Shown: positions 1-64,000 of the stretch, piece after piece
Numbering within the stretch: the first letter of the stretch is position 1
How the letters are laid out: each line of letters starts with the position of its first letter
Assembly (NCBI RefSeq): GCF_000816145.1
Contig: NZ_CP007141.1
Span: forward strand, 992,001-1,056,000
Source of the DNA: Pseudothermotoga hypogea DSM 11164 = NBRC 106472
Lineage (GTDB): Bacteria; Thermotogota; Thermotogae; Thermotogales; DSM-5069
DNA: 64,000 nt
Direction of reading: 5' to 3'
Translations under genes and position numbers: made by a program
Notes under the pieces: generated by a model
What the model saw: the letters and a program-made list of their open reading frames with translations, nothing else
What the model was told of the DNA's origin: nothing
Database searches by the model: none

Positions 1-299
1 CCAGGTGTGTTCGTGACCATGATACCTCGTTTCGTTGCTTCTTCGACGTCGATGTTGTTGTAACCCACCGCGTAGTTCGCGATGATCTTCAGATTGGGAC
101 CTGCGGCGTCCATGACCTCGGCGTCTATGTTGTCCGTGAGCAAACTGACCAGCGCATCGACTCCTTTGACTTTCTCCAGAAGCATTTCTCTGGGTATGAC
201 TCCGTCGTAATCGCTGACTTCAACGTCGTAGCGCTCCTTGAGCATGTTCAATCCTTCCTCGAGAATCTTCCTCGTCACGAAGACTTTGAACCTATTCAT
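1..299 (-). CDS. D-2-hydroxyacid dehydrogenase, N-terminal part (cut by window edge)
   Basis: About 99 residues are visible before the gene leaves the window. The start is the ATG read from 299 ([12 protein letters not shown]). The visible part is the N-terminal flavodoxin-like half of an NAD-dependent D-2-hydroxyacid dehydrogenase, with the stretch [20 protein letters not shown] followed by GIMVTNTPG, which resembles the glyoxylate/hydroxypyruvate reductase branch. The NAD-binding Rossmann motif and the catalytic Arg/Glu/His lie outside. It is the last visible gene of the minus-strand organic-acid operon and starts 4 bases after the stop of the TIM-barrel gene, so it is co-transcribed. It is the second dehydrogenase of this kind in the operon (the other is at 2946-3917), which could allow oxidation and reduction of one hydroxy acid with different stereochemistry. 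Substrate unknown. Confidence 0.85.
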
Positions 300-302
300 C
301 GA

Positions 303-1244
303 TCAAACCTCCTTGAGAAGTTTTGCATAGGCCGTGAGGAAAGTTCTCTTCGCATTCGCAACAACAAGGTCTGGATCTTCATCAGGCAACGGCTTGACTT
401 CGAAAGAGATGACAGGTTTTTCCGTTGAAAGTTTTCTTTCGAAATAGCCAATTTTGACCAAAGCTTTGAGGAAGTAGGTGAGTTCTTCCACGTCGTTCTT
501 TCCACCACTTATTCCGAACCTCGGATGTTGATCTCCGTAAGCTACATGGTTCGTTTCGAGCACCGCGTTGCCCACGTGGATGTGCGTCACGAAAGGTGAG
601 AGTAAATTCAGTGTGTAGAAAGGATCTTCGAACAAGAGTGGCTGGTGTGACAGATCGATCGTTAAGCCAAAATTGTCGTGGAAAGATCTCACCTTCGAAG
701 CGATTTCGAAGGCTATCGGTGCAGGACCAACGAGCGCGTTCTTTTCGATCGAATAATCGAAAACTTCGAGGTTCACAGCCAGCGTGTAACCGAACTCTTC
801 AGACCTCTGTTTCGCATAGTCACAGATCTCGCACAGAGATTCGACCAATCTTTCCTTCGCCGCTCCGAGTTGTTCCTTCTCGGGCATTCTGCCACTCAGA
901 AAGGCGATGGCTTTTGCATTAGAAACGTAGGCTTTTTCAACGGCCTTCTTGATCTCATCAACGGCGAGCCTTCTTTCTTCTTCGTTGAGCGAGTTCAGAT
1001 TCAATTTTCTGGAGAGAACCAGAGGTTGGGCAGCTATCAAAAGTTCGACTCTGGCAACATCGCACATCTTGCCGATCTTCTTCAAAGTATTCTCTTCGAT
1101 GAGCGCGCTCACTTCGATCGCCTGGAAGAATTCGTCCGTGAGCACTCTCTTCACCGTTGAGAGGATCTCTTCCTCACCCTTCGCGTTGGGATACGCCATG
1201 AAGTGTATCAAGCCCATGTGGAACGTGTCGTGCCAAGGATACAT
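303..1244 (-). CDS. Sugar phosphate isomerase/epimerase-like TIM-barrel protein
   Basis: 313 residues, starting MYPWHDTFHMGLIHFMAYP. The sequence has the pattern of the xylose-isomerase-like/AP endonuclease 2 TIM barrel: a conserved Glu in AVNLEVFDYS, an Asp-His in LTIDLSHQPLL, a His in FVTHIHVGNAV and a late Glu in VISFEVKP, the usual metal-ligand positions of this superfamily. It therefore probably binds a divalent metal and isomerises or epimerises a sugar or sugar-acid keto group. It lies 4 bases downstream of the HpaI-type aldolase gene and upstream of a hydroxyacid dehydrogenase, so it belongs to the organic-acid operon. The exact substrate cannot be read from sequence. A good Shine-Dalgarno site (GGAGGTGAG) precedes the start. 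Confidence 0.75.
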   Translation of the reverse strand: MYPWHDTFHMGLIHFMAYPNAKGEEEILSTVKRVLTDEFFQAIEVSALIEENTLKKIGKMCDVARVELLIAAQPLVLSRKLNLNSLNEEERRLAVDEIKKAVEKAYVSNAKAIAFLSGRMPEKEQLGAAKERLVESLCEICDYAKQRSEEFGYTLAVNLEVFDYSIEKNALVGPAPIAFEIASKVRSFHDNFGLTIDLSHQPLLFEDPFYTLNLLSPFVTHIHVGNAVLETNHVAYGDQHPRFGISGGKNDVEELTYFLKALVKIGYFERKLSTEKPVISFEVKPLPDEDPDLVVANAKRTFLTAYAKLLKEV

Positions 1245-1248
1245 CGTC

Positions 1249-2034
1249 TCACCTCCTTTGGATCATCTGCTTCAAGGCATCGACGATCTTTTTACCATTA
1301 TCGACGATCAGATTGATGTCGCTGGAACACATCAAAAGCTTCATACCCTTCTCGATCCATGGCTGCAGCGCCTCGGGCGTTGGAAGGTGTATGCCACATG
1401 GTACGTTGAGCTTCAAACATTTCTCAACGAACTTATCCACGTATTCCTGAACGAGTGGATGCTTCGTGTTCCCAGGCACACCGAGGCTCTGCGACAGATC
1501 GTTGGGTCCTATCAGGCACGCATCCACACCAGGCAAGATCAGTTCCTCAAGATGGTCTATGGCTTCTTTGCTCTCTATCTGCAGTATGATCAGGGTGTTC
1601 TCGTTGGCCCACTTGGTGACCTCTTCACCCCTCACGGACGCGAAGTTCGTCGGTGTTCTCCTCAAAGCCATGCCCCTCTCACCGAGAGGATAGTACTTGG
1701 TCGCCTTTATTATCTGCTCGACCTCCTCGCGCGTCTCAACTTGTGGCACCAAAAGACCCTCCGCACCGCTGTCGAGCGGTCTGGAGAGATTGTGATGGCC
1801 GTATCTGGTTGGCACCCTGACGATCGGGGTGATCCCTCCGGCCCTCGCCGCCCAAACCATGTCCTGAACGGTTTCGAGACTGAAAGGCGAATGCTCGGTA
1901 TCTATAACGAAAAAATCGAAGCCCGATGTGGCGAACATCTGTGCTATGCCGGGCGTTCTTATCTCACTCACCATTATACCTATGGCGTGTTTGCCCTCTT
2001 TCAGCAGTTTCTTGGTCTTATTCTCGCGCACCAT
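1249..2034 (-). CDS. HpcH/HpaI-family class II aldolase
   Basis: About 261 residues. Family motifs are visible: FVIDTEHSPFSLETVQDMV near the N-terminus, the Arg-containing PIVRVPTRYG, LVPQVETREEVEQIIKATKYYP, and LQIESKEAIDHLEELILPGVDACLIGPNDLSQSLGVPG with the Glu/Asp metal ligands. These are metal-dependent aldolases that split 4-hydroxy-2-oxo acids (or 2-keto-3-deoxy sugar acids) into pyruvate and an aldehyde. The start is taken as the ATG at 2034, downstream of TGAGGTGAAG; a GTG two codons earlier lacks a ribosome site. It follows the DapA-like gene by a few bases, so the operon holds two pyruvate-releasing aldolases of unrelated chemistry (metal and Schiff base). Could equally be a 2,4-dihydroxyhept-2-enedioate or 2-keto-3-deoxyrhamnonate-type aldolase. 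Confidence 0.85.
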   Translation of the reverse strand: MVRENKTKKLLKEGKHAIGIMVSEIRTPGIAQMFATSGFDFFVIDTEHSPFSLETVQDMVWAARAGGITPIVRVPTRYGHHNLSRPLDSGAEGLLVPQVETREEVEQIIKATKYYPLGERGMALRRTPTNFASVRGEEVTKWANENTLIILQIESKEAIDHLEELILPGVDACLIGPNDLSQSLGVPGNTKHPLVQEYVDKFVEKCLKLNVPCGIHLPTPEALQPWIEKGMKLLMCSSDINLIVDNGKKIVDALKQMIQRR

Positions 2035-2041
2035 CTTCACC

Positions 2042-2932
2042 TCACAGAAGTTTCATACTCTGAAGCACTTTCCTCAATTCAGCTTTCTTCTCCTCGCTCA
2101 TTTCTTTGATCGGTCCACGCGCCGGTCCCGCCTCGATTCCGATCATGTTCAACGCTTCCTTTATGACCACGGGGAACGTACCGAGCTCGAAAGCGAGTCT
2201 CAACGGCGTGAGTTCCTCCTGAGCGCGTTTCGCGTTCTCGAGATCCCCCTGCACGAAGTAGTCGTATATGCTCGCAACGAGCCTCGGTGCGACGTTGGCC
2301 GTGGCCGCGATCGAACCTGACCCACCGTAGAGGAGCGTCGCGAGGATGAGCGTGTCCCTACCTGCGAGCACGTGAAAGTTCTTGTTCTTGGTTCTTCTTA
2401 TGTAATCGCTGGTGGTCGTCAGATCGCCGCTGCTGTCCTTTATACCAACGATGTTGTCTATCTCTGCAAGTTTTTCAACCGTTTTTGGATCGATCTTTAC
2501 ACCACCAGTTCTTGCTGGATTGTTGTACAGCAGTACTGGCAACTTCGTGGCCTTCGCGATCTTAACGTAGTGTTCGTAGAGTTCTTCTTGAGTCGGACTG
2601 ATGTAATATGGGGTGATGATCGAAACGGCATCGACTCCGATCTTCTCGGCGGCATCGTTGAGCTCGATGACTTCTCTGGTGGTTATGCCTCCGGTACCTG
2701 CGTAAACAGGAACTCGCCCGTTCACCTCTTCCACGGCTATCTCCATGAGCCTGATCTTTTCTTCTTTGGTCAGCGCGTAGAACTCTCCTTGACTGCCTAT
2801 GATGAAGACACCGTGAACGCCGTTGTCAATCAGATAGTTCAAGAGCTTTCTGAAAGCTGACTCGTTGATGCTCTCGTCATTGTTCATGGGTGTGACGACC
2901 GCCGGTATGACTCCCTTTGGAACAAAAGACAT
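2042..2932 (-). CDS. Dihydrodipicolinate synthase/N-acetylneuraminate lyase family aldolase
   Basis: 296 residues with the complete DapA-superfamily pattern: PAVVTPMNNDESINESAF at the N-terminus, GSQGEFYALTKEEK (the G-[ST]-x-G-E substrate loop), AGTGGITTREVIEL, the catalytic Tyr in VLLYNNPARTG and the Schiff-base Lys in IVGIKDSSGD. Such enzymes condense or split pyruvate with an aldehyde. The loop has GSQGEF rather than the GTTGE typical of true lysine-pathway DapA, and its place among transporter and hydroxyacid genes argues for a catabolic 2-keto-3-deoxy-acid aldolase rather than lysine synthesis. The start ATG at 2932 has GGAGGGATAAAG upstream. It lies between the hydroxyacid dehydrogenase and the HpaI-type aldolase. 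Confidence 0.85.
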   Translation of the reverse strand: MSFVPKGVIPAVVTPMNNDESINESAFRKLLNYLIDNGVHGVFIIGSQGEFYALTKEEKIRLMEIAVEEVNGRVPVYAGTGGITTREVIELNDAAEKIGVDAVSIITPYYISPTQEELYEHYVKIAKATKLPVLLYNNPARTGGVKIDPKTVEKLAEIDNIVGIKDSSGDLTTTSDYIRRTKNKNFHVLAGRDTLILATLLYGGSGSIAATANVAPRLVASIYDYFVQGDLENAKRAQEELTPLRLAFELGTFPVVIKEALNMIGIEAGPARGPIKEMSEEKKAELRKVLQSMKLL

Positions 2933-2945
2933 CTTTATCCCTCCT

Positions 2946-3917
2946 TCAGATCTTTCCGTATTTTTTGAGCAGATCCAGATTCACCGGAAAACTCGGCTTT
3001 CTTCCCGTCAGAACCTCGATCACACCTTGAGCGGCTCCTTCGGCCATCCTGATCACGCACTCTTTCGTCAATGCAGCGTTGTGTGGTGTCAGCAGTATCT
3101 TTTCGCACTTGAAGAAAGGATGATCGTTTTTCGGAGGTTCCTCTATGAAAACGTCCGTGGCTGCTCCAGCTATCCAACCCTCTTCGACGGCTTTCAAGAC
3201 CGCAAGCTCGTCCCATATTGGACCGCGCGCCATGTTTATGATGTATGCTGTGGGCTTCATGAGTTTGAGCTGATCTTCTCTTATCATGAACCTGGTTTCG
3301 GGCGTGAAAGGAACGTGTATCGTGACGAAGTCCGACTCTCTCAACAGTCTTTCCAATGGGACCAGTTCAACACCCAACTCTGTAGCCTTGCGGGCATCGA
3401 TGTAGGGATCGAACGCCAAGACTTTCATGGAAAAGGCTGCCTGACACTTCTTCGCGACGAGCGAGCCGATCCTTCCAAGCCCTATGATTCCAAGCGTTTT
3501 CCCATCCACATCCGTCGTGGAGAACTGATCTCTGATGTTGAAATCACCCTTCCTCGTCGCGAGGTCCATCTGCTTGAGTCGCTTCGCCAAAGCCAATATG
3601 AAGGCGATCGTGGCTTCCGCCACCGAGAGTGCGTTCGCGTTGGGCGTGTTCACAACGTAGATTCCATGCTTCGAAGCCTCTTCGACATCGATGTTGTCCA
3701 CCCCGACACCGTGCCTCGCGATCACCTTCAACTTCGGCGCGTTCCTTATGATCTCTGCGGTGAAAGGAGCCGTCCTCACGATGACCCCATCACAGTCGAC
3801 GATCTCTCTGGCAACGACTGAAGGCTCTGGACTTGAGGCTTGGATGACTTGAAAACCTGCGTTCAAAAGCATCTTGACACCGCTCTCATGGATCGGTTGA
3901 ACGATCATCACCTTCAC
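2946..3917 (-). CDS. D-2-hydroxyacid dehydrogenase (phosphoglycerate dehydrogenase type)
   Basis: About 323 residues, SerA-like without the C-terminal ACT domain. Visible landmarks: LKVIARHGVGVDNIDVEEAS, the NAD-binding GLGRIGSLVAKKC followed by an acidic residue (AFDPYID), the catalytic Arg in IINMARGPIWDE, the Glu in TDVFIEEPP and the His in ILLTPHNAALTKE. The length is standard. I choose the GTG at 3917, because GGAGGG sits directly against the upstream ATG (3923) and leaves no spacing, but six bases before the GTG. The gene starts within a few bases of the larA-like stop, so translation is coupled. The operon context points to oxidation or reduction of a 2-hydroxy acid rather than serine synthesis. 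Confidence 0.85.
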   Translation of the reverse strand: MKVMIVQPIHESGVKMLLNAGFQVIQASSPEPSVVAREIVDCDGVIVRTAPFTAEIIRNAPKLKVIARHGVGVDNIDVEEASKHGIYVVNTPNANALSVAEATIAFILALAKRLKQMDLATRKGDFNIRDQFSTTDVDGKTLGIIGLGRIGSLVAKKCQAAFSMKVLAFDPYIDARKATELGVELVPLERLLRESDFVTIHVPFTPETRFMIREDQLKLMKPTAYIINMARGPIWDELAVLKAVEEGWIAGAATDVFIEEPPKNDHPFFKCEKILLTPHNAALTKECVIRMAEGAAQGVIEVLTGRKPSFPVNLDLLKKYGKI

Positions 3918-3919
3918 GT

Positions 3920-5194
3920 TCATCCCTCCAGCCTTGGAATCGTGTTGACACCGTTCGGCATTACGAGAAACTTCGCACGCGGATTCTTTTTCAGAATTTG
4001 ATCGATGCCTTCCTGCAACGTCGAGATTTTCGAGAGAAAGATTTTCTTCAAAATGGCATCTTCTATCTCACAATCGCTCATAACTATCGATGCGTAAGAC
4101 AAGATCCTCGTGAGAATGTAGGCCTTGTGTTCACCGAAAGCGAAGCCACGTGTGAACAAACGATCCTTCAGCTCTTCGAAGCTGGCGAAGCTGGACATGA
4201 GTCGGTAATAGTTTTCGTCTCCCAGTCCATCTTCGCACCGTGCCGGAATCAAGATGACCCCACTCTCCTTCACAACGGGCCTCGGACCGAGAACGACGGT
4301 GTTCGCGGCACGCGTGGCTTGGTAGAGGTTAACACTTTTTGGATAGCCTGGGCAAGAGATCACGACGTCCGCAACCTCTGGTACTGGCACTTCCACGCAG
4401 GATCTTGTGAATTTCACGGCAGATTCGAAGGATTTGATCGGATGACCTGAGAAGGCGGCAACGAGACGTTTTTCTTCGTTCAGCACGAGGTTGACTGTGA
4501 AATCCACCTTCACCCTCTCGGCCATCTCGTTCAAGAATTCTCTGAAGATGTTGTTCTCTATCACTCCAAGTTTCGTTCTTGGATCCGATAGCACTTTCAA
4601 ACTGTGCGTCGAACCTATGGTTTCCATGCCGGCCAACCCAACACAGATGGTCTTCACACCGCCACTGTAGCCTGCGAAGAGGTGTGGTTCGATCACACCA
4701 ACGGTGATCTTCACGTCTGCCTCCATCAACTTCCTGTTCACCTTCATGGGGAAACCTGCAGAGCTACAACCAAGGTCGACCAGATCGTTGCGACAGTCGT
4801 GGTTGTAAACTGCATATTCGTTCGCGATTCTCTTTCCGAGTTTCTGTTCGATCTCCCCGTGAGTCATGGGCCTGTGCGTCCCGAGCGCGATCAAGAAATA
4901 TATGTTCTCTTTCCTCACGCCGGCCCTGTGGAGTTCTTCAAGCAGAAGTTCGCTCACCGTTTCATCCATGGCGTACCTGGTCATGTCCGTCACAACGATG
5001 GCCACCTTTTCGTGCCCGTCCACCATTTCACTCAACTTCAGCGAGGCGATAGGATTGGACAAAGACCTCTTCAGCTCTGCCACTGGATCGTGCACTGGAT
5101 CGGGAAAGCGTGCATGGGCTATCGATAGAAGGTTTCGATCTGGTATTTCGATCTCGAGATCTTTGTTCTTGTCGTAAGCGAATTTTATCCTCAT
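3920..5194 (-). CDS. LarA-like protein (lactate racemase, DUF2088 family)
   Basis: 424 residues, the usual LarA length. LarA racemases use a nickel-pincer nucleotide and two histidines plus lysines; here the matching stretches YNHDCRNDLVDLG and EPHLFAGYSGGVKTICVGLAG are visible, with His, Gly-rich loop and Lys in place. The partner genes that make the cofactor (larB, larC, larE) are not in this window, so either they lie elsewhere or this is a divergent LarA homologue acting on another 2-hydroxy acid. It sits between tctB and a hydroxyacid dehydrogenase, and the same strand carries a lactate-dehydrogenase/Etf cassette upstream, which together make interconversion of the stereoisomers of an imported hydroxy acid a reasonable role. 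Start ATG with GAGGTGAGACG upstream. Confidence 0.8.
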   Translation of the reverse strand: MRIKFAYDKNKDLEIEIPDRNLLSIAHARFPDPVHDPVAELKRSLSNPIASLKLSEMVDGHEKVAIVVTDMTRYAMDETVSELLLEELHRAGVRKENIYFLIALGTHRPMTHGEIEQKLGKRIANEYAVYNHDCRNDLVDLGCSSAGFPMKVNRKLMEADVKITVGVIEPHLFAGYSGGVKTICVGLAGMETIGSTHSLKVLSDPRTKLGVIENNIFREFLNEMAERVKVDFTVNLVLNEEKRLVAAFSGHPIKSFESAVKFTRSCVEVPVPEVADVVISCPGYPKSVNLYQATRAANTVVLGPRPVVKESGVILIPARCEDGLGDENYYRLMSSFASFEELKDRLFTRGFAFGEHKAYILTRILSYASIVMSDCEIEDAILKKIFLSKISTLQEGIDQILKKNPRAKFLVMPNGVNTIPRLEG

Positions 5195-5203
5195 CGTCTC
5201 ACC

Positions 5204-5653
5204 TCAAGGAAGCACCAAACGCAGCAATCTCGCGAAGACGCACCAAATCACCCAGCTCGCGGTCACAGAGAAGATGCTTGAATAAACGATGGTTTTGATC
5301 TTCGGCGGCCAGGATATGATCAAGCAGGAAGCGAAAACGAAGAGAATGCTCGAAAGCAGAAACCCAATCGGTTCCATCAAAACAACGTAAACGATACAGC
5401 TCACGATGAACAAAGATATCCTGAAAGGCTTTTTGAATTTGATCGGTGTGGACTTCTCCTTACTGAGCAACGCTTGCACGATCAAACCCACCGAGAAGAT
5501 CAGCAACAACACCGCAGCCAAGGTCGGAAAAAAGGCGTTGTCCAAGACATCGAACCTCAACCTTCTGATCTTCTGACTCTCAGAGAGCATCCATCCAGCA
5601 AGAACAGCCAAGACCAAACCCGAATAGAAGTCCTTTCCAAATCGCACGCCCAT
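5204..5653 (-). CDS. tctB: Tripartite tricarboxylate transporter small membrane subunit TctB
   Basis: 149 residues counted from the ATG at 5653. Upstream in-frame ATGs at 5743 and 5689 would overlap the end of tctC and the stem-loop, and lack a ribosome site; GGGGTG precedes the chosen start. About four hydrophobic segments are visible, with the charged MGVRFGKDFYSGLVLAVLAGW start typical of the family. TctB is the small membrane component that pairs with the large permease TctA and the periplasmic binding protein TctC to import di- and tricarboxylates or related acids driven by an ion gradient. Gene order here is tctA-tctC-tctB, not the more common C-B-A. Confidence 0.85.
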   Translation of the reverse strand: MGVRFGKDFYSGLVLAVLAGWMLSESQKIRRLRFDVLDNAFFPTLAAVLLLIFSVGLIVQALLSKEKSTPIKFKKPFRISLFIVSCIVYVVLMEPIGFLLSSILFVFASCLIISWPPKIKTIVYSSIFSVTASWVIWCVFARLLRLVLP

Positions 5654-5662
5654 CACCCCAAA

Positions 5663-5684
5663 CGCTGGGGGGAACCCCCCAGCG
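5663..5684 (-). terminator. Stem-loop between tctC and tctB
   Basis: Perfect inverted repeat with arms CGCTGGGGGG and CCCCCCAGCG separated by two bases, located 4 bases past the tctC stop and 10 bases before the tctB start. There is no U-run after it, so it is probably an mRNA-stabilising or partial attenuation element and not a full terminator. Equivalent stem-loops follow the four other solute-binding-protein genes in the window. Confidence 0.7.
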
Positions 5685-5688
5685 AACA

Positions 5689-6639
5689 TCACTTCTTCAA
5701 ACCAGCAGCCCTCGCGAACCGATCGAACCTTTCGTCTTCCCACTTCAAGAACTTCAGCATCTCTTCACCGTCCAAGTAGAAGGGTATGGCGAAGGCCTTC
5801 TCCGCCAACTCATCGACGCAGTCTTTGAACTGAATCACCCGCTTGATCGCATCCGCAAAAGTTTTGACGATCTCTTGGGGTGTTCCCTTGGGCATTAAAA
5901 AGATCTGGTCCTGTGTGAAGACGAGCTCTTCCAAGCCGAGCTCCTTCGCGGTCGGCACGTCAGGCAGGAACGGATCTCTTTCGGGTGAGAGCACCGCGAG
6001 CGCCTTCAATTCACCTGACTTGAGGAACGGCACCGCCGCAGACAGTGCGACCGGACTCAGATCCATGTGGCCACCAAGAATCTTCGTGATCCTGTCCATG
6101 TCGCCACCAGGGCTCGCCGTGATGATGAAACCGTTGTTTGCCGCCAACTGCATCGGTATCACTTGGAAATGGCTCGTCGCACCTATCTCGGCTCCGAGTC
6201 TGATCTTGCCTGGGTTCTTCTTGGCGTCCTCAATCGCATCCTTCAAGTCCTTCCAAGGTGAATCGGGCCTTGCAATCACCACGCGGTTTCCTCTCGTTGC
6301 GATGCACACGGGCGTGAAGTCGTAGTAGTTGAACTCGGCCGTTCCAACGTGGAAGTTAGAGAAGATGGATTGATGGTACCACAGAACGGTGTAGCCGTCC
6401 GGTTTGGCCTTGAGAACCTCTCTCGCACCTGTGCTCCCACCACCGCCAGTGATGTTCACCACGGCGAAGTCCCAGCCGAACAACTGCTTGACGTACTTTC
6501 CAATGATCCTCACCTGCACGTCGCTGGCTCCACCTGCGGCGTAGGGGACCACCACCTTGATGGGACCTGTGGGATACGCTGCAAAACTGATGGTCACGAT
6601 GAGCGTTAGCAACAGAATCGCCAGAAACTTCTTACCCAT
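5689..6639 (-). CDS. tctC: Tripartite tricarboxylate transporter substrate-binding protein TctC
   Basis: 316 residues. An N-terminal signal peptide (about 20 residues, LAILLLTLIVTISFA then A-Y) is followed by YPTGPIKVVVPYAAGGASD, the hallmark of the Bug/TctC family; the Asp of AGGASD usually orients the carboxylate ligand. Further family features are GGGGSTGAREVLKAKPDGYT and LAVLSPERDPFLPDVPTAKELG. It acts in the periplasm and hands its ligand to TctA/TctB. It follows tctA by 12 bases. Ligand unknown; the operon's hydroxyacid and aldolase genes suggest a carboxylic or hydroxycarboxylic acid. Confidence 0.9.
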   Translation of the reverse strand: MGKKFLAILLLTLIVTISFAAYPTGPIKVVVPYAAGGASDVQVRIIGKYVKQLFGWDFAVVNITGGGGSTGAREVLKAKPDGYTVLWYHQSIFSNFHVGTAEFNYYDFTPVCIATRGNRVVIARPDSPWKDLKDAIEDAKKNPGKIRLGAEIGATSHFQVIPMQLAANNGFIITASPGGDMDRITKILGGHMDLSPVALSAAVPFLKSGELKALAVLSPERDPFLPDVPTAKELGLEELVFTQDQIFLMPKGTPQEIVKTFADAIKRVIQFKDCVDELAEKAFAIPFYLDGEEMLKFLKWEDERFDRFARAAGLKK

Positions 6640-6651
6640 GCAAACACCTCC

Positions 6652-8157
6652 TCAGCACCTCGCAGATTCACCTTTTTTGACGAGTATTCTTCCCAGAACG
6701 AACAAGAACGCAGCCAAGATCAGCAGTGTGAGAGACAAAGGTCTTGTGAAAATCGGCCAAAAACTACCAGCGCTCGCAGTTAAACCCTGTCTCAGGTTGG
6801 ATTCGGCGATCGGGCCAAGAACGAAGGCGATGATGATGGGAAGCACTGGAAAGTCGAGTTTCTTCAACACGTAACCAACGATCCCGAAGATCAGCATGAC
6901 CCAGATATCGAAGATCCTGTTGTTTAAACCAAAAGCTCCCACCGCGGCACAGACGGTGATCAAGGGCAGAAGGTATTGCTTTGGAAAGCTCAACGAGTAG
7001 ATGTAGAACTTCATCAGAGAGATTCCAAGCAAGAGCATCACAACGTTACCCCAAAACTGCGCTGCGTAGACTCCAAAGACCAGGTCTGGATTGTACTTGA
7101 ACATGAGAGGACCTGGGTTTATGCCGTGAATGATGAAGCCTCCGAGCAAAATCGCGGTGACCGCATCGCCAGGTATGCCCAGCGCGAGCAACGGAACCAT
7201 CGCAGCACCGATGGAGGCGTTGTTCGAAACTTCGCTCGCGATGATTCCGTCTGGAATACCACTACCGAACTTCTCAGGATGTTTCGAACTCGATCTCGCA
7301 AGACCGTAAGAGATGATGTTCGCCGTCGCTCCTCCGATCCCTGGGAAAACACCTATGATGAATCCCACCACGAAAGACCTCAACGCGTTTCCAATCTGTT
7401 TGAACAGGATCTTTGCGGCCTGAAGAACATCGGAAAACTTCATTCCAAGCGATTCTTTTGGAACGATGCGTTCGACCTCCGACTCGATGTCGACGATGAT
7501 CTCAGGTATGCAGAACAAACCCACCAGCAACGGCAAGAGGGCTATACCACCTTGGAGTTCAGAGAACTTGAACGTCAATCTCGGAATACTCGTGATGGGA
7601 TCAGGACCGATGCAACTGAGAAGGAGGCCCAAGGCGATCCCTATGAGGTTCTTCACTATGTTACCGCCGAGCATGCTGCTCACCGCAATGAAAGCCATGA
7701 CCGCTAAAGAGAAGTATTCGAAGGGTCCAAACTTCAGCGCGGCACGGGCGATCAAAGATGCCAGTGAGATCATGAAGATCACACCAACGATACCACCGAA
7801 GAATGACGAGAAGAGCCCTAAGCCAAGCGCAAGACCAGACCTTCCCTGTTTGCTCATGGGATGCGCGTCGAAACAGGTCGTGATCGAAGAGGGAGTTCCT
7901 GGCATGTTGAGCAACGTTGCGGAGATGAACCCTCCGGAAACTCCGCCTATGTAGATTCCCGTCAGAAGGGTGAGTCCAGAGATGGGCTTCATGCTGAAGG
8001 TGAACGGGATAGCCAAAGCGACACCCATGGTCGCGGTGAGACCCGGGATCGCGCCGAAGATCATGCCCCAAAGAACGCCTATGAAGAGTAAGAGCAAATT
8101 CGCTGGCTGGAAAACTTGCGAAAATCCCACCGTAACCGTCTGGATGAGCACTTCCAT
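6652..8157 (-). CDS. tctA: Tripartite tricarboxylate transporter large permease TctA
   Basis: 501 residues, the standard TctA length, with around ten to twelve hydrophobic segments. Typical stretches include LLLFIGVLWGMIFGAIPGLTATMGVALAIPFTF near the N-terminus and the second glycine-rich repeat GFIIGVFPGIGGATANIISYGLARSSSKHPEKFGSGIPDGIIASEVSNNA, the duplicated G-x-x-P-G-[IL] loops thought to bind substrate or ion. It starts with ATG behind GAGGAGG and is the first structural gene after the GntR regulator, 12 bases downstream of it, so the regulator and transporter are one operon. Confidence 0.92.
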   Translation of the reverse strand: MEVLIQTVTVGFSQVFQPANLLLLFIGVLWGMIFGAIPGLTATMGVALAIPFTFSMKPISGLTLLTGIYIGGVSGGFISATLLNMPGTPSSITTCFDAHPMSKQGRSGLALGLGLFSSFFGGIVGVIFMISLASLIARAALKFGPFEYFSLAVMAFIAVSSMLGGNIVKNLIGIALGLLLSCIGPDPITSIPRLTFKFSELQGGIALLPLLVGLFCIPEIIVDIESEVERIVPKESLGMKFSDVLQAAKILFKQIGNALRSFVVGFIIGVFPGIGGATANIISYGLARSSSKHPEKFGSGIPDGIIASEVSNNASIGAAMVPLLALGIPGDAVTAILLGGFIIHGINPGPLMFKYNPDLVFGVYAAQFWGNVVMLLLGISLMKFYIYSLSFPKQYLLPLITVCAAVGAFGLNNRIFDIWVMLIFGIVGYVLKKLDFPVLPIIIAFVLGPIAESNLRQGLTASAGSFWPIFTRPLSLTLLILAAFLFVLGRILVKKGESARC

Positions 8158-8169
8158 AGGGTAACCTCC

Positions 8170-8841
8170 TCACGTTTGGGCGCGTTTCATGATCAGCGAA
8201 TAGTAGCTTTCGATCACCGAGGTGAGCGTTCGGCGCAGATGATTTCTCATCAATTCCTCCACTTTGGCCTCGTCACCGTCGAGGATGGCTTCGATGATCT
8301 TCACATGTTCTTCTCTCGACTTCTTCTCTATCTCGACGGACCTCTTGGTTATGTTCCTCGTCATGTTCGTGAGCAGACGAAGTTTTTCGTAGAACCTCTT
8401 CAGTATCTTGTTACCACTGTACTCGATCAGAAGATCGTGGAGTTGTCTTCCGAGCGCGACACCCTTCGCAGGATCGTTGTCGATGTCGACCAACTCGAGT
8501 TTCTGCTTCAATTGTTGAAGCTTTTGGAGCATCTCAGGATCTCTATTTCGGCAGGCCAAGCGCGCCGCTGCGCCCTCGATGGCTTCCCTTGCGGTGTATA
8601 TCTCAACGAAGTCTTCGAGCGTGAGTTTCCTGACGGTGTAACCCTTCTTACCGTTCAACTCCACAAGGCCATCTTCCATGAGCATGCGCAGAACCTCCCT
8701 TATGGGAGTCCTGCTCACTCTGTATATCTCGGTGAGTTTTCTTTCGACTATCCACTCACCAGGTTTGATCTCTTCGTTGAGGATCTTTTCGCGGAGATCG
8801 TTGTAGATCTTTTCTTTTAGATCGCCCAGATCTCTCCGCAT
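8170..8841 (-). CDS. GntR-family (FadR/FCD) transcriptional regulator
   Basis: 223 residues. Residues about 8-75 form the GntR winged helix (EKIYNDLREKILNEEIKPGEWI, then IYRVSRTPIREVLRMLMEDGLVEL), and the rest is an all-helical FCD ligand domain of usual length, with the Asp/His metal-binding pattern in RQLHDLLIEYSGN and later EEHVKIIEAILDGDEAKVEELMRNHL. FCD regulators normally sense small organic acids. It heads the tctA-tctC-tctB-larA operon, and several GGTA/TACC half-sites lie in its promoter, so it most likely represses itself and the transporter in the absence of the imported acid. Inference; ligand unknown. Confidence 0.88.
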   Translation of the reverse strand: MRRDLGDLKEKIYNDLREKILNEEIKPGEWIVERKLTEIYRVSRTPIREVLRMLMEDGLVELNGKKGYTVRKLTLEDFVEIYTAREAIEGAAARLACRNRDPEMLQKLQQLKQKLELVDIDNDPAKGVALGRQLHDLLIEYSGNKILKRFYEKLRLLTNMTRNITKRSVEIEKKSREEHVKIIEAILDGDEAKVEELMRNHLRRTLTSVIESYYSLIMKRAQT

Positions 8842-8855
8842 GAGGTATTCCCCCT

Positions 8856-8896
8856 GGTATACCTTTTTAATACCAAAATTAGGTTACCAAAAACAA
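8856..8896 (-). promoter_or_regulatory. Candidate promoter and operator of the GntR-tctACB operon
   Basis: On the minus strand TTGTTT (8896-8891) and TATTAA (8872-8867) are 18 bases apart. Between and after them are TGGTA-type half-sites: the palindrome GGTATACC at 8856-8863 just upstream of the ribosome site, TTGGTATT overlapping the -10, and GGTAACC in the spacer. GntR/FCD proteins commonly bind TGGT-N-ACCA-type sites, so autoregulation is plausible. Confidence 0.5.
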
Positions 8897-9010
8897 CCCA
8901 GATGATCAAGCGCAAATTTTCGTAGTTCTGGGTTGATTCCAATCAGGATTGACCTCGAAACTCTTTATGCTTCGTCTTACTCAAGCAATCTTTCTCTCTC
9001 TCGTTCTTTC

Positions 9011-10402
9011 TCAATCGGGAAAAATCTTTCCGGGATTCAAGATGTTGTTTGGATCAAAGAGTCTCTTGATACTCCTCATGAGCGCCAACTCTTTTTCTTG
9101 AAGGAACATGCTCAGATACTTTTTCCGTTTCAGACCCACACCGTGTTCTCCCGTCAAATTGCCTTCGAGTTGTACCGTGATTTTGTAAAGTTCTTCGAGC
9201 GCTTTTTCCAAAGATCTTTTCCACACATCGTCGCTCATTCCATCAGGCTTCAAGAACGTCACGTGCACGTTTCCATCACCGACGTGGCCGAAGTTCAGAA
9301 CCTCCAGGTCGAATCTTCGCGCGATGTCGTAAGCAGAAACGACCAACTTGGGCATGTTCGCAGTAGGTACGACCACATCCTCCATGCAATGGGTGGGTCT
9401 GAAGGCGATGATACCTTCGGCTATGGCCTTTCTGAAACGCCAGATCTTCATGCGCTGGGTCCTGCTGTCGGCAATGTACACTTCTAAAGCCTTCATCTGC
9501 ATGAGTTTTTCACCGAGCTCGATGTATTCTCTCGTTAGACTCTGCTTACTGGTAGATTCCAGCTCGAAGATCAGATGACATTCGGCCTCTGGATTTGGTA
9601 TGCTCTCGTTCAAGAACCTGGAAGCCATCTCGCTGGACGCCTTGTCCATGAACTCGATCGAGGCGGGAAGCACCCCCGATTGAGAAAGCACCTTTGGAAC
9701 ACAGAGCAGAGCATCTTCAATGTCTCTGAACGGAACGAGTAACACAGCGGTACACTTCGACTTCGGTACGAGCCTGAGGATGATTTTCGTCACGATCCCG
9801 AGCGTACCTTCACTGCCGACGAAGAGTCTCACCAGATCATAACCTGTCACGTTCTTGAGTGTTTTACCACCGAAAGTAACGATCTCACCTGTTGGAAGAA
9901 CGACTTCCAGACCGAGCACGTGAAAGGACGTCGGTCCGTACTTTATGACCTTGACACCTCCCGCATTCTCCGCAACGTTCCCACCTATGGAAGAACTCTC
10001 GCTGCTCGCGGGATCGCCCGCGTAAAACAATCCATGTTCTTCCGCGATCTTCTGTATTTCTCCAGTTATGACCCCTGGTTCGACCGTGATCGTCATGTTC
10101 TCTTCATCGAACTCAACGATCCTGTTCATCCTCTCCAGAGAAACGACGATCGAATCCTTCGTCGGCACCGCGCCAGCTGAAAGGCCCGTGCCCGCGCCAC
10201 GTGGCACGATGGGCACTCTTCTTTCGTTCGCCCACCTGAGAATCATTGAAACTTGTTCTGTGCTGGTGGGGAAGACGACTGCGAGGGGAATTTGTGCTTC
10301 AACACCGCTCGTTTCATCGTGCGAGTACTTCTCGAGCTCTTCTGGATCGAACTTGACGTTTTCGACTCCCAAAAGTCTTATCAGTTCATCCACCACTCTC
10401 AT
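9011..10402 (-). CDS. FAD-dependent D-lactate/glycolate dehydrogenase, LctD/GlcD type
   Basis: 463 residues from the ATG at 10402. It is a VAO/PCMH flavoprotein: the N-terminal FAD domain shows PRGAGTGLSAGAVPTKDSIVVSLERMNRI and DPASSESSSIGGNVAENAGGVKVIKYGPT, and the C-terminal domain carries EVLNFGHVGDGNVHVTFLKP and NLTGEHGVGLKRKKYLS, with the conserved His/Glu of the 2-hydroxyacid oxidase active site. Immediately upstream and overlapping is etfA, then etfB. The order etfB-etfA-dehydrogenase is that of the lactate dehydrogenase/Etf complex of Acetobacterium woodii (lctBCD), which oxidises lactate with NAD+ by using reduced ferredoxin. No iron-sulfur domain is visible in this subunit. The precise hydroxy acid cannot be told. 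Confidence 0.85.
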   Translation of the reverse strand: MRVVDELIRLLGVENVKFDPEELEKYSHDETSGVEAQIPLAVVFPTSTEQVSMILRWANERRVPIVPRGAGTGLSAGAVPTKDSIVVSLERMNRIVEFDEENMTITVEPGVITGEIQKIAEEHGLFYAGDPASSESSSIGGNVAENAGGVKVIKYGPTSFHVLGLEVVLPTGEIVTFGGKTLKNVTGYDLVRLFVGSEGTLGIVTKIILRLVPKSKCTAVLLVPFRDIEDALLCVPKVLSQSGVLPASIEFMDKASSEMASRFLNESIPNPEAECHLIFELESTSKQSLTREYIELGEKLMQMKALEVYIADSRTQRMKIWRFRKAIAEGIIAFRPTHCMEDVVVPTANMPKLVVSAYDIARRFDLEVLNFGHVGDGNVHVTFLKPDGMSDDVWKRSLEKALEELYKITVQLEGNLTGEHGVGLKRKKYLSMFLQEKELALMRSIKRLFDPNNILNPGKIFPD

Positions 10403-11351
10403 CGTTCTCACGCCCCAGTCTCTGAACGAGTTCGCTCAATACCCAATACGCGTCGGCGACGATGCCGATGTCAGCAACTTTGAATATGGGAGCGTATCTG
10501 TCTTTGTTTATTGCAACGATGATCTCTGACGTCTGCATGCCGGCAAGATGTTGCACAGCACCGGATATACCCGCAGCGATGTAGATTCTCGGCTTGACGG
10601 TCTTACCACTCAGCCCCACTTGATGATCGTGGGAGAGCCATCTGGCGTCGACAACTGCACGCGATGCACCCACGGCACCTTTCACTAAACTTGCTAGTTT
10701 GAAGGCAACTTCCACGTTCTCTTTCTTCCTCAGTCCCTTACCCACGGAGACGATGATCTTGGCGTCTTCGAGTCTTGCTCCTGCTTGCTTTGGTTCAACA
10801 GAAATGAGCTGACATCTGTCAGACAAATCCTCGATTCTCTCTTCTATGAACTGTACATCGTCCTTTCGATGTTCGACGATCTCGAACACACCCGGTCTCA
10901 CCGTCGCCATCTGAGGTCGATGCGTGGGGGTGACGATCGTCGCCATGACGTTTCCACCTATCGCAGGCCTGGTTTGAAGAAGATTACCCTTCTCATCCAC
11001 GTCCAACTCGGTGCAGTCGGCGGTGAGACCTGTTCGAAAGCTCGCAGCGAGTGCGGGCATGAGGGTCCTCCCGAAGGTGGTGGCGGGTGCCAGTACGATG
11101 GAGGGAGAATATTTTGCAAAGATCTTCTTCGCAGTTGAGAGAAACGGATCCAGCGAAAACCTGTTGAATTTCTCGTGTACGGCCAAAACGATCATGTCGG
11201 GTCCGAAGCGTGCGAGCTGTTGAACGTCCTTTTTGGAGTTGGACATCAAGAGAAAGGCGAGCTTCATCGAAGCCTTGTCTGCGAGTTTTCTCGCTTTCGA
11301 GAGCAATTCGAAGCTGCTGCGATCGATCTTGTTGTTCAAAACGAGGATCAT
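10386..11351 (-). CDS. etfA: Electron transfer flavoprotein subunit alpha
   Basis: 321 residues. The C-terminal FAD-binding domain is clear: KGLRKKENVEVAFKLASLVKGAVGASRAVVDARW, GKTVKPRIYIAAGISGAVQHLAGMQ and IIVAINKDRYAPIFKVADIGIVAD. The N-terminal domain lacks the ferredoxin-like extension with cysteine clusters that some clostridial LctC proteins have. It overlaps etfB by four bases (ATGA), and its own end overlaps the start of the dehydrogenase gene, so the three proteins are made together and presumably form one complex. Bifurcating and non-bifurcating Etf cannot be separated with certainty by eye. Confidence 0.93.
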   Translation of the reverse strand: MILVLNNKIDRSSFELLSKARKLADKASMKLAFLLMSNSKKDVQQLARFGPDMIVLAVHEKFNRFSLDPFLSTAKKIFAKYSPSIVLAPATTFGRTLMPALAASFRTGLTADCTELDVDEKGNLLQTRPAIGGNVMATIVTPTHRPQMATVRPGVFEIVEHRKDDVQFIEERIEDLSDRCQLISVEPKQAGARLEDAKIIVSVGKGLRKKENVEVAFKLASLVKGAVGASRAVVDARWLSHDHQVGLSGKTVKPRIYIAAGISGAVQHLAGMQTSEIIVAINKDRYAPIFKVADIGIVADAYWVLSELVQRLGRENDESGG

Positions 11352-12148
11352 CCCACTTCACCGTCCCGTACGGCCTTGATCAACCCGACGACACGTTCGA
11401 TTCCCTCGAGGATGTCCTTGTCAGCGTAGATTCTACAGTTTCGAGCGATCTTCGTGTTGAAGACCTTCACAACGCGTGTGGGAGAACCTTTCAGCCCCAC
11501 TTCTTCACGATTTATACCTATTGACTCGGTGTCATAGATTTCTATCTTTGCATCCATAGCGGTCTTTTTTCCAGCGAGTGTGGGCAACCTGGGTTCGGCA
11601 ACACTTTTGAGCACGCAGAGGCATGCTGGAAGTGGTGCTTTCCAGACCTCGTGTGCATCCTCGACGGACCGTTTGACAACAACGAAATTCTCAGTAAGAT
11701 CTATCAACTCCGATACGTAACTGACCACTGGTAGGTCCAAGAGCGTCGCAAGTTCGATACCCACTTGACCAGTCTCACCGTCGGTGGATTTCTCACCACA
11801 GATCATCAAGTCAAATGCGATGTTCAACTTTTCTATGGCCTTCGCGAGCGCGAGACTTGTGGCCCAGGTGTCCGAACCCGCCAGAGCCGAATCGCTCAGA
11901 AGGATTGCTCGATCGGCACCGAGCGCTATCGCATCCCTCAAAACGTCTATCGTGTTCATCGGTCCCATGCTCAACACCGTCACACTACCATTCAATTTCT
12001 CCTTCAGAGACACCGCGAGTTCCAAGGCGTGTGAGTCGAGTGGGTTCATCGTCACATCCAATCCTTCGCGCACCATGGTGCCACTGATCGGATCTATCTT
12101 CACCTTCTCGGTGTCTGGAACCTGCTTGACGAGCACAAGGAAGTTCAC
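11348..12148 (-). CDS. etfB: Electron transfer flavoprotein subunit beta
   Basis: 266 residues from a GTG at 12148, with GAAAGGAGGAGG upstream. EtfB pattern: LVLVKQVPDTEKVKIDP at the start, MNPLDSHALELAVSLKEKLNG, VLSMGP, and ICGEKSTDGETGQVGIELATLLDLPVVSYVSEL, the nucleotide-binding loop that holds AMP in housekeeping Etf or the bifurcating FAD in Fix/Bcd/Lct-type Etf. The early NPLDSHALE segment resembles bifurcating types. First gene of the etfB-etfA-lctD-like operon and divergent from the GH3/murQ operon, so the 100-base region between them must hold two promoters. Confidence 0.93.
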   Translation of the reverse strand: MNFLVLVKQVPDTEKVKIDPISGTMVREGLDVTMNPLDSHALELAVSLKEKLNGSVTVLSMGPMNTIDVLRDAIALGADRAILLSDSALAGSDTWATSLALAKAIEKLNIAFDLMICGEKSTDGETGQVGIELATLLDLPVVSYVSELIDLTENFVVVKRSVEDAHEVWKAPLPACLCVLKSVAEPRLPTLAGKKTAMDAKIEIYDTESIGINREEVGLKGSPTRVVKVFNTKIARNCRIYADKDILEGIERVVGLIKAVRDGEVG

Positions 12149-12222
12149 GAGGCCTCCTCCTTTCTTGTCTTTATTTTATACCATTTAAGAGAACTATGTA
12201 AGCACAACAGATTCGATGGGTG

Positions 12223-12228
12223 TATAAT
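12223..12228 (+). promoter_or_regulatory. -10 box (TATAAT) of the GH3-murQ operon
   Basis: A consensus TATAAT lies 20 bases before the ATG at 12249, with AGAGGTGA in between as ribosome site. No good -35 is visible at 16-18 bases. On the other strand TATAAAAT at about 12171-12178 could serve etfB. Confidence 0.5.
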
Positions 12229-12248
12229 CAAAAAAAGAGGTGACTTCG

Positions 12249-13751
12249 ATGGACCTTGACAGTTTGGTTGGCCAACTGTTCTTGATAGGGATCAAGGGCA
12301 AGGAAGTCGACGAAGAGACATTGAGGGTTCTGAGATTCGTCAAGCCGGGCTTTGTGATACTCTTCGCACGAAACGTGGAAACTCCAAGGCAGGTTCTGAG
12401 TCTGGTGAAGCAAGTCAGATCGGTTCTCGGCGAAGACGTGATCTTTGCCGTCGATCAAGAGGGAGGCATCGTGACACGTTTCAGGGAAGGTTTCGCGGTC
12501 TCTCCTGGTGCGATGGCTATAGCCGCCACGAGCGATCCCAACAACGCGTACCGCGTCGCAAAGGTGCTCGCACGAGAGATGAGAACAGTTGGAGTGAGCT
12601 GGAACCTCGCACCTGTTGTGGACATCAACGACAATCCCAACAACCCCGGGATAGGTGTGCGGAGCTTTTCCGACAGAGCCGAAATCGTGTCGAGGTTCGC
12701 GACACGCTTCTACGAGGGATTGAAAGAAGAAGGCGTTGCGGCGTGTGCGAAGCATTTCCCTGGGAAGGGGAGCGTGTCGCTGGACGCACACCTGGAGATG
12801 CCGACGCTCGAGAAAAGTCTCGAAGAGCTCGAAAGCTGGGAATTCGTGCCCTTCAAAACGTTGATCGAGAAGGGTATAGACAGCATAATGCCTTCACACG
12901 TGTACCTTTCAAAGGTTCAATCCAGAAAAGAACCTGCCACCGTTTCGTACGAAGTGTTGGGCGAGGTTTTGAGAAAAAAGCTCGGTTACGACGGTGTTCT
13001 GGTCGCGGACGATCTTTTGATGGGTGGTATCGTCAAGAACATGACGGTGGAAGAAGCCGTCGTGAGATCCTTCATGGCGGGCATGGACGTTCTGACCGTC
13101 TGTCACGAACCCGACGCGCAGATGTCGGCGAAGAAGGTGCTTCTTAAAAAGATCGAACAGGATCCGTTCCTGCAGAAAAGGCTGGAAGAATCGCTCAAGA
13201 GGATCAAACGGTTCAAGGAAAAGTTCGCGGTGAAGCGTTTGCCCGAAGAGATCCGTTTCGATCCAGAGCATGGACAGATCATGCGACAGATCGCAGAGCG
13301 TTCGATCACGCTCGTACGCGACAGCGATGGCATGCTGCCGCCCAAACTGGATAAAGACGATTACGTCTTCACCGTGAGGCTGAGCAGATCGGTGCAGGTT
13401 CAGGAAACCGATATCGGTGTTCCCTGGGTGGCGAAAGAGATCTCGAAGAGGTTCGCTTGCAAGCTTTTCATTCTCGAAGAAGGCGTTGAAATTCCGAAGG
13501 CTGAGAAGTGCGTCGTGTTCACCGAAAACGCGCATCTTTCCAACTGGCAGAAGGAGCTCTTGATCCGGGTGCGCAAAAATTTCAAAAAGGTTCTGCTCGT
13601 CGCGCTCAGAAATCCGTACGATTGCAGCTTGATAGAGTCTTCGAGCCTGTGCACCTACGGCTACGAAATGGTTTCACAGGAAGCGTTGCTGAAGGTCCTG
13701 CTCGGTGAGTTGAAGCCCGTTGGCAAACTGCCCGTGGAGGTGTTCAGATGA
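12249..13751 (+). CDS. Glycoside hydrolase family 3, NagZ-like beta-N-acetylhexosaminidase
   Basis: 500 residues from the ATG at 12249; the GTG at 12240 lies inside the ribosome site. GH3 features: FAVDQEGGIVTRFREG, the catalytic loop AKHFPGKGSVSLDAHLEMP (the NagZ His/Asp dyad lies in the D-x-H of this loop) and the nucleophile Asp in DGVLVADDLLMGGI. No signal peptide is visible, so it acts in the cytoplasm. A C-terminal part of about 170 residues beyond the TIM barrel resembles the second alpha/beta domain of larger GH3 enzymes. It overlaps murQ by four bases, so its likely role is to release GlcNAc or MurNAc derivatives from imported or recycled muropeptides, with MurQ acting next. Confidence 0.88.
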   Translation: MDLDSLVGQLFLIGIKGKEVDEETLRVLRFVKPGFVILFARNVETPRQVLSLVKQVRSVLGEDVIFAVDQEGGIVTRFREGFAVSPGAMAIAATSDPNNAYRVAKVLAREMRTVGVSWNLAPVVDINDNPNNPGIGVRSFSDRAEIVSRFATRFYEGLKEEGVAACAKHFPGKGSVSLDAHLEMPTLEKSLEELESWEFVPFKTLIEKGIDSIMPSHVYLSKVQSRKEPATVSYEVLGEVLRKKLGYDGVLVADDLLMGGIVKNMTVEEAVVRSFMAGMDVLTVCHEPDAQMSAKKVLLKKIEQDPFLQKRLEESLKRIKRFKEKFAVKRLPEEIRFDPEHGQIMRQIAERSITLVRDSDGMLPPKLDKDDYVFTVRLSRSVQVQETDIGVPWVAKEISKRFACKLFILEEGVEIPKAEKCVVFTENAHLSNWQKELLIRVRKNFKKVLLVALRNPYDCSLIESSSLCTYGYEMVSQEALLKVLLGELKPVGKLPVEVFR

Positions 13752-14647
13752 ACGAGAACAGAACGATCACGGAGATGAGGAACCCAAAGTCTCAGAGGAT
13801 AGACGAAAAGAGCGTCGGTGAAATTTTGAGGATCATAAACGAGGAAGACGCCTTAGTCGCCCTGGCGGTCCGCGAAGCGCTGCCACAGATAGAGAAGCTC
13901 GTTGAGGTCTGCGTTGAGACGCTGAACTCTGGCGGAAGGGTCTTTTACGTTGGTGCGGGCACCAGTGGCCGCATAGCGTTCATGGACGCCGTGGAGCTCG
14001 TACCGACTTACGGTCTTGAAGAAGGCATCTTCGTGCCCATCATCGCGGGTGGTTTCGAGGCGCTGCGCAGATCCATCGAAGGCGTTGAAGATCTCGTAGA
14101 CGAAGCGCAAAGAGATCTCATGAACCACGATTTGCAAGCGAAGGACCTCGTCATAGGCATAGCCGCGAGTGGCAGCACACCGTACGTGAGGGGTGCGTTG
14201 ATCTACGCAAGACAGCTCGGCTGTAAGACGGCGCTGATCTGCAACGTGAACGATCCTCCTCTCGCACAGTTTGCAGACATCGTTGTGAGCGTCGTCACAG
14301 GACCGGAAGTGATCGCGGGCAGCACGCGCATGAAGGCCGGTACGGCACAGAAGATGGTTTTGAACATGCTCAGCACAACGGTGATGATAAAACTCGGCAA
14401 AGTGTACGACAATCTCATGGTCGATGTCCTGGTACTCAACGAGAAACTCAGAAAGAGGGCCATAAACATCGTGACAGAACTGACCGGTGTGGATGAGGAA
14501 ACTGCTAAAATCGTCCTTGAGAAGACCAGCTACAGCGTGAAGCTCGCGGTGCTGCACCTGATCTCGAAAAAGGATCTAAAAGAATGCCAGAGAATACTGA
14601 GTGTGGAGCCGAGTTTGAGAAAGGCACTCACGATGCTGGGGGGATGA
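13748..14647 (+). CDS. murQ: N-acetylmuramic acid 6-phosphate etherase
   Basis: 299 residues, standard length. The N-terminus TEMRNPKSQRIDEKSVGEILRIINEED and the SIS-domain loop VFYVGAGTSGRIAFMDAVELVPTYG are diagnostic of MurQ; GSTPYVRGALIYARQLG and GPEVIAGSTRMKAGTAQKMVLNMLSTT complete the active site. It removes D-lactate from MurNAc 6-phosphate to give GlcNAc 6-phosphate. Translationally coupled (ATGA) to the GH3 gene before it and to the GntR regulator after it. No MurNAc transporter (MurP) or kinase (AnmK/MurK) is adjacent, so the phosphorylating step must be coded elsewhere. The D-lactate released could feed the nearby lactate-type dehydrogenase; that link is inference. Confidence 0.95.
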   Translation: MNENRTITEMRNPKSQRIDEKSVGEILRIINEEDALVALAVREALPQIEKLVEVCVETLNSGGRVFYVGAGTSGRIAFMDAVELVPTYGLEEGIFVPIIAGGFEALRRSIEGVEDLVDEAQRDLMNHDLQAKDLVIGIAASGSTPYVRGALIYARQLGCKTALICNVNDPPLAQFADIVVSVVTGPEVIAGSTRMKAGTAQKMVLNMLSTTVMIKLGKVYDNLMVDVLVLNEKLRKRAINIVTELTGVDEETAKIVLEKTSYSVKLAVLHLISKKDLKECQRILSVEPSLRKALTMLGG

Positions 14648-15396
14648 ACGTGGAAGAATATCCTGTTCCTCTCTATTATCGCGTCTATAGGGAATTGAAG
14701 CGCAGGATTTCGGAGGGTGAATACAAGCCGGGCGACAGGATCCCACCGGAGATCGAGCTGGTGAAGTCGTTTGGGGTGAGCAGGCTCACCATAAGGCGCG
14801 CGCTGGAAGAGCTGAAATCCGAAGGGCTCATCTCGCGTCACAAAGGTAAAGGAACGTTCATCGTTGGCAAGAAAGAAGAGGAATCCATGAACGTGCTCAA
14901 AGGTTTCACAGACAAAGCGAAGGAAGAAGGCCTGAGCGTCAGGTCTCACGTTCTGGAAAACAGGCTCATCGAAATACCTCCCGAACTCTGCCAGGTCTTC
15001 GGCCTGGAACAGGGTGCGATGGTCGTGCTGCTCAGGCGCGTGCGCTTCCTCAACGATGAGCCTGTGGCCATCGAAGCCGCATACCTCAATCCCGCGGTGG
15101 ACGTCAGGATTCTGAGCATCTTGAAAAAGGACATGTCGAAGGAATCGCTGTACGAGTTTCTCAGAAACGAGTTGAAGATACCCCTTATCAGAGCGCTCGA
15201 AGAACTGGAACTGACACACGTTTCATCTTCGGACGCGAAACATCTCGGTTTGCAGCCCGGCGCGTGTGCGCTTCTGAGAAAACGTTACACGTACACAACG
15301 AACGGAAAATGTGTGGAGTTCGTCCGCTCGATCTATCGCGGGGACAAGTACAGGTTCAAGATGGAACTCAGGTCAGAGGGCGCGTTCGAGAGATGA
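14644..15396 (+). CDS. GntR-family regulator with UTRA domain (HutC type)
   Basis: 250 residues from the ATG at 14644, which overlaps the murQ stop and has GGGGGG before it; an earlier in-frame ATG at 14584 lies well inside murQ. The winged helix covers roughly residues 8-75 (PLYYRVYRELKRRISEGEYKPG ... FGVSRLTIRRALEELKSEGLISRHKGKGTFI), and the rest is a UTRA ligand domain ([57 protein letters not shown]). UTRA regulators near amino-sugar genes usually sense GlcNAc-6-P, GlcN-6-P or related phosphosugars, consistent with control of the GH3-murQ operon. Its 3' end overlaps the convergent DUF5317 gene by 24 bases. Confidence 0.88.
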   Translation: MNVEEYPVPLYYRVYRELKRRISEGEYKPGDRIPPEIELVKSFGVSRLTIRRALEELKSEGLISRHKGKGTFIVGKKEEESMNVLKGFTDKAKEEGLSVRSHVLENRLIEIPPELCQVFGLEQGAMVVLLRRVRFLNDEPVAIEAAYLNPAVDVRILSILKKDMSKESLYEFLRNELKIPLIRALEELELTHVSSSDAKHLGLQPGACALLRKRYTYTTNGKCVEFVRSIYRGDKYRFKMELRSEGAFER

Positions 15397-15876
15397 ACCT
15401 TTCGGTTTGGTGAGCATGAAGACCATGAGGCCGATGTAGACCAGCACGTCACCGACGCTGATCAAAAATTTCCTGCCCCACGGTGTGTAGGCAGGTATGA
15501 TGTCGCCGATCAACAGGATCGGTTCGAATTTTTCCAGCAACGCGTGTTTGATGCTGGCTCTCAGTCCCATCGCGGCTGCGAGTGGTCCGTAGACGGGCAT
15601 CCGCCCTCCATTGAGCAGGATGGCGACGAAGTTCAGGATCGAGCCCATCACGATGAACTTGAAACCGGGGATGTTCCAGTTGAATGCGAGGAGAAACAGT
15701 AACAGAGAATAAGAGATGACCATCATCAAAACCCTGTTTTCGATGGGCAGGAACTGAAGAACGAAAGGTAGCGGGAAAAGATAGACGAATCTGATGTCCG
15801 TCTGGTGGAGATGGAAGATCCTCCTTCTGAAGATCAAAGAAAGAACCAGTGAGACGGCAAAAACGTCCAGGATCAT
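15373..15876 (-). CDS. DUF5317-type integral membrane protein
   Basis: 167 residues with about five hydrophobic segments (near residues 2-16, 27-45, 48-66, 72-90 and 137-158). The motif NGGRMPVYG in the middle and the [27 protein letters not shown] segment match what I know of the small DUF5317 family seen in Thermotogota and Clostridia. Function unknown. It overlaps the end of panC (stop and start share four bases) and is therefore co-transcribed with panC and possibly with the tRNA gene upstream. Convergent with the GntR/UTRA gene. Confidence 0.7.
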
Positions 15877-16715
15877 CCGAGTATCGTGTTGTCGATCAGC
15901 CTGGCCTTTCCGACCCAGGCCGCCACGGCGACGAGCACCTTTCCTTCAAGGCGCTCCACAGGTTGCAGCGTCTCTTCGTCCACGATCTCGACGTAATCCA
16001 CTCTGACGAGGTTGAACTTTGCAAAATGTTCCAGCATCTTCTCCTTTATCCTTTCCGCACTGCGTTCGCCGGCTCGATACAACTGTTCTGCGATCTTTAA
16101 AGATTGGTACAGTGCCAGCGCCTGTTTTCTCTCTTCACCAACAAGATAAACGTTTCTTGAACTCATCGCGAGGCCATCTGGTTCCCTGACGATGGGACAC
16201 TCTATGACTTCCACGTCCATGTTCAGATCTCTGACCATTCTGCGTATGATCCTGAACTGCTGGGCGTCCTTCTGACCGAAGTAAGCCCGGTGTGGCTTGA
16301 CGATGTTGAACAACTTCGTGACTACGGTGCACACACCCCTGAAATGTGTCGGGCGGGACTTGCCACACAGATACTTCGACAAACTCTCCTCCACCACGTA
16401 GGTTGAATAGTGCGGCGGGTACATCTCTTCCACGCTCGGCACGAACACGTAATCGACGTTTTCGGCCTGGAGCATGGAAAGATCCCTGTTCAGATCTCTC
16501 GGGTAACTCGCGTAATCTTCGTTCGGGCCGAACTGCGTCGGGTTCACGAATATACTCACGACGACCACATCGTTCTCCTGGCGGCAACGTCGAACCAGCG
16601 AAAGGTGGCCTTCGTGGAGATAGCCCATCGTTGGAACGAAACCGATCTTCTTGCCCGCGGCTCGTTCCGACTCGGAGATCTGCTTCATTCTGGAAACCGT
16701 CTCGACAACAATCAC
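15873..16715 (-). CDS. panC: Pantothenate synthetase
   Basis: 280 residues from the GTG at 16715; reading further upstream would enter the tRNA gene. AAGGTGG lies 8 bases before this GTG. The PanC pattern is complete: [20 protein letters not shown] (the HxGH nucleotidyl-transferase motif), [45 protein letters not shown] and [19 protein letters not shown]. It joins pantoate and beta-alanine with ATP in the cytoplasm for CoA synthesis. The ribosome site begins directly after the CCA end of tRNA-Ser, so panC appears to be read from the tRNA promoter. Confidence 0.95.
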
Positions 16716-16730
16716 AGAACCACCTTCTTC

Positions 16731-16819
16731 TGGCGGAGGCGGTGGGACTCGAACCCACAAGGGCCTCGCGGCCCACCGGTTTTCGAGACCGGCTCCTTAG
16801 CCAGTTCGGACACGCCTCC
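16731..16819 (-). tRNA. tRNA-Ser, anticodon CGA
   Basis: 89 bases on the minus strand with encoded CCA. The acceptor GGAGGCG pairs with CGCCTCC, the anticodon loop CTCGAAA carries CGA (reads UCG codons), the long variable arm is a GGGCC/GGCCC hairpin with GCGA loop, and the T-arm is GTGGG-TTCGAGT-CCCAC. This is a class II serine tRNA. The gene starts 27 bases after the end of the alcohol dehydrogenase gene and ends 15 bases before panC. An AT-rich GATAAAAT lies about 8 bases upstream of its 5' end as candidate -10. Confidence 0.96.
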
Positions 16820-16846
16820 ACACTTTGATTTTATCATTTTAATGTC

Positions 16847-18010
16847 TCATTGGGAAGCTATGAGCAGGATCTGTTTCACATCTTCCTTACCGAGCTTCTT
16901 CAGAACACCGAAGGATGGACCCTGTTTCATGACGTTCTCGACGATCCTGTCGATGTCCTGTGCTGGTATACCAACGTCTCTCAACGAAACGGGAGCACCG
17001 ACCTTCCTGAGCCAAGCTTTGAAAGCGTCTATACCTTTCAAGATCGCTTCTTCTCCCACGGCATCGATCGAGAAAACGTGCTTCGCGAACCTCTCGAACT
17101 GCTGTGGTTTTTGTTTATAGACGTATCTCATCCACGCGGGGAAAACGATCGCAAGTCCTGCACCGTGAGCAATGTCGTAGAGCGCGCTGAGAGAATGCTC
17201 TATCTTGTGACAGGACCAATCCCCACCTTTCCTACCTGCGGCGGTCAGACCGTTCAGGGCTATCGTCGCACACCAGGCGAAGTTCGCCCTCGCCTCGTAG
17301 TCTTGTGGATTGTCTATCAAAACTTCTGTGGACTTCATTATCGATCTGATAATGGACTCGCTGATCTGGTTCTGTATGTCCGAGTCTGAACCGTCGAAGT
17401 AGTACTCGAGCGTGTGTGCTATTGCGTCGACCGCACCATAGACGGTCTGCTCCTTCGGTAGAGAAAACTGTGCGGTGGGATCGATTATAGAAACTCGTGG
17501 ATAAAGACACTTTGCACTGATCGCCCACTTTTCCTGGGTCTTTTCGTTGGTGACCACGGCGTTTCCGTTCATCTCAGTTCCAGTGGCAGATATGGTCAAA
17601 ATTGCGAACACTGGCAAGGCATTGTTGATCTTATGCTTTCCGGCGAATGCGTCCCAAATGTCTCCTTCGTAGAGAACACCGGCTGCGATCGCTTTAGCTG
17701 AATCGATAACACTTCCACCACCGACGCCCAGAACAGCCTCCACGTTCTCTTTTCTGCAAACTTCTATAGCCTCGTGGACCTTCGAGAGCACTGGATTGGG
17801 TTTGACGCCAGAAACCTCAACCCACTCGATGCCGTTTCTTTTCAAAGATTCCACGACCTGATCGTAGACACCGTTCTTCTTTATCGAACCACCGCCGTAG
17901 AGCATCAAAACCTTTTTGATCCCGAAAGATTTGATCTCCTCGCCTATCTTTGGAATGGTTCCTTTACCGAATATCAACTTGGTGGGATTGTGAAAAACGA
18001 AGTTTTCCAC
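16847..18010 (-). CDS. Iron-containing alcohol dehydrogenase (BdhA/YqhD type)
   Basis: 387 residues from a GTG with GAGGTGATG upstream. Group III alcohol dehydrogenase: dinucleotide loop AVLGVGGGSVIDSAKAIAAGVLYEGDIWDAF, TISATGTEMNGNAVVTNEKTQEK, and the metal ligands Asp/His in VYGAVDAIAHTLEYYF and two His in CHKIEHSLSALYDIAHGAGLAIVFPAW. The N-terminus ENFVFHNPTKLIFGKGTI and the TGTEMNGNAV segment place it with NADPH-dependent butanol dehydrogenase/YqhD aldehyde reductases. It would reduce aldehydes to alcohols as an electron sink in fermentation. It stands alone between a terminator upstream and tRNA-Ser downstream; a TATAAT box is at 18030-18035 on the minus strand without an obvious -35. 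Confidence 0.92.
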   Translation of the reverse strand: MENFVFHNPTKLIFGKGTIPKIGEEIKSFGIKKVLMLYGGGSIKKNGVYDQVVESLKRNGIEWVEVSGVKPNPVLSKVHEAIEVCRKENVEAVLGVGGGSVIDSAKAIAAGVLYEGDIWDAFAGKHKINNALPVFAILTISATGTEMNGNAVVTNEKTQEKWAISAKCLYPRVSIIDPTAQFSLPKEQTVYGAVDAIAHTLEYYFDGSDSDIQNQISESIIRSIMKSTEVLIDNPQDYEARANFAWCATIALNGLTAAGRKGGDWSCHKIEHSLSALYDIAHGAGLAIVFPAWMRYVYKQKPQQFERFAKHVFSIDAVGEEAILKGIDAFKAWLRKVGAPVSLRDVGIPAQDIDRIVENVMKQGPSFGVLKKLGKEDVKQILLIASQ

Positions 18011-18098
18011 TCTGCATCACCTCAAGGAAATTATAGTACATTCAGCGAGCGTGATTCCATTGAAGAATTCCCACCACGTGACAAGAAAATGCAGAATA

Positions 18099-18127
18099 GA
18101 AAAAAGCCCCTGAGAATCAGGGGCTTT
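18099..18127 (-). terminator. Rho-independent terminator of the apt-pgi-coaE-kdd operon
   Basis: On the minus strand an 11-bp stem (AAAGCCCCTGA with TCAGGGGCTTT, 3-base loop) is followed by a T-run of five to six. It lies 10 bases past the stop of the last gene at 18137 and ends the minus-strand operon. Confidence 0.9.
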
Positions 18128-18136
18128 CGAGATTGA

Positions 18137-18631
18137 TCAACCTTCGATCACTGAGTTGTCCTGAACCTGCACCCTGTATTCCGATTCATGGTTGTAGAAC
18201 CTTCTGAAGTACTCCTCGACGAGCATCTTCGCCAATTGTTCTCTGTTCAGCGTCTTTATCTTCTCGTACGATGCCAGGCATATCAGATCGCGTGGTCCGT
18301 TCTGGAAAATGACGAGTTCTTCGCTGAGCAACGTGACATCAATTATCGCCAGTTGGTTCTCAGCTTCGAGTAGCTTGAACTCATCCATCTTCTTTATTCT
18401 CCCAAATTCTATGCCTTCGCTGAGAAAATCGGTCAAGCTCTCATCGTCGAACATCACCAAAGAGACCAGAATCCTCGGTATCTTGTCTTGATAGACATAG
18501 AGACACACGTTGAAGGTCCCAAACTGTGGACTGTTGAAGGAAGGTCCATGGAGGGAGAAAAGCTGCTTGATCATTTCTTGCGGTGCGTGTAGATCGGTGT
18601 ACTGAACTGTGAAGTTGTCCAAGAGCGTCAT
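18137..18631 (-). CDS. Hypothetical protein coupled to kdd
   Basis: 164 residues, not recognised. It is acidic, soluble, without signal peptide or membrane segment; alternating strands such as FGTFNVCLYVYQDKIPRILVSLVMFDDE and NQLAIIDVTLLSEELVIFQNGPRDLICLASYEKI suggest a small alpha/beta fold. Its start overlaps the kdd stop by four bases, so it is translated with Kdd, and a strong terminator follows. A role in the same lysine-related step or in its regulation is possible, but nothing in the sequence proves it. Confidence 0.6.
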   Translation of the reverse strand: MTLLDNFTVQYTDLHAPQEMIKQLFSLHGPSFNSPQFGTFNVCLYVYQDKIPRILVSLVMFDDESLTDFLSEGIEFGRIKKMDEFKLLEAENQLAIIDVTLLSEELVIFQNGPRDLICLASYEKIKTLNREQLAKMLVEEYFRRFYNHESEYRVQVQDNSVIEG

Positions 18632-19665
18632 TTTTCACCATACCTCTCCAGGAAGTGTTGATAAAGCTTTTCGTTCTCCCTGACGATCTGGAGTGCGAAC
18701 TCGGCGTGATGTTTCGCATAACCGTTGCCTATGATCATGTCCACGTCTTTGCCTATACCTTCGGCACCAAGCGCTGCCTTGGTGAAGCTCGTCGCCATGG
18801 AGAAGAAATAGATCTTTCCCCTTTCTCTCGCGCAGAGTATCGAGGTCATTTCGGTGTCTGGAACGTTCACGACGTTGATCACCACGTCCGCGAGCCTTCC
18901 ATTGGTGACTTCAATAAACTTTTCGTACGATGACACGGCGTCCTGTGCGTCGGAAACGAAGATATCGTCAACGAAACCGAGCTTCTTGAGCTGTTCTATC
19001 GATCTTTCGGAATGAACGAGCGCCACGACCCTGCCCGTTGGACCTGAGTACTTCTTCGCCACGTAACTGCACAGCACACCAGATTTGCCACCTGCACCGA
19101 TGACGAGCACCAAGTCGGAAGGTGAAACGAGCCTTGCAGTTTGAATCGGAGCTCCAGCCACGTCGAGTACGGCGAGCGCCACGGACTCCGGCATATCTTC
19201 CGGCAGGCGAGCGAACACACCTGTTTCGAAGAGTATCGCTTCAGCTTCGACGTCCACCTGATCCCTGTCCAGATACACCTTCTTTATCTTCTTTAAATTC
19301 AAAGGCGTCAGACTCAACGAAACAAGCGTTGCGATCTTGTCTCCAACTTTCACATCGACGTTCAGATCTTTCCCTATAGCCTTCACCCTGCCTATGAGCA
19401 TGCCCCCAGAGCCTGTGATAGGATTGTGCATCTTGCCTCTCTGCTCGACGATCTGCATTATCTTTTCTGCGACCTTTTGTTCATCCGCACCAACTTCATG
19501 CTTGATCTGAGCGAAAGAAGCTGCGTCGATATTGAGTCTGATCACGTCGATCAAGATCTCGTTGTCGTACAACTTGCTCGTATCGTTGTCCAGCTTCCAG
19601 GCAGGCTGCGGCAACTTGCCTTTCGGTTCGATCACTCTGTGTCTGCCGAATGGATCTCCTCTCAC
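18628..19665 (-). CDS. kdd: L-erythro-3,5-diaminohexanoate dehydrogenase
   Basis: About 345 residues. The N-terminal FGRHRVIEPKGKLPQPAWKLDND is the signature of Kdd, followed by a quinone-oxidoreductase-like fold with Rossmann loop LVLVIGAGGKSGVLCSYVAKKY and the late segment RGKIYFFSMATSFTKAALGAEGIGKDVDMIIGNGYAKHHAEFAL. Kdd oxidises 3,5-diaminohexanoate with NAD+ in anaerobic lysine fermentation. The start is taken as the GTG at 19665, because GGAGGG abuts the ATG at 19671. The aminomutases, kce and kal genes of that pathway are absent here, so it stands apart from its usual partners, behind a solute-binding protein gene and a stem-loop. Confidence 0.88.
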   Translation of the reverse strand: MRGDPFGRHRVIEPKGKLPQPAWKLDNDTSKLYDNEILIDVIRLNIDAASFAQIKHEVGADEQKVAEKIMQIVEQRGKMHNPITGSGGMLIGRVKAIGKDLNVDVKVGDKIATLVSLSLTPLNLKKIKKVYLDRDQVDVEAEAILFETGVFARLPEDMPESVALAVLDVAGAPIQTARLVSPSDLVLVIGAGGKSGVLCSYVAKKYSGPTGRVVALVHSERSIEQLKKLGFVDDIFVSDAQDAVSSYEKFIEVTNGRLADVVINVVNVPDTEMTSILCARERGKIYFFSMATSFTKAALGAEGIGKDVDMIIGNGYAKHHAEFALQIVRENEKLYQHFLERYGEK

Positions 19666-19685
19666 GTCCATCCCTCCAGAATCGA

Positions 19686-19705
19686 AGCGGGGCCTCAGCC
19701 CCGCT
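19686..19705 (-). terminator. Stem-loop between binding-protein gene and kdd
   Basis: Perfect 8-bp stem (AGCGGGGC / GCCCCGCT on the plus strand) with a 4-base loop, 6 bases past the binding-protein stop. No U-run follows; the kdd ribosome site comes right after. Same placement as the other four post-binding-protein stem-loops. Confidence 0.7.
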
Positions 19706-19710
19706 CATCT

Positions 19711-20970
19711 TCATAGGCCTTCTTTTTCGAGCTCTCTTTTGATCTCGGCCTCCGCCCACGCCAGACCTTCTTCTATGGTCTTTTTACCGTACAGAACATC
19801 GCTCACCATCGTGCCAACGATGGACCTTATCTCTGCCCAAACACCGATCTGTGGATCGAACACACCGTACGGAAGTTGGATCAACGGAACCTCGGCGGCT
19901 GGATCTTCCGCAACGAGCTTTTTCCATATCGCAGTTTCGGTCGCACTCTTTCTCACGGGCAGATAACCCGTCTTGACGGCCCAATAGGCGGTGATCTCTG
20001 GAGAGATCAAGAACTTCATGAACTCCCAGGCTGCCTTCTTCTCTTCAGGTTTCGCTGTGCTGAACATGATGACGTCGGTTCCTGCGAACTGAACGTTTCT
20101 TGTTTTCCAAACGGGTACAGGAGCCCACGTCCATCCATGCTTACCCTTCGAAGCGGCATCAACGTAAGGTTTGCTCGCAACCGTCTCTATGAACATCGCG
20201 ATCTTTCCTTCACCGAACGGTCCATCGAGATAGCCACCCTGAACGAGCGCGTATTTGTCCTTCAGATCGAGTAGGAACTGAAGCACTTCCCTCGACTCAG
20301 GACTGTTGATCGTTACCTTCCACTTGCCGTCGGGACCTTTCTGAAGTATCGAGCCACCGTTGAGCGCGAGGAAAACCTGGAAATGGTCCACCGTGGATCT
20401 GAAGCCAAAGCCGTACTGATCGATCGTACCGTCGTTGTCAAAGTCTTCGGTCAACAGTATCGCGGCCCTCTTGAGCTCACCAATGGTTTCGGGTATCTTG
20501 AGACCGGCGAGCGCGAGCGCATCGGTGTTCACGTAAAGAACGTAGATGCTCTTGTTGAAAGGTACCGCGTAGATCTTATCGTCCCAAGTGCAGTTCAACC
20601 TCATCACTTCCCAGATGTCTTCCCACTCGGCTTTGGAAAGACCTATCTGCGGATCGTTGACGTAGCTGTTAAGAACTTCGACGATTCCAGAGTAAATGAG
20701 CTTCGCCGTCCAGTTGGAGTACGCTTGCGATATCGTTGGAAGTCCTCCCGCCTGAGCAGCGGCCAGAAGTTTCTGTTGCAACGCCGCATAGTTTCCAATG
20801 TAGACCGCCTCGACTTCGATGTCGGGACGTTGCTGGTTGAAGAATTCAACGATCTCCTGCAGTGTTTTACCGTGGCCACCACCCATCGCGTGCCAGAACG
20901 TGACTTTGACCTTTGCCATCATCAACGTGACGAGGAGCACCGTCAACAACACCACGAGAAACCTTCTCAT
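19711..20970 (-). CDS. ABC transporter sugar-binding protein (UgpB/MalE family)
   Basis: 419 residues: signal peptide of about 19 residues (FLVVLLTVLLVTLMMA) then VKVTFWHAMGGGHGKTLQEIVEFFNQQRPDIEVEAVYIGNYAALQQKLLAA, the family 1 extracellular binding protein start, closest in style to UgpB. Aromatic-rich segments (WTAKLIYSGIVEVL, HGWTWAPVPVW) are typical of the sugar cleft. The start overlaps the coaE stop by four bases. No permease or ATPase gene is nearby; the next gene is kdd. It is therefore an orphan binding protein embedded in a housekeeping operon, and must work with permeases coded elsewhere. Confidence 0.88.
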   Translation of the reverse strand: MRRFLVVLLTVLLVTLMMAKVKVTFWHAMGGGHGKTLQEIVEFFNQQRPDIEVEAVYIGNYAALQQKLLAAAQAGGLPTISQAYSNWTAKLIYSGIVEVLNSYVNDPQIGLSKAEWEDIWEVMRLNCTWDDKIYAVPFNKSIYVLYVNTDALALAGLKIPETIGELKRAAILLTEDFDNDGTIDQYGFGFRSTVDHFQVFLALNGGSILQKGPDGKWKVTINSPESREVLQFLLDLKDKYALVQGGYLDGPFGEGKIAMFIETVASKPYVDAASKGKHGWTWAPVPVWKTRNVQFAGTDVIMFSTAKPEEKKAAWEFMKFLISPEITAYWAVKTGYLPVRKSATETAIWKKLVAEDPAAEVPLIQLPYGVFDPQIGVWAEIRSIVGTMVSDVLYGKKTIEEGLAWAEAEIKRELEKEGL

Positions 20971-21545
20971 CCACCAACACCTCCCTCAAGTAATCGTTTA
21001 TAAAGATTGACCACTTCATTTCTAAGAGACGCCAGATCAGAGTTGTTCTCGATCACGATACCTTCCTCGACGATATCGTTCTGTGCCGCGAGCCGCCTTT
21101 GAATCTCTTGCTGACTCAAACCCTTTTTCTTAAGCCTTTCGACGATCTTTGCTTCGTCACATTTAACGGTGATGATCACGTTACACAGCTCTGCCAGTCC
21201 GATCCTCCTCAGCAGTGCCGCGTCCAGCACCACAACGTCCGAACAAGCTTCGATCAGTTTGAGCACTTTATCTTTGATGACTGGATGGACGACACTCTCG
21301 AGGATTCTCAACTTTTCTGCGTCTTCAAAGACCACGTTTGCGAGTTTCTTCCTGTCGATCTCACCTTGACAGAATATCTTTGGACCGAACAGCCGTCTCA
21401 AGCGGTCTTTCACAGCCTCTTCTTTCAGCGCCTCGTGTCCAATTTTGTCAACATCTATGACCTGGGCTCCGAGTTCTTTGAAAATTTCCGCCACGGTGCT
21501 CTTTCCACAACCCATCTTTCCCGTTAAGCCGACGACAAACCTCAG
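20967..21545 (-). CDS. coaE: Dephospho-CoA kinase, probable CTG start
   Basis: The frame reads RFVVGLTGKMGCGKSTVAEIF: the first strand and P-loop of CoaE. The first conventional start in frame is the ATG at 21515, inside the P-loop, which would delete the loop's first glycines and the beta strand. Going upstream there is no ATG, GTG or TTG; the only start-like codon is CTG at 21545, overlapping the stop of the preceding gene, with AAGGGGG about ten bases before it. From there the product is 192 residues, normal for CoaE. Other features: the DVDKIGHEALKEE loop and QQEIQRRLAAQND lid. It performs the last step of CoaA synthesis, i.e. phosphorylation of dephospho-CoA. Operon with pgi and apt. Confidence 0.88.
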   Translation of the reverse strand: MRFVVGLTGKMGCGKSTVAEIFKELGAQVIDVDKIGHEALKEEAVKDRLRRLFGPKIFCQGEIDRKKLANVVFEDAEKLRILESVVHPVIKDKVLKLIEACSDVVVLDAALLRRIGLAELCNVIITVKCDEAKIVERLKKKGLSQQEIQRRLAAQNDIVEEGIVIENNSDLASLRNEVVNLYKRLLEGGVGG

Positions 21546-21772
21546 AAGAGTTTTTCCCCCTTACCGAGCAGCGGCTCAATCTGGGCGAACTCTTCTTCTG
21601 TGACCACGATCAAAGCCGGTTCCGTCCCAACTTGGTTGTAGAACTCGATGAACTTCTTTTCTACATCGGTCCCTTCATTCACAACCACGACGTAGACGTT
21701 CTCACCCAGTGGACCTTCATCTACACGATACAGGCACTTGGGTTTGAATATCTCAAGGATCTTCTGCGTCAT
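21542..21772 (-). CDS. Small hypothetical protein between pgi and coaE
   Basis: 76 residues, not recognised by function. Acidic, with pattern KCLYRVDEGPLGENVYVVVVNEGTDVEKKFIEFYNQVGTEPALIVVTEEEFAQIEPLL: a compact beta-alpha-beta-like protein ending in a charged tail. It overlaps pgi by four bases at its start and coaE at its end, so it is translationally coupled on both sides. Likely a real gene because of this coupling and uniform codon use. Function unknown. Confidence 0.7.
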   Translation of the reverse strand: MTQKILEIFKPKCLYRVDEGPLGENVYVVVVNEGTDVEKKFIEFYNQVGTEPALIVVTEEEFAQIEPLLGKGEKLF

Positions 21773-23124
21773 TCGATCACAACCCTTTTCGATGGTTCTG
21801 GAAACGCCATCTTCTCAAAACCTTTTCGTTCCATCAAAGAGTAGGTGATCTGTTTGCCGAGTTCGACACCAGGTTGATCGTACGGGTTGATGTTCAAAAG
21901 CTTTCCCATCAAAGCGGTGGTGAACTCGTAGTACATGAAGAACTGGCCAAGCTCGTACGCGTCGATCGACGGGAAGATCACCCTCATGCTCGGACGGTTG
22001 TTGAAAGCAAGCGATCTTTCCGTTCCAAACAGCTCGTTCCTGAGCAGGTTCGATAGCCTCTTACCCCCAAGATAAGAGATCTCCTCATCGTCGTGTATCG
22101 AGGGTATCAGAATGTCCCTGTCGAAGTTTTCGACCTCCACGAACGTTACGGTTTTGTCGTCTGGTCCTTCATTGTAAAGCTGAACCTGTGAATGTTGATC
22201 CACCACACCAAGTGCCTTTATCGGCGTCAGTCCTTCGTAGACCTCTTCTCCATTGAGGGAATACTTCTTTCCCAAACTCTCTGCCCACAGCTGCCTGAAC
22301 CAGTCCGCGAGCGTGTACAAACGGTTCGAATAAGGCATCATGACACTGATGCGCCTTCCTTTGAGCTTGTGCAGATAATGACAGGCGGCCATCATCGCCG
22401 CGGGGTTCTTCCACACGTCCAGCGCAACACATTTTGCGTATGCATCCTTCGCACCGTCGATGAGCGCCTTGATGTCAACGCCTATGGCCATGGCGGGCAG
22501 CAATCCCACCGGGGAGAGAACGCTGAACCTGCCACCGAGCTCCGGTGGGATATCGAGCGCAACGATCTTTTCTCTTTCCGCAATCCTCCTGAGCAAGCCT
22601 TTCTTCGGATCGGTTGTGAAAACGATGTGTTCTGAGGGGTTCAATCCTCTGACTTCCAAAAGGCCCCTGATTATTTGATAATGCGCCAGACACTCGGCGG
22701 TCGAACCAGACTTGGAAACCACGTTGAAGATCGTGTAGCGCGGATCTATTCGGTCGAGCACGCTCGCCGTGTAATCCGGATCGACGTTCTCAAGAAAGAA
22801 GATTCTCAAATAACCTCCGCGCTCAGACTTTGAAAGATAGTTCCAATCGAAAGGTTTCAGCGCATTCGCAAGCGCAGCCGCTCCGAGGCTCGAACCACCT
22901 ATGCCTATCACGACGAAGTTGTCGAAGTTCAAAATCCATTCCCTCAGATCCTCGACGGCGTCCATCAGGTTCCTGTCGAACAGCACCTTCACGAAAGCTG
23001 GTTTTTCTCTCGAGATCTCTTCGACGAACCGAGTCATCGTCGGTTGAATCTGCGAAAACTCTTCCTCAGTTATTCCACCCTTCACGTTCGGCTCGAACAT
23101 GAAACTGAAATCGAATCTGAGCAT
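21769..23124 (-). CDS. pgi: Glucose-6-phosphate isomerase
   Basis: 451 residues from the ATG at 23124 (GAGGAG eight bases upstream; a GTG three codons earlier overlaps the ribosome site). PGI signatures: VVIGIGGSSLGAAALANAL, FNVVSKSGSTAECLAHYQIIRG (sugar-phosphate SIS loop), LGGRFSVLSPVGLLPAMAIGVD, and the C-terminal GKQITYSLMERKGFEK with the catalytic Lys region; the Glu in WAESLGKKYSLNGEEVYEG and HDDEEISYLGGKRL follow family pattern. It interconverts glucose and fructose 6-phosphate. Fourteen bases downstream of apt, coupled to the 76-residue gene after it. Confidence 0.96.
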   Translation of the reverse strand: MLRFDFSFMFEPNVKGGITEEEFSQIQPTMTRFVEEISREKPAFVKVLFDRNLMDAVEDLREWILNFDNFVVIGIGGSSLGAAALANALKPFDWNYLSKSERGGYLRIFFLENVDPDYTASVLDRIDPRYTIFNVVSKSGSTAECLAHYQIIRGLLEVRGLNPSEHIVFTTDPKKGLLRRIAEREKIVALDIPPELGGRFSVLSPVGLLPAMAIGVDIKALIDGAKDAYAKCVALDVWKNPAAMMAACHYLHKLKGRRISVMMPYSNRLYTLADWFRQLWAESLGKKYSLNGEEVYEGLTPIKALGVVDQHSQVQLYNEGPDDKTVTFVEVENFDRDILIPSIHDDEEISYLGGKRLSNLLRNELFGTERSLAFNNRPSMRVIFPSIDAYELGQFFMYYEFTTALMGKLLNINPYDQPGVELGKQITYSLMERKGFEKMAFPEPSKRVVIE

Positions 23125-23136
23125 GATGATCACTCC

Positions 23137-23649
23137 TCAATAGACCAGAACGGAACGAACATCGTAATCTTTCAGTTTCTCACGCGGGCTGAGGTAACTC
23201 AGTTCTATGAGAAAACACATTCCCGCCACTTCACCACCCACGTTCTTCACCAAGCTGGCTATAGCCGCGGCCGTACCACCAGTTGCCAAGACGTCGTCCA
23301 CAATGATCACACGCTGACCTTGCTGAAGAGCGTCCGAATGCATGTGAAGCTGAGCAGTCCCGTACTCCAGGTTGTACTCGATGGAAACGGTTTTATAAGG
23401 CAGCTTTCCAGGCTTTCTTACGGGAACAAGACCTTTGCCAAGCTTGTACGCAAGAGCCGCACCAAAGATGAAGCCACGCGCTTCGGGAGAGACGATGAGA
23501 TCGAACTTCATATCCTGCAAGATCTTCGTCATCTCGTCGATCGCTTTCTGGAAAGCCGCAGGGTTCTTAAGCAGAGGGGTGACGTCTCTGAAGATGATAC
23601 CCTTTGCGGGAAAATCGGGAATATCCCTGATGAAACTTTTCAGCTCCAC
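23137..23649 (-). CDS. apt: Adenine phosphoribosyltransferase
   Basis: 170 residues from the GTG at 23649 (VELKSFIRDIPDFPAKGI, matching the usual N-terminus); a GTG at 23658 would add three residues. The PRPP loop VIIVDDVLATGGTAAAIASLV, the flexible loop region VPVRKPGKLPYKTVSIEYNLEYG and SPEARGFIFGAALAYKLG are all present. It salvages adenine to AMP in the cytoplasm. First gene of the apt-pgi-orf-coaE-binding protein-kdd operon, separated from rpmB by a terminator. I see no strong promoter in the 40 bases before it. Confidence 0.95.
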   Translation of the reverse strand: MELKSFIRDIPDFPAKGIIFRDVTPLLKNPAAFQKAIDEMTKILQDMKFDLIVSPEARGFIFGAALAYKLGKGLVPVRKPGKLPYKTVSIEYNLEYGTAQLHMHSDALQQGQRVIIVDDVLATGGTAAAIASLVKNVGGEVAGMCFLIELSYLSPREKLKDYDVRSVLVY

Positions 23650-23691
23650 AACGCTCACCGTCCTTTTTCAAGTCTCACAAGTACATTTTAG

Positions 23692-23726
23692 CAAAAAATA
23701 AGATCGCGCGGGTCCTCCGCGCGATC
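23692..23726 (-). terminator. Rho-independent terminator of rpmB
   Basis: On the minus strand arms GATCGCGCGG and CCGCGCGATC (10 bp, 5-base loop) are followed by TTATTTTTT. The stem overlaps the rpmB stop codon. Confidence 0.9.
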
Positions 23727-23925
23727 AAACTGCTGCTGCTTTCTTGACTTTTCCTGCCTTCAGACATTTGGCACACACCTTCATGGTCTTGATCGTTCCA
23801 TCCTCGAGTACAACTTTCACCCTCTGGATGTTCGGTCTGAACATCCTCGGTGTGTGCCTGTTCGAGTGGCTCACGTTCTTACCAGCCACGGGAGCTTTTC
23901 CGCAGATTTCGCACCTTTTCGCCAT
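23725..23925 (-). CDS. rpmB: 50S ribosomal protein L28
   Basis: 66 residues from the ATG at 23925 ([22 protein letters not shown]). L28 pattern with zinc-ribbon cysteines CEIC and [21 protein letters not shown], and a Lys-rich, alanine-rich end. A start further upstream (23958) has no ribosome site. Single-gene transcript between its own promoter and terminator, divergent from the GNAT gene. Confidence 0.96.
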
Positions 23926-23957
23926 GTCGCATACCCCTTTCCCGTTCAGCCGAGACA

Positions 23958-23986
23958 ATATTACCAGATGTGTTTGAAGTTTTCAA
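23958..23986 (-). promoter_or_regulatory. Promoter of rpmB
   Basis: Minus strand TTGAAA (23986-23981), 17-base spacer, TAATAT (23963-23958), 33 bases before the rpmB ATG. Confidence 0.65.
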
Positions 23987-24001
23987 GAATTAGGTTAGAA
24001 T
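23974..24001 (+). promoter_or_regulatory. Promoter of the GNAT gene
   Basis: Plus strand TTGAAG (23974-23979), 16-base spacer, TAGAAT (23996-24001). Its -35 overlaps that of the divergent rpmB promoter, so the two probably compete. Confidence 0.55.
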
Positions 24002-24036
24002 ACCTATAAAACCTACCGAGATTGAGGAGGAATGGC

Positions 24037-24570
24037 ATGATACTTCGAGGTGAAAGAACCATTCTCAGACCGATCGACATTTCCGACATCGACAGGTTGT
24101 TGAACATCAACGACGAGGAAGTGAGGCAGTATCTGTTGAGCGTGTTTCCACTGAACAGAATCAGGGAGGAAGAATGGGTGAAGAATCTGTACGCGAGCCA
24201 GAGAGACATCGTCTTTGCCATCGTTCCAGTGGAAACGAACCAACTGGTTGGAACGACGGGTTTGCACTCTATAGATTGGGTGAGCAGGTGTGCCGAGTTT
24301 GGCATCGCCATAACCGATAGAAACTACTGGAACTTGGGCCTTGGGACGGAAGCGACACAGCTTACCTTGAAATACGCTTTTGAGTATCTGAACATGAACA
24401 GGGTACAGCTTCGCGTGTACGAATACAACCATCGCGCGATACGTGTCTACGAAAAGTGTGGCTTCGTGAGGGAAGGAGTACTGAGAAAAGCGAGGTATCT
24501 GAAAGGCGAGTACCACGATGTCATCGTGATGGGCATACTGGCAGAGGAGTATTTTTCCAGACAATCTTGA
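24037..24570 (+). CDS. GNAT acetyltransferase, RimJ/RimL-like
   Basis: 177 residues from the ATG at 24037, six bases after GAGGAGG. The sequence follows the Acetyltransf_3 pattern: LRGERTILRPIDISDIDRLLNINDEEVRQYL, AEFGIAITDRNYWNLGLGTEATQLTLKYAFEYLNMNRVQLRVYEYNHRAIRVYEKCGFVREGVLRKARYLKGEYHD. The acetyl-CoA pyrophosphate loop (R/Q-x-x-G-x-G/A) is here LGLGTEA. It may acetylate ribosomal-protein N-termini, polyamines or small amines; substrate not deducible. Monocistronic by context. Confidence 0.88.
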   Translation: MILRGERTILRPIDISDIDRLLNINDEEVRQYLLSVFPLNRIREEEWVKNLYASQRDIVFAIVPVETNQLVGTTGLHSIDWVSRCAEFGIAITDRNYWNLGLGTEATQLTLKYAFEYLNMNRVQLRVYEYNHRAIRVYEKCGFVREGVLRKARYLKGEYHDVIVMGILAEEYFSRQS

Positions 24571-24833
24571 GCGCGATAGCCAAACCTTTCAAGCGCTTCC
24601 AAGTTTCCGGCAGTACCGTTCCACATTTCGTGATTGCGTATCGGAACCTTCCAAGAAGGACTCTATCCCGTTCTTCATCTTCAAATTCCACGCACAACAT
24701 AGTCCAGACTATTAAAAAGCTAAATCTGAAAAGATAACGAAAGAAAGATGGAGATATTTTGAACATCAAGGCGAAGATCGCTGCAAACCGGAATTCTTTG
24801 GTGATATTGTGCTGAGAAGGGCGAAAACTGCAC
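24571..24833. other. Intergenic region without recognisable gene
   Basis: About 260 bases between the GNAT gene and the promoter of the next operon. All frames are short or lack ribosome sites. I see no terminator with a U-run after the GNAT stop, only AT-rich stretches. Confidence 0.6.
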
Positions 24834-24862
24834 TTGAAAAGTGGTAATACCACTTTTAGAAT
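24834..24862 (+). promoter_or_regulatory. Promoter with palindromic operator in the spacer (sulfosugar-type operon)
   Basis: TTGAAA (24834-24839), exactly 17 bases, TAGAAT (24857-24862). A perfect palindrome centred at 24847, with core AAAGTGGTAATACCACTTT, fills the spacer (24837-24857). Its centre TGGTAATACCA fits the TGGT-N3-ACCA site bound by FadR/FCD-type GntR proteins, and the gene for such a protein lies at the other end of the operon (34632-35297). A repressor bound here would block polymerase directly. Confidence 0.8.
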
Positions 24863-24904
24863 AAATGTGTGAACGGTTCTTTTCAAAATCCAAACGGAGG
24901 GGGG

Positions 24905-26170
24905 ATGTCTGTGAGGAAGTGGTTAATCTGTCTGGCAGTGTTGCTCACACTCACGCTCATGGCTGCGACCGTGCGTGTTCTGCTCTGGGACGATGCGCTC
25001 ACACAAGCCCTCAGAGAAGGTTTACCTGAATTCGAGAAGAAGACCGGCATCAAGGTAGAGCTCGAACTTGTGCCGAGCGGCACGCTACTTCAGAAGACGT
25101 TGATCAGCGTGACTGCGGAAAGGTCTGACTACGATCTCATCGCCGTGGACGAACCGAACATACCCTTGGTCGCACCTTTGCTGCTGCCGTTTGCACAGTG
25201 GCCGGAGACTAAGTTCTACACGCGACCGAGCATGGCAGATATTATGCCGCTGGCTTTGGAAGCTGGCCAATGGAAAGGAGAGTTCAAGGGACTCCCAGTC
25301 AACGCAAACGTGTACATATGGTTGACCAGAAAGGACATCATTGAAAAGTACAAGGACGAGTTCAAGAAAGAATACGGCTATGAAATGAGAGTTCCGAAGA
25401 CTCTGCAAGAACTTCTTGACATGGCAAAGTTCCTCTCGAAAAAAGGCATCTATGGCTGGGCCCCGTTCACAAAACCAACGGAAGGAGCCACATGCGAAGC
25501 GATCTGGATGTTTGAAAGCTTCGGTACCAAGGTCCTTCAAGTCACAGACAAAGGCTACAACGTGGTTCTGGACAAACAGAAGGCCATCGAAGCGATCAAC
25601 TTCTACAGAGAACTCTTGAAGTATGCGCCCCCCGGTGCGTTGGATTACGGTCACGCTGAAAGGGTTGCGGCATTCTCAAGAGGAGAGGTCTTTTCTATGT
25701 TCAACTGGCCAGCTTTGGTTCCCGATATCGAAAATCCCGAAAAATCGCTCGTCGCAGGTAACGTCGTTTACACAGAACCACCGGCTGGACCAGCGAAAGC
25801 TGCAGCTGTGAGGGGTTGCTGGATAGTGGCAATACCACTCGCCGCGAAAGAGAAAACAGCGGCTGCAGAGTTCGCTTACTGGTGGATGTCCGTGGAGACC
25901 GGCAGAAAACTGATACCAAAAGGTTTGACACCCGCAAGGGAATCTCTACTCAAAGATCCAGCCTATTCCAAGGAAAGACCCTGGTTCCTGGGTATATACC
26001 AGTCCATGAAATATGCAGTTGAAAGACCAAGGTTCGAAAGATATCCAGAAGTTTCACAGGTCATAAGGAACAACTGGCTCGATGCGGTATCTGGAAGAGT
26101 TTCACCTGAAGTTGCCGTTGACAGGATGGTGGAGGAGATCAATGCAGTCCTCAAGAAGTATGGTTATTGA
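24905..26170 (+). CDS. ABC transporter sugar-binding protein of the sulfosugar-type operon
   Basis: 421 residues from the ATG at 24905, preceded by GGAGGGGGG. Signal peptide of about 20 residues (WLICLAVLLTLTLMAA) then TVRVLLWDDALTQALREGLPEFEKKTGIKVELELVPSGTLLQKTLISV, the family 1 binding-protein start. Internal segments DYDLIAVDEPNIPLVAPLLLPFAQWPET and GWAPFTKPTEGATCEAIWMFESFG line the cleft. It delivers a sugar or sugar glycoside to the two permeases that follow. If the pathway reading is right, the ligand is sulfoquinovose or its glyceryl glycoside; no residue in the sequence proves this. Its 3' end overlaps the start of the first permease gene. Confidence 0.9.
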   Translation: MSVRKWLICLAVLLTLTLMAATVRVLLWDDALTQALREGLPEFEKKTGIKVELELVPSGTLLQKTLISVTAERSDYDLIAVDEPNIPLVAPLLLPFAQWPETKFYTRPSMADIMPLALEAGQWKGEFKGLPVNANVYIWLTRKDIIEKYKDEFKKEYGYEMRVPKTLQELLDMAKFLSKKGIYGWAPFTKPTEGATCEAIWMFESFGTKVLQVTDKGYNVVLDKQKAIEAINFYRELLKYAPPGALDYGHAERVAAFSRGEVFSMFNWPALVPDIENPEKSLVAGNVVYTEPPAGPAKAAAVRGCWIVAIPLAAKEKTAAAEFAYWWMSVETGRKLIPKGLTPARESLLKDPAYSKERPWFLGIYQSMKYAVERPRFERYPEVSQVIRNNWLDAVSGRVSPEVAVDRMVEEINAVLKKYGY

Positions 26171-27050
26171 TCCAAAAAAGAGGGGGCGGTTCCTCGCCCC
26201 CTTTTTCGTCTTCGTTCTGCCAGCACTGATAGTCGTTGGTGCGATCTTAGCTTATCCTGTCATTTACGCTCTGGCGATCTCGTTAACCGACAGAGAGCTT
26301 TTGTATCTGGGAAAGACGAACTTCATCGGTTTGAGAAATTATTCTGAGATGATTAGAGATAGGAACTTCTGGCACTCTTTGAGTTTGCAACTCGGATTCA
26401 TCGCAATCGCGATACCCATTCAATTGGTGATTGGTCTTTTCGTGGCGATCCTGTTCAACAGAGAATTTCCCTTTTCGAAAATTCTGCGCTCACTCCTGAT
26501 GCTTCCAGTTTTCGTGCTACCTGTCCTCTCAGGTTTGACGTGGCGTTTGATGCTCCAGCCCAGTTACGGTGTACTGGCAAGTTTCTTCAACTCGATCTCG
26601 CTCGGACCGATCGCTTGGCTTGCAGACACGAGGTACGCTTACGTGGCGATACTTCTTCAGGACATCTGGCGCATGTGGCCTTTCATGTTCATGATCATCT
26701 ATGCAGGCCTTTCCTCGATGCCATCAGAGTACGTTGAGGCAGCGAGGATAGACGGTGCAAACTTTTTCCAGAGGTTTTGGTACGTGCTGTTGCCTTATTT
26801 GAAGTCCGTCATAGCCACCGCTTTCCTACTCAGGATGATAGATGCTCTGAGGATCTTCTCTGAAGTCTACGTGATGACCTACGGTGGTCCGTCGAACGCG
26901 ACGATGCTGCTTTCTCTCTACATTCACAAACAAGCGTTCGAATTTGGAAGACTCTCTTATGCCGCCTCTGTTGCTGTGTTTCTCTTGATAGTTGCGCTCT
27001 TCATATCTTACTTCGTGGTCAAACGTGGATTGCGTGGTGAGATCGAATGA
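26142..27050 (+). CDS. ABC sugar permease, MalF type
   Basis: About 302 residues if it begins at the ATG at 26142 (GGAGGAG five bases upstream), or 296 from the ATG at 26160. Six hydrophobic segments; the first is FLAPFFVFVLPALIVVGAILAYPVIYALAISL. The EAA loop reads EYVEAARIDGANFFQRFWYVLLPYLKS, which contacts the ATPase. The codons for residues near PKKRGRFLAPFF form a terminator-like hairpin in the mRNA (26177-26206). Forms a heterodimer with the next permease; no ATPase gene is in the operon. Confidence 0.9.
   Translation: MQSSRSMVIDPKKRGRFLAPFFVFVLPALIVVGAILAYPVIYALAISLTDRELLYLGKTNFIGLRNYSEMIRDRNFWHSLSLQLGFIAIAIPIQLVIGLFVAILFNREFPFSKILRSLLMLPVFVLPVLSGLTWRLMLQPSYGVLASFFNSISLGPIAWLADTRYAYVAILLQDIWRMWPFMFMIIYAGLSSMPSEYVEAARIDGANFFQRFWYVLLPYLKSVIATAFLLRMIDALRIFSEVYVMTYGGPSNATMLLSLYIHKQAFEFGRLSYAASVAVFLLIVALFISYFVVKRGLRGEIE
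26177..26206 (+). terminator. Terminator-like stem-loop inside the permease reading frame
   Basis: Stem of 12 pairs with one G-U: AAAGAGGGGGCG with CGCCCCCTTTTT, loop GTTCCT, ending in a run of five T. It starts 7 bases after the binding-protein stop, but because the permease start overlaps the binding-protein gene, the hairpin lies within the first codons of the permease. It has the form of a complete intrinsic terminator, so a share of transcripts should stop here, giving more binding protein than permease; active translation would melt it. Confidence 0.7.
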
Positions 27051-27865
27051 GAAAAAGAGTGATTTCCTTCGTTGTTCTGTTAGTGGCCCTCTCAATCGTC
27101 CTGATTGAGCTTTTTCCAATAATGGTCGTGATCGTCAACGGGTTCAAGAGGGACATAGACATCTGGAGTAAGAATCCTTTCTACTTCAAGCCGACCTTGA
27201 GGAGTTACCAACTGATCTTCACACACAGGGAGTTTCCGAGATCTTTGAGAAACTCTTTCGTTGTCGCCAGTCTTTCGGCGCTCGTTTCCGTCTCACTCGG
27301 CTCGATGGCAGCCTACGGACTGAGCAGGTTCAACTTCAAGTTCAACGACGCTCTCATTTTCATTTTGCTCATGGTCCGAATGATACCGCAGATATCGCTC
27401 GCCGTTCCTTTCTACATGATCTTCAGATCGATCGGGTTGAACGACAACGTTCTGGGTCTGTCTCTCGCGCACATAAGTTTCAACTTGCCTTACGTTGTGG
27501 CGCTTTTGTTACCGTTCTTTTCGTCGATCCCTCGAGAGTACGAAGAGGCAGCGAAGGTTGACGGATGTAGAACGTTTCAGATATTCTTGAAGATCTTCTT
27601 TCCCCTGGCTTCGGCCGGGATCGTCGTTGCCGCGGTCTTCGCTTTCTTGATGTCTTGGAACGAGTTCATCTACGCTTTGGTCTTGACGGGCACAAGAGCC
27701 AAGACTGCTCCGATCGTGGTGAACGCGTTCTTAGGTCAGTACGCGCCTCTGTGGGGGCAGCTCTCCGCCGCGGGAACGATAATGTTGCTTCCCGTGTTCG
27801 CGGTGACGTTGAGCCTTCAAAGGTACATAATAAGAGGCCTTTCGGCCGGTGGCATAAAGGGGTGA
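27047..27865 (+). CDS. ABC sugar permease, MalG type
   Basis: 272 residues, coupled to the previous permease by ATGA. Six hydrophobic segments beginning VISFVVLLVALSIVLIELFPIMVVIVNGFK; the EAA loop is EYEEAAKVDGCRTFQIFLKIFFPLASAG. The C-terminal LQRYIIRGLSAGGIKG is the usual MalG tail contacting the ATPase. Length is standard, with no insertion between the first and second segments (compare the permease at 43081). Followed after 6 bases by the transaldolase gene. Confidence 0.92.
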   Translation: MRKRVISFVVLLVALSIVLIELFPIMVVIVNGFKRDIDIWSKNPFYFKPTLRSYQLIFTHREFPRSLRNSFVVASLSALVSVSLGSMAAYGLSRFNFKFNDALIFILLMVRMIPQISLAVPFYMIFRSIGLNDNVLGLSLAHISFNLPYVVALLLPFFSSIPREYEEAAKVDGCRTFQIFLKIFFPLASAGIVVAAVFAFLMSWNEFIYALVLTGTRAKTAPIVVNAFLGQYAPLWGQLSAAGTIMLLPVFAVTLSLQRYIIRGLSAGGIKG

Positions 27866-27871
27866 TGTATC

Positions 27872-28531
27872 ATGTTGTTCTTTCTGGACAGTGCGAAGCT
27901 GGATGAAATCGAGTATGCGATCAAAAGATGGAAGATCGATGGAGTCACGACAAATCCCAGACATCTTGCGAACGCCAAGATGAAAGTCGAGCAGTTCATC
28001 GAGAAGATCAAACCGCTGGTTGAAAACACAAACATCAGCGTGAGCATCGAGGTGAATCCACACTTGAACGACGCCGAAAGCATGATCGAAGAAGCTCAGA
28101 GGATCGCTTCGATGTGCGAAAACTTCGTCATAAAGATTCCCGCGACAGAGGCTGGTTTCGAAGCGCTGAGCGTGCTCAGCAAAAAGGGAGTGAAGGTGAA
28201 CGTGACTTTAGTTTTCAACGTGGTTCAAGCCTTACAAGCCGCCAGACTCGGCGCCTACTACATAAGTCCGTTTGTAGGTTGGAAAGAAGAACGTGGCGAT
28301 TACGATGTGGATTTCATCAGCAACGTCGTGAGAGCTGTGAAGAACTACGGTTTCAAGTCGAAGATCCTGATCGCCGCCGTCAGATCCGCACGGCACTTCA
28401 CCGAGGCGGCTTTGGCTGGGGCAGACATCATAACCGCATCATTCGAGGTTTACAAGAGATCTTTCGAGAACCCTTACTCGAGCCTCGGATTGGACATCTT
28501 CAAAGATTCCTGGGATCAGATTCAAAAATGA
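27872..28531 (+). CDS. Transaldolase-family enzyme, candidate sulfofructose transaldolase
   Basis: 219 residues, the short FSA/TalC type. Catalytic landmarks: Asp6 in FFLDSAKLDEI, Asn28 in GVTTNPRHLANA, Schiff-base Lys88 in FVIKIPATEAGFEAL, and YYISPFVGWKEERGDYD and ILIAAVRSARHFTEAALAGADIITAS later. Such enzymes transfer or split off dihydroxyacetone from a ketose. Placed between sugar permeases and a SuyAB-type lyase, with an isomerase and an aldehyde dehydrogenase but no kinase, it is best explained as the 6-deoxy-6-sulfofructose transaldolase of the sulfo-TAL pathway, releasing sulfolactaldehyde. Plain transaldolase or fructose-6-phosphate aldolase remains possible. Confidence 0.85.
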   Translation: MLFFLDSAKLDEIEYAIKRWKIDGVTTNPRHLANAKMKVEQFIEKIKPLVENTNISVSIEVNPHLNDAESMIEEAQRIASMCENFVIKIPATEAGFEALSVLSKKGVKVNVTLVFNVVQALQAARLGAYYISPFVGWKEERGDYDVDFISNVVRAVKNYGFKSKILIAAVRSARHFTEAALAGADIITASFEVYKRSFENPYSSLGLDIFKDSWDQIQK

Positions 28532-28548
28532 GATGGGGGTGACAAAGA

Positions 28549-28830
28549 ATGCTGGGATTCTTGGTTCACAAAGATGGGGACGATGTGGGTGTCGCCGTCG
28601 TCGATCTGAAGAAAGGAGAAACCGCTCGCGGAAGAACCTTGGAAAGTAACACGGAGTATGAGATCGACGTTCAGCAGGATATACCCTTGGGTCACAAGAT
28701 AGCGTTGAGAGACATCGAGCAGGGTGAGAAAGTGAAAGAATATGGAGAAATCATAGGCGTTGCGACAAAGAAGATCATGAAAGGCGAGCACGTACACGTT
28801 CACAACATACGCAGTCTCAGGTGGGGGTGA
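28549..28830 (+). CDS. SAF-domain small subunit, SuyA-like
   Basis: 93 residues forming one SAF domain: FLVHKDGDDVGVAVVDLKKGE, then DIPLGHKIALRDIEQGEKVKEYGEIIGVATKKIMKGEHVHVHNI. This is the small domain of the UxaA (altronate dehydratase) family, here a separate protein as in (R)-sulfolactate sulfo-lyase SuyA, whose length it matches. In SuyAB the pair splits sulfolactate into pyruvate and sulfite. GGGGGTGA stands six bases before the ATG. Its partner follows after five bases. Alternative: the small subunit of a sugar-acid dehydratase. Confidence 0.82.
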   Translation: MLGFLVHKDGDDVGVAVVDLKKGETARGRTLESNTEYEIDVQQDIPLGHKIALRDIEQGEKVKEYGEIIGVATKKIMKGEHVHVHNIRSLRWG

Positions 28831-28835
28831 ATTGA

Positions 28836-29990
28836 ATGGAAAGACAAATACTGGCTTACAGGAGAGAGAATGGCAAGGTGGGAGTGAGGAACTACATTCT
28901 GTTGATAACTGTCGATGACATATCCAACGCAGTGGTGGAAGCGGTGGAAAAGGCCGTTGCTGGAACTTTGGCCATACCGCATCCGTATGGAAGGCTCCAG
29001 TTTGGAAAAGACCTCGAACTTCTCTTCAAAACGCTCATAGGCACAGGTTCGAATCCGAACGTTGCGGCGGCCATCGTCGTTGGGATTGAACCAAAATGGG
29101 CCACCATCGTTGCAGAGGGCATAGCGAAGACGAAGAAACCCGTTGAGGCTTTCTGGGTTGAAGGTAGCGGGCAAATAAAAACGATCGAGAAGGTCACGAG
29201 AGTGGCCGTGAAATTGGTCGAAGATGCCACCAATCTGCGTCGAGAGCCAGTCGACATTAGCGAACTGATGATCAGTCTGAAGTGCGGTGAATCGGACACG
29301 ACATCTGGTTTAGGCGCGAACAAAGTGGTTGGAAGGTTCACAGAAAGGTTTTTGAGCATCGGTGGAACGGTCCTGTTCGGTGAAACGACCGAACTGACCG
29401 GGGCGGAACACATCGTCGCGAGCAGGTTTAAAGATCAGAAGGAGCGCGAAAAGTTCTTGAAGTTCTTCGAAGAGTACCAACAGTTGGTCAAGTCGCAAGG
29501 GGTCGACCTGCTCGGTTCGCAACCGACCGAAGGAAACATAGCGGGTGGTCTGAGTACCATAGAGGAAAAGGCGCTCGGGAACATCCAAAAGATAGGAAAC
29601 GCGATGATCGATGGCGCACTCGACTACGCAGAACCACCGAAAGGAAAAGGTCTTTACTTCATGAACACCTCTTCCGCAGCCGCTGAAGCTGTGACGCTGT
29701 TCGCCGCAGCAGGTGCCGTGATACATCTCTTTCCAACGGGTCAGGGCAATCCCATAGGAAATCCTATCGTGCCGGTGGTGAAGATCACTGCCAATCCCAA
29801 GACTGCCGTGAACATGTCCGAGCACATCGACGTGGATGTATCCGCCGTGTTGAGGGGAGAGATGGATCTCGATCAGGCTGCCGATGTACTCTGGAAAAGG
29901 GTAATCGAGACTGCGAACGGTAGGATGGTGAAAGCAGAGATACTGAACCACAAAGAGTTCGTTTTGACGAAACTCTATCCAAGCGCATGA
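28836..29990 (+). CDS. UxaA-family large subunit, SuyB-like
   Basis: 384 residues, the size of SuyB rather than of full-length UxaA. The start RENGKVGVRNYILLITVDDISN is family-typical. Where classical altronate dehydratase has a Cys-rich HG-C-GC segment, this protein has PHPYGRLQFGKDLELLFKTL. Downstream come SLKCGESDTTSGLGANKVVG, TVLFGETTELTGAEHIV, QPTEGNIAGGLSTIEEKALGNIQKIG, MNTSSAAAEAVTLFAAAGAVIHLFPTGQGNPIGNPIVPV and MSEHIDVDVSAVL. With the SAF subunit it should act on a short 2-hydroxy acid, by context 3-sulfolactate, forming pyruvate and sulfite. A dehydratase acting on another C3-C6 acid cannot be excluded. Confidence 0.82.
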   Translation: MERQILAYRRENGKVGVRNYILLITVDDISNAVVEAVEKAVAGTLAIPHPYGRLQFGKDLELLFKTLIGTGSNPNVAAAIVVGIEPKWATIVAEGIAKTKKPVEAFWVEGSGQIKTIEKVTRVAVKLVEDATNLRREPVDISELMISLKCGESDTTSGLGANKVVGRFTERFLSIGGTVLFGETTELTGAEHIVASRFKDQKEREKFLKFFEEYQQLVKSQGVDLLGSQPTEGNIAGGLSTIEEKALGNIQKIGNAMIDGALDYAEPPKGKGLYFMNTSSAAAEAVTLFAAAGAVIHLFPTGQGNPIGNPIVPVVKITANPKTAVNMSEHIDVDVSAVLRGEMDLDQAADVLWKRVIETANGRMVKAEILNHKEFVLTKLYPSA

Positions 29991-30004
29991 AGGGAGTGGT
30001 TGCC

Positions 30005-31423
30005 TTGAAGATGCTCGTTGCTGGAAAGTGGATCGATAGACCAAAAAAGATAGAAGTCCGATTCCCATATGACGGCTCCGTCGTGGACAACGTGCCCATC
30101 GCAGAGGAAGAAGACATCGAAACGGCCATCTCTAATGCGTTGGAAGGTGCAAAGATAATGAAGAAAACTCCCGCCTGGCAGAGGGCAGAGATACTGCTCA
30201 ACACGGCTTCTCTGATTCTCAAAAACAAAGAGAGGATCGCTCAGACTCTGGTCCTTGAAGTCGGAAAAACTATCAGGGAAGCGACGGCCGAAGTCGAGAG
30301 AACCGCAGAGATATTCAAACTGGCATGTGAAGAGGCAAAGAGGATACACGGAGAGACACTGCCGTTCGACAGCGTCAAGGGTTCGGAGAAAAAGAGAGGC
30401 TACTTCGTCAGAGAACCGGTTGGAGTAGTCCTCGCCATAGTTCCCTTCAACGTTCCGCTGGCTCTGTGCGCACACAAGGTCGCTCCGGCGATCGCCGCTG
30501 GTAACTCTATCATTGTGAAACCAACCTCACAAACGCCTTTGAACGCTCTGATACTCGGCGAACTACTTTTAGAAGCTGGTATGCCACCCCAGGCGATCAG
30601 CGTTTTGACCGGACCGGGTGGCAGCGTGGGAATGAGACTGGTTCGGGACGAAAGGATCAGGCTCGTCAGTTTCACAGGAAGCGTCGAGGTGGGAAAACAG
30701 ATCGCCCAGAACGCTGGTTTGAAGAAGCTTTCTTTGGAACTCGGTTCGAACACACCTTTGATAGTTTGTGATGGTGTCGACATAGACAGAGCTGTCCATG
30801 CCACCATCGCCGGGGGTTTCTCGATCGCAGGTCAGGTGTGTATATCAGTACAAAGGGTCTTCGTACACAAGAATATTTACAGAGACTTCGTTGACAGGCT
30901 CGTCGAAAGAGTTGAAAAAATAAAAGTCGGTGATCCAAGGAAGGAAGAAACGCAGATGGGACCAGTGATAGACGAACAGAACGCCGAGAGGATCGTGGAC
31001 TGGTTCGAAGAAGCAAGAGATAAAGGTGCGAAGGTTGCGACAGGTGGCACGCGCGAGTACACGTTGGTCCAGCCAACCGTGCTTTTGGAAGTGCCGACTT
31101 CCACAAAAATCATGACCGAAGAACTGTTCGGTCCCGGGGTAGCGGTGAACAGCTTTGAAAGTCTCGACGAGGCGATCAATCTGGCAAACTCTACCCGCTA
31201 CGGTCTTCAGGCGGGCATCTTCACAAACAACATCTTCGAAGCGATGAAGGCCATAGAAGAACTCCAGTTCGGTGGTGTGATCGTGAACGACGGACCACGA
31301 TACAGAGCAGATTTCATGCCTTACGGTGGATACAAAGAAAGCGGAATAGGAAGAGAAGGCGTGAGATTCGCGATAGAGGAGATGACCGAGATGAAGACGG
31401 TGGTGATCGAGATCAGGGAGTGA
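30005..31423 (+). CDS. Aldehyde dehydrogenase, candidate sulfolactaldehyde dehydrogenase
   Basis: About 472 residues from a TTG at 30005 with AAGGGAG upstream; an ATG at 29987 overlaps the previous stop but has no ribosome site. Full-length NAD(P)-dependent ALDH: IVPFNVPLALCAHKVAPAIAAGNSIIVKPTSQTPL, the NAD loop SFTGSVEVGKQIAQNAG, general-base Glu in KLSLELGSNTPLIV, nucleophile Cys in IAGQVCISVQRVFVH and EELFGPGVAVNSF. The LELGSN variant is common in the lactaldehyde/sulfoacetaldehyde/phosphonoacetaldehyde group. In this operon it would oxidise sulfolactaldehyde to sulfolactate, the substrate of the SuyAB-like pair encoded just upstream. Exact substrate is inference. Confidence 0.9.
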   Translation: MKMLVAGKWIDRPKKIEVRFPYDGSVVDNVPIAEEEDIETAISNALEGAKIMKKTPAWQRAEILLNTASLILKNKERIAQTLVLEVGKTIREATAEVERTAEIFKLACEEAKRIHGETLPFDSVKGSEKKRGYFVREPVGVVLAIVPFNVPLALCAHKVAPAIAAGNSIIVKPTSQTPLNALILGELLLEAGMPPQAISVLTGPGGSVGMRLVRDERIRLVSFTGSVEVGKQIAQNAGLKKLSLELGSNTPLIVCDGVDIDRAVHATIAGGFSIAGQVCISVQRVFVHKNIYRDFVDRLVERVEKIKVGDPRKEETQMGPVIDEQNAERIVDWFEEARDKGAKVATGGTREYTLVQPTVLLEVPTSTKIMTEELFGPGVAVNSFESLDEAINLANSTRYGLQAGIFTNNIFEAMKAIEELQFGGVIVNDGPRYRADFMPYGGYKESGIGREGVRFAIEEMTEMKTVVIEIRE

Positions 31424-32772
31424 AAAACGTGGAATTGAAGATCGCTTTGATTCCCTTAGTGAGGAGCACTTACGACATAGAAGAGGGTAAGAAGGTGTTC
31501 CAAAGACAGCTGAACCTCTTGAAGAGGTTCGAAGGCGTACGCTGGTTCGCGCCATCACAAATCGTCGAGTACGTCGAATCGATGACGAATTTTTTGAACA
31601 CGCTGAAGAAAGAATCGATAGACGGAATAGTCCTGCTGAGCGCAACGTTTCACCTTGGAGATCTCGCGTTGAGCGTTTCATCCGAATTCGAAAACGTTCC
31701 GATCATGTGCTGGGCCGTGCCGGAGCCGGATTATCGTGGCGACAGAGTCAGGCTGAACTCACTGGTTGGTGCGCATCTGGACTTTTCCAACCTTTACAGA
31801 TCCGGCAGAAGGAACGTTCGATTCATCTACGGAACCGCCGAGGATGAAAGATTCATCAAAAAATTCTCACGCTGGCTCAACGCGATCAGGGCGATCAAGA
31901 TTTGGAGAGATTCGAAGATAGCCTTGATCGGTGGTCATGCCAAGTCTTTCATGAACATCGACGTCTACGAGCCTGAATTGTTCAAAGAGTTCAAGATCAT
32001 CGTGGAGGTTCTACCCTTGGAGATGGTTTTCAAGCACAGTCCATCCGAAGAAGAAGTTCAAAAGATCGAAGAGGACTACAAAAACATATACCGATACGAC
32101 GAAAACATGGACGATGTGAGACTGGAAAAGGTCGCGAGGTTGGCCGCCACGTTTCGAAGTATCGCTCAAACGACGAGATCCTCGGCCCTCGCAATAAGAT
32201 GTTGGCCCGAGTTCGCGATGCACTACGGAGTTTCGCCGTGTGCGGCGATGAGTTACGACATGGCCAGTGGATTGATCACAGCCTGTGAAGGAGATATCTT
32301 AGGCGCCGTCACAATGCTCACTTTGAAGGCTTTCGGATGTAAAGGTATGTATCTTTCCGATATCAGTCAGATCTTTGAAGAAGAAAACGCTCTGCTCTTC
32401 TGGCACTGCGGTGTTGCACCACACACGCTCTGGGATGGACGATCCGAGAGGACTTTAGACACCTACTTCGCAGGTGGAAAAGGAGTAACTGTGGGATTCG
32501 TCCTCAAGCCAGGACCTGTGACGATAGCGAGGATAGACTACATTAAAGGATGGTCTCTCTTCCTGGCGAAAGGTGAAGCCATAGAAACAGAAAAGCTGTT
32601 GAAGGGCACGTACGTGAAAGTGAAAGTGAAAGTTAGCGACCCCATTGGGCTGGTCGAATCACTTGTGCAGAAAGGTTTCGCCCATCATGTCGTCATGGCC
32701 TACGGAGATTGGTATGAAGACTTCCTCGAGCTTGCGTCCATGAAGGGGTGGAAGGTGCATGCTGAGATTTGA
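31420..32772 (+). CDS. L-fucose/arabinose isomerase-like enzyme, candidate sulfoquinovose isomerase
   Basis: 450 residues from the GTG overlapping the previous stop (a second GTG at 31429 has better ribosome-site spacing). The fold pattern is that of the FucI/AraA superfamily: an N-terminal Rossmann-like half (LIPLVRSTYDIEEGKKVFQRQ, SIDGIVLLSATFHLGD, VPIMCWAVPEPD) and a C-terminal half with AIRCWPEFAMHYGVSPCAAMSYDMASGLITACEGDILGAVTMLTL, which holds Glu/Asp metal ligands, and FWHCGVAPHTL. It should interconvert an aldose and a ketose using Mn2+. In sulfo-TAL clusters the sulfoquinovose isomerase is, to my knowledge, of this broad type rather than YihS-like. Overlaps the GH31 gene by 14 bases. 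Confidence 0.8.
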   Translation: MKNVELKIALIPLVRSTYDIEEGKKVFQRQLNLLKRFEGVRWFAPSQIVEYVESMTNFLNTLKKESIDGIVLLSATFHLGDLALSVSSEFENVPIMCWAVPEPDYRGDRVRLNSLVGAHLDFSNLYRSGRRNVRFIYGTAEDERFIKKFSRWLNAIRAIKIWRDSKIALIGGHAKSFMNIDVYEPELFKEFKIIVEVLPLEMVFKHSPSEEEVQKIEEDYKNIYRYDENMDDVRLEKVARLAATFRSIAQTTRSSALAIRCWPEFAMHYGVSPCAAMSYDMASGLITACEGDILGAVTMLTLKAFGCKGMYLSDISQIFEEENALLFWHCGVAPHTLWDGRSERTLDTYFAGGKGVTVGFVLKPGPVTIARIDYIKGWSLFLAKGEAIETEKLLKGTYVKVKVKVSDPIGLVESLVQKGFAHHVVMAYGDWYEDFLELASMKGWKVHAEI

Positions 32773-34654
32773 GAAAGGTCCGAAAGTGTATCTTTCGAAC
32801 GAGACACTCTTCGATGGGACCGTATTGAAAGCCGATGCAACCCTGTCTTTAAAAGACGTGCATGGGCATTTCAAGATCAAAACGAAACTCAGCAACTCGA
32901 CGAAGATCGATTCAGACTCGATAAAACTCGTCTCTGAAAGTCCCATCACTTTGAAGATCTCATCCAAAGCTTCGAACTGTTTGATCGTGAAGCTTAGGGG
33001 GTTCAAGAACGAAATCATCTACGGTGGGGGAGAACAGTTCTGTCGTTTGAACTTGAAGGGCAAAAGGTTTCCGATTTTTGTCCAAGAGCAAGGCATCGGA
33101 AGGGGCTGGAACTTGGTCTCATTACTCGCTTCGCTCAAAGGTGTGAGGGGCGATTGGTACACCTGCTATTTCCCACAACCAGTCTTCTTCTCGAGCGTTG
33201 GATACGGTGTTGTTATCAACACGAACAAGCTCGTTGTTGCAGATTTCAGATCCAAAGACGAAACGATCTTCGAGGTTTACGACGAAGAGTTCGAACTCAT
33301 TTTTCTGGATGGTCAATTGAAGGACCTGGTTCGAAAATTTCACATGCTCTTTGGTAGATCCATTGAAGTGAGCGATTGGGTCTTTGGAGTTTGGATAGCG
33401 AGTCAAGGTGGAATAGAAGCGGCACAGAAGGTGATTGAAACCTGCGAAAGTTGGGACATACCACTCACAGCACTCTGGTGTCAAGACTGGAGTGGGAAAA
33501 ACATTACGAAGTTTGGAAGGCAGGTCTACTGGAACTGGAGTTACGACAGGAAAGATTACCACGACTTACCAGAACACATAAGTAGGTGGAAAGAGAAAGG
33601 TGTGCATTTCCTCGGTTACATAAACCCGTTTCTCATAAAGGGAGGATCGCTCTATCAAGAAGCGCTGAAAAACGACTTGTTGGTGAAGAACGAAAAGAAC
33701 GAACCTTACGACATCGTCGTGACGACCTTTCCAGCAGGTCTGATCGATCTGACCAACAAAGATGCCTTCGAGTGGTACAAGAAGATCATCAAAGAGAACA
33801 TGATCGGTATCGGGATGAGCGGCTGGATGGCGGACTATGGAGAGTATCTGCCTTCAGACGCGAGACTGAAGAGTGCAGATGGCTTGAGTTATCACAGTGC
33901 TTATACCGTCGATTGGGCGAGGTTGAACTACGAAGCTGTTGAGGAGGCAAACAAAGAAGTGGTCTTCTTCATGAGAGCAGGATACCTTGCATCCACGAGG
34001 TACTCTCCCATCTATTGGGCGGGGGATCAGAACGTGGATTGGTCGAAGAGCGATGGGCTTGCCTCCGTGATACCAGCCATGTTAAGCATGGGCATGTGTG
34101 GAGTGAAGTTGGTGCACTTCGACACGGGTGGTTTCACCTCTTTGCTGTGGCTCAAAAGAACACCAGAATTGTTCATGAGATGGGCAGAGATCGGAGCCTT
34201 TTCGCCCATCATGAGAACGCACCAGACGAACCGACCCTCCAAAAACCTTCAGTTCGACTCTCACCCAGACGTGTTGAAACACTTCGCGCGCATGTCGAAG
34301 ATCCACTGGCTCTTGAAGGACTATCTGAAGCAAGAGTTGAAGAAGGCCAACGAGGAGAACCTACCCTTGGTGAAGCACTTGGCGATGAACTATCCGAACG
34401 ATCCAAACTGTCACAGGTTGATCTATCAGTACCTGTTGGGTGACGATGTCTTGGTCGCTCCCGTCATAAAGCCGCACACCAAGAATTGGAGGGTTTATCT
34501 TCCCAAGGACGGATGGATACACCTCTGGACGAAAAAGAGGTTCAAGGGCGGTTGGATCGAGATCGATGCACCGATTGGCTTTCCACCGGTCTTTCTCAGA
34601 GAAGATTCATCTTTGATCCAAGACCTGTTGATCAAACTTCGAGATGTTCTCTGA
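32759..34654 (+). CDS. Glycoside hydrolase family 31, sulfoquinovosidase-like
   Basis: 631 residues, no signal peptide, so intracellular. GH31 landmarks: N-terminal beta-sandwich with YGGGEQFCRLNLKG, nucleophile Asp359 in GWMADYGEYLP and acid/base Asp423 in IYWAGDQNVDWS. The WMADYGEYLP and WCQDWSG segments are those of the YihQ (sulfoquinovosidase) branch. Aligned by spacing to YihQ residues I recall as sulfonate-contacting, Gln216, Gln242 and Trp258 match Q262, Q288 and W304 (nucleophile spacing from the second Gln is 117 in both), but R301 falls on Gln255 (Arg254 is adjacent) and Y508 on Phe459. So it is related to sulfoquinovosidases with an altered pocket. Convergent overlap with the GntR gene. 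Confidence 0.88.
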   Translation: MLRFEKGPKVYLSNETLFDGTVLKADATLSLKDVHGHFKIKTKLSNSTKIDSDSIKLVSESPITLKISSKASNCLIVKLRGFKNEIIYGGGEQFCRLNLKGKRFPIFVQEQGIGRGWNLVSLLASLKGVRGDWYTCYFPQPVFFSSVGYGVVINTNKLVVADFRSKDETIFEVYDEEFELIFLDGQLKDLVRKFHMLFGRSIEVSDWVFGVWIASQGGIEAAQKVIETCESWDIPLTALWCQDWSGKNITKFGRQVYWNWSYDRKDYHDLPEHISRWKEKGVHFLGYINPFLIKGGSLYQEALKNDLLVKNEKNEPYDIVVTTFPAGLIDLTNKDAFEWYKKIIKENMIGIGMSGWMADYGEYLPSDARLKSADGLSYHSAYTVDWARLNYEAVEEANKEVVFFMRAGYLASTRYSPIYWAGDQNVDWSKSDGLASVIPAMLSMGMCGVKLVHFDTGGFTSLLWLKRTPELFMRWAEIGAFSPIMRTHQTNRPSKNLQFDSHPDVLKHFARMSKIHWLLKDYLKQELKKANEENLPLVKHLAMNYPNDPNCHRLIYQYLLGDDVLVAPVIKPHTKNWRVYLPKDGWIHLWTKKRFKGGWIEIDAPIGFPPVFLREDSSLIQDLLIKLRDVL

Positions 34655-35297
34655 TGGTATCGTAATGGATCTTTATGGCCATGAGCAATTCATCCTGACT
34701 GCCCCGCGAGATAGCTTGCAGTATCCTTTTGTGATTTTCGATCGATTTCTTCTGGTATTCTTCGTCCCACAGATAGTCTCTTTTCAGGAACAGCCATATC
34801 CTGGTCTTCATGTAATCGGTCAGATGGTCCAAAAACGAGTAGACGATGGAGTTACCAAAGGCCTTAGAGAAGATTTGGTGGAATCTCACATCGCTCTCTA
34901 TAACTTTCTCCAGATCGTCCCTCAAGAAGTTGATCTCCATGCTCTGAACCATGTACTCCATGTCCTGGATCATGTCGTGGGTGACGTTCTGCAAAAACAT
35001 CCTCGCTATCGTCGACTCCAGAAGCTCTCGCGCGTCGATGACTTCTTCAAGATCGTACTCTATCGAGCCATTCTGAAAATTCGAATCGTTCGGGATCTTC
35101 AAAACGTAGTTCCCGCTCCCGTGTCTGCTTTCAATGATCCCACAAGCTTTCAGATAACTCAGCGCTTCACGAACGATGATCCTTGAAACACCGAAGCTTT
35201 CTGCGAGAAACCTCTCGTTCGGGAGTTTTTCTCCAACTTTCAGCTTTTGTGATACGATCAAGTTCTTGATCTGCTCAACGACGTACTTGCTCTTCAT
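34632..35297 (-). CDS. GntR-family (FadR/FCD) regulator, candidate repressor of the sulfosugar-type operon
   Basis: 221 residues. Winged helix at about residues 1-70 (KYVVEQIKNLIVSQKLKVGEKLPNERFLAESFGVSRIIVREALSYLKACGIIESRHGSGNYVLKI), then a helical FCD domain (IDARELLESTIARMFLQN, VRFHQIFSKAFGNSIVYSFLDHL, SIENHKRILQAISRGSQDELLMAIKIHYD, with Asp/His metal positions). It lies convergently at the end of the 24.9-34.7 kb operon and overlaps the GH31 gene by 23 bases. The TGGT-N3-ACCA palindrome in the operon promoter is the kind of site this family binds, so it is the likely repressor; effector would be a pathway intermediate. Inference. Confidence 0.88.
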   Translation of the reverse strand: MKSKYVVEQIKNLIVSQKLKVGEKLPNERFLAESFGVSRIIVREALSYLKACGIIESRHGSGNYVLKIPNDSNFQNGSIEYDLEEVIDARELLESTIARMFLQNVTHDMIQDMEYMVQSMEINFLRDDLEKVIESDVRFHQIFSKAFGNSIVYSFLDHLTDYMKTRIWLFLKRDYLWDEEYQKKSIENHKRILQAISRGSQDELLMAIKIHYDTIREHLEV

Positions 35298-35339
35298 ACC
35301 AGCCTAATTCAATCCTCCCACGATAAGTTTATCACTGCT

Positions 35340-35368
35340 TTGTGCAAGATCTCAGCATTCGCTATAAT
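35340..35368 (+). promoter_or_regulatory. Promoter of the dicarboxylate symporter gene
   Basis: TTGTGC (35340-35345), 17-base spacer, TATAAT (35363-35368); the ribosome site AAAGGAGG follows at 35393-35400, ten bases before the ATG. Confidence 0.75.
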
Positions 35369-35409
35369 ATTGGTACGTATGTTCATCCTGCGAAAGGAGG
35401 TTCGAGGGT

Positions 35410-36606
35410 ATGAAGAAACTCGGGCTTGCCTCCAGGATCTTGGTGGGTCTGCTGATAGGTGTGGTGGTAGGATTGATCCTTCAGCCGTTCCCCAAAGTTG
35501 CTCAAACGTACATCAAACCCTTCGGTGACTTGTTCCTGAACCTCATCAGAATGATCATCGTACCTCTCGTGCTCGCGTCTTTGGTGGTTGGAACGGCGAG
35601 TGTTGAAAACATTAGAAAACTGGGTCGTGTGGGGGCCAAAACAATCGCTTATTACTTATTCACCACCGCGCTCGCAGTGATCATCGGATTGATCATGGGC
35701 AATTTGATGCAACCAGGTTCAGGATTGACCTTACCCACCGACGCCCAGGTTACCGCTGCCAAACCTCCCTCATTGGTGAGTGTTTTGCTCAACATGGTGC
35801 CGACGAACCCCATCAAAGCAATGGTGGATGCGAACATGCTTCAGATCATAGTGTTCTCGATCTTCTTAGGCATTGCGATCACGCTCGTCGGGGAAAGAGC
35901 AAAAGTGGTGTTCAACTTCTTTGACGGTCTGGCCGAGGCAAGCTACAAAATCGTTCGCATCATCATGTGGTACGCACCGATCGGCGTGTTCGCATTGATC
36001 GTGCCCACCGTCGCCACGCATGGCGCGAAGGTGCTTCTGCCTCTGTTGAAACTGATCATCGCGCTCTACATAGGTCTCGCAATACACGCTGGTGTGGTCT
36101 ATTCTCTGCTTGTGAAAACGATGGGTAAGATGAACCCCGGAGAATTTTTCAAGAAGGCTGCACCCGCCATGCTGGTCGCCTTCACAACATGTAGCAGTTC
36201 CGCCACACTGCCCGTCACGATGGATGTGGCTGAAAAGGAACTGAACGTTCCAAAGTCCATAAGCAGCTTCACACTGCCCCTTGGCGCGACGATAAACATG
36301 GACGGAACAGCGCTGTATCAAGGTATATGCGCCCTCTTCGTCGCCCAGATCTTCGGCATTTCTTTGAGCTTTTCGCAGCAGCTCGCCATAGTTCTTACGG
36401 CAACTTTGGCGTCCATAGGTACTGCTGGAGTTCCCGGTGCCGGCTTGATCATGCTCACGATGGTTTTCACTTCCGTTGGACTACCCATGGAAGGCATCGC
36501 ATTGATCGCAGGTGTGGACAGGATCTTAGATATGGGAAGGACCTGCTTGAACGTGACTGGCGACATGGTTGGTACACTGATCATACATCGTAGCGAGAAG
36601 GCCTGA
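35410..36606 (+). CDS. Dicarboxylate/amino acid:cation symporter (DAACS, GltP/DctA family)
   Basis: 398 residues with about eight hydrophobic helices and two re-entrant loops. Family motifs: GDLFLNLIRMIIVPLVLASLVVGTAS, the serine-rich re-entrant loop AFTTCSSSATLPVTMDVAEKEL, LPLGATINMDGTALYQGICALFVAQ (the NMDGT sodium/substrate motif) and GVDRILDMGRTCLNVTGDM, whose Asp/Arg/Asn bind the substrate carboxyl and amino groups. It imports glutamate, aspartate or C4-dicarboxylates with Na+ or H+. It has its own promoter and terminator, so it is not part of the operon to its left. Confidence 0.93.
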   Translation: MKKLGLASRILVGLLIGVVVGLILQPFPKVAQTYIKPFGDLFLNLIRMIIVPLVLASLVVGTASVENIRKLGRVGAKTIAYYLFTTALAVIIGLIMGNLMQPGSGLTLPTDAQVTAAKPPSLVSVLLNMVPTNPIKAMVDANMLQIIVFSIFLGIAITLVGERAKVVFNFFDGLAEASYKIVRIIMWYAPIGVFALIVPTVATHGAKVLLPLLKLIIALYIGLAIHAGVVYSLLVKTMGKMNPGEFFKKAAPAMLVAFTTCSSSATLPVTMDVAEKELNVPKSISSFTLPLGATINMDGTALYQGICALFVAQIFGISLSFSQQLAIVLTATLASIGTAGVPGAGLIMLTMVFTSVGLPMEGIALIAGVDRILDMGRTCLNVTGDMVGTLIIHRSEKA

Positions 36607-36620
36607 AAAGGGAAACTCTC

Positions 36621-36654
36621 AAAGACGCCCCAGTTCAAGGGGGCGTCTTTTTTT
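36621..36654 (+). terminator. Rho-independent terminator of the symporter gene
   Basis: Arms AAAGACGCCCC and GGGGCGTCTTT with an 8-9 base loop, followed by seven T in total; 15 bases after the stop codon. Confidence 0.93.
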
Positions 36655-36691
36655 CTACACGGGATGGTTACATTGTCTCAACAGCCATATC

Positions 36692-36718
36692 CGTATATCT
36701 ATTCATGGGAGCGCTCCT
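36692..36718 (+). repeat. Copy 1 of a 27-base promoter-like motif with palindrome GGAGCGCTCC
   Basis: Shares about 22 of 27 positions with 57941-57967: CGTATAT at the left end, then ATGGGAGCGCTCCT at the same spacing. The perfect palindrome GGAGCGCTCC is at 36708-36717. TTGTCT (36673-36678) lies 17 bases before TATCTA (36696-36701), so the palindrome would overlap the transcription start. Confidence 0.6.
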
Positions 36719-36789
36719 GAGGAAAGTGCACTGGCCTCAACGTGAAGTCCGTACATTGGCCTTGGTCTAAGCCGTTGAAACACGCTCCC
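36707..36789 (+). ncRNA. Candidate structured RNA
   Basis: The segment opens with GGGAGCG (36707-36713) and closes with the exact complement CGCTCCC (36783-36789), enclosing about 70 bases that contain further complementary blocks (GAGG/CCTC near 36719-36737). It begins where the upstream promoter-like motif would start transcription. GAGGAAAGT inside is reminiscent of the RNase P core, but the other RNase P regions are missing. No known riboswitch family recognised. Confidence 0.3.
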
Positions 36790-37008
36790 TTTTCGGAAAG
36801 TTCATAGTAGATATTGTGCGTGGCCGAGAGACGGAGAACAAGCCAACAAAGAATTTAAGACAGACTTTGAAATTCACGAGATGGTGTGGGCCCGAGCCGA
36901 TAATTATAAAGAAAGATCGCCTCGTGGACCCTGAAGAGAAAGCTTCCAGTCCTCATTCTGGGAGAGCAAAGCGTACTTTCTTAAGCTTAATGATGCTGAT
37001 CACACTTG
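36790..37008 (+). other. Non-coding or vestigial stretch before a terminator
   Basis: No credible complete gene. One frame around 36825-36915 reads EQANKEFKTDFEIHEMVWAR and goes on to a TGA after about 20 more residues; this looks protein-like but has no start or ribosome site, so it may be the remains of a decayed gene. A strong terminator follows, which implies that something is transcribed through here on the plus strand. Confidence 0.3.
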
Positions 37009-37035
37009 GCCCCCGTGCAACACGGGGGCTTTTTT
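37009..37035 (+). terminator. Rho-independent terminator without an evident gene
   Basis: Arms GCCCCCGTG and CACGGGGGC with a CAA loop, then six T. No gene ends just upstream; it could end a small RNA starting near 36705 or mark a lost gene. From its end to 37210 nothing is seen. Confidence 0.88.
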
Positions 37036-37210
37036 GTGCTCTCGTTCTTGTCAGATCCGATTTAAACTCATTTTCACTTCAGCTGCTGCTGAATTCCAAC
37101 GGGACTATATTCACTGACGAAGTAGCTTCAAGTGTTGCGATCGTTGGAGGAGCAAGAAAAGAGGTTTACGGCCATCAACTTGATCGTTTGCATCGAACGC
37201 ATTCGCTGGC

Positions 37211-37636
37211 TCAGACGTCGCTGTTCGTCCTTCGAGAGAAGAACTGTTGCATCGCCTCTCTTGCGAGTTTGTCGACAATGTTGTTGTAGGTGTCATCTTT
37301 GTGGGCTTCCACTTTACGGAATCTCGGCTTCACTTCTCTTGTGAGTCTTTGCAGCGTCTTGACAAATTTGTACATGGACGGTGGGCATCTTCTGTAGCCA
37401 AAGGCAAAGAAAGGTAGTTCGTCGTAGTCGTGAACTACAACCGGATTCTGGATGCCGTTTTTCAAGCAATATTCAAGCGATTTTGTGACCGCCACTATCT
37501 CGGCTATCGTGGAGCTACCGTTTTTCAAGATGAACGCGTCCGAGAAGTATTCCACTTTACCATCTTCTACAAGACAAAAGGCATAGCCTAAGACGCTGGT
37601 TTGATTGGAATACGAACCATCGGTATAAATGGTCAT
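37211..37636 (-). CDS. RNase H-like protein
   Basis: 141 residues. The RNase H fold and its acidic residues are visible: Asp6 in TIYTDGSYS, Glu46 in STIAEIVAVTKSLEYCL, Asp70/Asp72 in VVVHDYDELPFFAFG, then FRKVEAHKDDTYNNIVDKLARE with His112 and Asp122. These correspond to the D-E-D-(H)-D centre, so it is likely to cut RNA in RNA-DNA hybrids. GAGGGGG stands seven bases before the ATG. A 53-codon frame (about 37794-37633, starting MLMITAVRTRGFETSILIG) ends in an ATGA overlap with this start and might be a small upstream gene; I cannot confirm it. Surrounded by gene-poor DNA on both sides. Confidence 0.8.
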   Translation of the reverse strand: MTIYTDGSYSNQTSVLGYAFCLVEDGKVEYFSDAFILKNGSSTIAEIVAVTKSLEYCLKNGIQNPVVVHDYDELPFFAFGYRRCPPSMYKFVKTLQRLTREVKPRFRKVEAHKDDTYNNIVDKLAREAMQQFFSRRTNSDV

Positions 37637-38474
37637 CTGTCTACCCCCTCTGAGATTTGTATGAAGAATCCCTCGCTCACGGAAGCTTTTGACAAAACCT
37701 TCGGCACACGTTCACTTTTCAAAGACCCATCACTTTCACCTATTAATATTGAGGTTTCAAAACCCCGAGTTCTGACAGCTGTTATCATTAACATCACGTT
37801 GAGATCCTGTTTGTGGAAAATGAAGCTCTCTAAGGACAGCATGTGCTGCGTAGAAGGCACGCAGCGTTCACTCCTGATCCACACGAGTGTGGGGAAGGGA
37901 CATCTGAAAGGTTTTGTGGGTACTCTTTCAGACGTTGCTGATAGATCCCTGGTCACACATCGAGCTCCATCGTGCTGCTCGACAAGGAGAACAAACTGCT
38001 CTTCAGCAGATACGATCGGTGCGGGTCACACTTCGATGAACCTGCCAGTCGGTCATGGAGGATAAGTTGAAAGGCGTGCCTTACAACTAAGGGAACTTCA
38101 AAGCAACGTACGTCGCTCATCCTTCACCTGTCTTAGTATACGATCCCGACAAAATCGCTTGATCTTTGCTGTTTTGGACAAAAATCCCAGCCACATCACG
38201 GTTGTTGGTCGAGGTGTTCGGCGCTGGTAGTGGGGTTCTTGTAGGGATTTAGTTTTTTCGTGCTTGTGCCATGAAGCTGTATGTTCGATGGCACAACGAA
38301 ATAGAGGTTTTGGTGAGTTGGCAACAATCCCATTTGAGGGATGGAGCTCACCCTCAACACAGCAATTCCGATAGAAAGACAAAGATAAAGCGAGTAATCG
38401 AGAGAACAAGACTGATGAGCGGCCATGATCGGCAGAAATTGTTGGAAATTCTCAATGAAGGATATTTTTGGACC
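37637..38474. other. Gene-poor region of about 840 bases
   Basis: No complete gene recognised. Frames are interrupted. Around 37965-38010 the plus strand reads SSIVLLDKENKLLFSRYDR, which resembles the strand-turn-strand start of ASKHA-type ATPases (2-hydroxyacyl-CoA dehydratase activator kind), and around 38065-38160 VPYN-stop-GNFKATYVAHPSPVLVYDPDK also looks protein-like; both lack flanking domains and contain stops, so they are probably pseudogene debris. Confidence 0.35.
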
Positions 38475-38503
38475 TTGACTGTATGGAAAGAATCGGGTAT
38501 GTT
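38475..38503 (+). promoter_or_regulatory. Promoter of the ROK-GH3-ABC operon
   Basis: TTGACT (38475-38480), 17-base spacer, TATGTT (38498-38503). A short inverted repeat TTGCA-GGA-TGCAA follows at 38505-38517 and may be the operator for the ROK protein. The ribosome site AGGGGG is at 38528-38533. Confidence 0.65.
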
Positions 38504-38541
38504 AGTTGCAGGATGCAATCAACTAATAGGGGGCGATCCAC

Positions 38542-39594
38542 ATCAACGAGTTACAGCATTCGATTCTGGGTGTTCTATCGAAAGAAAATGAATGCACGGC
38601 GCGGCAGATCGGCGCGATCCTTTCTGTTGACGAATCTACCGTTTCGAGGAATCTGAAACCTTTGCTCCAGCAGAAGATCGTTATGGTGAAAAGCTATCTT
38701 CCTCCCACACAATTTGGTGGCAGAAAGACGCGCTTGCTCTCGCTCAACCCAGAATGGCTCAAGGTGCTCGGTGTTTCTGTGGAACAGGGAGAGTTGTGCT
38801 GGGCTCTGGCGGACTTCGCTTCGAACGTTGTTTCGTGTGAGGAACGTACCGTCGATGTGAACCAGAAGAATCTGATTCACATCTTGAGACAAGCTTTCGA
38901 ATCTGCCGGACAGTTCCACGCAGTCGCCATAGCCATGCCAGGCTTGATCGATTCCGCCAACAACACCGTGCTGATCTCTCAAGCGCTCGAGCTGAAGAAC
39001 TTCGTACTCGATGGATTGATAGAAAAACCCTTCTTTTTGATCAACGACGCGAACGCGGCTGCGGCGAGTTACCTGAGTAGAGCAAAGAATCTGGTGTACT
39101 TCTTACTCTCGATACCGTACGAGCTTTCAAAGCCCGTCGGACTGGGCGCGGGTTTGATCATCGATGGAAAGATCTACGAAGGTAGCAACCACTCCGCGGG
39201 TGAACTGGGTGAAGGAGTGCCACTAACACGAAAGAATGTGAGCTTAGAAGATCTCGAGAAAGATCCTGCGGTCCTATTTGAAGACGGCAAAACTTTAGAT
39301 CAATTCGTGGAAAATACCGCGTTCAAGATGGCGACGGCCATCAACCTCGTTGATCCAGAGCTGTTCATACTCGGCGGAGATTTCAAATTGTTGCCTGAAG
39401 AGCTGCTGCAACGCATCGTTCGAAAGATTGAAGACCAAGTGACGGTGAGAAAAGTTAAGACCTTGAACTGGCAGATCGACGAGAACGGTTCAAGGACAGT
39501 TGCAGTGGGAGCTGTTAGAGCTTTCTACGAAAGATTCTTCAGCGATCTCGACTTTGCGCAACGAGTCATTGAAAGAAAGGATGCGAGATCATGA
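38542..39594 (+). CDS. ROK-family transcriptional regulator, probable ATC start
   Basis: The frame codes for NELQHSILGVLSKENECTAR, then QIGAILSVDESTVSRNLKPLLQQKIV, a complete winged helix, and then the ROK sugar-binding half (AVAIAMPGLIDSANNTVLISQALELKNFVLDG, PFFLINDANAAAASYLSRA, LGAGLIIDGKIYEGSNHSAGELGEGV, NLVDPELFILGGDF). Between the in-frame TAG at 38527 and the helix there is no ATG, GTG or TTG; the first is a TTG at 38662, after the DNA-binding helix. ATC at 38542 lies eight bases after AGGGGG and gives a normal 350-residue protein. Alternatively the start codon has mutated and the gene is weak or dead. It heads an operon with GH3 and an ABC transporter and would repress it. Confidence 0.75.
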   Translation: MNELQHSILGVLSKENECTARQIGAILSVDESTVSRNLKPLLQQKIVMVKSYLPPTQFGGRKTRLLSLNPEWLKVLGVSVEQGELCWALADFASNVVSCEERTVDVNQKNLIHILRQAFESAGQFHAVAIAMPGLIDSANNTVLISQALELKNFVLDGLIEKPFFLINDANAAAASYLSRAKNLVYFLLSIPYELSKPVGLGAGLIIDGKIYEGSNHSAGELGEGVPLTRKNVSLEDLEKDPAVLFEDGKTLDQFVENTAFKMATAINLVDPELFILGGDFKLLPEELLQRIVRKIEDQVTVRKVKTLNWQIDENGSRTVAVGAVRAFYERFFSDLDFAQRVIERKDARS

Positions 39595-40958
39595 ACTTCG
39601 CTAAACTTCTCTTCTGTGGTGTTTCCGATCTGAATGATCTGCACATCGCTCTCGATCTCGGCGCAGGGGGAATTTTGATCTATCCCAAAATGTTCGAAGA
39701 TGTCTCACAGTTTGTAGAGCTCATGAATCTTCTCAAGGGGCGGAGGGTCTTTGTGTCCTGCGACCACGAAGGTGGTCAACTCGAAACTGTGCCTTTCGTT
39801 CCTCCATCTCCGGGAAACTTGTTGCTTGGTAGGACAGATCCGAGGTTCGTGAGAAGTTACTGTGAGATGGCGGGAAATTTCTTGCGAAGGCTTGGCTTCA
39901 ACAGCGTCTTCGCACCCGTTCTGGATGTGAAAAGAACCTATTCGAACGCCGTGGTGGGGTATCGCAGTTTTGGAGAAGATCCAAAAATCGTCGCAGAGAT
40001 GGGTAAAGCGTCAATCGAGGGGTATAAGAGTGCCAAGATTCTTTCGTGTGCGAAACATTTTCCGGGGCATGGAAGATCCAGAAAGGACAGCCACGAAGAG
40101 TTCGAAGTCATCGATGCGAGCATCGAAGAACTCCAAGAAGATCTATTACCTTTCAGAGAAGCCATCGACGCGAGAGTCGATTTCGTCATGCTCGCGCACT
40201 TGGTTTACAGTTCGCTCGATACCAAACCTGCTTCGATCTCGATAAAGATCGTTCAAGAGATCCTCAGAGAACAGCTCTCCTTCGAAGGAATCGTTGTCAG
40301 CGATGCGGTGGAAATGAAGGCGCTCTCAAAGAGATTCAAACCCAGCCAGATCGTTCAGGAGTTTTTCAACGCATCTGGCGATATGTTGATCGTTTCGAAA
40401 GCGAAGAACGTGAAGGGCTATCTTGAAGCCATCGAGGAAAACTTACAGGCAGGAAGAATTCCAAAAAGAATGATTGAAAGGGCCATCGACAGGGTGAATT
40501 CCAAGCTTGTTGAGGTCGAGAGCGATGTGGCGAACTTGTTTGAAGCGATCGAAAAAGCTGTAGAAATCAAAGTTTCGAGTCTGAGACCTTTAGCAGCGTT
40601 GCTCGTTCTACCAGATGAGATCTCGTACAGCGCAGCGGACGTTTCCGCTTCTTACGTTGCGACGATCAAGAAACAAGCACGAAAATATCTGAAGGCGCGG
40701 TGCATTTCTTTCAGCCAGGTCCGCTCTGTCGATGCAAAACATCTGCTCATAGATTTGATCGTCGATGCTTCCGAAAATGAGATCTCACTCCACAGAGAGC
40801 TTTCGAGGAAATTTTCAACCATCTACATCATCACGAGAAACCCGCACCTTGCGGAGTACTTCAGCGACAAACCTCACGTGGTCACATACTCTCTGAGTCC
40901 GCTGGTGATAGGGTACGTCTTTCGAAAACTTGCACAACTCTCTCAAGGGGGTGTTTAG
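39591..40958 (+). CDS. Glycoside hydrolase family 3 (NagZ-like)
   Basis: 455 residues, overlapping the ROK stop by four bases. GH3 features: RVFVSCDHEGGQLETVPFVPPSPGN, AKHFPGHGRSRKDSHEEFEVID (the NagZ-type His/Asp loop) and nucleophile Asp in FEGIVVSDAVEMKAL. No signal peptide, so cytoplasmic. The C-terminal 120 residues form a second small domain. It precedes the binding protein and permease genes of the same operon, so its substrate is probably the imported oligosaccharide, a beta-linked amino sugar or glucoside. Only about as similar as the family average to the GH3 at 12249, so not a recent duplicate. Confidence 0.86.
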   Translation: MNFAKLLFCGVSDLNDLHIALDLGAGGILIYPKMFEDVSQFVELMNLLKGRRVFVSCDHEGGQLETVPFVPPSPGNLLLGRTDPRFVRSYCEMAGNFLRRLGFNSVFAPVLDVKRTYSNAVVGYRSFGEDPKIVAEMGKASIEGYKSAKILSCAKHFPGHGRSRKDSHEEFEVIDASIEELQEDLLPFREAIDARVDFVMLAHLVYSSLDTKPASISIKIVQEILREQLSFEGIVVSDAVEMKALSKRFKPSQIVQEFFNASGDMLIVSKAKNVKGYLEAIEENLQAGRIPKRMIERAIDRVNSKLVEVESDVANLFEAIEKAVEIKVSSLRPLAALLVLPDEISYSAADVSASYVATIKKQARKYLKARCISFSQVRSVDAKHLLIDLIVDASENEISLHRELSRKFSTIYIITRNPHLAEYFSDKPHVVTYSLSPLVIGYVFRKLAQLSQGGV

Positions 40959-40959
40959 G

Positions 40960-42171
40960 ATGTTGAGGAAACTACTGTTCGTGGTCTTGGTTCTTGCCAC
41001 CGTCCTGAGCCTTGGAAAGACGAAGCTTGCGTTCTGGCAGTTCATGATGGACGATGCGCTCGCGAAGGAAGTCCTGGCTGGCTTTGCGAAAGAGTATCCA
41101 GACATCGAAGTCGAGGTTGTTCAACTGTCTTGGTCCACGGGGTTTGATAAGATCGTTACAGCGATCGCAGCCGGTGCGGCACCCGACGTCGTGGAGCTCG
41201 GCAACACCTGGGTTGCGAGCTTTGCTTCCAAGAACGTTCTGCTCGAGATGCATCCAGAAGACCTCGCCAAGTACAAGAACTTTCCAGGTGCCAACTGTGC
41301 CGAGTACATGGGCAAGTACTACGGCTATCCGTGGCTCCTTGGAACGCGCGCCATGTTCTACAACGTCGATCTCATGATCAAGGCAGGTCTGGATCCAGAC
41401 AAACCACCAGAAACTTGGTCAGAACTGCTCGAAGCGGTGAAGAAGATCTCGGCACTTCCAGGCGTTTACGGGATCGGACTGCCTGCGGGTGAAGTGTACA
41501 GCCCATGGCAAGAGTGGTTCTTGCTCGCGATCTGGGGCAACGGTGGAGACGTGGTGTCGAAGGATCTTAAGAAGGCTGTACTGAACTCACCGCAGAACAG
41601 AGAGACCGCTTTGTTCTACCAAGAGCTGTCGAAGTACGCTTTGAAGAGCAAGCAGAAAGACCTCGGTGAAGCCTTCGGAGAAGGTAGGGTTGGCTTCCTT
41701 GTGAGTGGAGCTTGGTCCATAGGCACGCTCGCGCAGTCTTATCCTAACTTGAACTACGGAGTTTGCTTGATCCCGAAACCCGACAAGCCTGAAGGCATCC
41801 ATGCTTCGTTCTTGGGTGGTGAGGTTCTCGCGATACCTTCTCAGTGCAAGAACGTCGATGCGGCAAGGAAATTGATAAACTACCTCATGAGACCACAAGT
41901 GGCGATGATCATCACCAAGCACTATCCTGGAGTGTACCCTGCCGATCCAAGAGCTGCTTCAGACCCATGGTTCGAGGACAATCCGTTGCATCTTGTGTTC
42001 TTCGAACAACTGAAGACTGCTTTCCCTGTACCACCGACTCCAGCGTGGCCGAAGATCGAAGACATACTGACCAACGTCGTGGACGATCTCATCGTCAGGT
42101 ACAAGAGCGTCGATGAAGTTCTCAGCTACTACAACGAGCAGATCCAGAGGGTGCTCGATGAGGTGAAATGA
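40960..42171 (+). CDS. ABC transporter sugar-binding protein
   Basis: 403 residues from the ATG one base after the GH3 stop, with AAGGGGG upstream. Signal peptide KLLFVVLVLATVLSLG, then KTKLAFWQFMMDDALAKEVLAGFAKEYPDIEVEVVQLSWSTGFDKIVTAIAAGAAPDVVELGNTWVASF, typical of family 1 oligosaccharide-binding proteins (the GNTW segment contacts sugar in several relatives). Periplasmic. Followed by a GC-rich stem-loop and two permeases. Confidence 0.9.
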   Translation: MLRKLLFVVLVLATVLSLGKTKLAFWQFMMDDALAKEVLAGFAKEYPDIEVEVVQLSWSTGFDKIVTAIAAGAAPDVVELGNTWVASFASKNVLLEMHPEDLAKYKNFPGANCAEYMGKYYGYPWLLGTRAMFYNVDLMIKAGLDPDKPPETWSELLEAVKKISALPGVYGIGLPAGEVYSPWQEWFLLAIWGNGGDVVSKDLKKAVLNSPQNRETALFYQELSKYALKSKQKDLGEAFGEGRVGFLVSGAWSIGTLAQSYPNLNYGVCLIPKPDKPEGIHASFLGGEVLAIPSQCKNVDAARKLINYLMRPQVAMIITKHYPGVYPADPRAASDPWFEDNPLHLVFFEQLKTAFPVPPTPAWPKIEDILTNVVDDLIVRYKSVDEVLSYYNEQIQRVLDEVK

Positions 42172-42174
42172 AAA

Positions 42175-42199
42175 AAGCCGGGGGCGAATGCCCCCGGTT
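42175..42199 (+). terminator. Stem-loop between binding-protein and permease genes
   Basis: Arms CCGGGGGC and GCCCCCGG with GAAT loop, flanked by A-rich and T-rich bases, 6 bases after the binding-protein stop. No proper U-run; a likely mRNA 3'-end protector or partial terminator. Confidence 0.7.
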
Positions 42200-42214
42200 C
42201 TCTGGGGTGAAAAC

Positions 42215-43084
42215 GTGAGAAAAAGAGAGAAAATCACAACGCTTGTCTTTATTCTACCTTGGTTGGTGAGTTTCTGCATCTTCGTTCTCTATCCCATAGT
42301 CTTTTCCATCTACGTCAGCATGACGGATTACTCTGGTCTGACGTGGAACATGAAATTCGTTGGATTTTCCAACTACGTCAGAGCCTTCAACGATAGAGTC
42401 TTTCTCAGAGCGCTCTCGAACACCTTCTTGTTCGTGCTGATCACCGTACCAGCCACGACGGTGATTTCACTGTTTCTGGCCGTGCTGTTGACGAGTGGAA
42501 TCAAGTTCAAACGTCTCTTTCAGGCTGGTTATTTTTTACCATCCGTGATCTCCATGGTGGTCATATCGATGATCTGGTTGTATATCTACAGCGCCATGGG
42601 ACCTTTGAACATGCTGTTGAGGTCTCTGGGGATCGACGTACCAGCGCGAAGCTGGCTCGCTTCCGAAAAGACTGCGCTCGGCTCCATCATGGTGATGGAC
42701 GTCTGGTCCGCCGTGGGTTACTACACCGTGCTCTTCGTCGCAGGTCTTCAAAGTTTGCCGTTGCAACTCTACGAAGCGGCCAGGATCGATGGGGCGACGA
42801 AGTGGCAGATTTTTAAAAGAATAACGCTTCCTCTGTTGAAACCCACGATCTTGTTTGTCGTATCTATAAACTCGATCCGTTCTTTTCAGATCTTCACCGA
42901 GATCTTCACGCTCACCGGTGGTGGTCCTGCCAACTCGACGCAGACGATAGTTCATTATCTCTACGACGTTTCGTTTCGAAAGTTCGAGATGGGTTACGGT
43001 TCAGCGATCGCTTATGTACTGTTTTTCATTGTGCTGGCAATAACATTGCTTCAAAGAAAGATTCTGAAGGGTGAGCAACTATGA
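42215..43084 (+). CDS. ABC sugar permease, MalF type
   Basis: 289 residues from the GTG at 42215 with GGGGTGAAAAC upstream (an ATG at 42188 lies in the hairpin). Six hydrophobic segments starting TTLVFILPWLVSFCIFVLYPIVFSIYVSMTDY; EAA loop QLYEAARIDGATKWQIFKRITLPLLKP. ATG overlap with the next gene. No ATPase gene in the operon. Confidence 0.92.
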   Translation: MRKREKITTLVFILPWLVSFCIFVLYPIVFSIYVSMTDYSGLTWNMKFVGFSNYVRAFNDRVFLRALSNTFLFVLITVPATTVISLFLAVLLTSGIKFKRLFQAGYFLPSVISMVVISMIWLYIYSAMGPLNMLLRSLGIDVPARSWLASEKTALGSIMVMDVWSAVGYYTVLFVAGLQSLPLQLYEAARIDGATKWQIFKRITLPLLKPTILFVVSINSIRSFQIFTEIFTLTGGGPANSTQTIVHYLYDVSFRKFEMGYGSAIAYVLFFIVLAITLLQRKILKGEQL

Positions 43085-44295
43085 AAGTGTTGGTGTATTC
43101 TTTGCTTGTGCTCTTCCTTGTGATCTCGCTTTTTCCAACGTTTTTGATGTTCTCCACCTCTTTCGTGCCCGAAGGAGATCTGTTCAACAGAACGATCGAA
43201 AAGACCGTGTCAGATTTCGAAGCACCAAGGACCGTTTTGCTGACCAGGGTCCGTCCCATTGGAAAGGCCTTCGAACTCGTCAAGGATGAGAAAAACAGTT
43301 TTGCGAGGTTGGACTCATCCAAAGAAGTTATCGGATTGGCGTTCTCGATGGGTTCTTCCGACATCAACAGACTGTCCCACTTGGTTTTCAAGGTGAGGGC
43401 CTCAAGTGCACTGAAAATGAATTTCTTCTTCAAAGACATAAGAGAGAGTGTGGAAAAATTTGCCGAGATCGTCATAGATCCAACATCGCAATGGAAAACG
43501 ATGAGAGTGAACGTAGAACCAAAGAAGTTGACGCTGGATGTTTTACACATTTCTCAGTTGAGAATAACGATCGAAGGCGATGGAACACTGGAGATAGACG
43601 ATGTGATCTTGGTGAACAGATATCCAACGCTCTACAATTTTGTGAAGGTCCTGAGAGAGGACTACTTCAGAAGATATCTTTTGAACAGCACAGTCGTTTC
43701 AGTCTGCTCCGTCTTTGGAAACCTTTTCTTCTGCTCGCTCGTAGCCTACGCGTTTGCGAGAAAACAGTTCAGAATGAAAGAACTTCTCTTTTCGATCGTC
43801 CTTTCAACGATGATGATCCCCCCACAGGTCACGATCATACCCACCTTCATCTTGATGAGAAAGCTCAACCTGATAAACACCTACTGGGCCCTGATACTTC
43901 CGAATCTCGTCACACCCTTTGGAATCTTTCTCATGCGACAGTACTTCGAACAACTTCCGCTGGAGCTGGATCAGGCGGCGAGGATAGACGGGGCGGGAGA
44001 TTTCAGGATCTTTTGGAACGTCCTCTTACCTCTGAGCAAACCTGCGCTTTCCGTGCTTGGCATAAACACCTTCGTGCTCACGTGGAACGATGTGTTCTAT
44101 CCGTTGATCCTCACGACCTCCCGCGAGATGAGAACGGTGCAGATCGGATTGGCGCTGTATCAAAAGCTGAACGTCTTCACTTGGCCAACTCTCATGGCCG
44201 CTTCCACGATAGCGGGACTACCCATCATCATTGTCTTTCTCATATTCGAAAAGAGGATCATCTCTGGTATCTTGGAGGGTGCCATCAAGAGTTAG
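43081..44295 (+). CDS. ABC sugar permease, MalG type, with a large extracytoplasmic insertion
   Basis: 404 residues, against about 275-280 for ordinary MalG-type permeases. Residues 3-24 are the first membrane segment. Residues about 28-182 are an extra soluble domain rich in beta strands: VIGLAFSMGSSDINRLSHLV, KMNFFFKDIRESVEKFAEIV, QWKTMRVNVEPKKL and GTLEIDDVILVNR; the closing IDDVIL strand is characteristic of jelly-roll carbohydrate-binding modules. From YNFVKVLREDYFRRYLLNS onward the standard permease resumes with five more segments and EAA loop ELDQAARIDGAGDFRIFWNVLLPLSKP. The insertion faces the outside, where the binding protein docks. Its 3' end overlaps the convergent GH130 gene by 11 bases. 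Confidence 0.9.
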   Translation: MKVLVYSLLVLFLVISLFPTFLMFSTSFVPEGDLFNRTIEKTVSDFEAPRTVLLTRVRPIGKAFELVKDEKNSFARLDSSKEVIGLAFSMGSSDINRLSHLVFKVRASSALKMNFFFKDIRESVEKFAEIVIDPTSQWKTMRVNVEPKKLTLDVLHISQLRITIEGDGTLEIDDVILVNRYPTLYNFVKVLREDYFRRYLLNSTVVSVCSVFGNLFFCSLVAYAFARKQFRMKELLFSIVLSTMMIPPQVTIIPTFILMRKLNLINTYWALILPNLVTPFGIFLMRQYFEQLPLELDQAARIDGAGDFRIFWNVLLPLSKPALSVLGINTFVLTWNDVFYPLILTTSREMRTVQIGLALYQKLNVFTWPTLMAASTIAGLPIIIVFLIFEKRIISGILEGAIKS

Positions 44296-45310
44296 TCAGA
44301 CACAGCTCGATCAGGTCCTTCACCTTCGCCGTGGCGAGACATATCGTCGTATCTGCCGCACCGTAGTAGATCTTCACCTCTTCTTCGTCCAAAACTGCGC
44401 CCGTCGGAAAGATCACGTTGTTTCTGAATCCTCCACTGATCTCGTACTCTGCTTCGGGTGCGAGGATGGGTTGTTTGTAAACACCGAGAACCCTGGTCGG
44501 ATCGTTCAGATGCAAAAGCATCACACCGGCACTGTAACGCTTGGTCCACTTCTCCTCCCAGCCGTTCTTTCCTCTGTTCGGATCGACATCTACCGCGTGG
44601 AAGATCACCAACCATCCTTTCTCCGTCTCGATGGGAGGTGCACCGGGTCCAACCTTGCAGTTCGCGAAAGGTACGTCCTCAACTGCGAGCAACAATCTGC
44701 TTTCACCCCAGAACCTAAGATCTAATGAAAAACTCATCCACATGTCGAACCTCTCCATGCCGAGTCTTCCATAGACTGGGAAAGGTCTTTCGAGCCTCAC
44801 GTAACGACCGTTGATCTTTCTGGGAAAGAGCACGACGTTCCTGTTGTCTGGGGTGGACAGATGGATCACTTCGAAGTTCTCAAAATCGTGAACGATCGCG
44901 ATACCAGCCCTGATGCCATGCAAGGTGTCCACAGCGAAGCTCATGATGAGTTCGTCTTCGACGACGTTGAGCCTTGGATCGTAGATCCTCAATACATCTG
45001 GCTCACTCAGGAACATCGGCAGGGGTTTCGGTTCGACCTTCCACTCTACACCGTCGTCGCTGAATGCGAGTCCCAAGTTCGTGCCTTCGAGCCTCTGTTC
45101 CTCAAAAGAGCCGTGGTCGTTGCGAAAGACCATGACGTACTTTCCTTTGTACTTGCACACACCCGGGTTGAAGACCAAGGCAGAAGAGTAAGGCACATGT
45201 TTTCTCGTGAGTATGGGATTCTTTGGATGCCTCTTCACCTTATCGGAGGATTTCAACTCGCCGATCGGACTTGGTTTAAAGAGCTCCAAGAACTTTTGAA
45301 CTTCGATCAC
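44285..45310 (-). CDS. Glycoside hydrolase family 130 phosphorylase (mannoside type)
   Basis: 341 residues from the GTG at 45310 (AGGTGA five bases upstream). GH130 five-bladed propeller pattern: NPILTRKHVPYSSALVFNPGVCKYKGKYVMVFRND, GLAFSDDGVEWK, the proton-donor Asp in RIYDPRLNVVEDELIMSFAVDT, then KVGPGAPPIETEKGWLVIFHAVD and SAGVMLLHLNDPTRVLG, EISGGFRNNVIFPTGAVLDEEEVKIYYGAADTTICLATAK. Such enzymes split beta-mannosides with phosphate, giving mannose 1-phosphate and saving ATP. No signal peptide. It is transcribed towards the ABC operon on its left and away from the ROK operon on its right. Confidence 0.9.
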   Translation of the reverse strand: MIEVQKFLELFKPSPIGELKSSDKVKRHPKNPILTRKHVPYSSALVFNPGVCKYKGKYVMVFRNDHGSFEEQRLEGTNLGLAFSDDGVEWKVEPKPLPMFLSEPDVLRIYDPRLNVVEDELIMSFAVDTLHGIRAGIAIVHDFENFEVIHLSTPDNRNVVLFPRKINGRYVRLERPFPVYGRLGMERFDMWMSFSLDLRFWGESRLLLAVEDVPFANCKVGPGAPPIETEKGWLVIFHAVDVDPNRGKNGWEEKWTKRYSAGVMLLHLNDPTRVLGVYKQPILAPEAEYEISGGFRNNVIFPTGAVLDEEEVKIYYGAADTTICLATAKVKDLIELCLTNS

Positions 45311-45476
45311 ACCGTTCACCTCACCCAGTTATTACATCACGCGATGGAGTCATAGGTGAAGTGTCGATTTTCCTGAATAATTTTTCCTACGCGGCCTTTT
45401 GGTCAATTATGTGCGATTATCACCGAGATCCCTTTGACAGTTAAAGTTTTCATAATGTAACACCCAAATCCACGAC

Positions 45477-45506
45477 TTGACAGGAGAGTTACGGCAGTCT
45501 TATGAT
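45477..45506 (+). promoter_or_regulatory. Promoter of the second ROK-ABC-glycosidase operon
   Basis: Consensus TTGACA (45477-45482), 18-base spacer, TATGAT (45501-45506); TATGATCATA here is itself a 10-base palindrome and may be part of an operator. A second TTGACA at 45434-45439 has no good -10. The region 45311-45545 otherwise holds only the divergent GH130 upstream sequence. Confidence 0.75.
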
Positions 45507-45545
45507 CATATTGGTTAATACAGGCTAACTAAATGGGGGACCGGT

Positions 45546-46676
45546 TTGCTCACCGAACTTGAAGGCTCAGTACTGCGCTTGATAAGGGACAATCAAAACA
45601 TTTCGCGTTTGGACATCGCCAAAGAATTGGGCGTCAGCAAGCCTGTCGTTACCAACGTGGTGGCTCGGCTGATCAAGAAGGGCTTGGTGGTGGAATCTGG
45701 GACAAGGAAAACGAGGGTGGGAAGACCGAAGATCACCTTGCAGTTCGTTCCAGACGCGTGGTACTGCGTTGGAATCGAATTGGAAGAGAAGTACTTCGAA
45801 CTGATCGTCACAGATTTGGCTGGACGCGTGATCGATTCGCGGGAAGAGAAGATACCCAGATCGGTCGAACCGAATCACTTGGTGTCTTTCTGCAAGGAGA
45901 AGGTGGAACGAACTTTGGAAGAAAACCAGTTACCAAAGGAAAAGATACTCGGTGTCGGTATAGGTATCGCTGGAATGGTGGACCCAACCAGTCGAGTTGT
46001 AAGAACGGCTCCAGCGATAGGCTTGACGAACTACGATCTTGCGTTTGAGGTCTCTGAAAAGTCTGATTTGAGCGTGATCGTCGTGAACAGGGTCAAAGCT
46101 GCTGCCCTCGCTGAACATCGCTTGGGTGCGGCTCGAGGGTCCCAGAGCGTTCTGTTCGTCTTCATCGACAGTGGTCTTGGTTGTGCCGTGCTCTTGGACG
46201 GAAGGATCTACGAAGGTTTCTACGGCAAGGCTGGAGAGTTCGGGTGGATGATCACGGACTTGGATCGATCAGAACCAGAACTGTGCGAGGAAGAAAGTTT
46301 CGGACATCTGGCGAGAAGATTCTCAGGTCATGCGATCAGCAAAAGGTTGGCGAGTCTCGGACTGAACAGTGAAGATGTCTTCGACGCGATGACGCACAGT
46401 GCGGAACTGAGAGAATCGTTGAAGAGAGGTTTGAAACACATCGCGGCGGCCGTCGCGAACGCCGTTCTCTTGTTCGACCCGCAGTTGATCATCCTCAAAG
46501 GAAGAATAGGTCAAAACCACTATGAGCACATCTCAGAGATCTTGCTATCAACGTTGAAAGAACTTCTTCCAAGCCAGTTCTACGAGAATCTGAACTTGCG
46601 CAAAGGTCAAGTTGAAAGGTTCGACGTCGCGCTCGGAGCAGTCTTCGCGGTGCAACAGAGGTTCATGCGTCTGTGA
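45546..46676 (+). CDS. ROK-family transcriptional regulator
   Basis: 376 residues from a TTG at 45546 with GGGGGA six bases before. N-terminal winged helix (LEGSVLRLIRDNQNISRLDIAKELGVSKPVVTNVVARLIKKGLVVESG), followed by the ROK sugar-binding half (GVGIGIAGMVDPTSRVVRTAPAIGLTNYDL, VFIDSGLGCAVLLDGRIYEGFYGKAGEFGWM, LLFDPQLIILKGRI). The usual zinc motif CxCGxxGC is missing. It stands 30 bases upstream of the binding-protein gene and presumably represses the operon until an oligosaccharide or its product binds. Confidence 0.9.
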   Translation: MLTELEGSVLRLIRDNQNISRLDIAKELGVSKPVVTNVVARLIKKGLVVESGTRKTRVGRPKITLQFVPDAWYCVGIELEEKYFELIVTDLAGRVIDSREEKIPRSVEPNHLVSFCKEKVERTLEENQLPKEKILGVGIGIAGMVDPTSRVVRTAPAIGLTNYDLAFEVSEKSDLSVIVVNRVKAAALAEHRLGAARGSQSVLFVFIDSGLGCAVLLDGRIYEGFYGKAGEFGWMITDLDRSEPELCEEESFGHLARRFSGHAISKRLASLGLNSEDVFDAMTHSAELRESLKRGLKHIAAAVANAVLLFDPQLIILKGRIGQNHYEHISEILLSTLKELLPSQFYENLNLRKGQVERFDVALGAVFAVQQRFMRL

Positions 46677-46706
46677 GAAATCACACTCTTTCGAGGAGGT
46701 GTTGGT

Positions 46707-47942
46707 ATGAAGAGGTTGTTGGTTCTGTTGATGGTCATCGCTGCACTCTCAGTCTTCGCAGACACCGTGCTCATGTGGTTCACAGACGGTCCAGACTTCG
46801 ATCTGATCACAGAACAGACCAACAGATTCACCAAACAGACGGGTGAAAAGGTGGTCATACTGAACCTGCCGTATTATCTGGAGTACAAGCCCAAGCTCGC
46901 CGCCATGGCGAAGGCAGGCTCTCCACCAGACGTGGCAAGGGAGACGGACCTGCTGCCCTGGTTGGATTACGCGGTCGATCTCAAACCTTTGGTGGAGAAG
47001 TACACGGGCATGAAGTTCGAAGAATGGCTCGACAACGTTTCCTTCTACAAGGCCGGTTTCAAGAAGCTGTACGAGAAGTACGGTAAGGTCATTGGTATTC
47101 CTTACACTTCCGACGCACACGCGATCTTCTACAACAAGGAGATCTTCAAGAAAGCCGGCATAGAGCCACCCAAGGACAGGCCGTGGACCATCGACGAGTG
47201 GTACGCAGCCATGAAGAAGATCAAGCAGAGCGGTGCCGCAAGGTACGCATTGGTCTACGATTTCAGTCCTTACAGGTTCGCCAACCTATTGTACGTGTTC
47301 GGTGGCGGCATATGGGACAGGGAAGGAAAGAACATCATAATCGATTCGAAGGAATCGATCGAAGCACTCGAATTCTTCGTCAAGCTGCACGACGAAGATC
47401 TCATACCCAAGGCAGTGTGGCTCACGGGTGACGCACCGGCAAAATACTTCCAAAACGGTCTTGCGGCGATGTACGTCTCTGGAACTTGGATGCTGGCACA
47501 GTTCAGAGAGCAGTTGAAATTCGACTGGGGTGTCGTCATGTGGCCGTACAAGCGCGAGCGTGCGGTCATGACCGGTGGAAAGTACATAGTACCATTCACC
47601 GAAAAAGGTGCGGCGCTCGCGTTCTTCTTGACGAACGAGCAGAACCTCGCAGAGTTCGCTGGTAAACTCTTCTTGATACCGGACCGCAAAGACTTGGCAG
47701 ACAAAGTCAAGATAGAAGATCCTCTGATCAACGAAGTGTACACCATCGTCATGAAAGACCTCGATCAATCCACGCGCGGTAGCATGGTTCCCGATTGGTA
47801 CGATCCGGACACCGCCGCCATCGTGCAGACGAACAGAGCAGTGATAAACGATCACATCAAGGCTGCGATCGCGAAAGAGAAAACACCAGAACAGGCCTTC
47901 AAAGAACTCGCCGCGATCCTGAGAAAGGCCGCCGGAAAGTGA
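46707..47942 (+). CDS. ABC transporter sugar-binding protein
   Basis: 411 residues with signal peptide RLLVLLMVIAALSVFA and mature start DTVLMWFTDGPDFDLITEQTNRFTKQTGEKVVILNLPYYLEYKPKLAAMAKAGSPPDVARETDLLPW. Family 1 binding protein with aromatic cleft residues (WLDYAVDLKPL, DRPWTIDEWYAAMKKI, SGTWMLAQF). GAGGAGGTG upstream. Ligand probably an oligosaccharide cut by the two glycosidases at the end of the operon. Confidence 0.9.
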   Translation: MKRLLVLLMVIAALSVFADTVLMWFTDGPDFDLITEQTNRFTKQTGEKVVILNLPYYLEYKPKLAAMAKAGSPPDVARETDLLPWLDYAVDLKPLVEKYTGMKFEEWLDNVSFYKAGFKKLYEKYGKVIGIPYTSDAHAIFYNKEIFKKAGIEPPKDRPWTIDEWYAAMKKIKQSGAARYALVYDFSPYRFANLLYVFGGGIWDREGKNIIIDSKESIEALEFFVKLHDEDLIPKAVWLTGDAPAKYFQNGLAAMYVSGTWMLAQFREQLKFDWGVVMWPYKRERAVMTGGKYIVPFTEKGAALAFFLTNEQNLAEFAGKLFLIPDRKDLADKVKIEDPLINEVYTIVMKDLDQSTRGSMVPDWYDPDTAAIVQTNRAVINDHIKAAIAKEKTPEQAFKELAAILRKAAGK

Positions 47943-47945
47943 TGA

Positions 47946-47972
47946 AAGAGCCCGGGCGAGGCCCGGGCTCTT
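47946..47972 (+). terminator. Stem-loop between binding-protein and permease genes
   Basis: Perfect 12-bp stem, arms AAGAGCCCGGGC and GCCCGGGCTCTT, loop GAG, 3 bases after the binding-protein stop. No U-run; the permease ribosome site follows directly. Confidence 0.75.
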
Positions 47973-47990
47973 CGAAAAGGGGTAGATATT

Positions 47991-48854
47991 TTGAAGAGAC
48001 AGTATTACGCGTGGTTGTTCCTTTTGCCAAATCTTGTCATATTCACCATCTTCGTGGTCACTCCGGCGTTGAGTAGTTTTTACTACGCACTGACGGATTA
48101 CGACATGGTCAGATTCTCTGGAAAGTTCATCGGGCTGGCCAACTTTCGATATCTGTTCGGTGGTGCGAGCGATTTTGGGAGAGTTCTTTTGAGAACTTTC
48201 ATGTACTCGGCGATGGTCGTTCCGATCGCCTTCTTCACATCGCTCTTCTTGGCCGTTATCACGAGCTCCGATCTGATCAAAGGCAAAGCGTTCTTGAGAG
48301 CACTCTTCTACTGGCCTTGGTTGCTGTCTCCTTCCATCATCGGTGTCTCGTGGAAATGGTTTCTGGACTACGATGCCGGACTGATCAATATATTGTTGTT
48401 GAAGAACGGTGCTTCACCGATCCCTTGGTTGCTCGATCGACGACTCGCCTTTTTGAGTGTCGTGCTGGTGACCGTTTGGAACGTTGCGGGCTATTTCATG
48501 GTCATGTTCAACTCCGCTCTGACCGCGATCCCAACGGAAGTCTACGAAGCCGCCGCTTTGGACGGTGCGAACCGCTGGGTGAGGTTCTGGAAGATCATTT
48601 TCCCGTTGCTTAAACCTACAGCGGTCCTGGTTTTAGTTCTGAGCACGATCATGTCCATGAGAAGCTTCGAAATCATCTATGTCTTCACCGCAGGTGGTCC
48701 CGGCACAGCGACTACTGTACTCGCTCAAAAGATCTATTACACCGCATTTTTGGAACGTAAACTTGGTATGGCATCCGCGATGTCCGTGATCCTCTTTGCC
48801 ATATTGATAACGCTATCGCTGATACAGATCAGGATTCTGGAGGAAGAGGTATGA
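47991..48854 (+). CDS. ABC sugar permease, MalF type
   Basis: 287 residues from a TTG at 47991 with AAGGGG upstream. Six hydrophobic segments (first YYAWLFLLPNLVIFTIFVVTPALSSFYYALTDY) and EAA loop EVYEAAALDGANRWVRFWKIIFPLLKP. Overlaps the next permease gene by four bases. Partner of the MalG-type gene that follows; ATPase supplied from elsewhere. Confidence 0.92.
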   Translation: MKRQYYAWLFLLPNLVIFTIFVVTPALSSFYYALTDYDMVRFSGKFIGLANFRYLFGGASDFGRVLLRTFMYSAMVVPIAFFTSLFLAVITSSDLIKGKAFLRALFYWPWLLSPSIIGVSWKWFLDYDAGLINILLLKNGASPIPWLLDRRLAFLSVVLVTVWNVAGYFMVMFNSALTAIPTEVYEAAALDGANRWVRFWKIIFPLLKPTAVLVLVLSTIMSMRSFEIIYVFTAGGPGTATTVLAQKIYYTAFLERKLGMASAMSVILFAILITLSLIQIRILEEEV

Positions 48855-49666
48855 AGAAGCTGATCCACATTTTGCTGAATCTTGCAGTTTATCTGTTTGC
48901 CTTTCTCTACGTTTCACCGATAGTCTGGACGATCTTCTCCAGCTTCAAAGACGAAGCGGACCTTTTCTCTTGGCCCCCAAAGTTGATAAGCCAACCGACG
49001 CTCGTCAACTACCTTCAAGTCGTTCGTAAAACCCAGTTCGCACTCTTCTTCAGAAACTCTTTCTTGGTCTCAGTCTCAGCGACGCTGATCACTGTCATCA
49101 TAAGTGTCATGGGTGGATATGCGCTTGCAAAGTACCAGTTCCGCTTCAAAAACCAGGTCTCTACTTTCATCCTCTCGATGTTGATGATACCCCTGCAGGT
49201 CATCATGGTGCCCATATACCTCGTTCTGTCGAGGTTGGGGATGATAAACACGCTCTGGGGGCTCATCATCCCACCCGCCGCAACGCCCACGGGAATCTTT
49301 TTGGCACAGAAGTACATAGTATCCGCAATACCGGACTCTGTGATAGAGAGTGCAAGAATCGACGGAGCCAACGAGATCAAGATTTTCTTCAGAATCATTC
49401 TGCCTCTGACACAGCCTCTGATCGCCGCTCTTGCGGTCCTGTCTTTCACCTGGCGCTGGAACGATTTCCTCTGGCCGATGATCGTGGTGGGTTCACCGAA
49501 ACTTTACACGATACAGCTCGCCCTTGGACTTTACGCAGGCGAACACATCGTTCAGTGGGGACCTCTGTTGGCGATGACGGTGCTTTCAATGGTACCGGTT
49601 CTGATTGTCTTCATAGCCCTTCAAAAGTACTTCGTCAAGGGTATCACCACGGGCGCGATCAAGTGA
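48851..49666 (+). CDS. ABC sugar permease, MalG type
   Basis: 271 residues, standard length, six hydrophobic segments and EAA loop SVIESARIDGANEIKIFFRIILPLTQP; C-terminal LQKYFVKGITTGAIK tail. No insertion after the first segment, in contrast to the paralogue at 43081. Confidence 0.92.
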   Translation: MKKLIHILLNLAVYLFAFLYVSPIVWTIFSSFKDEADLFSWPPKLISQPTLVNYLQVVRKTQFALFFRNSFLVSVSATLITVIISVMGGYALAKYQFRFKNQVSTFILSMLMIPLQVIMVPIYLVLSRLGMINTLWGLIIPPAATPTGIFLAQKYIVSAIPDSVIESARIDGANEIKIFFRIILPLTQPLIAALAVLSFTWRWNDFLWPMIVVGSPKLYTIQLALGLYAGEHIVQWGPLLAMTVLSMVPVLIVFIALQKYFVKGITTGAIK

Positions 49667-49677
49667 GGTGAAGGCGT

Positions 49678-51456
49678 GTGAGGTACACGATCGTCGATGG
49701 ACAAGTGATCTACGAAGGTTCAAATGAAGATTACATCATGTCCAACATCGAGCTTACCTTGCGACTTAAGAATGGAACTCCAGCCGAGCTCTTTTCGTCC
49801 AAGAAAGGTCTTCTGATCGAATTCTCGAAGAACGATCTTCCAAACCCGACGAGCTGTCGACTCTGGCCGAACGGTTGCGAGTTCTCGCACGAGAAAACCA
49901 CTTGGTCTTTCTTCACCTCACCTTGGATAAGATCGGTGCTGTGGCAGATCAAAGGGATGGAAAGATTGACCCTATCCTTCAAAGCGCCACTCGAAAAACA
50001 TTTCAAAGTACCTTTCGGACCAACCTACAACTTCAAAAAACCTTTGAACGTGATCGTCGAAGGTTCCAACATAGACCTGTCAAATTTGGTCAGAATCGAG
50101 GTTCTGGAGGGAAAGATCGAAGATCTTCAAAGAAAAGATGAAACCTTCACGCTGAAACTCTCTGCGACGAACAAAGAGTTGAAGCTTCGATTCTCCACGC
50201 AGAAAGAGATCGTCAACGAACGAGCTGAGAATCTCTCCTACAACCAATTTTTGAAAGACCACGTTCCGAGAAACTTGAATGAATTGAAAAAGAGTCTGGC
50301 ACTGTTCGCACTCCACACCGCGCTCAGCAACTGGAAAGATCTTGGAAAAGTTCACGCCTTCGCCGCGGGTGTTAACTACTCTTTCCCACCGAGGACCTAC
50401 TTCAGAGACTCGTTCTGGACGTGTTTGAGTTTGCTCGACGTGCGGGCAGATCTGGTCAGAGAGCAGATTCTCATCTTAGCCAGTGCGGTGCACGACGATG
50501 GCTGTCCGAGCGGTGTGATGTTCTTGAGCGATGAAGAGAAGATGTTCCTCGCACAATTGAAGAAGGAATATCCCGCTCTCGCTGCGGGTGTGAAGTACGA
50601 AAACGACTGGTGGAGTGGACACCACGATTCCGGTTTTCTCTTCGTGCTGTTGGTCTCGAAGTACGTTGAGAAAACTCAAGACGTTTCGATCCTGAAGGAA
50701 CGTATCGATTCAGACACAGTTCTCGAAAAAATACTCAAGGTGCTGAGATACGCCGAAAACTTCGTTGAAAACGATCTTTTCAAGAAACCTCACGACTGTC
50801 TCGATTGGGCAGACAACGTGTTCAGAGATGGCTTCGTCACCTACGACGCCGCCTTGCACGCCGCAGCCATGAGGGAAGCTTCGAAGCTTTTGAAGATGAT
50901 GGACATGCGCGAGCAAGCAGAGTTCTGGGAATCTCGGTATCTTTCAACGAGAAAGAAGTTCAACGAGGTTCTCTTCGATGAGAGAAAAGGTTACTTCGTC
51001 GATTTCATTGGAAGTTACGTGGAGGACCATCTTGCGCTCGACACTGTGGTTTCGATCATCTTCGATGTTGCCGACGAAGACAAAGCAAGATCCACACTTT
51101 TGAAGATGGAAAAGTTTCTGGAAACCAGAAACAACCCATCGCAACCTTACGGCGACTGGGGCGTCATGACCGTATGGCCGCACTACAAAAGAAGATCGCA
51201 TCTGTTCGGCAAAAGCGCCTTTCCTTACAGATACCACAACGGAAGCTGCTGGCCGTATCTGAGTAGCATTTATGCCCTTGCGAAGTCAAGGTATGATTTG
51301 GACCACGAGTATCCACTCTTGAGTTGGTGGAAGTATTCGCTCGAGAACGGCTGGGTGAACTTGGTCGAGTATTATTCACCGTGCTATCCGCGTGGATCGC
51401 TGCAGCAAGCGTGGAGCAGTTTCGCGTTCGCGATGGTGTTACAGATAAAATCATGA
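49678..51456 (+). CDS. (alpha/alpha)6-barrel glycosidase, debranching-enzyme-like
   Basis: 592 residues from a GTG with GAGGTGA upstream, no signal peptide. The first 190 residues form a beta-rich domain (TIVDGQVIYEGSNEDYIMSNIELTLRL), the remainder an (alpha/alpha)6 barrel: GVNYSFPPRTYFRDSFWTCLSLLDVRADLVREQILILAS, KYENDWWSGHHDSGFLFVLLVSKY, KKPHDCLDWADNVFRDGFVTYDAALHAAAMREAS, YRYHNGSCWPYLSSIYALAKSRYDL. This is the architecture of amylo-alpha-1,6-glucosidase and GH63/GH37-like enzymes; RDSFW and DWAD segments carry candidate acids. I cannot name family or linkage. It belongs to the ROK-ABC operon. Confidence 0.8.
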   Translation: MRYTIVDGQVIYEGSNEDYIMSNIELTLRLKNGTPAELFSSKKGLLIEFSKNDLPNPTSCRLWPNGCEFSHEKTTWSFFTSPWIRSVLWQIKGMERLTLSFKAPLEKHFKVPFGPTYNFKKPLNVIVEGSNIDLSNLVRIEVLEGKIEDLQRKDETFTLKLSATNKELKLRFSTQKEIVNERAENLSYNQFLKDHVPRNLNELKKSLALFALHTALSNWKDLGKVHAFAAGVNYSFPPRTYFRDSFWTCLSLLDVRADLVREQILILASAVHDDGCPSGVMFLSDEEKMFLAQLKKEYPALAAGVKYENDWWSGHHDSGFLFVLLVSKYVEKTQDVSILKERIDSDTVLEKILKVLRYAENFVENDLFKKPHDCLDWADNVFRDGFVTYDAALHAAAMREASKLLKMMDMREQAEFWESRYLSTRKKFNEVLFDERKGYFVDFIGSYVEDHLALDTVVSIIFDVADEDKARSTLLKMEKFLETRNNPSQPYGDWGVMTVWPHYKRRSHLFGKSAFPYRYHNGSCWPYLSSIYALAKSRYDLDHEYPLLSWWKYSLENGWVNLVEYYSPCYPRGSLQQAWSSFAFAMVLQIKS

Positions 51457-51472
51457 AACGGAGGTGTTCGAA

Positions 51473-53302
51473 ATGGTGGAAAAATGGAACCATTTTTCGG
51501 TCTACATGTGGGCAGGGCCAGGAACGATCAGGATAAACAAAGTGAAGTTTCCGGGCACCGCCGTCGATGAGAAGGTCCACATGGAGGGAGGACTGAGGAT
51601 AGGTGCGAGAAGACTGAAAGAGATGGGCTACAACTGGGCCTATTGCACGTACAACTGGGGTTTTCCACCTGAGATCGAGCACGAAGATCACGAATATTTC
51701 AAACGGACGGTGAAAGAATACCATGAAGAAGGCTTGAGGGTGCTGGGATACGTTCAATTTTCCAACACGGTCTTCGACGGTTCTTACGTCACCAAGCGAT
51801 GGTACGCGATGGATCAGTTTGGGAACAAGATCAACTACTACTCCGGTCGTTATTTGACCTGCCCGACGGACGAGGAATGGAAGGTGCACCTTACAGGCAT
51901 CGTCAAAGAAATCGTCGAGGCCGGAGCAGATGGAGTGTTTTTCGACAACGTCTTCGGTTCATGGTTCGGTTTCAGGCCGTGTTACTGTGACAGATGCCAG
52001 AAGCAGTTCAGAGAATTTGCGAAATCTCTCAGCTTAAATGTCCGCGGTATTCCAGAGTATCTGTCGGAGAACGAAGAATCGAGAGCGTATTTGATCTGGA
52101 GGAGGAAAGTTCTCTGGGAGACCATAGAGGAGCTCGCAAAACTTGCAAAGTCCATCAATCCGAACGTGGTGGTCTCTTCGAACTCCTTCGAGGCATGTTT
52201 GAGCAAACTTGCGATCATGGCGGGGGTGGATCTGAGAAACGCGTTCGAAGTTCAGGACTGGGTCATGATCGAGAACCACCAGCTTCCAAGGAAGTTCAAA
52301 GGTCTACAGATCTTCAACACCATGACCTACAGGATCGCTCATGCGCACAGCAAGGGAAAACCCGTCACTTCCGTTCCGTACATGCTCGGTATCGGTACGG
52401 ATGCGGTTTATCCCATCAGGAACTATCTGCAAGGGATGGCGGAAGCTTATGCCAACGATTCGGTCATGGTCCTGAAGGGTACTGAATATTTCCACGACGG
52501 AAAATGGACGCTCATCACCGATGAGAAATTCGAAGAGGTACGCAAACAGATCGCAGATTACCACAGCTGGTTCAAGGGTGAAAAAGGCGTTTGGAAAGAT
52601 TGCTACGGAAAGAGGACCACAAAGATCGCGATCTTTCATCCGTACGATTCGCTCACCTTCCATTGGGAAAGGACGTACCTTCCATTTTTCGCCGCGCAAC
52701 ACGAATTGATCAAGAATCGAATCGATTACAAAGTGGTCTGGGACGACTTCGAAAACGTTGAAGTCTTACTCGTACCACCGATCTTTGAAAAGAGTGAGAT
52801 GGAGAAGATCAAAGATTTCAAAGGAAAGAAGATCTTCCTTGGATACTCACCTTTCGAGAACGAAAAGATCGTTTGGAAAGAGACTTACGAAAGACTCGCG
52901 CAGCTTTCCAAGCCAGAAGAGCAACTCTATCTCGAACAGATCCTTTCACTGCTGAACTTCTCTGCGTACTTCAACGATCCGAGTTGGAGAAAGAGGATGG
53001 AAAAAGCGAACTTTCTGTTCTTCAATTATCTGAACTATTGCTACGTTTTCACCCATCCGTTCGACGCACAGGAGTTGATCGAGCTGGTGAAACCTCACCA
53101 ACCTTGGACCGTCGAAGCGGACGGTTTTATCATTGTCAGCAGTTTCGAACAGAATGGCACGTTGAAGATCCATCTGGTGAACCTTGAAGATAGACAAGTC
53201 AACGTGAATCTGGTCCTTCCAAAAGGTTGGCACGTTGAGAGGATCGACAATTACGAATACGAAAACGCTTTCGTGCATAGGATCTACACGGTGAGATTCT
53301 GA
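51473..53302 (+). CDS. Putative TIM-barrel glycoside hydrolase with amidotransferase-like domain
   Basis: 609 residues from the ATG at 51473, five bases after GGAGGTGTT. The N-terminal 350 residues form a TIM barrel (LRIGARRLKEMGYNWAYCTYNWGFP, YHEEGLRVLGYVQFSNTV, EAGADGVFFDNVFGSWFGFRPCYCDRCQKQFREFAK, NPNVVVSSNSFEA). The Asp pair in GVFFDN is a candidate catalytic site and the CYCDRC cysteines could bind metal. Residues about 375-480 (KIAIFHPYDSLTFHWERTYLPFFAAQHELIKNRIDYKVVWDD ... GKKIFLGYSPFENEKIV) resemble the trimerisation domain of GH42 galactosidases. The ending resembles a small beta-sandwich. Likely cytoplasmic. Family not identified. Last gene of the operon. Confidence 0.7.
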   Translation: MVEKWNHFSVYMWAGPGTIRINKVKFPGTAVDEKVHMEGGLRIGARRLKEMGYNWAYCTYNWGFPPEIEHEDHEYFKRTVKEYHEEGLRVLGYVQFSNTVFDGSYVTKRWYAMDQFGNKINYYSGRYLTCPTDEEWKVHLTGIVKEIVEAGADGVFFDNVFGSWFGFRPCYCDRCQKQFREFAKSLSLNVRGIPEYLSENEESRAYLIWRRKVLWETIEELAKLAKSINPNVVVSSNSFEACLSKLAIMAGVDLRNAFEVQDWVMIENHQLPRKFKGLQIFNTMTYRIAHAHSKGKPVTSVPYMLGIGTDAVYPIRNYLQGMAEAYANDSVMVLKGTEYFHDGKWTLITDEKFEEVRKQIADYHSWFKGEKGVWKDCYGKRTTKIAIFHPYDSLTFHWERTYLPFFAAQHELIKNRIDYKVVWDDFENVEVLLVPPIFEKSEMEKIKDFKGKKIFLGYSPFENEKIVWKETYERLAQLSKPEEQLYLEQILSLLNFSAYFNDPSWRKRMEKANFLFFNYLNYCYVFTHPFDAQELIELVKPHQPWTVEADGFIIVSSFEQNGTLKIHLVNLEDRQVNVNLVLPKGWHVERIDNYEYENAFVHRIYTVRF

Positions 53303-53344
53303 CGGGCGAACAACAACCGTGTGAACGTCAATGAGATTGGCGCA

Positions 53345-53368
53345 AGGAAAAGAGCTCAGCTGAGCTTT
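53345..53368 (-). terminator. Possible terminator after the MMPL gene
   Basis: Palindrome AGCTCAGCTGAGCT (53353-53366) overlapping the stop of the minus-strand gene, followed on that strand by CTTTTCC. Weak stem and short T-run, so uncertain. Confidence 0.35.
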
Positions 53369-55413
53369 CGTGTTGTCTCTTGCTTAACATCATTCTTGGC
53401 AAAACTCTTAATCAGTATCGGCTGAGAGAAGAGCGTGAAAGCCACCCCGAAGCCAATGCCGAGTATGAGCAAGAGCGAAACATCTCTAAAGAGCGCGAGC
53501 CTCGAAAAGACGAGCACCAAGAAACCACCGATCAAACCCAAGCCGTTCGCGAGCACCGGCATCGAGATGTTTTCGATCGAGAGGAACACGTCTTTGGTTC
53601 TTCTCATATCGTGCGCGAGGTGGATCGAGTAGTCAACCACTAAACCTACAAGGATGCTGGCGACGATCGATGTGGCGACGTCCAGTTTCAAGCCGAGCAA
53701 GCCCATGAAGAAGAAATTCGAAAGAGCCGTTAAAACAACTGGTACGACGATCAAAAGTGACAGCAGAACATTTCTGAACGCGAAGAGAACTGAACCAAAG
53801 ATGAACAAGAGCGACATCGTGAGGCTCTGAACCTGACTCGCGACGATCCTCGAGTTGATCTGATCGACCACGAACGCCGCACTCGCAACGGTGAAGGTGT
53901 ACTCTGGATATTCTTCGAGCACTTCCCTGAGCCTGTCTTTCATCTCTCCCGCTTTTCTGTAACCTTCCTCGGTGAGGTTCACCGCGATCCTGATCGTGCG
54001 CCCGTCGGCAACGAAGTGATGGATCGCTGGTTGAAGACGCGACATGAGCACCAAGGTGGGTATCGGATACGCCATGGGGAACTGGACCGAGGACACACCA
54101 TCGATTCGGCGCAGATCTTCGACGAGTTTGGCTATCTGTTGCGAATCTTTCATCGTGAAGATGCTCTGCTTCTCGACCATCACGTACACGGGTTCCCGGT
54201 ACGAAAACTTTTCCGTCAAGATCGCCAGCGCCTGACCGATAGCACTGCTTTTCGAAAAATACGCGGCCTGGTCCATACCAACTTCTATTCGCGGTATAAA
54301 AAGAAAGGTCATCGTTACGAGAACGATGGAGAAAACGAGCATGATGCGTCCCAGACTCTCGCTCTTGAGCCTGAGAAGGAGCGTTCCTCGTTTGATCGGT
54401 TTTTCGCTTCGAAGTAGCTCGTAACCTGAGCTGAACAGAATGACGAAGACCAGCGTGAGTCCCGAACTGACCATCAAACCCAGATGTCTGAAGGCCGTGA
54501 TCTCGACGAAGAGGAACGAAAGAAACCCGACGCTCGTGGTGAACATGGAGAAGAAAATCGGTGTGAGCATCTCTTTTCTCACTCTGTCTTTGAACCTCAC
54601 CACGCCGTTGTAAAAGTGAAGTCCGTAGGCAGAACCTATAATGATCAGAAAACTCACACACATGACACTCATCGTGTTCAGTTCCACACCGAGCAAACTC
54701 ACCACACCGTAAACTATCACGTTCGCGAACACTGGAATCAAAAGAGACACAAAGCTCGCCTTCAAAGATCGAGTTTGAAGATAGAAGATGAAGAGTATCA
54801 CCAAAAAGATGATCGCAGGATAGACGAAGACCTGACGCATGATCTCCCCGAACAGATGCTTGTTTATGATGAGTTGGCCAAACGGCATGGCTTTCAGATC
54901 ACGAAAATCGCTCAGAATCTTGTCTATCTCTTGTAAAGCTTTGTCTTCGTCACAATTCACGCTCAGGGTGCAGTACAGAAGCAAATACTTTCCATCCTTC
55001 GAAATGAAAGAACTCGCCTCAGGATCTTCGAGAATCGCTGCATCGAGTGTGGAACCATCGAAGTAAGGCTTTCTGAAACTGTAATTTATGACGCTCAGCA
55101 CGTTCTTCATGTACGACAGGTTGGAAAGCCGCTCTTGAAGTTCCACAGCCCTCGACAAAACCTGTGGAGAGAAGAAACCATCAGGATGGTGTAAAACTAC
55201 CACGAACTGAGAACCGTCGTTGAATTTCTGTATGATCTTGAAAAAAGATTTGAGCTCTTCATTGTCTATCTGCTCAATACTGACTCCAGATCTGTAACCA
55301 GGAAGGAAGACAAAATAACTGGCGTTGATGCGCGCCTTGAAAAAAATTATCACGGTAAAGATCGCACAAACGATCAAAAACAGGATCGTGAACTTGTACT
55401 TTTTCAGCCACAC
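53356..55413 (-). CDS. RND-superfamily MMPL-type exporter
   Basis: 685 residues from a GTG at 55413 (no good ribosome site nearby, so the start is uncertain). Two repeats, each with one N-terminal helix, a periplasmic loop and five helices: first YKFTILFLIVCAIFTVIIFFKA with loop to about 200, then IIFLVILFIFYLQTRSLKASFVSLLIPVFANVIVYGVVSLLGVELNTMSVMCVSFLIIIGSAYGLHFYN; second from LGRIMLVFSIVLVTMTFLFIPRIEVGMD, with VATSIVASILVGLVVDYSIHLAHDMRRT. The G-x-x-x-D-Y-x-x-[HF] signatures of the MMPL/RND proton relay are present. It exports a lipid-like or hydrophobic molecule using the proton gradient. It follows the PBP1A gene and may help in envelope building. Confidence 0.86.
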   Translation of the reverse strand: MWLKKYKFTILFLIVCAIFTVIIFFKARINASYFVFLPGYRSGVSIEQIDNEELKSFFKIIQKFNDGSQFVVVLHHPDGFFSPQVLSRAVELQERLSNLSYMKNVLSVINYSFRKPYFDGSTLDAAILEDPEASSFISKDGKYLLLYCTLSVNCDEDKALQEIDKILSDFRDLKAMPFGQLIINKHLFGEIMRQVFVYPAIIFLVILFIFYLQTRSLKASFVSLLIPVFANVIVYGVVSLLGVELNTMSVMCVSFLIIIGSAYGLHFYNGVVRFKDRVRKEMLTPIFFSMFTTSVGFLSFLFVEITAFRHLGLMVSSGLTLVFVILFSSGYELLRSEKPIKRGTLLLRLKSESLGRIMLVFSIVLVTMTFLFIPRIEVGMDQAAYFSKSSAIGQALAILTEKFSYREPVYVMVEKQSIFTMKDSQQIAKLVEDLRRIDGVSSVQFPMAYPIPTLVLMSRLQPAIHHFVADGRTIRIAVNLTEEGYRKAGEMKDRLREVLEEYPEYTFTVASAAFVVDQINSRIVASQVQSLTMSLLFIFGSVLFAFRNVLLSLLIVVPVVLTALSNFFFMGLLGLKLDVATSIVASILVGLVVDYSIHLAHDMRRTKDVFLSIENISMPVLANGLGLIGGFLVLVFSRLALFRDVSLLLILGIGFGVAFTLFSQPILIKSFAKNDVKQETTRKLS

Positions 55414-55431
55414 AGATTTTATTCTATCATC

Positions 55432-57354
55432 TCACCATGAGCGCTTGAGCTTGATTTTTTCCCAAAGTTCTTTTGCCAGCTGTGGCGAGCGTTCATTTAT
55501 ACTGCTTAGAAAATCGAGCAAAGCAGAACTGTCCAGCCTTGATGTGATTTCAACCAGCGCGTCAATGCTCAGAGTGCCCTCCTGCAACCACTGCACGAGT
55601 CTGTCCACATCGAGCGTCAGGGATGGCAGAGTCGTCTTCGTAGACAGACTCACCTGCACTTTCCACTTCGGCATTTTACCCAGATAGTTGTAATTGGAAA
55701 CCAACTGAGACCAAATCGGCGCGGCGTGTACGCCACCCACCAGATCCTCACCGTCCACGGCAACCGCCATGATAAAGTTTTGATCTCCTCCGACGAACCA
55801 AGCCGTCTTCAAAGAAGTTCCAGTCTTACCTGCTACGGGCACTCTTTGTCTCGCACGCACGCCCGTTCCTCTCTCAACCACTTCTCTCATGACGTTCAAC
55901 AAGACCATCGAGGCCTCCATGGGGCTGAGTCTTCTTGCTTTCACAACGTTCAGCACCTTTGGTGAAGCTTCGTAGATCGTTCTTCCGTTCATGTCCTCGA
56001 TGCGCTTCACGATGTAAGGTTGTAGAACCACACCACCGTTGAAGATTGCAGAATATGCTTTCAAAACCTCTTCTGGGGCTGTTTCGAGAGTTCCCAGCGC
56101 GATTGTCATATCTTCAGGATAATGACCTGCGATCTTCAGCTCGTTTTTGAGAAACTCCACCACATTCTCTTTGCCGAGCTGCATGAACAGATTCACCGAC
56201 GGTATGTTCAAAGAATCCACCAGCGCCTGTCTCATCGTGACGATCCCACGATAACCCTTGTCGAAATTTTCAGGTGTCCAGTCCCCAATCTTCAACGGCA
56301 GGTCCACCAACTCGCTGTCTATCGACCAGCCTTCCAAGATCGCCAGATAGTAATAGAACGGCTTTATCGCAGAGCCGAGCAGTCTACGACCTTCTGGATA
56401 CGTCGAGCCAACGCCCCTGTAAAGTAAAACGGCTCCAGACATAGGATCTATCGCTTCGACAACGACCGTGCGTGGCAAACTCGACGCCGCTTGAGAAAGA
56501 TTCCTGTCCAAAGTCGTGTAGATTTTGTATCCCTGTCTCAGCTCGTTCAAACCGTAACCGAGCTGTTGAAGCTCTCTTACGACTCTCCAAAATATCTCTT
56601 CGTCCATGTCCATCTTGAAGTTGCCGGCATAAGTCATGGCTTCGAGTTCCTCGACGGCCCTTTTGTGAACGAGACTGTTTATGTAACCTTCCTTGAGCAG
56701 AGCGTCCAGAACCGTTTTTGCCTTGAGTCTGGAAATATTCCAGTTCCTCAAAGGATTGAAATTCTCCGGAGATCTCACAACAGCCACCAAGATGGCTGCC
56801 TCGTTCAGCGTCACATCGCCCAACTCTTTACCGAAGTAGTACCGTGAGGCGCTGGCAAAACCGTAAAGACCGTTACCCATGTAAACGGAGTTTATGTACA
56901 TCTGCAGGATCTCTTCCTTGGTCCTGTGCCTCTCCAACCACAACGCAATGAACAGCTCCTTCAACTTTCTTTGCCAAGTCACGGTCGGTGTCAGATACAG
57001 CGTGCGAGCCAACTGCTGAGTGATCGTGCTACCACCTTCGTTGATCGACATGCTGCTGATGTTCCTCACGATCGCCCTCGCGATCCCAATCGGGTCCACA
57101 CCCGCATGGTAATAGAAACGCTTGTCTTCAGAGACCAACAAGGCGTTCAGAAAATAAGGTGGCACATCCTCGAGCTTGACCCAGAAAGATCTGGGAAGTG
57201 ACATGAAAGTTCCGTCCGAGTACAGGAGCAAAAATCCGGTGGGAATCTTCGATTCAGGTGAATCGAGATCTTTCGTGAAATCAACGTAGAGATAAAAAAG
57301 CACAGAAACACTCAGCAAAAAGCCACACAGAAAGCCTATGACTTTCCAGCGCAT
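55432..57354 (-). CDS. Penicillin-binding protein 1A (bifunctional transglycosylase/transpeptidase)
   Basis: 640 residues with an N-terminal membrane anchor (VIGFLCGFLLSVSVLFYLYVDF). The GT51 domain shows LLVSEDKRFYYHAGVDPIGIARAIVRN (catalytic Glu), INEGGSTITQQLARTLYLTPTVTWQRKLKELFIALWLER and KEEILQMYINSVYMGNGLYGFASASRYYFG. The transpeptidase domain has SxxK in LLGSAIKPFYYYLA, the SLN of ALVDSLNIPSVNLF and KTGT in PVAGKTGTSLKTAWFVGG. A tail of about 100 residues follows KTG. It polymerises and cross-links peptidoglycan outside the membrane. The ogt gene upstream overlaps its start by 19 bases. Confidence 0.93.
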   Translation of the reverse strand: MRWKVIGFLCGFLLSVSVLFYLYVDFTKDLDSPESKIPTGFLLLYSDGTFMSLPRSFWVKLEDVPPYFLNALLVSEDKRFYYHAGVDPIGIARAIVRNISSMSINEGGSTITQQLARTLYLTPTVTWQRKLKELFIALWLERHRTKEEILQMYINSVYMGNGLYGFASASRYYFGKELGDVTLNEAAILVAVVRSPENFNPLRNWNISRLKAKTVLDALLKEGYINSLVHKRAVEELEAMTYAGNFKMDMDEEIFWRVVRELQQLGYGLNELRQGYKIYTTLDRNLSQAASSLPRTVVVEAIDPMSGAVLLYRGVGSTYPEGRRLLGSAIKPFYYYLAILEGWSIDSELVDLPLKIGDWTPENFDKGYRGIVTMRQALVDSLNIPSVNLFMQLGKENVVEFLKNELKIAGHYPEDMTIALGTLETAPEEVLKAYSAIFNGGVVLQPYIVKRIEDMNGRTIYEASPKVLNVVKARRLSPMEASMVLLNVMREVVERGTGVRARQRVPVAGKTGTSLKTAWFVGGDQNFIMAVAVDGEDLVGGVHAAPIWSQLVSNYNYLGKMPKWKVQVSLSTKTTLPSLTLDVDRLVQWLQEGTLSIDALVEITSRLDSSALLDFLSSINERSPQLAKELWEKIKLKRSW

Positions 57355-57785
57355 CTTTCACCACGCTCGAGCGCGAGCAGATTCTTCTTCCAATTCAACC
57401 CCGCACTGAAACCTCCAATAGAAGTCTTACCCACTACCCTGTGACACGGAAAGTAGAGAGGCAACGGATTTCGTTTCAACGCCTGACCAACCGCTCTTGG
57501 TGAGGTGCCAAGTTTTTTCGCAAGCTCTCCATAGCTGATCGTAGAACCGTAAGGTATGTTTCTCAAAGCTTGCCAGACTCGCAGTTGAAACTCTGTAGCA
57601 CGAACTTCCACAGGAAAGTCGAGCTGTTTTCTTATTCCTCTGAAATACTCTTCCAACTGTTGAAAGACTTCTGGGTTCGACTCAGCACCAGCACACCTTT
57701 TTCCAAGTTCTATTCCATAAACCCTGCCGTTTTTCATTCTCACACACATCGGCCCAAAGATCGATTCGTAAGTGAAACTTTCCAC
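57336..57785 (-). CDS. ogt: Methylated-DNA--protein-cysteine methyltransferase
   Basis: 149 residues from the GTG at 57785, six bases after AGGAGG; reading further upstream gives no other ribosome site. Ogt/Ada C-terminal fold: EFQLRVWQALRNIPYGSTISYGELAKKLGTSPRAVGQALKRNPLPLYFPCHRVVGK, with the methyl-acceptor Cys in PCHRVVG, the Arg finger in PRAVGQ and the SIGGFSAGLNWKKNLLALE end. It takes the methyl group from O6-methylguanine and is consumed in doing so. Overlaps the start of the PBP1A gene; divergent from the small gene pair on the plus strand. Confidence 0.94.
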   Translation of the reverse strand: MESFTYESIFGPMCVRMKNGRVYGIELGKRCAGAESNPEVFQQLEEYFRGIRKQLDFPVEVRATEFQLRVWQALRNIPYGSTISYGELAKKLGTSPRAVGQALKRNPLPLYFPCHRVVGKTSIGGFSAGLNWKKNLLALERGERCAGKS

Positions 57786-57940
57786 AAAAACCCTCCTCGA
57801 TCCTTCCCGCACGATGATAACACGAGCGTTTTTCCGTTCCTTTGCGCCGTTGTCCCGAGATCGACAACAGTTAAACATCTTTTTATCCCAAGGGGAACTG
57901 TTTCTTAACCGGTCCTCTTCTTCCATGATATGTATACATA

Positions 57941-57967
57941 CGTATATTATATTATGGGAGCGCTCCT
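57941..57967 (+). repeat. Copy 2 of the 27-base promoter-like motif with palindrome GGAGCGCTCC
   Basis: Matches 36692-36718 at about 22 of 27 positions. The palindrome GGAGCGCTCC is at 57957-57966; a second palindrome TATGTATACATA lies just upstream (57929-57940). TATATTAT-like -10 sequences precede the palindrome, so transcription would begin at or near it. The leader from here to 58055 can fold (CCTCG/CGAGG and GACTC-TTC-GAGTC). Confidence 0.6.
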
Positions 57968-58055
57968 CGAGAAATACCAAACCCGAGGCCGTCCCACTGG
58001 CGGTTCGTTCGTGTGTGCGGTTTCGACGACTCTTCGAGTCAAAGGAGGTGAAATT

Positions 58056-58301
58056 GTGAACTTCGTGGAAGTCCTCAACACCGTAGCTAAGCTCCTCGCA
58101 CTCGCCATCTGTCTGGTTGAAAGACCAAAGGATGGAGCGAAGAAAAAACAAGAGGTCAAAGAGATGGTTTATTCCTTTCTGAAACAGTTCAACATCAAAC
58201 TACCCATGCCTCAGTTCGTCTTCGACTGGATGCTCGACATCGCCATAGACAACATCGTCAAGTACTTCAACCAAACGATATGGAAGGAGAAAGCGGCGTG
58301 A
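58056..58301 (+). CDS. Small protein with one hydrophobic N-terminal helix, holin-like at most
   Basis: 81 residues from the GTG at 58056, with an excellent AAAGGAGGTGAAATT upstream. Residues 8-21 (NTVAKLLALAICLV) are hydrophobic, then a charged linker (ERPKDGAKKKQEVKEM) and an amphipathic C-terminal half (FVFDWMLDIAIDNIVKYFNQ). I do not recognise the family. The size and layout recall small phage holin-like or membrane-perturbing proteins. It overlaps the next gene through GTGA, so the two products are made together. Confidence 0.65.
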   Translation: MNFVEVLNTVAKLLALAICLVERPKDGAKKKQEVKEMVYSFLKQFNIKLPMPQFVFDWMLDIAIDNIVKYFNQTIWKEKAA

Positions 58302-58636
58302 AAACGACGTTTTCGAACTGGGAAAAGTACGAACCGTACTTGAGAGGCCTATGCAAGGTAGTGTACGAAAGATATGGTTGGAACATTGAAAGTTACGAAG
58401 ATCTCTATCAGACTGCGTGCTATTTGCTCTTGATTGCGCTCGACGATTTCGATGGCCGTGGGGATCAGGCAGGTTATGTGAAACAGTACGTGAGAAGAAA
58501 GCTCTTCAACATGCTCAAAGACGGTGAAAACGCTCCCAAACACAACGATCATCCCTTCAGCTTCGTCAAACAGAGACATCAGAAGGTCCAGTTCGTCCTG
58601 TGCGAGGAAGATATCTTGGAACTTTACCAATTTTAG
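58298..58636 (+). CDS. Small sigma-70 region-2-like protein
   Basis: 112 residues from the GTG at 58298, eight bases after AAGGAG and overlapping the previous stop. Residues 33-77 (SYEDLYQTACYLLLIALDDF, then DGRGDQAGYVKQYVRRKLFNMLKD) follow the pattern of sigma region 2.1-2.4 (E-D-L-x-Q ... L-x-x-A-L-x-x-F-D ... Y-V-x-x-x-[VI]-R-x-x-L). No region 4 follows, only a charged tail ending at a strong terminator. It may be a mini-sigma factor, an anti-sigma decoy or a phage-type regulator. Pair with the 81-residue membrane-type protein resembles holin/sigma pairs such as UviB/UviA in layout only. Confidence 0.6.
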   Translation: MKTTFSNWEKYEPYLRGLCKVVYERYGWNIESYEDLYQTACYLLLIALDDFDGRGDQAGYVKQYVRRKLFNMLKDGENAPKHNDHPFSFVKQRHQKVQFVLCEEDILELYQF

Positions 58637-58656
58637 CCCCCTTCGGGGGCTTTTTT
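58635..58656 (+). terminator. Rho-independent terminator of the small gene pair
   Basis: Arms AGCCCCC and GGGGGCT with TTC loop, followed by six T; it overlaps the last stop codon. From 58657 to 58920 no gene is seen. Confidence 0.92.
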
Positions 58657-58947
58657 CTTTGAAACAAAGTCGTCCGCCACAGTGTCCAACGTAGGATCAC
58701 AGTTTCTTCACTCACAATCTTTCTGAACACGCAAACCTTGGGACTTCAGGACTGAATGTGGCACATGACTTTTTCACACCGCGCGAAAATCTAAAATGGA
58801 CCCGCCGCGTCTCCTTGTCCAAAGAATTTCCCATCTGTTCCCTGCGAATATTGGTAATTGCCACCGTTCGAAGGCATTTGGCAACACTCGCATTGCCTTT
58901 CACCTATCACCGCATTTTGGTTAAAATGTGTCAGAGGTGTTGTTGGC

Positions 58948-60315
58948 ATGGAAAACTTTTCCGTCAATCCGAAAAGAGTGAGGACCCTGAAGTGTGTCGA
59001 GAGCGAAAGAACTGGTCCGGTTGTTTACTGGATGCAGAGAGATCAAAGGTCTCAAGACAATTGGGCACTCCTGTTCGCACAAGATCTGGCGCTCTCAAAA
59101 GATGTTCCTTTGATCGTCCTCTTCAACGTCGTTGCCAAGTTCTTGGACGCGACATACAGACAGTATCACTTCATGTTGAGCGGACTTTTGGAAGTGAAGA
59201 AAAATTTAGAAGAGCACAACATTCCTCTTTTGGTGAGCTTCGGTGAACCAGCCCAGCAGATCGCTCGAATTTTGAAGGAACTGAACGCGTCCTGTCTGGT
59301 GTGCGATTTCAACCCCTTGAGAATCGTTCGAAGCTGGAAGAAAGAACTGCTCGAAAAGATTGACATACCTTGCTACGAAGTGGATGCGCACAACATCGTT
59401 CCAGCGTTCTTCATCTCCAACAAGCAGGAATACGGTGCGTACACGCTCAGGCCCAAGATGAAAAAGTACATGAAGGAATTCTTGGAAGATTTTCCAAGGC
59501 TCATCAAAATGAAGAGTTCTGGGATTAGACAAGACTTGGATTTAAATGAAATCACCAAAAAGCTCGAGATAGACTTTTCTGTCCAACCAGTCGAATGGCT
59601 CAAACCGGGCGAAAGTCATGCAAGACAAGTCCTCGAACAGTTCTTGAACGAAAAGCTCGAGCGCTACGAAGCTCTGCGGAACGATCCAACGGTGGATGGA
59701 ACTTCGAACCTTTCGCCTTATCTGCACTTCGGCCAGATCTCCGCACAGAGGGTCGCGCTCGAAGTTTTGAAGTTTCACGACGAATACCCATCCTCGGTCG
59801 AAGCTTTCTTGGAAGAGCTCATCGTTCGAAAAGAACTTTCTGACAACTTCTGCTTTTACAATTCGAACTACGACTCTTTCGAAGCTTTCCCCAACTGGGC
59901 CAAGGAAACTTTGCTGAAACACGAAAAAGACGAAAGAAAGTACGTCTACCCGCTTGAAGAGCTCGAGAACGCGAAGACACACGACGAACTTTGGAACGCC
60001 GCGCAGAGGCAGTTGACCAAAACGGGAAAGATGCACGGTTACATGCGCATGTATTGGGCAAAGAAGATCTTGGAATGGACAGAGAACGCAAAGGTCGCGC
60101 TGAAGTACGCCATATAGTTGAACGACAAGTACGAGCTGGACGGCAGAGATCCGAACGGTTATGCTGGAATAGCTTGGTCGATTGGCGGTGTTCACGATCG
60201 GCCATGGAAGGAAAGACCCATATACGGCAAGATAAGGTACATGAGTTACGAAGGGTGTGCCAAAAAGTTCGACGTAAAAAAGTACGTGAAATTGTTCCAA
60301 AATGAAACACTTTAA
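58948..60315 (+). pseudogene. Class II CPD photolyase interrupted by an in-frame TAG
   Basis: From the ATG at 58948 (GAGGTG upstream) the frame runs 389 codons to TAG at 60115-60117, then continues without shift for 65 codons to TAA at 60313-60315. The first part begins RTGPVVYWMQRDQRSQDNWA, diagnostic of class II photolyases, and covers the antenna domain and most of the FAD domain. The part after [23 protein letters not shown] then [20 protein letters not shown], is the strictly conserved end of the FAD-binding core. Family members have Tyr or a similar residue where TAG stands. Together they make the normal length of about 455. Either a recent nonsense mutation (TAT/TAC to TAG), read-through, or a sequencing error. 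Confidence 0.88.
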
Positions 60316-60328
60316 TGTGGTGCAGAGG

Positions 60329-60334
60329 TATAAT
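60329..60334 (+). promoter_or_regulatory. -10 box (TATAAT) of the phosphoketolase gene
   Basis: Consensus TATAAT 33 bases before the ATG, with GGAGGGG in between. No clear -35 is seen, so activator control or an overlapping weak -35 is possible. Confidence 0.55.
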
Positions 60335-60366
60335 TTTGATAATCGATTAGGTTTGGAGGGGTAAGC

Positions 60367-62712
60367 ATGGAGCTGAAAAATTTGCACCTTTATTGGAAGG
60401 CTTCATGTTACATCGCGACTGGGATGATATACCTTTGGGACAACGTACTTTTGAAAGAGCCGTTGAAACCTGAACACATCAAGAGAAGGTTGCTTGGCCA
60501 CTGGGGAGCGAGTCCAGGTATAAGTTTCATCTACGCTCACACCAACAGGATCATCGAAAAGTACGATTTGGACTGCCTGTTCGTGGTCGGACCAGGCCAT
60601 GGTGCACCCGGTTACATAGCTCCGCTGTATTTGGATCAGACGCTCGTCAAGTATTATCCACACTTCACGTTGGATGAGGAGGGCTTGAAGAAGCTCTTTC
60701 GATCCTTTTCCTTCCCCGCCGGCTTGGGTAGCCATTGCACTCCTGAGCTGCCAGGATCGATCCAAGAAGGGGGAGAGCTCGGATACGTTCTGTCCCATTC
60801 CTACGGGGCCGTGCTGGACAATCCCAAACTTCTGGCCGTGGCGGTCGTGGGCGATGGGGAAGCCGAAACAGGACCACTCGCCACGTCGTGGCACGTTAAC
60901 AAGTTCATTAATCCGGTCAGAGACGGTGTGGTTCTGCCCGTTTTGCTGCTCAACGGTTACAAGATAAACAATCCCACAATACTCGCCAGGATTGACGAAG
61001 AAGAACTGATCAATTTGTTCAAAGGTTACGGTTACGAGCCCAAGTTGGTCATCGCAGAAGAACCCATACAAGCGCACGAGAGCATGGCTCAAGCCATGGA
61101 CTGGGCCGTTGAGAGGATACTCGATATCAAATCGCACACCGAACCGTTCAGACCCATCTATCCCATGATCATCCTGAAAACTCCCAAGGGTTGGACTGCA
61201 CCAAGAAAGGTGAACGACAGGTACATCGAAGGGTACTGGAGGGCTCACCAGGTTCCGTTCTCGGACGCGAGAAATAATCCTGAGCATCTGAGAATTTTGG
61301 AAGAATGGCTGAGAAGTTACGAACCAGAGAAACTCTTCGATCAGAACGGCAGACCGATCGACGAGATCCTCAGAGCCGTACCAAAGAAGAAGATAGGAGA
61401 GTCACCTTACGCGAACGGTGGCATGTTGCGCGTGCCGCTCAAACTTCCAAAGATAGAAGCTTTCTGCATCGATCCGGCGAACAAGGCGGAAAACACCAGA
61501 CCTTTGGGTATGTTTCTCAGAGAAGTCATGAGGCTCAACCCCAACAACTTTCGACTTTTCGGTCCGGACGAGACGCATTCCAACAGACTCTACGACGTTT
61601 TCGAGTTCGGCAAGGCATGGGTTGCCAAGACACTCGTCGAAGACGAAGATGAAGGTCATTTGAGCCCGTTCGGTAGAACGATCGAAATGCTCTCGGAACA
61701 CACGGTCGAGGGTCTTTTGGAAGGTTACATTCTGACTGGTAGACACGGAATTCTGAACACCTACGAAGGTTTCGCGCCGATCATTTCTTCCATGGTGAAC
61801 CAGTTCGGAAAGTGGCTCGACATATCCTCAGACATACCTTGGAGGATGCCAGTCTCGTCGTTGAATTTGCTGTTAACCTCCGTGGTCTGGAGACAAGACC
61901 ACAACGGTTTCACCCATCAAGATCCTGGGTTCATCAATTCGGTGGTGGACAAGTGGCCGAACGTGGTGAGAGTTTATTTTCCACCCGACGCTAACACATT
62001 GTTGTTCATCGTCTGGCAGTGTCTGCAAAGTACGAACAGAATAAACATAATAGTGGTGGACAAACAAAAACATCCACAGTATCTGAACATCGAAGAGGCG
62101 AAGGAACACGCGATGAAAGGACTGGGGGTTTGGAAGTTCGCCAGCAACTTTCCGGACGAAGAGCCTGACGTGGTGATCGCCAGTTGTGGAGACATACCCA
62201 CGAAAGAGGCAGTCAAGGCAGTGAAGATCCTCATCGAACACTGCCCGGATCTGAGAATAAGGTTCGTGAACGTCGTGAACCTATTCTGTTTGACGCCGAA
62301 CCAAGAGCATCCAGATGGTTTGACCGACAAAGACTTCGATTCCTACTTCACCGTCGACAAACCCGTGATCTTCAACTTCCATGGCTATCCTTGGCTCATA
62401 CACAGGCTCACCTACAGAAGAAAGAACCACAACAATTTACACGTCAGAGGATACAGAGAGAACCGAAAGATCGGAATAGATTTGACCCATCTCACCAACT
62501 TCCTGAAAGGTAGAGGAGGGATAACCACTCCGATGCAACTGGCTATCCTCAACCAGATAGACAGATTCAGCATCGCCATAGACGTTGTGCAAAGGGTACC
62601 GAAACTGAGCAACAAGGCCGGAAGCTTCGTTGACGAAATGAAGAACATGCAGATAAAGGCCTTGGAATACGCCTACAACCACGGTGTGGACATGCCGGAG
62701 CTGGACGAATGA
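60367..62712 (+). CDS. xfp: Xylulose-5-phosphate/fructose-6-phosphate phosphoketolase
   Basis: 781 residues, standard length. TPP and substrate motifs: LLGHWGASPGISFIYAHTNR, VGPGHGAPGY at about 75-83, PAGLGSHCTPELPGSIQEGGELGYVLSHSYGAVLD, and VVGDGEAETGPLATSWHVNKF at 161-180 (Mg-TPP loop). The C-terminal half has GRHGILNTYEGFAPIISSMVNQ, WRQDHNGFTHQDPGFI and FNFHGYPWLIHRLTYRRKNHNNLHVRGYRE. It splits xylulose 5-phosphate or fructose 6-phosphate with phosphate into acetyl phosphate and a shorter sugar phosphate, bypassing glycolysis. It is monocistronic by context; acetate kinase or phosphotransacetylase genes are not adjacent. Such enzymes are not typical of the best-known Thermotoga, so this is a noteworthy metabolic addition. 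Confidence 0.95.
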   Translation: MELKNLHLYWKASCYIATGMIYLWDNVLLKEPLKPEHIKRRLLGHWGASPGISFIYAHTNRIIEKYDLDCLFVVGPGHGAPGYIAPLYLDQTLVKYYPHFTLDEEGLKKLFRSFSFPAGLGSHCTPELPGSIQEGGELGYVLSHSYGAVLDNPKLLAVAVVGDGEAETGPLATSWHVNKFINPVRDGVVLPVLLLNGYKINNPTILARIDEEELINLFKGYGYEPKLVIAEEPIQAHESMAQAMDWAVERILDIKSHTEPFRPIYPMIILKTPKGWTAPRKVNDRYIEGYWRAHQVPFSDARNNPEHLRILEEWLRSYEPEKLFDQNGRPIDEILRAVPKKKIGESPYANGGMLRVPLKLPKIEAFCIDPANKAENTRPLGMFLREVMRLNPNNFRLFGPDETHSNRLYDVFEFGKAWVAKTLVEDEDEGHLSPFGRTIEMLSEHTVEGLLEGYILTGRHGILNTYEGFAPIISSMVNQFGKWLDISSDIPWRMPVSSLNLLLTSVVWRQDHNGFTHQDPGFINSVVDKWPNVVRVYFPPDANTLLFIVWQCLQSTNRINIIVVDKQKHPQYLNIEEAKEHAMKGLGVWKFASNFPDEEPDVVIASCGDIPTKEAVKAVKILIEHCPDLRIRFVNVVNLFCLTPNQEHPDGLTDKDFDSYFTVDKPVIFNFHGYPWLIHRLTYRRKNHNNLHVRGYRENRKIGIDLTHLTNFLKGRGGITTPMQLAILNQIDRFSIAIDVVQRVPKLSNKAGSFVDEMKNMQIKALEYAYNHGVDMPELDE

Positions 62713-62758
62713 ACGAACGCCGTCAAGTTCTCAGCCCTTGAGTCTCGACAACCAGATC

Positions 62759-64000
62759 TCAGCCGATCAGCTTGGCCTTCAAGTTTTCCTCTTGTGCTCT
62801 GAGCTCTTCGCTCAGCTCTAAGTTCTGTCTCTTCAATTGCAGTATCTTCTTCAACGTTTCGTGCAACTGTTTGGTCAGAGGATACTTGAGCGCGAAGATG
62901 AGCGCAAACGTTAGAAGCACAACGGGTAAGAATGCGAACATGAGCCTGAGCACGAACAGGAAAGTTTCAGTTTGTTCTTGAGCTGGTCTGTAACCTGCCA
63001 CGGAAATGAGGCTCGAAACCAAAAACAATCCCACCGCGGAACTGAGCTTTCTCATGAACGTGAAAAGACCAGAATAGATTCCTTCACGCCTTCTGCCACT
63101 CTTCAGCTCGTCCACGTCGGGAACGTCGGCGAAGATGGAATAAATCGTGATCACCACTCCACCTGTGCCAATGCCGGTGAAAACTGCGAAGAAGTATATC
63201 AAAGCTGTGGGACTGGCGGGTGTGATGGTCAAGCTGTAGAACATCGCCACGATCCAAACCATGACGCTGGAAAGAAACGCCACGCGCTTTCCATATTTCT
63301 TCGCAACGAAGCTCCAGAAGGGTATGAAGACGATCTCGGAGATCAAAAGCACCCCGAGCGCCAGATTCGTTATGTTCCCCTTCTTGATGTAGTAAGTCAT
63401 GTAGTAGATCAGTATGCTCATGATCACGTCCATCGTCAGAAAACTGAACAAATACATCAAAAGCACATAGACGAATGTTTTGTTCTTGAACGGTTCGACA
63501 AATTCTTTGAAGTTGAACTTGAAGACTGGTTGCTGAAACTCTTTCCTCTCTTTCGTCGCGAGGAAGGTGAACAAAAAAGGTATTGCGAAGAAGGCGCCGA
63601 AGAACGTGGCCATAGCGGTGTAGCCAGTCTTTGGAGAATCGAACCTTTTGACTATCTCCAACGGCAGGATCGCACATATGACAGAAGAGAGCATGGAGAA
63701 GAACATGCGAAACGCGGTCAAAGAGGTTCTTTCGTTGTAGTCGAGCGTTAGTTCTGGTGCCAAGGCGTTGTAAGGGATCATGACCATAGTTATGACAGTG
63801 ACGAAGAACAGATAAGAAAAGAGCATGTAAGCGAACCTCTGCCATTCCTGAGCAAAACCCACAGGATACCACAACAGCCAGAAGGAGATGAAGATCAGAG
63901 GTATGCCAAGAAGAAAGTAAGGTCTTCTTCTACCGAATCTGGTGCGCGTTCGATCCGAGATCATACCCATCAGAGGGTCGGTGACGGCGTCCCAGATCTT
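62759..64000 (-). CDS. GPH-family sugar:cation symporter (N-terminus beyond window)
   Basis: At least 414 residues; the frame continues to the right edge with KIWDAVTDPLMGMISDRTRTRFGRRRPYFL, the conserved segment after the first two helices of the glycoside-pentoside-hexuronide:cation symporter family, so about 40-50 N-terminal residues are missing. Roughly ten hydrophobic segments remain, including YNALAPELTLDYNERTSLTAFRMFFSMLSSVICAILPLEIV and the central loop DVPDVDELKSGRRREGIYSG (typical D-x-D-E-x-x-T/S-G-x-R-R-E-G). It imports a sugar or glycoside with Na+ or H+. The C-terminus ends in a coiled-coil-like stretch (LHETLKKILQLKRQNLELSEELRAQEENLKAKL). Convergent with the phosphoketolase gene. 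Confidence 0.92.
   Translation of the reverse strand, partial: KIWDAVTDPLMGMISDRTRTRFGRRRPYFLLGIPLIFISFWLLWYPVGFAQEWQRFAYMLFSYLFFVTVITMVMIPYNALAPELTLDYNERTSLTAFRMFFSMLSSVICAILPLEIVKRFDSPKTGYTAMATFFGAFFAIPFLFTFLATKERKEFQQPVFKFNFKEFVEPFKNKTFVYVLLMYLFSFLTMDVIMSILIYYMTYYIKKGNITNLALGVLLISEIVFIPFWSFVAKKYGKRVAFLSSVMVWIVAMFYSLTITPASPTALIYFFAVFTGIGTGGVVITIYSIFADVPDVDELKSGRRREGIYSGLFTFMRKLSSAVGLFLVSSLISVAGYRPAQEQTETFLFVLRLMFAFLPVVLLTFALIFALKYPLTKQLHETLKKILQLKRQNLELSEELRAQEENLKAKLIG

Follow-up and report, generated by a model that had tools for sequence, protein, structure and literature searches.

A CBM11-like jelly-roll domain within the MalG-type permease of a Pseudothermotoga hypogea importer, probably for chito-oligosaccharides

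In ABC sugar importers, recognition is generally attributed to the binding protein and the pore. In the stretch of DNA analyzed here (the window: 64,000 nucleotides of P. hypogea, contig NZ_CP007141.1, positions 992,001 to 1,056,000), one permease of such an importer carries an additional domain resembling carbohydrate-binding modules (CBM), which raises the question of where this domain came from and what it does in a transporter. The domain is real and conserved, and the substrate of the importer is probably chito-oligosaccharides. A domain of single origin, probably derived from a CBM and fixed in one operon, makes for a clean natural experiment: one and the same operon slot includes it in Pseudothermotoga and several further genera of the Thermotogota but lacks it in Thermotoga-type genomes.

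An additional domain between membrane helices 1 and 2

The gene (43081..44295, plus strand) encodes a protein of 404 amino acids, and its ATG overlaps the stop codon of MalF, the gene just upstream. An earlier note, made from the sequence of the window alone, had described it as a MalG-type permease with a sugar-binding-like domain inserted after the first membrane helix. The first part of this description was borne out by the BPD_transp_1 Pfam domain (residues 222-392, E 9.3e-16), the EAA loop, the C-terminal helices and the nearest NCBIfam models (UgpE, GlcU and MalG); the SugB chain of LpqY-SugABC and E. coli MalG chains were the top matches in a structural search with the model of the whole permease. 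The operon partners, a binding protein and a MalF-type permease, also placed the protein in the CUT1 group.

Membrane helix 1 (residues 2-26, 43084..43158, plus strand) was located by the AlphaFold2 model and by a hydropathy peak. It was followed by an extra domain of about 145 amino acids (residues ~36-180, 43186..43620, plus strand), running from DFE to LEIDDVILVNR, and then by an ordinary MalG core with helices 2-6 and the EAA loop (residues 184-404, 43630..44292, plus strand), delimited by the predicted helices and by identity in distant orthologues. The earlier limits of the domain (residues 28-182) were thus slightly generous with respect to its folded part. Residues ~25-186 were missing from ordinary paralogues, which aligned only from about residue 180 on. 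In a survey of about 35 permeases from the window genome and other genomes (the helix could not be placed in a few cases), the loop separating helix 1 from the core measured 19-34 residues in nearly all, in line with the figure of about 30 given earlier for ordinary MalG proteins, and 45 in one, versus ~160 residues here. The insert is therefore real and exceptional, and a loop of this length is not common among the permeases surveyed. A frame or annotation artefact was ruled out by the recurrence of the full-length architecture in other Thermotogota genomes. Several paralogues also had long open frames (418, 518, 384 and 377 codons), but these proved to be upstream frame extensions and not inserts.

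In this permease family the EAA loop, which follows helix 4, faces the cytoplasm, so the far end of helix 1 should be extracytoplasmic. By this topology, with the helix count taken from the AlphaFold2 model, the insert would lie outside the membrane, next to the site at which the binding protein docks, in agreement with the placement proposed earlier.

The operon and its likely substrate

Upstream of the permease, on the same strand, were the genes for a ROK-family protein of 310 amino acids (38662..39594; Pfam ROK), whose homologues head the operon in other genomes, a GH3 β-N-acetylhexosaminidase-like enzyme with a NagA_C domain (39591..40958; Glyco_hydro_3 and NagA_C, with the β-N-acetylhexosaminidase model NF003740 below its cut-off), the solute-binding protein of the importer (40930..42171; SBP_bac_1, E 5.5e-47) and the partner permease of MalF type (298 amino acids, 42188..43084; BPD_transp_1), a conserved neighbour. 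The order ROK, GH3, binding protein, MalF and insert-bearing MalG was kept in most of the genomes compared, across families, and the GH3 gene was replaced or lost in a few. Neighbours in relatives included NagA (N-acetylglucosamine-6-phosphate deacetylase), a GH18 chitinase, GH20 and GH84 hexosaminidases and a SIS-domain protein resembling glucosamine-6-phosphate deaminase (NagB/GlmD). NagA/NagB adjoined several orthologous operons; the nagA homologue of the window genome lies elsewhere. The GH3 enzyme with its NagA_C domain, together with these GlcNAc-pathway neighbours, makes uptake of chito-oligosaccharides probable, and from this gene content chitobiose or longer GlcNAc oligosaccharides are the most likely substrate.

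A convergent GH130 mannoside-phosphorylase-like gene (44285..45319, minus strand; Glyco_hydro_130) overlapped the 3' end of the permease gene by a few bases. It adjoined the permease only in the closest relative (L085), and in one other genome (L089) a distantly homologous gene lay downstream, on the strand of the permease; since it lies apart from the permease in most other genomes, it is probably not a member of the operon.

The ChiR regulon of T. maritima has the same composition and a chitobiose-responsive regulator (PMC3750489). Its ChiEFG operon comprises a ROK regulator, a GH3 chitobiase, an E-F-G transporter and nagB/nagA, of which a ROK gene, a GH3 gene and a transporter are present in the window. 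In the Thermotoga-type genomes, probably Thermotoga to judge by gene content, the MalG has 271 amino acids and no insert, its core falls in another clade of the permease tree, and the binding protein is only distantly related. Orthology of the window transporter to ChiEFG was rejected on these grounds, and the different MalG clade indicates that the transporter was exchanged between Thermotoga-type and insert-bearing operons. The presence of an ordinary MalG in the Thermotoga-type slot also indicates that the insert is not required for such uptake in general.

Other rearrangements were seen at orthologous sites. In one genome (G008, L149:6699-8302) the site of the operon had lost the transporter genes and kept just the ROK gene with a truncated GH3 gene. 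In one group of relatives, three loci (L090:8022-9296, L092:3884-5134 and L093:10576-11844) encoded a MalF partner of 417-425 amino acids instead of ~295, with an extra hydrophobic stretch of ~120 residues after the motif LYLYSAEGPFN; this stretch, absent from the window, is likely to form several membrane helices.

Fold, relationship to CBM11 and origin

AlphaFold2 predicted ten strands in jelly-roll order, both in the full protein (8 sequences, mean pLDDT 73) and in the isolated domain (3 sequences, mean pLDDT 66, most strands 60-88), with moderate confidence in the domain model. The best match of the domain among solved structures was the CBM11 of C. thermocellum Lic26A-Cel5E (1v0a; Foldseek E 1.9e-6, TM-score 0.54), and the matches were dominated by carbohydrate-binding modules: after CBM11, among others, CBM29, CBM30, CBM6, CBM16 and CBM61. 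With TM-scores of 0.5 and rmsd values of 4-6 Å, the models make the fold class clear but not its detail. Profile comparison agreed. The insert aligned with a CBM11 profile (six sequences gathered from Bacillota genomes) with a probability of 90.9% over 141 columns, the DFE of one pairing with the DFE of the other and the closing iDD motifs likewise, compared with 17.6% for the insert against CBM4_9, 0.1% for the insert against a binding-protein control, and 22% for CBM11 against CBM4_9 (hhalign). Taken together, the structural match and the profile match indicate a CBM11-like domain that probably derives from a CBM, as the earlier comparison with jelly-roll sugar-binding domains had anticipated.

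Sequence searches were less telling. The Pfam model of CBM11 (PF03425) matched neither the permease nor any of 19 inserts, and the insert alone gave weak matches only against Pfam, NCBIfam and PDB sequences. The CBM of laminarinase 16A and CBM29 were among the best matches in PDB, yet insignificant, and Agarase_CBM gave a weak match; weak matches to a TTC3 winged helix and to a viral polyprotein were taken as chance. The insert differs from CBM11 also in its host: it sits in a membrane permease, whereas CBM11 belongs to a glycoside hydrolase.

The same architecture was sought elsewhere with a profile built from the alignment of the 19 inserts. The profile matched 32 of the 103 Thermotogota genomes searched, in nearly every case a single time, and the matches belong to one orthologous operon; the nearest named relatives were from Pseudothermotoga metagenome-assembled genomes (89% and 72%). 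No match was found in 399 Bacillota genomes, an empty result which proves little by itself. In a tree of the permease core, all 30 insert-bearing proteins formed one clade (support 100/100) with no insert-free member, and the insert was retained in every clade member sampled, across several families. This distribution is explained by a single insertion in the ancestor of some of the Thermotogota, with vertical descent, loss or transfer thereafter. In another genome (G089), several additional copies of the insert-bearing gene, broken and containing in-frame stops (C6:3323-3822, C12:2135-2634 and C11:389185-389656), accompanied an intact copy (L159), suggesting duplication and decay.

Large insertions at this site have a precedent in the phylum. 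The MalG1 and MalG2 proteins of the Thermotogales carry a hydrophilic stretch of ~500 residues between helices 1 and 2, for which no function was reported (Noll et al. 2008, PMC2246101). They resemble the present case in subunit type, insertion site and phylum, but their insert is much longer and their context is maltose/mannoside (PMC2246101) rather than GlcNAc. The window genome encodes one such MalG (754 amino acids, L150:10001-12262), with an insert of ~500 residues and BPD_transp_1 as its sole Pfam match. Shared origin of both inserts was rejected: the jelly-roll profile has one match in the whole genome, and the two cores fall in separate clades. The jelly roll is a second, independent and smaller insert at the same MalG site, with a recognizable fold; the first MalG loop thus took in large domains at least twice in the Thermotogota, one of these having been reported in 2008 with its function unassigned at that time. 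Literature searches returned no description of an ABC permease that contains a CBM-like domain, though one may exist elsewhere.

Possible functions of the insert

Conservation within the insert was concentrated in few positions. F46, D119 and D173 were invariant in the 30 orthologues, and D45 and E47 were each present in 90%. D45-F46-E47 (43213..43221, plus strand) is the opening motif that pairs with the DFE of CBM11. W138 (43492..43494, plus strand), the sole conserved tryptophan of the insert, was kept in 28 of 30, and D94 and V/I175 were conserved too. In the closing "iDDv" motif (D173-D174, 43597..43602, plus strand), D173 aligned with D164 of CBM11, and D174 was present in 87%. F46, D173 and V/I175 look like residues of the fold. 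Of the seven aromatic residues invariant in the six-sequence CBM11 set, none was aromatic in the window protein, whose insert has one Trp and no Tyr (Trp plus Tyr: 10-16 in CBM11 domains, 9-19 in CBM4_9 domains). The insert thus retains the fold of a CBM without its ligand residues. It also evolved faster than any other part of the transporter: in distant orthologues its identity was 16-27%, versus 60-69% for the core, 56-61% for MalF and 51-62% for the binding protein; its length varied from 130 to 164 amino acids.

The reading that we prefer, with a probability of about 0.5 and largely by analogy, is that the insert faces a protein partner and serves in docking or gating. In an ancestor of some of the Thermotogota, a CBM11-like jelly roll would have entered the first extracytoplasmic loop of a MalG (ChiG-like) subunit, in an ABC importer for GlcNAc-containing oligosaccharides, and it would serve there as a rigid, protein-facing accessory that helps to keep the binding protein in place over the pore, to orient it or to gate it. 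Its role would be comparable to that of MalF P2 in the E. coli maltose importer, and its origin different. P2 lies between helices 3 and 4 of MalF (PMC2246101), a position distinct from that of the present insert after helix 1 of the MalG-type subunit, as the earlier note had remarked, and it is reported, in work cited in PMC3328499, to interact at all stages of the cycle with the maltose-binding protein. Like P2, the insert is an extra domain on a CUT1 permease subunit, probably outside the membrane, with a proposed contact to the binding protein. Contact with the binding protein is plausible on this analogy. Given the low identity of the insert compared with the binding protein, any interface would be small, restricted to a few conserved loops, or co-evolving. 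Computation directly supports the insertion, its fold class, its single origin and its operon, while the location outside the membrane, the substrate and the docking or gating role are inferred.

The earlier suggestion that the transporter itself might hold long glycans through this domain did not fare well for the window protein. A working carbohydrate-binding module, concentrating chito-oligosaccharides or other glycans at the mouth of the transporter for the binding protein, would suit an operon devoted to glycan uptake, the CBM folds (11, 29, 30, 6, 16 and 61) that dominate the structural matches, and the weak sequence matches to the laminarinase CBM, CBM29 and Agarase_CBM. However, the absence of all seven CBM11 aromatics and the scarcity of Trp and Tyr favour a protein-facing role over a purely glycan-binding one, and together with the rapid evolution of the insert and the fold-related look of its conserved residues they leave glycan binding by the window insert with little support; we regard it as a tentative and rather unlikely alternative. 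Trp plus Tyr amounted to 1-4 per insert within the family of the window protein and to 4-12 in other families, and column 104 was Trp or Tyr in 19 of the 30 orthologous inserts, often outside the window's own family, where a binding role may be more open than for the window protein. The bolder variant, that a CBM was recruited into the permease as a second, transporter-borne site of glycan recognition beside the binding protein and active in substrate delivery, appears improbable; if true, the translocator itself would take part in oligosaccharide selection.

The insert may also be mainly a structural or neutral passenger with no specific partner, for example a heat stabilizer or a spacer from the cell wall or outer sheath. 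Its rapid divergence and variable length would fit, as would the unrelated insert of ~500 residues that another MalG of this genome carries in the corresponding loop, which indicates that the loop tolerates insertions. Such a passenger is harder to reconcile with retention of the domain in every sampled member of the clade, over several families, and with the invariance of D119, D173 and F46 and near invariance of W138, and we consider this explanation unlikely. Docking or gating is preferred over both glycan capture and a structural passenger.

Directly downstream, the window holds a second carbohydrate cassette (45546-53302), comprising a ROK repressor, a binding protein, two permeases, a glucosidase-like GDE_C protein and a GHL6 hypothetical glycosyl hydrolase.
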